IMG/VR virus record: IMGVR_UViG_3300022701_000402
Span: 1-21,252 of that record
Length of the DNA stretch: 21,252 nt
Reading direction: 5' to 3' (one strand)
DNA from: a virus
Positions within the stretch are counted from its first letter, which is position 1. Every line of letters begins with the position of its first letter. A model generated the notes under the pieces. That model was given only the letters and a program-made list of their open reading frames with translations, ran no database searches and was not told the origin of the DNA. The translations under genes were made by a program, and so were the position numbers. Below are positions 1 to 21,252 of the stretch, one piece after another.

Positions 1-1946
1 TCGGCTGGTTTTTGAAGCGCCGCCTTGGCAACCTCTGCCCCCGGGTGAGCCGCCCCTCTTCTGAGCGCTGCCTGTTCAACCAGCTGGTCGTCGGCAGCGA
101 CTCCTTCCACAGGCGCAGGCTCTGTGGCCGGTACTGATGTCGCTGCAGGCTGTTGCCCTTTTTGCAACATCTCGGCTTCGATGTCGAGATCTGCATACTG
201 ACTGCGATCAACGACCTGCGGCTCACTGATGCCCTTGACCGATTGCCGGATTGCCGCCTCGGTGCCTGGCGGCGGGGTGGGCTGGTAGGTTTGGTAGGCC
301 CGCTCTTCTGGGGATTGCTGGGTGAAGTCTTCATACTGACGTTGCTCTTCGGCGTCGATCGCCTGCATGGCCGGCTCGGTCGGCTCGACGGTTTGCGGGG
401 TACGATCCTGCCCAAAAAACTCAACGCCCGGCTTCGTTGCTTCTATTGCGGGGCCTTGCGGGGCCGGCAACGCCAGCTGCGCCTTTTCTTGCTGGATCGC
501 CTCGAGCCCAACCTTCGAGAGCGGGCCCATGGGCCGGCCTTGATTCTGCAGGGCGATTGCCTGCTCGGCGGCGTTAAGGTTTTCGACGCGCTCTCTGATC
601 AGGAGGTCGATGTCCTGGGGCTTGAGCCCAAAGTTTTCTTCGAGGAGCTCGGGTTCGCTTTTCAGGTACTGCAGCCGGGGCCCGTCGTAGTTCAGTCCTC
701 GAAGTGCGTCGAGGTTGTTGTCTCTGACCTGGTCACGCTCGGGATCGGCCGCCGGAGTTTTTTGGTCGGTGCCAGCTCCGCCTGCTCCGGGGAACATCAG
801 GCCCATGAGAAAGGCTGGGCCAACCGCGGCAAGCCCTGCCTCGCCCACGCCTTCTGACAACTTACGGCTGGCATCGGCATCCTGCATGGCCAGGTTTTCG
901 GTGAACTTTTCCCACGATTCCTGCGGGACTTCCTGGATCGATTCCTTGACGCCGTTGAGCACCTGCCGCAAGATAATGTTCTTGGCCCCAAGGCTTTTGT
1001 CAAATACACCAGCACCGAAGACCGGCGCCTGCAGGATAAACCCCACCGTGGTGAAGGCCATCGCCTTGGCTTCGGCGTCTTCAGAGAGCAGGGCAAGTGC
1101 ATTGGCGTGTCGCTGCTCGTCAGGCATATCGCCAAACTGATCATAGTAGTGTCGATACATCTTCGACTGCATGAGCTGCTCACGCGGCATCGCGGCGATT
1201 TCCTGGCCGACCTGTGCGGCGTTGGCCAGGCCCGCCTCGACCCCCTCAGCAGTTCCATAGGCAAGCCCGTTGGTGACCCAGTTAGCGGCATTGCCGGCCC
1301 ATTTCTTGCTAAGGCCAGTACGCTGGAAGGCGGTTGACAGGCCCTTTACAACGCCCTTCGCCTTGAGCCCCGCGGAAAGAGGTGTGCCCAACACTCCAAT
1401 AGCGGCAGTGCCCGGCAATGACTCGACGGCACCAAGCAGCGCCGAGTTGAACTTAGCACCAATTCCTTGATGCTTGTACCAGGCCTTGGATTTAAGCTCC
1501 TTGCCGTGTGCTGACGTTTTGTCCTCATAAAACGTGCTCGCCGTCTCGGCCCAACGGCGCAGGGGCTTCGGCCCCTCCTGGGCACCTATGCGGCCGAATT
1601 CCTCGATCTTATCGCCATATTTGTCGGGGAGCACCGAGCCGTAGTTCTCTATACCACGGCCAACAAACTCGACCGCCTGGGCGGCACTTTCTGCCAGCCG
1701 GGCTGACCCGGTCCCCAGCGTGGCGCCAACATCACCGACCTTTTCTCCCAGTGTGTACGGGTCGTCGGGAGCCGGGGCCTGTCGCTGCGGTTCGGCGTCA
1801 TGTGCGGGCTGGCGCTGGGCGACGCGCTTCCTGCTCTGCAGGAGCATCTCATACGGATCCGCCGATGGTTTCGGCTTCTGCTGCTGACGCATGCGGCTCT
1901 GCTCAAGCAGTGTGATCGGATCGGGCGCGGTGGTCTCAGTTACCAT
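1..1946 (-). CDS. Large putative internal virion (ejection) protein, N-terminal 648 residues, cut by window edge
   Basis: The reading frame is open from an ATG at 1946 to the left edge (648 codons, no stop), so the C-terminus is missing. It starts 6 nt after the preceding gene's stop, with a weak AGGT-type site upstream. The N-terminus (residues 1-65) is Gln/Pro/Arg-rich and repeats a DP-x4-LLxQSRxR-like motif (residues 9-20 and 30-41). Residues 160-245 and 295-390 are Gly/Ala-rich with hydrophobic stretches. Between them lies a charged helical part, and residues 331-352 (GVKESIQEVPQESWEKF) resemble the 'EG..E..QE' helical signature common in giant phage virion proteins. Residues 390-648 are Pro/Gln/Glu-rich linker. 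Known short-tailed phages place very long polyvalent proteins, sometimes with lytic transglycosylase or virion RNA polymerase domains, at the end of the structural operon. No catalytic domain is visible here, so the ejection role is inferred from position and composition. Confidence 0.8.
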   Translation of the reverse strand, partial: MVTETTAPDPITLLEQSRMRQQQKPKPSADPYEMLLQSRKRVAQRQPAHDAEPQRQAPAPDDPYTLGEKVGDVGATLGTGSARLAESAAQAVEFVGRGIENYGSVLPDKYGDKIEEFGRIGAQEGPKPLRRWAETASTFYEDKTSAHGKELKSKAWYKHQGIGAKFNSALLGAVESLPGTAAIGVLGTPLSAGLKAKGVVKGLSTAFQRTGLSKKWAGNAANWVTNGLAYGTAEGVEAGLANAAQVGQEIAAMPREQLMQSKMYRHYYDQFGDMPDEQRHANALALLSEDAEAKAMAFTTVGFILQAPVFGAGVFDKSLGAKNIILRQVLNGVKESIQEVPQESWEKFTENLAMQDADASRKLSEGVGEAGLAAVGPAFLMGLMFPGAGGAGTDQKTPAADPERDQVRDNNLDALRGLNYDGPRLQYLKSEPELLEENFGLKPQDIDLLIRERVENLNAAEQAIALQNQGRPMGPLSKVGLEAIQQEKAQLALPAPQGPAIEATKPGVEFFGQDRTPQTVEPTEPAMQAIDAEEQRQYEDFTQQSPEERAYQTYQPTPPPGTEAAIRQSVKGISEPQVVDRSQYADLDIEAEMLQKGQQPAATSVPATEPAPVEGVAADDQLVEQAALRRGAAHPGAEVAKAALQKPA

Positions 1947-1952
1947 GGGTGG

Positions 1953-2939
1953 TTACCTGTTGTAGTATGAAAAGGTCAGGGCCATGTGCCCGTCTGGATC
2001 ACTGATGGCGAGTTGGTCGAGCCAGGTTTCGGCGTCGCCTGACGCCATCGCCTCCTCAAATGCCCGCTTCAGGCTTGAAACCCGCTTCTCCCCCACCCGT
2101 TTGTAGGCCTGCTCCATCAGGATTCTATCGTCGGCCTCCTGGGCCTTGACCTCGTCGACCGAGGCCTCTTCCGGAAGGGGCTCATCCTGGGCCGCTGCTT
2201 CATCAGCAGCAATCTCAGTGGTGCTGGCCACCACCTTATCGGTGTTGGGGTCATAGATATACTCTTCTTTATCGGCCCCTTTAATGGTGATCAGGTCTTG
2301 AGACTCTGCCGGCTGGGGGGCGGCGCGGCCACCCAGGTCAAGGGGGAAGGTGCCGTCTGCGTTATAGGCCCGCTGGGCAGTTGCTGCGTCTCCCGCCTTG
2401 TACGCCTCTTTTCCGAGCGCAAAGATTTCTTTCTGGCGCTGATTTCTGGCAGTGGTCTTATTTGTCTCAAGGTTAAAGCCGTGCATCTGGCGGTTTTCCG
2501 CCATTGTGTTGGAGCTTTTCGCTCGCTCCAATGCCTGGTCGAAGCCGTGCATCTGGCGGTTCTGGGCGAGGGCGTTTTTATGCCCCATGCGATTAATCGT
2601 TCGCAGATTTTTCTGCCTGGACATTTCCTCACCGTGCTCACGGGCCCGGTTGGTGTCTCGAGCCTGGCGCATCCCGGCGACCCGGGCCGCGTTCTGCGGG
2701 TTGTTAAACCCACTTGCGGTGCCTGCAGCTGCCGGCCGCGGGGCTGAAACCCTGCGAGGGCCGCGGCCTCCGGCGACAACCTTGCTGCCACCGCCGGCGG
2801 CGAAGAAGCGTTGGCGGGCCGAGTCGTTGGGGGCTGGTTTCGCGGTTGACGCTGCCGGTGCGGTGCGCGCGACCGTCGTCGTCCGGGGTCCGCCCTTGGC
2901 GTTGCGGTAGATTTTTTTCTTCTTGTTGTCAGTAGCCAT
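1953..2939 (-). CDS. Basic, repeat-containing virion-associated protein of unknown function (328 aa)
   Basis: The ATG at 2939 shares one base with the TAA of the preceding gene (TAATG), so translation is probably coupled. Residues 1-85 are rich in Lys, Arg, Ala, Pro and Gly and look disordered and nucleic-acid-binding. Residues about 90-180 are Arg/Gln/Asn-rich helix and carry NRQMHGF twice, 22 residues apart. Residues 215-328 become acidic (many Glu/Asp/Ala) and end in a short folded-looking part (TWLDQLAISDPDGHMAL). A basic head, helical middle and acidic end fit a small internal virion or DNA-associated protein delivered with the genome. That is inference, as I recognise no family. It lies between the coiled-coil gene and the giant protein gene, 6 nt from the latter. 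Confidence 0.8.
   Translation of the reverse strand: MATDNKKKKIYRNAKGGPRTTTVARTAPAASTAKPAPNDSARQRFFAAGGGSKVVAGGRGPRRVSAPRPAAAGTASGFNNPQNAARVAGMRQARDTNRAREHGEEMSRQKNLRTINRMGHKNALAQNRQMHGFDQALERAKSSNTMAENRQMHGFNLETNKTTARNQRQKEIFALGKEAYKAGDAATAQRAYNADGTFPLDLGGRAAPQPAESQDLITIKGADKEEYIYDPNTDKVVASTTEIAADEAAAQDEPLPEEASVDEVKAQEADDRILMEQAYKRVGEKRVSSLKRAFEEAMASGDAETWLDQLAISDPDGHMALTFSYYNR
2476..2561. repeat. Exact 20-bp direct repeat inside the 328-aa protein gene
   Basis: The 20-mer aagccgtgcatctggcggtt occurs at 2476-2495 and 2542-2561, 66 bp (22 codons) apart. Read on the minus strand it encodes the repeated NRQMHGF. A weaker third unit (NRMGH) precedes them. Being in frame with period 22 codons, it is a protein repeat and not a regulatory site. 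Confidence 0.85.
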
Positions 2940-4471
2940 TACGAGTCTCCTTCTCCATAGCTGAAGCTCAGGCTCTCGGTGTACGAGTCGGAGGCCGACT
3001 CTGACTGTGAGGCCGAAACTGTAAGAGCGTTGGCGAGCGACCTGGTAAAGCTGTTTGAGGTGCTAATACTGGTTGACTCGCTTTTGCTCAATCCCTTACT
3101 GGTACTGTCTGAAACCGAGGCGCTTACATTCTGGGCTGAGAGCGCCGAGGCAAGGATCTGGGCGACAATCCTGCCGAGCTCCTCCTCAACCCCCAGCTTC
3201 AGCTGAATCTCGGCCAACACGGCCTGGACCATCTGTTCGTACTCTCCCAGGCTGATCTGGCCCTGCACCTCGGCGGCGCCGACCTGAGCCCGGTAGCGCT
3301 CAACCAGCGCCTGCAGGCGAGATGCCTCGGCCCTGACCTCCGCTTCATAGCCACCGATTTCAGCGACATACATCTTGATAACCTGCTCAATCACGGTGAA
3401 CTCAACCTCGACCCGCTTCACATAGGCATCGATCTCGGCCGAGTAAATCTCAGCGATTGATCGGTTCTTTGACGCGGTTGCCTCTATCCTGGTGCGCTCG
3501 GCGTCGACCTGTGTTTTGTAAATGTCATAGGTCCGGTAGATCGCTTCAAGCCTGACTTTGTAGTTGTCATGGAGAAAGGTGATGACCGACTTGGCCGCCT
3601 CAAGCGCCCGGGTTTGGACCTTGTCATGGCTGTCACGGGACAGGGTTTCGAGCTTGACCCCGACATCGTGCATAAACTGGGTATGTTGCCGGCCGTGCTC
3701 AATCTGCTTGGCGATCACATCAGAGTTGAGCAGCCCCAGGTTTCTCGAGTGCTCATTGCCGAGCATATTGAGGCGCTGCAGCAGACCGCCCGGCGGCGCC
3801 TTGTGCCCCTTGCTCGAGTAGTAGCGCTCGGCCTCGAGCCGCTTCTCTTCGTAGTCCTCATCGAGTTTTGCCCGGCCGCGAGCGATCAGGGCCGCTTCCC
3901 AGTCTTCGTCAAGCCCGGTGCCGCCGTTCTGGACAATATCAACGACAGAGTCGTAGAGCCGGTTCCAAAGGGTCGATATATAGGGCAGCTCCTGCCAGTC
4001 GAGTGTCTCGGTCGGGGCGTCGGGCAGGGCGGTGCTGGGGGCCTGGATCTCGCGCATAACGATGTCTTCCAAGTCGCCGCGCAGCCCTGGCGCTGTGCCC
4101 ACGTCAGGGGTCGTGTATGACGGCTTGCCCGGCTTATTGACGTTGAGCGCGTCGACCGCTGGCGGTGAGGGGAGATCGAGACTGATATTGGGGTCGGTGA
4201 CGCTGGTCTCGGGGAAGTTCCCCAGTTTTGACAGGGTCTCGATGGCCAGCTGGTGGTATTCGTCGATGAGCTTTTTGTTGCGGCCAAACTGATCAGTGAC
4301 CAGGTCGTTTGAAATGGACTGGTCCTGCAGCCAGCCGGCCGGAATATCGTGGTTGTAATACACCTTTGAGTTGAGGATGTCCGGCTTTTCCTCAATCAGC
4401 AGGTCGGCCTCTGCAACGCCGAACTTAGAGAAATCTTTCCGCAGCGCGGTTCTTTCAAGATTACTAGCCAT
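2939..4471 (-). CDS. Long coiled-coil virion protein with serine-rich C-terminal tail (510 aa)
   Basis: I chose the ATG at 4471 over the in-frame ATG at 4501 because GAAGGAG lies 9 nt upstream (4481-4487). The start overlaps the preceding gene's TAG by 8 nt. Residues 1-170 are mixed and Pro-rich (a segment near residue 100 reads like LDLPSPPAV). Residues about 190-430 are a nearly continuous charged heptad-like helix (for example EKRLEAERYYSSKG, then long E/K/R/A/I/V helices). The last 60-70 residues are dominated by Ser with Thr/Ala/Asn (SKSESTSISTSNS-type). This looks like an oligomeric rod with a flexible or fibrous end, such as a stalk, tail needle or internal tube. The family is not recognised. 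It lies downstream of the beta-rich tail genes and upstream of the presumed internal proteins, so either side of the virion is possible. Confidence 0.85.
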   Translation of the reverse strand: MASNLERTALRKDFSKFGVAEADLLIEEKPDILNSKVYYNHDIPAGWLQDQSISNDLVTDQFGRNKKLIDEYHQLAIETLSKLGNFPETSVTDPNISLDLPSPPAVDALNVNKPGKPSYTTPDVGTAPGLRGDLEDIVMREIQAPSTALPDAPTETLDWQELPYISTLWNRLYDSVVDIVQNGGTGLDEDWEAALIARGRAKLDEDYEEKRLEAERYYSSKGHKAPPGGLLQRLNMLGNEHSRNLGLLNSDVIAKQIEHGRQHTQFMHDVGVKLETLSRDSHDKVQTRALEAAKSVITFLHDNYKVRLEAIYRTYDIYKTQVDAERTRIEATASKNRSIAEIYSAEIDAYVKRVEVEFTVIEQVIKMYVAEIGGYEAEVRAEASRLQALVERYRAQVGAAEVQGQISLGEYEQMVQAVLAEIQLKLGVEEELGRIVAQILASALSAQNVSASVSDSTSKGLSKSESTSISTSNSFTRSLANALTVSASQSESASDSYTESLSFSYGEGDS

Positions 4472-6191
4472 CGTTTTCCACTCCTTCAAAGATGGCCTCA
4501 TCGTCCCCGTCGACGATGACGCGGATAGGGGCGAAGAGGACTTTCATATTTAAAATAGGACTGCCGGCGACCGTGCCGGGCAGCGCCCTGACATCGTGCG
4601 TAATCCCGCCGTAGGTCGCCGACGAAAACCCATACTCAAGGATTTTGTCGGTAATCGTGGCGGGGTCTTTTACGTATCCCCCGGCAGCGACCAATGCCTG
4701 CTTGTAGAGATCAACAAGGGCGGCGGTCGGCAGCAGGTGTTCGGGGGTATCTTTTACCGAGAACAGTCCTCCCCATTTCCCTGCCGCAAGGTTAAGATTG
4801 ACCAGACTGTGGAGCTCGTACCCGGCTGCGCTTCGATCCCTGACGTTTGCCAGCATGGTGTCGGCAAAAATCTTAGTTCCATCAGGCATGACCGGGAACG
4901 ACGGTAAAAATCCCATCCCCCCAAACGCCTCTGAGAGGCCGCTGTGCAGCTTCTTCGGGTCGGGCTCGGTGGTCGGGATGACGCCTGGATATACGGTCGA
5001 CATCTGGGGCGGGTACCAATCGTCTTTCAGGGCCCCGCCGAAACAAGCGCTGAAGTAATCAAAAAGCACCAGTTCGCCCCAGGGCGACATCACCGGCGTA
5101 CACATACCAACGTCATCGTTGCCGTACCCGTCCTTGACTGAGGTAACATTTAATATCGGTCCAAAGACCGGAGAGGCGTAACCGATTGCGTGGATACGCT
5201 GGTCGGGGTTGGGGCTGGTGTCCTTATAGCGATATGCCTGCACATTGGCGCAGGCGGCGGTCAGCGGGGTGGTCGTCAGATCAAAGTATTTTCTGGCCAG
5301 ATCCGAGTAGTAATCCTCATCAACCGTGCCGGCCGACACATTTTGGCTCAGGGCGAAATCAGTGGCAGAACAGCCATTGACATCGTCATAATAGAGGACA
5401 TTGGTATCGTCAGTTCCCGCCTTAAACCAAAAGTCCGGATGGAATGGGTGCAGGTAATAGTTGTTGGCAGCCAGGGTCGTGTTGTACCAGGTATCTGGAT
5501 CCGGCGGCACCTTTAGGGCGGTCTCGAGGATCGCGGCGCCGGGCTGCAACGAACCGATTGAGGTGTGCAGCGATCCGGCCCCATATTTGGAGGGGATAAA
5601 GGTTTCGTACCAGTTGATCGCGTTCTCGTAGCCATTGCCCTCTTTGCCCGTCATATCACAAAAGACTGCCTCCCACCCCTCCGTTCTTTCAATCTCTGAA
5701 GCAAAGCGGGTGGCTGAGAGAAACCCGATATAGGGGCAGCGTTTTGTGCGGACATCAACAAAAGACTTTGTGGCGTCATCCCAGATCCCGACCGCCACCG
5801 CGCTTGAAACATCGTCGCGGTTGTACCTCAAGAAAGACGTTCCGGCGTCGGTGTTGTCGGTAATGATGTCGACGTGGATATAGAACCTGGTGAAGACCTT
5901 CTCATTTTTGCGGGGCAAGGTGAGCCCCAGCTCATTTTTCTTTTCTTCCTCGTCGGCCCCGGCCTCTGGGGGCTCGGCGTGGACATGGATCTCCGCCTGA
6001 TTCTTGTGAATATTGATGCGTACCAGGGCACCGGGGACCCTTGGCTTGAGCACGTCATCCTCGAGTCGGCTGGCAGAATTCTCCCGGTCGCGCAGGTATT
6101 GCTCATACACGCGAAAGGCCTGCGGGACAAATGAGCGGGCATGCTCTTTGTCGCCACTTAGAAAAACCTGGATGCCTGGTTTGTTATGCAT
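4464..6191 (-). CDS. Unrecognised structural protein, aromatic-rich (575 aa)
   Basis: The ATG at 6191 shares its A with the TGA of the preceding gene (TGATG). GAGG lies rather far upstream and AGAAG close by, so coupling probably drives initiation. Residues 1-110 are charged, with a Glu-rich stretch (EAGADEEEKKNE). Residues 110-575 are rich in Tyr, Trp, Phe, Asp and Gly with many short beta-like segments (KCPYIGFLS-like, FDYFSACFGGA, NNYYLHPFHPDFWF). There is no signal peptide, membrane span or catalytic motif that I can identify. Size, composition and position in the tail block suggest a virion surface protein, possibly receptor-facing. This is inference only, and no known family comes to mind. 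Confidence 0.8.
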   Translation of the reverse strand: MHNKPGIQVFLSGDKEHARSFVPQAFRVYEQYLRDRENSASRLEDDVLKPRVPGALVRINIHKNQAEIHVHAEPPEAGADEEEKKNELGLTLPRKNEKVFTRFYIHVDIITDNTDAGTSFLRYNRDDVSSAVAVGIWDDATKSFVDVRTKRCPYIGFLSATRFASEIERTEGWEAVFCDMTGKEGNGYENAINWYETFIPSKYGAGSLHTSIGSLQPGAAILETALKVPPDPDTWYNTTLAANNYYLHPFHPDFWFKAGTDDTNVLYYDDVNGCSATDFALSQNVSAGTVDEDYYSDLARKYFDLTTTPLTAACANVQAYRYKDTSPNPDQRIHAIGYASPVFGPILNVTSVKDGYGNDDVGMCTPVMSPWGELVLFDYFSACFGGALKDDWYPPQMSTVYPGVIPTTEPDPKKLHSGLSEAFGGMGFLPSFPVMPDGTKIFADTMLANVRDRSAAGYELHSLVNLNLAAGKWGGLFSVKDTPEHLLPTAALVDLYKQALVAAGGYVKDPATITDKILEYGFSSATYGGITHDVRALPGTVAGSPILNMKVLFAPIRVIVDGDDEAIFEGVENDG

Positions 6192-6682
6192 CAGCTTCTG
6201 ATAATCCTCGATTTACTCTTCTTCATGACCCGCAGGTCAACGTGCAGCTCGTCGGCGATAAAGTAGGCGCCCCGGGCATTTCCAATCTCAAAGCTCAGAT
6301 ATGTCCCCTCGACCCGGCGATCTCCGCCAAAGGTAAGTTCCTGCCAGTTGCCGTCGTCAATCTTGGCGGTCAGTTTCTGCGCGGTGCTGCTGCGTCCGTC
6401 GGCACCCCAGGAGACGTTGACCGCCCCCTTGGCCCGAAAGCTCAGAAACCCGCTCAGTACCCTTTTTTTATTCTGCAGCCCGAAGTCATGTGCGACAAAG
6501 CGGGCAAAGGCTTTTATGTCTCGGCCGTTGTCATCATCAAAGCGTTCGGCCAGTTCGTAGACCCCGCCGCCGTCAAGCAGATAATGCTGGCCGTTAAAGG
6601 CGCACATTGAGTCGTAGGCGAACTGGTGGTACTGGGTGATGGCGCTCGTCTCAAGGGTTATTGCTAGGGATAGGGTAGCCAA
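6191..6682 (-). CDS. Conserved-type tail protein, probable C-terminal domain partner of the upstream repeat protein (163 aa, TTG start)
   Basis: Translation starts at a TTG (6680-6682), supported by a near-perfect GGAGGTGA six bases upstream. An in-frame TGA two codons before it rules out a longer protein. It overlaps the preceding gene by 19 nt in another frame. The sequence pattern is AYDSMCAFNGQHYLLDGGGV near residues 22-41, then YELAERFDDD, then HDFGLQNKKR and a run of beta strands ending in a basic tail (KKSKSRIIRS). From memory this matches a phage tail domain with the pattern FNS-aa-FNGxYY-aa-GLYEL-GDDD-aa-DFG-KR. In the relatives I recall it is the C-terminal part of a larger repeat-bearing protein. 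The exact role (tail hub or receptor-facing) is unknown. Confidence 0.8.
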   Translation of the reverse strand: MATLSLAITLETSAITQYHQFAYDSMCAFNGQHYLLDGGGVYELAERFDDDNGRDIKAFARFVAHDFGLQNKKRVLSGFLSFRAKGAVNVSWGADGRSSTAQKLTAKIDDGNWQELTFGGDRRVEGTYLSFEIGNARGAYFIADELHVDLRVMKKSKSRIIRS

Positions 6683-8058
6683 TCGTCACCTCCCGCCACA
6701 TTGGTCAGTAGAATTTCATCGCCGTCTTCAGCACCGCCGGCCTCGCCGGGGCTGCCGATCAGCACCCGCCCTTTGATGCCGATCCCAGGGATCTGTACGC
6801 TGCCCGAGACCACCATGTTTTCTGTCACGGCCCCGCTCATTCCAATCCCGGGGATCTGCACGTTGCCGACCACGTCAATGCCGACCGAGACGGTGCCAGA
6901 TATGCCAATGCCGGGGATTTGCAGGTTGCCGGCAACAGCAATGCCGTGATCGACCTGGCCGCTGATACCGATGCCGGGGATGTGCAGATTCCCTTTGACA
7001 TCAACGCCAATGTCGACGTTGCCTGACGCTCCGATCCCAGGGATTTGCAGGTTGCCCCGAACGTCGTCTATCCGGAACCCGGCGCCGATACCGGGGATCT
7101 GCAGGTCGCCCCTGATGTCGATCGGGGCCCCATACTCTTCGATGAAGACGTCACCAAGCCGGCTGTCGCTGTATATCCCCTTGATAACGATCGCCGACCC
7201 GGTATGGACAGTCGCCGCCACATCGCCGAGTGTGACCTGGTCGTCAAGATACACCTCGTCCTGGGCGCCGTTAAAATGAACGGCGTTGAGCACGTCGGCA
7301 AAGTTCAAAGCGTCGGCAGGTTTGGCATGTAGCCAGATGGTTGGTTCCTCGAGCGCCGCTGCCGAGGCGGCGTCATTTACCGACAGGGTTGCCATCGGAG
7401 CCCCCACCTGGAGTTGGTCGAGGGTCGCCTCGCTATAGGCATCGTGTGGATCAGCTATCAGACCGGGGTTGGCCGAATCGAGCGTCGACTTGGTCTGCAG
7501 CGGATAGACGGTGGCGTGATAGGTCACAAAGACCCCCGGCTCACCAAGCGCTGCCGCAGTCGCCAGATCGCTGGCCAAAACCGGGTGGAAGGGGTGCACT
7601 CCATCGACGGTTGTTTCTGTTCGCAGCCGATGCGGGACGGCATTAAAATGGAGTGCCGCCGCCGGCTCATCGAGCACCGTGTCGCTGGTCAGCTCAGCAA
7701 CCGCCAACATAATGACATCAACGACGATGACCGGCTCATCAAGAGCAGACACTGCGGCAACGGGGTTGACGAAGTCGGGGTTCTCGCCCCACGGCGGGGT
7801 GAGGCGGGCATAGGTCATGGCGCCATCGGGTGACAGTCCGACATCGATCCCGAACGGATCCATAAACGTCGCGCTGTCGAGCCCCAGCTGGCGCAGCGTC
7901 CACGGCTCAACGGTCGCGGTCTCGACCACCAGGTCGTCAACGGCGAGCATCACATCAATCGCCACCCCCGCGAGGTGTGCCGTTGAGGCCGCGTCCTGGG
8001 GCTGAACCTGGAAAAGTTCGTCGAGCCCCGCCGTTGAGACGAGCGCTTTAACTATCAT
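6664..8058 (-). CDS. Tail protein built of ~21-residue repeats with six IPGIG units (464 aa)
   Basis: The ATG at 8058 overlaps the previous stop as ATGA. The middle region (residues about 106-310) shows a degenerate unit starting Leu-Asp/Gly-x-Pro (LDEP 106, LDEP 129, LGEP 171, LDS 193, LDQ 213, LEEP 236, LGD 277, LGD 301) with a mean period close to 21-22. Residues 316-438 carry six sharper units, consensus GN-(L/V)-QIPGIG-(I/M/A)-SG-x-V-x5-V, 21 residues each except a shorter first unit. IPGIGI-type units are familiar from mycobacterial PPE proteins. Here the setting is viral. Such short Gly/Ile periodicity suggests a beta-solenoid or fibre. It directly precedes the 163-aa tail domain, with which it probably works. 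The final 25 residues are acidic. Confidence 0.85.
   Translation of the reverse strand: MIVKALVSTAGLDELFQVQPQDAASTAHLAGVAIDVMLAVDDLVVETATVEPWTLRQLGLDSATFMDPFGIDVGLSPDGAMTYARLTPPWGENPDFVNPVAAVSALDEPVIVVDVIMLAVAELTSDTVLDEPAAALHFNAVPHRLRTETTVDGVHPFHPVLASDLATAAALGEPGVFVTYHATVYPLQTKSTLDSANPGLIADPHDAYSEATLDQLQVGAPMATLSVNDAASAAALEEPTIWLHAKPADALNFADVLNAVHFNGAQDEVYLDDQVTLGDVAATVHTGSAIVIKGIYSDSRLGDVFIEEYGAPIDIRGDLQIPGIGAGFRIDDVRGNLQIPGIGASGNVDIGVDVKGNLHIPGIGISGQVDHGIAVAGNLQIPGIGISGTVSVGIDVVGNVQIPGIGMSGAVTENMVVSGSVQIPGIGIKGRVLIGSPGEAGGAEDGDEILLTNVAGGDDWLPYP
6686..6693 (-). promoter_or_regulatory. Strong ribosome binding site deciding a TTG start
   Basis: GGAGGTGA on the minus strand, with its GGAGG core six bases before the TTG at 6682. 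It lies inside the end of the upstream gene and fixes the start of the 163-aa tail protein, since no ATG in that frame gives a comparable site. Confidence 0.8.
6745..7113 (-). repeat. Six in-frame repeats (mostly 63 bp) encoding IPGIG units
   Basis: The codon following each IPGIG lies at intervals of 63, 63, 63, 63 and 54 bp (marker positions near 6776, 6839, 6902, 6965, 7028 and 7082). Units differ mainly at third codon positions (ccgatcccagggat, ccaatcccggggat, ccgatgccggggat and so on), so the protein pattern is conserved while the DNA has drifted. This points to an old duplication kept by selection. Confidence 0.9.
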
Positions 8059-9023
8059 GTGATCAGCTCCGATGGTTCAAGTTCGATCTGCACGTCGATT
8101 GACACCAGCGGCATCACCGTCTTGCTGACCAGGTCAAGTCCGCCGCCAGTGCTCTTTGCAGATATTTCATACGGCGACCCGGGCTCGCCGATGATCGTCA
8201 CTGAGCCCACCGTAGTCGCGTCACCGTTGGCGTTGCCGGGCACGTTGAGATAGATGCCGTCAATCGACTTGACGCCATAGGCCGCAAACACGATACCGCC
8301 CAGATCCCAGGTTATTTGTCGACCATCGCCATGATTGGTTTCGCTATACCCCAGTGATACCGAGGTGCCTGACTCGATATGCCCGGCGGGCGCACCGAGA
8401 AGATCGCCGCGCATCGAGTAAACCGCGTACTGAAAATCAAGGTCGCCGGTGAGGCCGATAGCTGCTCGCTCAGCAGCGCTGAACGGGGTATACATCACTC
8501 TGATCTCGGAGGGATACCCAGCCCACCCGTTCGGCGGGGCGATAATATACTTTGCCTTGTCTTCAGACCAGGGCGGGTACAGCGCGTCGCTGTCGGGCGG
8601 ATAATCGGTGGCGCCTGGCGGGACATAGGCGGCGATGCGTAATATATCGGCCAGTGCCGGCGAGACGGCCAGGACCAGCTGGAGTGATTCGTCGGCGTCT
8701 GTCCCAAAAATCCAGCGGTCGGGGAACCCCGAGTAGGTCTGCCCGTAAATGTCCAGGATTGGAAAGTACCCGCGGGCAGGATCGCCCTGGGCAAACGACT
8801 CACAAAAGGTCCTGCGACAATTCTGCTCATCAAAGTGGGCCTGCCCGTCAACCCCGCCGCCGCCGTCAAGCGCACCGGCGAAAGCGCTCTCAGGGCACCA
8901 GCCCTCCTGTCCGTTGGGGTAGATAAAGCGCAGCATCGGCCCTTGAAGGTTGGCGGGCCCTGCACTGAGCCGATACCCTGTAGAGATGAGCTGTTTCCAG
9001 CATATATTCTCAAGAAGTCCCAT
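8055..9023 (-). CDS. Unrecognised tail-module protein with N-terminal cysteine cluster (322 aa)
   Basis: The ATG at 9023 is preceded by AAGGA nine bases upstream, 12 nt after the previous TAA. All four cysteines lie in the first 75 residues (8, 43, 69, 74), in a Gly-rich region (a GALDGGGGVDG stretch near 50-60). The remainder is beta-rich with many Tyr/Pro/Gly (RWIFGTDADESLQLVLAV; PPNGWAGYPSEIRVMY) and ends in hydrophobic strands followed by EPSELIT. There is no signal peptide or catalytic signature. The position between the EPAYNC-domain proteins and the IPGIG protein suggests part of the same tail or adhesion assembly. I do not recognise the family. Confidence 0.8.
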   Translation of the reverse strand: MGLLENICWKQLISTGYRLSAGPANLQGPMLRFIYPNGQEGWCPESAFAGALDGGGGVDGQAHFDEQNCRRTFCESFAQGDPARGYFPILDIYGQTYSGFPDRWIFGTDADESLQLVLAVSPALADILRIAAYVPPGATDYPPDSDALYPPWSEDKAKYIIAPPNGWAGYPSEIRVMYTPFSAAERAAIGLTGDLDFQYAVYSMRGDLLGAPAGHIESGTSVSLGYSETNHGDGRQITWDLGGIVFAAYGVKSIDGIYLNVPGNANGDATTVGSVTIIGEPGSPYEISAKSTGGGLDLVSKTVMPLVSIDVQIELEPSELIT

Positions 9024-9035
9024 AAGCGACCGTCC

Positions 9036-9848
9036 TTATTTCGGCAACGTCAGGCCGACAAAGAGCATGCCTGATGCCTCTGTCGTACTGATTCTGAAGT
9101 AAATCCGCCCGGCGCTGCCCGTATTAAACGCCAGCGTGTTCATAAATGAGTCAATATCGCAGAGATGGCCAAGGTACTGCAGATCGTTTATATCGCCCGT
9201 CGCATAAGGATCTACGAACACCTCCGCGTTTGCTACAAAGTACCCGGCGTCACCCATGCCCTCGGCAAGCAACTCCATGTTGGTATCGGGGTTTGGCGCG
9301 TCCAGGTAAAACCAAAGCTTTTGTACGTTTCCGCTGCAGTTATAGGCCGGCTCATCCTGCTCAAGCTCGTTTCCGGCGCCGTCAGTCGAGGTCACAAAGC
9401 CGGAAAAACTCACAAAGATAGGGATGGCCTCAGTAAATGTGGTCCCTGTGGGGGTGTCGTCGCTGGCCTCAGCAATAATTTCACAATCAAGATCTTGTGC
9501 CGCCGTCACCCTGAACACCGCGCTGTAAATAGATGAATTAGGGATGGTAACCGCACACGACGACTGCCCGACCTGCCCGCATACCGTTTGCTGCAGGCTG
9601 AGCCCGGCAGGGCTGATAGGGGCAAACGGGTCACCGTCATAGAGAAAGCCTTCGCAGTTGAGGGCAACCCCATTGTGACTCCTGAAATGCAGCGTATAGA
9701 TAGAGCCGTCCGGTTCGTTGCCCTGGGAGGCAAGCCGAAACCAGCAGACCCGAGCGTTTTCGCTGGCGCAGTTGTACGCCGGTTCGCCGGCCTCCAGTCC
9801 GCTTGCAAAGCCTTCATTATCTACGACGGTGCTTAGGCGTAGTGACAT
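9036..9848 (-). CDS. Tail protein of two tandem EPAYNC-type beta domains (270 aa)
   Basis: The ATG at 9848 has AGGAG five bases upstream, and the site overlaps the TAA of the preceding gene. Both genes share one reading frame. The protein holds two copies of a domain of about 145 residues. Each starts with an EPAYNC motif (residues 22-27 and 166-171), followed by a W-F strand, a beta-rich middle, a second Cys in a short strand (90 and 230), and an aromatic strand such as GRIYFRIS. The same domain forms the C-terminus of the upstream 618-aa protein. The arrangement resembles pre-peptidase C-terminal (PPC)-like beta-sandwiches, but only in general layout. Eight cysteines in all suggest disulfides or metal binding. 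The role as an adhesive tail component is inferred. Confidence 0.8.
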   Translation of the reverse strand: MSLRLSTVVDNEGFASGLEAGEPAYNCASENARVCWFRLASQGNEPDGSIYTLHFRSHNGVALNCEGFLYDGDPFAPISPAGLSLQQTVCGQVGQSSCAVTIPNSSIYSAVFRVTAAQDLDCEIIAEASDDTPTGTTFTEAIPIFVSFSGFVTSTDGAGNELEQDEPAYNCSGNVQKLWFYLDAPNPDTNMELLAEGMGDAGYFVANAEVFVDPYATGDINDLQYLGHLCDIDSFMNTLAFNTGSAGRIYFRISTTEASGMLFVGLTLPK

Positions 9849-9853
9849 TGTCG

Positions 9854-9859
9854 CTCCTT
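9854..9859 (-). promoter_or_regulatory. Ribosome binding site overlapping an in-frame stop codon
   Basis: TAAGGAG: the TAA (9858-9860) ends the 618-aa frame and its last bases form the AAGGAG site for the ATG at 9848, which is in the same frame. The 9-nt gap after TAA would read Gly-Ala-Thr if the stop were read through. Confidence 0.75.
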
Positions 9860-11714
9860 ATAAATCGATTGCCGTGGCGATGCTGTTACCCTCACGGTAG
9901 CGGCAGCTGATGTTTTCAACCCGGGCATGGAGGTTGTGCGCCTGTCCGTAGTCGACGTTGGTGACGCGGGCATAGATGGCGTTGTATCCGGGGCTGGCCG
10001 GGAGTGAGATGACGATTTCCGGATCACCGCTTTGGTTGCAGACATGATCAAGATAGGTCAGGTCCGAGCCCTCTTCGGGGTCGGTGCCGGTAAACAGCTC
10101 GATATTGACTGCGCCGCCATAATCCTGAGAGACCATGAACTTAATATCGCCGTCTTTGAGCTCCACCCCGTCATGGGTCTGCAGAAGAAACATGAACCAG
10201 GTCCCAAAGGCGTTGTGGCCGCTGCAGTTGTAGGCCGGTTCGCCGCCGGTAAGCCCATCGTTGAACAGCTTAGAATATATCTTACGGCGGCCGATCAGCT
10301 GGTCATTGACGAAGAGCGGGCGGGCATTGAGTGACCCGGTGAAGCTGTCATAGTCCTGATCTCTCCAGAAAGCGGTCACCAGGTTACGGCCCGTCTGCGG
10401 GGCCTTAAACGCCAGTCGCCAGTAGACGCGCAGTACGTCATCCTGCGAGATGGGGACCTCAGACCAGATGCCCTGCTGGGTGCACCTCCGGCCATCGGAG
10501 GCATAGCCGGCAACCAGCTCACGGAGCGGATCGTCAAGGCTCTCTCCCACCAGCCAGAACGGCTCGATGTCGTAGTCAAAGCTGACATCACCGTTGTTGT
10601 CCTTGAGGCAGTAGAGCGGCTCGGTATCTCGGCCGCGCATGTCCTTGATCCGTGCGTCGAGCGGGTCGACATCGGCATAGAACCAGATTTGCTGATACCC
10701 GTCCCCAGCGCAGCTGCGGGGAGGAACGCCTGGCTCGTCAAAGGTGATAAAAGAGCTGTCGACGTCAAAATCCCAGACGACTTGTCTCTTTGTTGCCCCG
10801 TCAAAAACGCACAGCGCCGTGTCAAAAGTTTGACCCTCACGCATCCCCGACGGATGCCCCGGGATCCTGAGCGGATCACCGTTAATTCCAGGCCCGTCAG
10901 GGTAAAAGCCGCGGCACAGCCGCGTCTCTGGGATAGTCAGGTCGCCCTCTCCGTCATGGTGGCGATAGCTCTCGGCCGGCGGGTCGGTGATCCTGGTGCT
11001 GTCGGGATGGGTTCCCTGCCACCAGAATTCGTCACTGAAATCGGCCCGGGCGGCAGCGGGGCAGCCTGGTGAACCGAGCGTTGCCTTTTCCCAGTAAGCG
11101 TCGACGAAGTGCGGGGTTATGTACCCGTATTCGTTGGGGCGCCCCTCCCAGAGTATGTTGCCGGAGACGTCCCTGATGATCACTTTGGTACTGGACGGGT
11201 CGACCCCGGTCAGCTGGATCTCTTTGATCTTTTCTCCCGCGTTGAACACATCGTCAGGGGCGACATAGTTGACAACCGCAGTGCCCGTCGGGCCCAGCGT
11301 GCCGGAAGCATCTCCGCGAAGCGGGGGGAGCACGTTAATGGTTGAGCCCCAGCTTACGTTATGCCAGTTGGGGCCGAGCACGACCGAAACCGCAACTTCG
11401 ACATAGCCGCCCCCTGCGTCTGAAACTGAGGTGACGACTGCCGGCATCCTGAACAAAACGCTTTCAGCCTCGGTAAAGATGAGGGCATCGATACCGTTGA
11501 GTGCGGTAAAGGCCTCCCACTCGCCCTGGCTGCTGCCCGGTGATCCATAGCTGTCACCGAACAATGCCGACCACACCTCCCACAACGGGGTGTCGCCGAC
11601 AGCGACGGCGTGGCTGATCAGCTCAAGCTGCGATCCTTTAACGATGGACAGGCGATCAACGCTGTTCGTCTTGAACGACGAGACGCCTGTCCTCTCGAGA
11701 GTGTCAACAGCCAT
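9858..11714 (-). CDS. Large tail-module protein with C-terminal EPAYNC domain (618 aa)
   Basis: The ATG at 11714 lies 3 nt after the previous TAG. Residues 1-130 are a mixed region. Residues 130-215 contain a beta-rich domain (IKEIQLTGVDPSSTKVIIRD, then a GNILWEG strand). Residues 215-440 are rich in Asp, Trp, Gly and Cys (cysteines at 218, 267, 302, 335, 369, 411). Residues about 480-618 form the first copy of the EPAYNC domain (motif at 492-497, second Cys at 559), which recurs twice in the next gene. A CAGDGYQQIWFY segment near 335 may be a degraded further copy. The frame ends GNSIATAIDL, which looks like the first strand of another copy rather than a natural terminus. Probably a large tail or adhesion protein; family not recognised. 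Confidence 0.8.
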   Translation of the reverse strand: MAVDTLERTGVSSFKTNSVDRLSIVKGSQLELISHAVAVGDTPLWEVWSALFGDSYGSPGSSQGEWEAFTALNGIDALIFTEAESVLFRMPAVVTSVSDAGGGYVEVAVSVVLGPNWHNVSWGSTINVLPPLRGDASGTLGPTGTAVVNYVAPDDVFNAGEKIKEIQLTGVDPSSTKVIIRDVSGNILWEGRPNEYGYITPHFVDAYWEKATLGSPGCPAAARADFSDEFWWQGTHPDSTRITDPPAESYRHHDGEGDLTIPETRLCRGFYPDGPGINGDPLRIPGHPSGMREGQTFDTALCVFDGATKRQVVWDFDVDSSFITFDEPGVPPRSCAGDGYQQIWFYADVDPLDARIKDMRGRDTEPLYCLKDNNGDVSFDYDIEPFWLVGESLDDPLRELVAGYASDGRRCTQQGIWSEVPISQDDVLRVYWRLAFKAPQTGRNLVTAFWRDQDYDSFTGSLNARPLFVNDQLIGRRKIYSKLFNDGLTGGEPAYNCSGHNAFGTWFMFLLQTHDGVELKDGDIKFMVSQDYGGAVNIELFTGTDPEEGSDLTYLDHVCNQSGDPEIVISLPASPGYNAIYARVTNVDYGQAHNLHARVENISCRYREGNSIATAIDL

Positions 11715-11717
11715 GCC

Positions 11718-12116
11718 CTAGACCGGGTCCCTCAGTTCGTAATCGAACGCCGGGATAGTGATCGTGCTGCCGTTTGATACCGACTGGGTAACGCAGCTGG
11801 TGACCAGCTGTACCGCCGAGTCGTCTGACAAGGTCGACTTCAAAATACACACATGAGCCCCGTCTCCATCAGCGGTTACCGATTGCCCCGCCTGCTCAGC
11901 TATCGTGACCTTGCGGCCGCTGACATCGCCATCGGCCTTGGCATAATCGCCGGAGTCAAGGGTAATCGGGCCGGCCAGCTTTGAAGCGCCGGTGATTTTC
12001 GAGTAGTTGGGAACCCCCGCAACATCAACGTCGGCGGTACAAAAGTACATTTCGTCACCGTCGGCGATAAGCGTGTCGTGGGCTGCATCAAGAATTGCGT
12101 CTTTGATAAACTTCAT
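11718..12116 (-). CDS. Small conserved-type phage structural protein (132 aa)
   Basis: The ATG at 12116 is preceded by GGAGG seven bases upstream. The N-terminus (MKFIKDAILDAAHDTLIADG) is helical. The rest is beta-rich, with the segment DYAKADGDVSGRKVTIAEQA and a C-terminal ITIPAFDYELRDPV. From memory, proteins with an ILDAAL-type start, an SGRKVTV core and an IPAFDIEIRDP-type end occur widely in phage structural operons near the connector genes, usually without an assigned function. Two cysteines (residues 26 and about 90) and a third near 108 are present. It probably forms part of the neck or tail. That is inference from context. Confidence 0.8.
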   Translation of the reverse strand: MKFIKDAILDAAHDTLIADGDEMYFCTADVDVAGVPNYSKITGASKLAGPITLDSGDYAKADGDVSGRKVTIAEQAGQSVTADGDGAHVCILKSTLSDDSAVQLVTSCVTQSVSNGSTITIPAFDYELRDPV

Positions 12117-12178
12117 TTCAATCCTCCATCACTGGATTTTTTTGCTGCCCTTCGTTGGGGGTCCGGGCAAATTGTCTG

Positions 12179-12661
12179 CTACGTTGCCATTCTGTAAGAG
12201 ATGAACAGGTTGCACTCGGACAGCGTCACCTCGACGCCGACCTTGGTTGTTACGGTTGAGACCACAAAGGGCGAGCCCTCGGCCGTTGAGGCCAGGCCAT
12301 CGATCCGCTCAGCCAGGTGTGACAGGCCAGTGGTGCGATCGTTGGCGTAGAGCCTGATGTAGCCAATGGTGCCGGCCTTGACCGCGGATCCCTTCCAGGT
12401 CGCGCTGCCAGGTTTGGCAATGAGCGTCATGGTGAATCCGGCGTCATGTTCCGGGGAGTCAAAGTTCAAGCCATCGGCGGACACGCCCGGGGTGAACGAC
12501 ACACCATCGAGCGAGAACTCGACGAGCATATCGCCATTTTCGGGATCATCCGGATTTGACGGAAGGCTCCCTGAATAGCCCCTGGCAACCCCGTGCTCAA
12601 ACGTGGCGGCGAGAGCGGCCATAATGGCGGCCCTGGTGCCGCTTGATATTTGTGTTGACAT
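12179..12661 (-). CDS. Conserved-type phage structural protein (160 aa)
   Basis: The ATG at 12661 follows AGGAGA by a short spacer, 10 nt after the previous stop. A helical N-terminus (SSGTRAAIMAALAATFEHGV) is followed by GYSGSLPSNPDDPENGDMLV and a beta-rich remainder (SFTPGVSADGLNFDSPEHD; GTIGYIRLYANDRTTG). This matches a pattern I recall from many phages: a short helix, then an 'xGxQPxxADxAxxGTLL' loop, then strands. It usually lies beside connector or tail genes and has no known function. There is a 62-nt gap to the next gene, with no terminator visible. Confidence 0.75.
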   Translation of the reverse strand: MSTQISSGTRAAIMAALAATFEHGVARGYSGSLPSNPDDPENGDMLVEFSLDGVSFTPGVSADGLNFDSPEHDAGFTMTLIAKPGSATWKGSAVKAGTIGYIRLYANDRTTGLSHLAERIDGLASTAEGSPFVVSTVTTKVGVEVTLSECNLFISYRMAT

Positions 12662-12671
12662 GGTGCTTCTC

Positions 12672-13583
12672 CTAAAAAGTTAAGTTGACGAGGTATTGGT
12701 TCCGCCGCAGCATGGCCGTCCCTGTGACGCCGGGAGGGATCGTTATCTTGTCGCTTGACCGGTCAATGCATGAGCCGTCAGCCGTTAAGAGCAAGACCGC
12801 GTCCTCAGCGGTGACCATGATGCCGATCCCTGTCGGGAGGTCCTTGATAACGTCTTGCTGATTCACATAGACGTCGGTGCCGGAGACGGCCGGCCGGTGG
12901 TACTTCTCGATCGGGTCAAGGTCCAGAAAATCGGCGCCGCTATAAAAGCTGATCGACTCCTGGTTCGAGACCCAGAGCCCCCCGGTTACCTCCCTGACCA
13001 TGCGGGCCGGGGAGAGTATCGGGAGGTAATCTTCCGAGAAGTTGAAGACAAACGGGTTAAATTCGCGAGACTTGAAGATGAAGTCCTGGTAGCCGAGCAG
13101 CAGTGAGCCGCCAAAGGTTCCCAGGATATGGCCCGCCGGCGGCTGGTCATATTGCTTTGAGATCAACCAGGCATCGTCATCTGCGGGAGGGGTCCAGGGT
13201 CGTGCGACCATGTCGTTATCGATATAGCCATGCTCCACCCCATTGGTATGGAAAACGCCCTGGGGTTGAAGCGCGCAGCGCATCGGCGCCCCTGGTGTGA
13301 CCGTCCGCAGCCGGAAGACCTCGCCGCCTCTGTCCATCACCGAGAGGGCGTCGCCGTCGACAAACACCATCCAGCGCTCAGCTGCGTTAAAGGCGGAATG
13401 GCAGTTACCAGAATATTTGGCAAATACCAAACCAACCCCGTCCCGCCGCTTAATCTTACCGGCGTCGGTTATGTCGATGTTGCTGCAGGCCTGGAGCAAC
13501 GCGCCGGCGCCATCCTTGTACGGATACTCAGACGGCTCGACGATGGTGTGCAGGCCAGCGCACGTTTCATACAAGCGGTTCAC
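12672..13583 (-). CDS. Tail or head-closure protein, possibly beta-propeller-like (303 aa, GTG start)
   Basis: The start is GTG at 13583, overlapping the previous TGA as GTGA; only a weak GAG site lies upstream, so coupling is likely. The N-terminus (LLQACSNIDITDAGKIKRRD near residues 29-48) resembles the 'xxAxxNVDIxxxGxIxRRxG' opening of phage tail tubular or stabilisation proteins. It is followed by repeated short strands with aromatic and Gly turns (RWMVFVDGDALSVMDRGGEV; GHILGTFGGSLLLGYQDFIF; GLWVSNQESISFYSGADFL). Such repeats suggest blades of a propeller, as in proteins that close the head-tail channel (compare P22 gp10 in role). The assignment is from pattern and position, not from a firm family match. 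Confidence 0.7.
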   Translation of the reverse strand: MNRLYETCAGLHTIVEPSEYPYKDGAGALLQACSNIDITDAGKIKRRDGVGLVFAKYSGNCHSAFNAAERWMVFVDGDALSVMDRGGEVFRLRTVTPGAPMRCALQPQGVFHTNGVEHGYIDNDMVARPWTPPADDDAWLISKQYDQPPAGHILGTFGGSLLLGYQDFIFKSREFNPFVFNFSEDYLPILSPARMVREVTGGLWVSNQESISFYSGADFLDLDPIEKYHRPAVSGTDVYVNQQDVIKDLPTGIGIMVTAEDAVLLLTADGSCIDRSSDKITIPPGVTGTAMLRRNQYLVNLTF

Positions 13584-14233
13584 CAGTTACTCTCGCAAAT
13601 CGGAGGTTTCGGGTGTGGAACCGCCTTCGGGCAGCCAGCTTCCAGCAGGGCGACAAAACGCTCGTACTCGCCGTTGTGGTAGCTGGTATCGGGGCGGCTC
13701 CCCTCGCCCTGCTCGAGCTTCGCCCACATTTCTTTGGCCGCATAGTGGACCAGGGCTTTCTCGTACTGTTCCGCGATCTCAGTGCCAAACTCGACGCCGT
13801 CAGGGTATGAATCGCTCCTGGTGGTCATCGGGGTCGGCCTGCGGTAGTAGCGCAGGGTTATCTCGGTTGGCAGGTTCGGCACCGGCTGGTACACCAGCTG
13901 ACGGTTTATGGCCACCACCCCTGACACGGGCCCTGTTTGTGGGCTGATCCTGGGGTAGTAGGCCAAAAAAAGCGCCATGTTCTGGTACACCGTCAGGGTG
14001 CCGTTTGCCGTTTGGGCATGATAGAGGGCCTTCATGTAGTCGTCCGGCACCGCCACCGCAAAGGCCAGCGGGTCGGTCGTAACCGTGTCGTACCCGTCAG
14101 ACAGCCCCGGCAGCAGCAGCCGTGAAGCTACCGCTACCTGGGCACGGTTGAGCAGCGCCAGGGCGGACGTCTCATCGAAACTGACGTCCTGGACCCAGTC
14201 CAGCGCCTCTTCAGCGAGTTCTCGGCCTATCAT
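13580..14233 (-). CDS. Head-to-tail adaptor, SU10-like family (217 aa)
   Basis: The ATG at 14233 directly abuts the previous TAG (TAGATG). The N-terminal half is helical (ALDWVQDVSFDETSALALLN, then RAQVAVASRLLLPGL). It is followed by TDPLAFAVAVPDDYMKALYH, a beta-rich middle (INRQLVYQPVPNLPTEITLR) and a C-terminal helix (EIAEQYEKALVHYAAKEMW). The layout 'helix with N-R-A-x3-ia-R-LLLP, then LPDDY, then strands, then helix with Y..aL.hyaA' is that of the phage adaptor proteins forming the ring under the portal (for example in phage SU10). Position after the capsid genes and before the tail genes agrees. Confidence 0.72.
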   Translation of the reverse strand: MIGRELAEEALDWVQDVSFDETSALALLNRAQVAVASRLLLPGLSDGYDTVTTDPLAFAVAVPDDYMKALYHAQTANGTLTVYQNMALFLAYYPRISPQTGPVSGVVAINRQLVYQPVPNLPTEITLRYYRRPTPMTTRSDSYPDGVEFGTEIAEQYEKALVHYAAKEMWAKLEQGEGSRPDTSYHNGEYERFVALLEAGCPKAVPHPKPPICESNW

Positions 14234-14599
14234 CTAATCCAGCGCCTCATCGATCTCCTTGCCGGTGACCTTAAAGCCCGCCAGCTCAGAGACCGCGTCG
14301 ACACGGGGCTTGCCACGGTACGCCAAGTCCTGACCGTCTGGCGTTTTCTCGACGCCCTCGTCGATCATTTCAAAGATGGTCTTGATGACAGCGCCGACCT
14401 GTTCCCGTCGCCCGATGTCGCTAAAGGCGCTCGCTGACGCGGCCCCCTCGACGAGCAGAGACTCCGGGACAAGCTGCTTGGCGTAGGCTTCAGCCACCAG
14501 CTCGTTCGGCACTTTGGTGAACTCCTCACCGACAAACACCACCTTGCCCGACGTTGATGCCAGCCGGACGGTTCCACTTCTTGACTTAAATCGTTCCAT
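14234..14599 (-). CDS. Conserved-type small head/connector protein (121 aa)
   Basis: The ATG at 14599 has AGGAGG seven bases upstream. The N-terminus (FKSRSGTVRLASTSGKVVFV, then GEEFTKVPNELVAEAYAKQLV) resembles a family I recall next to N4-gp56 capsid genes, with the pattern 'FxSxxGxxvrLAxxSGHxxvxgxefrelPxxfhxxAxxxGc'. The C-terminal half is helical and charged, ending DAVSELAGFKVTGKEIDEAL. Possible roles are head completion or head-tail joining. No function has been assigned to the family as far as I know. It abuts the adaptor gene, so the two are probably co-translated. Confidence 0.75.
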   Translation of the reverse strand: MERFKSRSGTVRLASTSGKVVFVGEEFTKVPNELVAEAYAKQLVPESLLVEGAASASAFSDIGRREQVGAVIKTIFEMIDEGVEKTPDGQDLAYRGKPRVDAVSELAGFKVTGKEIDEALD

Positions 14600-14640
14600 A
14601 ACAAGCCTCCTGTGCTTGGTTTACGGTTTTACGTCAGGGC

Positions 14641-15039
14641 CTATCCCTGCGTGCAATGAGCCCGGTCGCCCACGACATACTCGATCCAGATGTAGCCTTC
14701 TCCCTGGGTCAAGGGGGCGGAGGCGGTGACGCCGTAAGTGGTCAACGCACCGAGCGCTGACTCTTCTGTTGCCGCATCGTCACCATCAAACGCCGTCCTC
14801 CCGGCGGCCGCACCAGAGGTGGCGGTCAACAGGGCGTCGGCGTCGGTTGCGGTGCCGACTTCAATGTTGGCGGCATTGGTTGCCGAGGTGATTACCAGTC
14901 CACCGCGCAGGATGAGCGCCTTGGCCGGAACCTCGAACGCCGGGGTAAAATTGGCCCCGTCAATGTCGGCATAGGTGAAGGGCGCAACCGCAACCAGCGG
15001 TGCCTGGCGTCCCTGGAATTTTGCTTGAAGCGTGTTCAT
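14641..15039 (-). CDS. Small capsid-associated protein, possible decoration protein (132 aa)
   Basis: The ATG at 15039 has AAGGAG a short distance upstream. The sequence is beta-rich and Ala/Thr-rich: NFTPAFEVPAKALILRGGLV (about 30-49), a TNAANIEVGTATDADALL segment, and GEGYIWIEYVVGDRAHC near the end. From memory, similar small proteins with 'vPagaxvxgGxvxVtTaxN..t.tvGd..dadrfl' lie directly after phage major capsid genes. The composition suits an outer-capsid decoration or stabilising protein, but no specific family can be claimed. It lies 56 nt downstream of the capsid gene and 41 nt from the next gene. Confidence 0.75.
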   Translation of the reverse strand: MNTLQAKFQGRQAPLVAVAPFTYADIDGANFTPAFEVPAKALILRGGLVITSATNAANIEVGTATDADALLTATSGAAAGRTAFDGDDAATEESALGALTTYGVTASAPLTQGEGYIWIEYVVGDRAHCTQG

Positions 15040-15078
15040 GACATTCTCCTTATTTATGGGTTAGCTAAGTCCCTCATA

Positions 15079-15091
15079 CGGCCACTGGCCG
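15079..15091 (-). other. Short GC hairpin after the major capsid gene
   Basis: CGGCC-AGT-GGCCG on the minus strand, four bases beyond the capsid stop codon. No T-run follows, so it is not a standard terminator. It could protect the capsid mRNA 3' end or simply be chance. Confidence 0.3.
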
Positions 15092-15095
15092 CCAC

Positions 15096-16211
15096 CTAGA
15101 CGACGTTCAGGTAGAGATCAAGGGCGATGACGCCAAAGTCCTCATCTGCGTTGCCGGTATAGGGGTTGTCGAAGTAGGGCTTGCGGAAACCGAGGAACTT
15201 ATCGGTTGAGATGCCCTGTTTGGAGTCATAGTCGAAGCCCTTCTCGACCCAGTCCGGCTCGCCGATGTCGACGAAGCCAAGCGCCTGGGAGCCAAGCAGC
15301 AGCGAGCGGGTACCGTCGACGTCATCGCCGGCGCCCCACTTGTCGACGCCCGAGGTGGCCAGGCTGGTATTGAAGCAGTATTCGTGCTCCATGATGACCA
15401 GTCCGTCGACCGTGGTGATGGCGCCGGTGAAGAAGGGGTTCTGGTTGGTGCCGCGAGGGCCGGCCTGGGTGACGGCCGACAGGAAGTCGGAGTCTTTTTT
15501 CAGGCTGGCGACCGTTCTCGGGTCACACACATAGAGATAGTAGTCCTTGCCGCCCATGCGGATCGGCTTCATGTGGCTGGTCCGGGCATAGGCCTTGATG
15601 TCGACCAGGGCGCCATACTTGAGGACACAGGCGCTGGTGATCGCAGCCGTATTGCCGGCCTGCAGGTCACTGCCGTCATAGTAAAAGTGACGGCCGGCCG
15701 AAGGGGCGGAGATGTCGTCGGAAAATACCAGCTCACTCCAGGCGTTGGCGCCGACGTTCCGACCCTTGAGGTCTTTGTCGAAGCCGATCCCTGAGAGCGC
15801 GTGGAAGGCCATCTGGTCGACGGTCTTCTGCAACCAGTATTTGAGGCGGTCGCGAGCGGTCTCGCGGAACTTGATAACGTGGTTCTGGTCGCTGAGCTTG
15901 CCCTTGTTGCGGACCTGGTGCGAGATCAGACCCATGTTGATGTCGATCTCGTATTCCTGCATTGCCTCCTCGTTGCCCTCACGCTCGTTGTCGTTGGCAA
16001 CGCCGCGGCCTTCAAGCTCGGCGACGAGGAACATCAGGGCCCTGGTGCCCCGTTCGTCTTTGGTCAGGTCGGTGATATGCTGAATGGCGGCGTTTTCGCT
16101 CTTGCTCATCAGCTTCGAGGCGAAGGACTCTGTACGCATGTACTCCCAGATGTCCCGCTTCCAATACGTTTTTTGTTCGTCGGAAAGCATCCCGAAATTG
16201 GTGACAGACAT
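15096..16211 (-). CDS. Major capsid protein, N4-gp56 family (371 aa)
   Basis: I chose the ATG at 16211 because AGGAG lies seven bases upstream (16219-16223). The in-frame ATG at 16256 adds an atypical 15 residues with no comparable site. Residues about 55-75 (RGTRALMFLVAELEGRGVAN), the following DNEREGNEEAM, ISHQVRNKGKLSDQNHVIKF and the helix RDRLKYWLQKTVDQMAFHAL are typical of the N4-gp56 HK97-fold capsid family. The central MGGKDYYLYVCDPRTVASLK and the C-terminal GFVDIGEPDWVEKGFDYDSK also fit. The protein builds the icosahedral shell on the scaffold encoded just upstream. Length is normal for the family. It is the only gene in the window with a long untranslated leader (194 nt). Confidence 0.9.
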   Translation of the reverse strand: MSVTNFGMLSDEQKTYWKRDIWEYMRTESFASKLMSKSENAAIQHITDLTKDERGTRALMFLVAELEGRGVANDNEREGNEEAMQEYEIDINMGLISHQVRNKGKLSDQNHVIKFRETARDRLKYWLQKTVDQMAFHALSGIGFDKDLKGRNVGANAWSELVFSDDISAPSAGRHFYYDGSDLQAGNTAAITSACVLKYGALVDIKAYARTSHMKPIRMGGKDYYLYVCDPRTVASLKKDSDFLSAVTQAGPRGTNQNPFFTGAITTVDGLVIMEHEYCFNTSLATSGVDKWGAGDDVDGTRSLLLGSQALGFVDIGEPDWVEKGFDYDSKQGISTDKFLGFRKPYFDNPYTGNADEDFGVIALDLYLNVV

Positions 16212-16405
16212 TGCTGATCTCCTATTAAAAAGTGAACAATTAAAACTACTTAACAATCCTTGTTCCCCTTTTTACGCTCTGGGAGAGCGAGACCCTCAAT
16301 GTCGTCTGAGGTGCACGAAACGCTCGTTTGTTTGCCGCCAATAGAGCGATCAGGCGTACTGCGAGGTGCAGAGAGCAGGGGAGCGGCCCGCCCTCTGCGT
16401 CGATA
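16212..16405 (-). promoter_or_regulatory. 194-nt leader before the capsid gene; AT-rich end and a perfect 6-bp hairpin
   Basis: This is the longest gene-free stretch in the window. On the minus strand it contains CGCTCT-CCC-AGAGCG (16275-16289) followed by A-rich, then AT-rich sequence down to the AGGAG site. TTTAAT hexamers occur, but no well-spaced TTGACA partner is visible, so a promoter is only possible. Strong expression of capsid protein would explain a separate promoter or an mRNA processing site here. Confidence 0.35.
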
Positions 16406-17548
16406 TTAGTTTACCGTGTCGCCACGGCCCTCCCGCTTCTTGGATTCGGGGAGGTTTGCATATTCTTTTGAGTCAAAGTCAAAAGCGGTCCTGGCCTTGA
16501 GGCCGTCGTTGCGGGCGCCCTGTCCGGTTGACCCGGTTCGAGGCGGCTGCTGCCTGGCCGCATCGGCATTGCGATCCACCGCCTCTTTACGACGCTGGGT
16601 TCGCGTTTCATCCTGCTTTGCTGGAGTATCGGGCCTTGCTTCGGCTTTGGGCCCGGGCGTCGGCGCGTCCTTGTCCTGGGCACCGAAGAAGCGCTCTTCA
16701 GCAAGCAGATAACCATCGGCCATCGGGACCGACTTCATCTGGCTGAGCCCCTCTGCCATCGCGACAAAGGCCTCGACGGTTTCGGTGTCGGAGAAGCGGT
16801 CGACGTGACGACCCCAGACCTCTGCCTTGACCGTATCCAGGCGATTGGCCTCGGTCTCCGCCCTGATCTTTTCAATGGCCCTGGTCTCCGCCTGGTGCTG
16901 CTGATACTCGGCGATCTCTATCTCGAGACGCGCCACCTCTTCGGTATCACCGTCGAGGTAAGCCTCGGTTTTCTCGGTGATCTTCGCCCTCAGATCAAAG
17001 TCTGCAAAAGGATCTTCGGGCGGCGCCTGGTCGGGCTGCGCTGCCTGCTCATGGCCGCCCTCTGTCGCGGTGGCCCCTTCTTGTGCCAGCCGTTCTTTGA
17101 GCGCGGCGATCTCGTCTTGAAACTTTTTGCGCTCATCGATGTGCGTCTTCAGTGGGACCGTGGTCGGCTCTACCGCATCTTCAGACGATCCGTCAGGTTC
17201 ACCGTGTGCTTCTTCGGCGCCTTCTTCGGCGTCTTCAGCTTCGCCTCCACTCTCTCCACTGTCTTCGCCACCTGCTGACTCATCAGCTGGTCCGTCTTCA
17301 GGGCTATCCGCTTCCTGGCCGCCACCTGCTGGCTCACCTTCTGCCCCCTCGCTCGAGCCCTGCTCATCTTGTCCGGCTTTTTCATCGGTTGCCCCCTCGG
17401 TGGTCGGTTCATCGCCGTCAACGTAATCGCCACGGGCCCGGCGCTCGTCGGCGCTGAGACTGTCGCGGCTCACCTCGTCCATGGCCATCGTCACCTCGTC
17501 GGGGTCGGCGATCATCGACGCTACTTTGGTACTCACATCTTCTCCCAT
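16406..17548 (-). CDS. Capsid scaffolding protein (380 aa)
   Basis: I chose the ATG at 17548 because AAGGAGGAGG (17554-17563) lies just upstream. A longer in-frame ATG at 17617 would read 23 basic residues out of that site. Residues 44-128 are extremely acidic and low-complexity (Glu, Asp, Gly, Ser, Ala). A helical segment begins VPLKTHIDERKKFQDEIAAL (about 131-150). A Gln/Pro linker and a second long helical part follow (about 180-235: ITEKTEAYLDGDTEEVARLE and on). The C-terminal 80 residues are Arg/Lys/Gln-rich and suit docking to the capsid protein. This acidic-helical-basic order, directly before the capsid gene, is typical of phage scaffolds. No protease domain is seen. Confidence 0.82.
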   Translation of the reverse strand: MGEDVSTKVASMIADPDEVTMAMDEVSRDSLSADERRARGDYVDGDEPTTEGATDEKAGQDEQGSSEGAEGEPAGGGQEADSPEDGPADESAGGEDSGESGGEAEDAEEGAEEAHGEPDGSSEDAVEPTTVPLKTHIDERKKFQDEIAALKERLAQEGATATEGGHEQAAQPDQAPPEDPFADFDLRAKITEKTEAYLDGDTEEVARLEIEIAEYQQHQAETRAIEKIRAETEANRLDTVKAEVWGRHVDRFSDTETVEAFVAMAEGLSQMKSVPMADGYLLAEERFFGAQDKDAPTPGPKAEARPDTPAKQDETRTQRRKEAVDRNADAARQQPPRTGSTGQGARNDGLKARTAFDFDSKEYANLPESKKREGRGDTVN

Positions 17549-17632
17549 TCCAGCCTCCTCCTTTTGGATCTTATCCTGCGTTCGCTGCCGGCGGGGCCAT
17601 CGTATAGACACACCCACACCAGCTTTTACGTC

Positions 17633-17716
17633 CTACATCGTCCCGCACTGGTAAGTGATCAGCATACTGAGGACCAGCACCAGCACGAACAGCAGCTCTG
17701 CGGCCAGCTTTTTCAT
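17633..17716 (-). CDS. 27-residue single-span membrane peptide
   Basis: A short frame from ATG at 17716 to TAG at 17633 begins MKKLAAELLF and continues with a run of Val/Leu/Met/Ile to about residue 20, ending YQCGTM. AGAGGGGG (17721-17728) sits a few bases upstream, and the start lies 11 nt after the previous gene's TAA, normal for this operon. Two Lys before a hydrophobic span suggest an N-in membrane peptide; the Cys is not in a lipobox. It fills the otherwise empty gap between the zinc protein and scaffold genes. The function is unknown; small holin-like, lysis-regulating or superinfection roles are possible but not shown. Confidence 0.6.
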   Translation of the reverse strand: MKKLAAELLFVLVLVLSMLITYQCGTM

Positions 17717-17727
17717 TGCGCCCCCTC

Positions 17728-18015
17728 TTATTTGTTTGCATATTCTCCACACCAGTCGTTAAGGGTTACGGGCGGCCATGGCGGCGGGTTTCGATGACAT
17801 TCGATCGACATGCCGTCACGCTCCAACCACCGACACTCACTGCAGCGCCTGTCCTTCTTGGTGCGCTCCGCTGCGAGGATCTCACAGTCCCGGGAGCACT
17901 TGTCAGGGCAGGTCTCAAACTGATGCTTGGCCACCACCGGGACGCCGGTCTGTTTGCACCAGCCGAACTCAGTGTCAGCAAATTGTTCCCAGCATTCGCA
18001 GTCTTTGCATTTCAT
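17728..18015 (-). CDS. Double C4 zinc-binding (rubredoxin/zinc-ribbon-like) small protein (95 aa)
   Basis: The ATG at 18013-18015 is served by a GAGGAGG site formed by the last codons of the portal gene. The protein has two modules with the same layout: C3-x2-C6...W-C20...C36, and C58-x2-C61...C73...C89. The second ends DWCGEYANK and has the RNPPPWPPV loop. The pattern 'CxxCxW...xCxxxPP...DWCGEF/Y' is familiar from small phage zinc-binding proteins of unknown role. Further cysteines at 8, 40 and 44 lie in or near module 1. Location between portal and scaffold suggests a nucleic-acid-binding or assembly accessory protein. That is inference. Confidence 0.85.
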   Translation of the reverse strand: MKCKDCECWEQFADTEFGWCKQTGVPVVAKHQFETCPDKCSRDCEILAAERTKKDRRCSECRWLERDGMSIECHRNPPPWPPVTLNDWCGEYANK

Positions 18016-18020
18016 CTCGC

Positions 18021-20198
18021 CTAAACCTCCTCGATCCGCTCTGTCTCTATGCCCTCACGGGCGCCCACCCGGGGAGACGCAGGGTCAGGGGCCGGGACGG
18101 GCGTGGTCGGATCAGTGTTCGGGGGCAGGTCAAAGCCATGCGCCGGAGCAGCAGGCGCAGCCGTGCCGGCCGGATATTCGCCCTGCGGCCCGCCGATGGT
18201 CGGGACAAGGGGCGGGCTGTCCTGATCTTCAAAGCCGGCTGATCGGGCAATCTGATCGGCCTGGCCTGCGACGGCCGGGTTCTCAGCGACCACACCGGCG
18301 GTCTGCACGGCGCTGTAGAGCGCGTCGACATTCTCGTTGATCGTCTCGGAGGCAATCTTCTTGATCTGGGCCCGCTTGTACTCAGCACTGGCCCGCTTTT
18401 CATCGGCACTGGCCTCGGCAAGCGGATCCACATCTGCCGGCTGCTCTTGCTGCTGCTGCAGCTCGGTGGCGATGTCGTGCTTATCGATCAGCGAGGATGC
18501 CTTGACGATGCGGTACGGCGGAATCGGGACGCCGGCCTGGACCATCATCATCATCTGATTGAACTGGTTCTCGTTGTGCGTCGCATGGGTCGGCGTGGTG
18601 GTCACGACCACGTCATACTTGCCGATGGTGATGTCATCCAGGATCGAGCCGTCCTCGCCGATCTCGTTGATGACCACCTCTTCCTTGAACTGGCCCGTTT
18701 CTGGATCGGTGATCCTGAAAACGCGCTCATCGGTATAAAAGGTCTGCACCAGCTCCAGGATCTTCCGCGCTGCCAGTCGTCGCGACAGGGCCAGCGAGTC
18801 AAAGGGGCCGCCCATCTGGGTTTGGCCCGCGTACTGCCGGCTGGTAATTGCCACACCACTGACGGCGTTGTCCTCTTTGCCCTGGAGTGGATCGTTCATC
18901 CCGCTGATCGTGCTGATCGCCGTCTCAGCCGTCTGCTTGGCCTCGAGCAACCCGCGGGGGATGTCGCTCATCTCGATCTTGGTCGGCTCCCCGACCTTGG
19001 GGTCAAACTCGATGACCAGGCCGTTCTTTGAGCCCCACTTCATCAAGTCGTCGGCCGTCATATTCTTGAGCGAACCAAGCGGCACCTTCCAGCCCGCGTT
19101 TGCGACCCTGGTGGCGATCTCGATGATCAGGCTCATGGCCTTATTCTCGACGTCCTGCGGGCTTCTGAGGTTGTCGACCATGCCCCTGGTCTGGCCCCGT
19201 CGAAAGATCGGGAAGTAGGGGATCACGGTAAAGCTGCGATACGGGCTCCAGTCGTCGAAAAGCGCCACCCCGCCGGAGGTTACTGTCCAGCGGACGCGCT
19301 CATGGTCGAGCACGGTCTTTTTGCCCTTGTCCAGGGCGAATTCGATCTGCTCAGGGGTCATCGTCGCCAGCGGCTTGATCTCGCCGGTGTAGTAAGCGAT
19401 GACTTCATCGCGGACGAGCTGGCGGTGCTGGCGGTCGATGATCAGGTACTGACGGTTGTCCTTGTCGCCCTCGATCTCTTTGACCCAGTCCTGGTAGTAG
19501 GTGCCGCCATCGGCGTCAGGCCCGAAATGGGGGCGGCTGCCATAGGCGTCGCTCTCAAAGTAGGCGTCGGCCTTCTGGCGCAGCTGCTCCATCTTTTTCT
19601 CGCCGTACCGCTGCTCGATCTGGTCCTCGTTCATCCACCTGGTGATGGTCACATCCTGCCAGCCAGCGGGCTCATAGGTCGTAGCATCGGGGTCGATATG
19701 GACATCGAGCGGGTCGAGTAAGTCGCAAGAGATTTCGCCAAAGATGTTACTGCTAAAGTCGACCCTGAACTCGAGAAAGCCACGCTGCTGGACCAGACCG
19801 TCCTCGAACATGGTCGATTCGCGCCGCTGGTACTCGATCTCATCAGCGATCTGGCCGATCACCTTGGTCAGCTTTTCGGCCGTCTTATCGTCGGCGCCTT
19901 CGCCGCGGGGCTGGAAGTCAAGATCGACACGGGAGTGCAACTGCAGGCCCAGGGCGGTCAACACGGCCGGCAAAATGTTGTTGAACTCGGCCATGAACCG
20001 GTTCTCGTCGCGCATCGCCTGGGCGTCTGCCTCGGCCCACTGGGTGCCACCGCCAAGGAAGTATTGCTCATTGCGGCGGGCGACATCGACATAGCGGTCG
20101 TGTCCCGCGTTCAGGCAGTATTTGTAGCGGCTCCAGTTCTTGCGGCTCAGCTGCTCATCGCTGAGCTTCTCGATCGCCGTTTTCTTTTTCTCGGCCAT
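18021..20198 (-). CDS. Portal protein, P22-like family (725 aa)
   Basis: The ATG at 20198 follows AGAGGGAGA, 13 nt after the terminase stop. Diagnostic segments run in order. RNEQYFLGGGTQWAEADAQA and ENRFMAEFNNILPAVLTALG come near the N-terminus, followed by a clip/wing part (SCDLLDPLDVHIDPDATTYE). Next come IPYFPIFRRGQTRGMVDNLR then SPQDVENKAMSLIIE, and GMNDPLQGKEDNAVSGVAIT followed by SRQYAGQTQM. Together they are characteristic of P22-type portals, which form the twelve-subunit ring through which DNA is packed and ejected. The C-terminus has a Gln run near residue 576, a helix, and a Pro/Ala-rich end; these suit the barrel region and a flexible tail. The length is usual for the family. Confidence 0.9.
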   Translation of the reverse strand: MAEKKKTAIEKLSDEQLSRKNWSRYKYCLNAGHDRYVDVARRNEQYFLGGGTQWAEADAQAMRDENRFMAEFNNILPAVLTALGLQLHSRVDLDFQPRGEGADDKTAEKLTKVIGQIADEIEYQRRESTMFEDGLVQQRGFLEFRVDFSSNIFGEISCDLLDPLDVHIDPDATTYEPAGWQDVTITRWMNEDQIEQRYGEKKMEQLRQKADAYFESDAYGSRPHFGPDADGGTYYQDWVKEIEGDKDNRQYLIIDRQHRQLVRDEVIAYYTGEIKPLATMTPEQIEFALDKGKKTVLDHERVRWTVTSGGVALFDDWSPYRSFTVIPYFPIFRRGQTRGMVDNLRSPQDVENKAMSLIIEIATRVANAGWKVPLGSLKNMTADDLMKWGSKNGLVIEFDPKVGEPTKIEMSDIPRGLLEAKQTAETAISTISGMNDPLQGKEDNAVSGVAITSRQYAGQTQMGGPFDSLALSRRLAARKILELVQTFYTDERVFRITDPETGQFKEEVVINEIGEDGSILDDITIGKYDVVVTTTPTHATHNENQFNQMMMMVQAGVPIPPYRIVKASSLIDKHDIATELQQQQEQPADVDPLAEASADEKRASAEYKRAQIKKIASETINENVDALYSAVQTAGVVAENPAVAGQADQIARSAGFEDQDSPPLVPTIGGPQGEYPAGTAAPAAPAHGFDLPPNTDPTTPVPAPDPASPRVGAREGIETERIEEV

Positions 20199-20211
20199 GC
20201 TCTCCCTCTTA

Positions 20212-21252
20212 CTAGGCGGTCATGCCTGTGCCAGTTGATCTTTGTTGCATCTGTCGGACCTTGCGCTGCAGCCTGGTCTCCCAGCTCTCTTTGCGCTCGC
20301 GGCGCAGGGCGACCGGGAAGGTCGCGACCATGTCCGGGTGGACGATATTTGCCAGGTTATCAAGCATGTCGTCGTGAGCGCCGACCGGAAAGGCCAGGTA
20401 CTCATCTTTGACAAAGGAGTCGATTATATCGATGCGCGTGCCCTCGGCCGTCGTCTTATAGAGCGACCGGGGAAGCCAGAGCCGGCCCTGCTCAAAGAGC
20501 GGGATCAGCCGGCGGATACGATCAGGTTTCGGGGTCGAGCCCTTGAGCTCGTAGATCGGGAAGCGATAAGAGCGCTGGTCCTGGATGACCTCAATGTGCT
20601 GTATGTCGGCCTGCATCCCGTACCGCTCATAACCGACCGCTTCAGGCCGGTACTCATAGTGCAGCCGAAAAAGGGCGTCGGTGCGCTCGGTCAAGTTGAG
20701 GCGGTCACGGATCCCGTCGACCAGGTAATAGTTGCGATCAGGCGCCAGGCCGATCACCCACATCGATGTGTAGTCGTTTTCCTTGCGCTTGGCGTTTGCC
20801 GGGTCGACCACGATATACAGGTTCAGGGTGTCAGGGTTGGGCTCGGTGTCGTAGTACCGGAGCCAGTCCTTCTGGAAGCCCATCGCGCTGTCGGCCTTGG
20901 GGTCCTGCAGCATCTGGCAGCCAAAGACATAGGCGGCCATATCGCGACGCTTTTCGTCGAGCTGCTCTCGAGACAAAAAGATCGGCTCGCCCTCAAAGGT
21001 CCCGTCGTCCGTCGCGGGGTAAAGGCGGGGCAGGGCCGTCTCGCGCTCCATGATCGTTACATAGGTGTCGTTATAGTGATACCTGGTGCCGATAAAGCGG
21101 CGCCTGCCGCCGTGGGCCCCCAGGTTGTAGCTGATCTCAAGCATCTCGGTTGTCTTTTTGATCATATCGGGGGTGGTCACCGACTCAGGCACGACAACGT
21201 CATCGTAAACGAGCAGGCTAAAATGGCGGCCCGTGGGCATCCCATCAACCAG
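20212..21252 (-). CDS. Terminase large subunit, C-terminal 346 residues (N-terminus beyond right edge)
   Basis: The frame is open to the right edge, so the Walker A part is missing. It begins just before the Walker B motif (LLVYDD, Asp-17 and Asp-18 of the visible part). The FIGTRYHYND segment (about 53-62) matches the ATPase coupling region. The RNase H-like nuclease follows: LYIVVDPANAKRKENDYTSM gives the first Asp (about 150), GYERYGMQ gives the central Glu (about 209), and VGAHDDMLDNLANIV gives the last Asp pair (about 294-295). The enzyme cuts concatemeric DNA and drives it through the portal encoded next. The end is basic (RRERKESWETRLQRKVRQMQ). The internal ATG at 21240 is not the start. 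Confidence 0.92.
   Translation of the reverse strand: MVDGMPTGRHFSLLVYDDVVVPESVTTPDMIKKTTEMLEISYNLGAHGGRRRFIGTRYHYNDTYVTIMERETALPRLYPATDDGTFEGEPIFLSREQLDEKRRDMAAYVFGCQMLQDPKADSAMGFQKDWLRYYDTEPNPDTLNLYIVVDPANAKRKENDYTSMWVIGLAPDRNYYLVDGIRDRLNLTERTDALFRLHYEYRPEAVGYERYGMQADIQHIEVIQDQRSYRFPIYELKGSTPKPDRIRRLIPLFEQGRLWLPRSLYKTTAEGTRIDIIDSFVKDEYLAFPVGAHDDMLDNLANIVHPDMVATFPVALRRERKESWETRLQRKVRQMQQRSTGTGMTA

What the first reader, a model, noticed from the sequence alone, without database searches (positions are those of the whole stretch)
9036..11714. One tandem-domain protein divided by an in-frame TAA with an overlapping ribosome binding site
Seen: the 618-aa and 270-aa frames are in the same frame, separated only by TAA and three codons. 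The stop's own bases form AAGGAG for the next ATG. The EPAYNC domain repeats at about 152 and 144 residues across the border. The first protein ends GNSIATAIDL, which aligns with GTTFTEAIPI at the start of the next domain copy, so the break falls inside a domain. Inference: either an ancestral 892-residue protein was split, giving two subunits that complete each other's domain, or low-level readthrough gives a minor long form beside the short one.
Basis: partly seen in the sequence, partly recalled or inferred. Interest (0 to 1): 0.7.

Follow-up and report, generated by a model that had tools for sequence, protein, structure and literature searches.

The report
Phage tandem-domain protein split in two
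A phage particle protein built from repeated sugar-binding-like domains appears to have been cut into two neighbouring genes by a stop codon that doubles as the ribosome landing site of the second gene; this is a neat but fairly ordinary case of gene splitting in a protein family with no relatives found in the collections searched.

Summary
Confirmed: two same-frame ORFs (618 aa = A, 270 aa = B) are separated by TAA plus three codons (GGA GCG ACA) in the structural module of a P22-portal-type podovirus contig, distantly related to KPP25 and AP1. TAAGGAG spans the stop and lies 5 nt before B's ATG. A and B carry four copies of one domain: r0 and r1 in A, r2 across the border, r3 in B. AlphaFold of r3 (pLDDT 75) best resembles carbohydrate-binding and clostridial collagen-binding/PPC-type beta-sandwiches. 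B's first copy starts about 10-15 residues late, and A's last residues resemble the missing segment; even the untranslated codons (G-A-T) match r0 in frame. Statistically this is moderate (P about 0.02-0.03 against all copies, 5e-4 against r0 alone). Best reading: an ancestral tandem-domain virion protein was split near the first strand of r2, giving two separately initiated, coupled proteins. Readthrough is unlikely (UAA-G, no RNA structure, strong start site). Mutual domain completion is possible but unproven. No relative of A or B was found in IMG/VR, phage records, Pfam, PHROGs, NCBIfam or PDB sequences, so a fused relative could not be shown. Gene splitting in phage adhesins is a known kind.

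The parts
9858..11714 (-). Gene A, 618-aa virion-type protein; N-terminal 290 aa of unknown fold, then domain copies r0 and r1, ending in a 10-residue strand-like tail
   Evidence: no Pfam/PHROG/NCBIfam family
9036..9848 (-). Gene B, 270-aa protein: copy r2 without its first strand, then copy r3
9858..9860 (-). In-frame TAA stop of gene A, followed by G
9854..9860 (-). TAAGGAG Shine-Dalgarno sequence of gene B, overlapping the stop; 5 nt spacing to ATG
9849..9857 (-). Three untranslated codons GGA GCG ACA (G-A-T), matching in-frame G-A-T of copy r0
9846..9848 (-). ATG start of gene B
10341..10844 (-). Domain copy r0 (A residues 291-458), degenerate
   Evidence: 2 of 5000 shuffles reach its score against a profile of the other copies
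9891..10340 (-). Domain copy r1 (A residues 459-608), EPAYNC
9861..9890 (-). Tail of A (GNSIATAIDL), proposed first strand of copy r2
9447..9848 (-). Rest of domain copy r2 (B residues 1-134), EPAYNC
9039..9446 (-). Domain copy r3 (B residues 135-270), EPAYNC; modelled as a beta-sandwich
10845..11714 (-). N-terminal part of A (residues 1-290), possible particle anchor (inference); no domain copy found in it

Best explanation
A and B are two virion accessory (probably tail-associated, receptor-binding type) proteins that descend from one tandem-domain protein. The ancestral frame was broken in the loop after the first strand of the third of four copies, where a stop, an overlapping Shine-Dalgarno sequence and an ATG arose within a few codons. 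Shown: the in-frame arrangement, the four copies, the strong start site. Inferred: ancestral fusion; that ribosomes which finish A, or load directly on TAAGGAG, start B, so both are made from one message as separate chains; that B then sits next to A in the particle, possibly with A's tail lying on B's first domain.
For: Same frame and 9-nt gap. Copies r1, r2, r3 recognised over the whole domain; r0 supported by 2/5000 shuffles without use of the junction. B starts 21 residues before EPAYNC, against 31-36 in the other copies, and A has about 14 residues beyond the end of r1. Read-through of the junction aligns with r0 across the stop, REG....TA....GAT, with CGT GAG GGT, ACG and ACA as identical codons and GGA GCG for GGG GCA. 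SD-type sequence 4-9 nt before ATG occurs at 11 ATGs on the coding strand, of which 9 are plausible gene starts, and at 1 on the other strand, so B's start is credible. A neighbouring virion protein in the same module, p163, is likewise a separate gene here but the C-terminal domain of a larger protein in KPP25, AP1 and MW202615.
Against: No fused or split relative of A or B was found, so the ancestral state is inferred from internal repeats only. The tail match is weak against all copies together (P 0.02-0.03), and the r0 match was chosen after the fact among three copies. The strand role of the tail is low-confidence in the r2 model (pLDDT about 40).
Confidence: 0.62

Rival explanations
1. 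A and B were never one chain: B arose as a tandem duplicate of A's C-terminal domains, the frame match is the 1-in-3 chance, and A's tail is a short extension with no domain role.
For: Four of the window's junctions are in the same frame; tail resemblance reached by 2-3% of controls; C-termini of two other window proteins score as high against the copy starts.
Against: B's first copy lacks the N-terminal segment that r0, r1 and r3 have, and the untranslated G-A-T codons match r0 in frame.
Confidence: 0.22
2. Programmed or leaky readthrough of the TAA gives a minor 892-residue fused form beside A.
For: The frame is open through to B's stop, and the read-through copy r2 is modelled as a beta-sandwich domain.
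Against: UAA is read by both release factors and UAA-G is a strong terminator context (general knowledge); TAA is used as an ordinary stop by other genes of the window; no stable RNA element at the junction, z = +0.7; B has its own strong start.
Confidence: 0.05
3. The stop is an assembly or sequencing error, or a fresh nonsense mutation in a single gene.
For: Single metagenomic contig; the only near-identical record found (L003) does not reach this region.
Against: A random stop would not bring TAAGGAG and an in-frame ATG at 5 nt; unexplained SD+ATG pairs number about 2 on the coding strand of the whole window.
Confidence: 0.06

Closest known systems
Phage lambda stf in the PaPa laboratory strain (ORF401/ORF314) versus intact stf of Ur-lambda (PMC9659904)
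   Same: One phage adhesin reading frame divided into two adjacent frames
   Different: There by a frameshift in the laboratory lineage, with loss of the fibres; here an in-frame stop with a strong start site for the second protein, so both products look functional
PPC / collagen-binding domain of clostridial collagenases (PDB 3jqw, 1nqd, 2o8o; Pfam PF04151)
   Same: Predicted beta-sandwich topology (3jqw_C: TM 0.62 by query, 0.71 by target, 139 columns), an N-terminal segment before the domain core (mobile in ColG, PMC4356367), tandem copies
   Different: 13% identity; PF04151 and all Pfam models silent even at E = 10; calcium sites not tested; copies here share EPAYNC and a second invariant Cys
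Structural modules of Kochitakasuvirus KPP25, Acidovorax phage AP1 and MW202615
   Same: Portal, major capsid, head-closure, p160- and p163-like proteins in related gene order
   Different: No homologue of A or B in them; p163 is fused to a larger protein there

Membership tests
Split (fissioned) phage virion gene | Two adjacent frames that together equal one ancestral protein | tested here: inconclusive
   Internal copies and junction codons support it; no fused relative found
Split (fissioned) phage virion gene | Second part has its own start site | tested here: met
   TAAGGAG at 5 nt from ATG; 9 of 11 such sites on the coding strand are plausible gene starts; expression itself not measured
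Split (fissioned) phage virion gene | Break falls inside a domain, not at its edge | tested here: inconclusive
   B's first copy is short by 10-15 residues; tail match P 0.02-0.03, r0-only 5e-4
PPC / collagen-binding domain family (PF04151) | Match to the family profile | tested here: not met
   No match at E = 10 in the window, none for any copy
PPC / collagen-binding domain family (PF04151) | Beta-sandwich fold of the collagen-binding domain | tested here: inconclusive
   Predicted r3 model only: Foldseek probability 1.00, TM up to 0.62/0.71, E 2e-4 to 1e-3, but other beta-sandwich families score alike
PPC / collagen-binding domain family (PF04151) | Calcium-binding residues at the N-terminal linker | not tested
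   Coordinates were not examined
Programmed readthrough protein | Leaky stop context or stimulatory RNA element | tested here: not met
   UAA-G, no unusual structure
Programmed readthrough protein | Fused product is made | not testable with these tools
   Needs protein data

The most novel reading that the evidence does not exclude
The split created an obligate pair: A's C-terminal strand inserts into B's truncated first domain, so two chains from one cut frame share one fold in the particle, with the stop codon, ribosome site and linker all derived from former coding codons by point changes.
Probability: 0.18. Interest if true: 0.55.

Novelty: new member of a known kind. Interest (0 to 1): 0.33.

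Why it matters
If confirmed, it would be a clean example of how a phage turns one modular surface protein into two coupled subunits through a few codons, with the former coding loop now serving as stop and ribosome site. The protein family itself is an orphan and may be a new receptor-binding or decoration protein of KPP25-like podoviruses. Otherwise it is an ordinary compact gene junction.

Tried and rejected
Single-sequence scans of IMG/VR for A, B, p322 and p575, a repeat-profile scan, and EPAYNC..WF and EPxYNC..WF DNA patterns in IMG/VR and (the first) GTDB genomes: the few hits were judged chance. tblastn of A, B and p322 in phage records: none. Whole records of 12 relatives with the repeat profile and with A: none. 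PDB sequence search: only gp30 of 8qpg at E = 0.13, not significant. A fifth copy in A residues 150-290 was suspected by eye and rejected. Tandem-row alignments for folding (A2, A3, A5) were misaligned in part and not used for models. Foldseek with the weaker r2 model gave only TM below 0.5. Literature searches gave the lambda stf precedent only.

Full report
What is there. The window is a 21,252-base IMG/VR virus record. Its minus strand carries a podovirus structural module: TerL, a P22-type portal (PF16510, 5e-90), scaffold, major capsid protein, head-closure protein, and tail genes. By portal and capsid the nearest named phages are Acidovorax phage AP1 (39-48%) and Pseudomonas phages KPP25/phiR18 (34-42%). 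Gene A (618 aa, 9858-11714) and gene B (270 aa, 9036-9848) lie between p132 and p322, in the part of the module that differs between relatives.

The junction. On the minus strand it reads ATC GAT TTA TAA GGA GCG ACA ATG. The stop, three codons and the ATG are in one frame, as reported. TAAGGAG is followed after 5 nt by ATG. Among AGGAG/GGAGG-type sequences 4-9 nt before an ATG, the coding strand has 11 sites and 9 of them are plausible gene starts, including those of head genes; the opposite strand has 1. B's start is therefore credible. Overlap of the ribosome site with the upstream stop is not special: it also occurs at head-closure/p160 and at B/p322.

The domain. r1, r2 and r3 share EPAYNC, a WF pair 7-8 residues later, a DP motif and a second Cys. 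A fourth, diverged copy r0 lies at A 291-458: 2 of 5000 shuffles reach its score against a profile of the others, and no other stretch of window protein comes near (8.7 against 0.7 bits). AlphaFold on the four copies gives beta-sandwiches: r3 mean pLDDT 75, pTM 0.75; read-through r2 63.9, 0.66. Foldseek with r3 places carbohydrate-binding modules and clostridial collagen-binding domains near the top (E 2e-4 to 1e-3; 3jqw_C TM 0.62/0.71). Sequence profiles, including PF04151, do not see it, so it is PPC-like in predicted fold, not a shown member.

Does the break fall inside a domain? B begins 21 residues before EPAYNC, while the other copies have 31-36 residues of domain before theirs, and A runs about 14 residues past the end of r1. 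A's tail aligns with the starts of the other copies, but weakly: 1.9-3.4% of controls do as well, and it adds 2 bits to a profile built without r2, as do 2.3-3.1% of controls. The best single match is to r0, across the stop: REGQTFDTALCVFDGAT against REGNSIATAIDL-*GAT, 10 of 20,000 shuffles, with CGT GAG GGT, ACG and ACA identical as codons. Allowing for the choice among three copies, this is about P = 0.0015. I take fission inside r2 as likely, not proven.

How it works. The economical model is two proteins from one message, with B started by reinitiation or directly at TAAGGAG (inference). In ColG the linker before the second collagen-binding domain changes between helix and strand on calcium binding (PMC4356367), so a domain of this type may well fold without its first segment; this would make B viable alone and leave mutual completion optional. 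Readthrough has little support: UAA-G, no RNA element, TAA used as a normal stop elsewhere.

Relatives. None of A or B was found in any collection searched. This is the main gap: fusion in a relative, the decisive evidence, could not be tested. Supporting context is that p163, downstream of B in the same module, is a separate gene in the window, L005, L007 and L014 but a C-terminal domain in KPP25, AP1 and MW202615, so splitting or joining of virion genes happens in this module.

Verdict. The kind is known (lambda stf, PMC9659904); the protein family is an orphan.

Noticed in passing
6191-6682 (-): p163 is a separate gene here and in L005, L007, L014, but the same domain is the C-terminal ~155 residues of larger virion proteins in KPP25 (ORF005), AP1 and MW202615.
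   Followed up: yes
9023-9036 (-): The next junction, B/p322, is also in the same frame with TAAGGA overlapping the stop; p322 shows no copy of the domain.
   Followed up: partly
6664-8058 (-): p464 carries a series of GNLQIPGIGISG-type repeats near its C-terminus.
   Followed up: no
4471, 16211, 17548 (-): Strong ribosome sites precede internal ATGs of the tail 520-aa, major capsid and scaffold frames, so these are probably the true starts rather than the first start codons of the frames.
   Followed up: partly
9036-10844 (-): Two cysteines (in EPAYNC and about 60-75 residues later) are invariant in all four domain copies, a possible disulfide or metal site.
   Followed up: no
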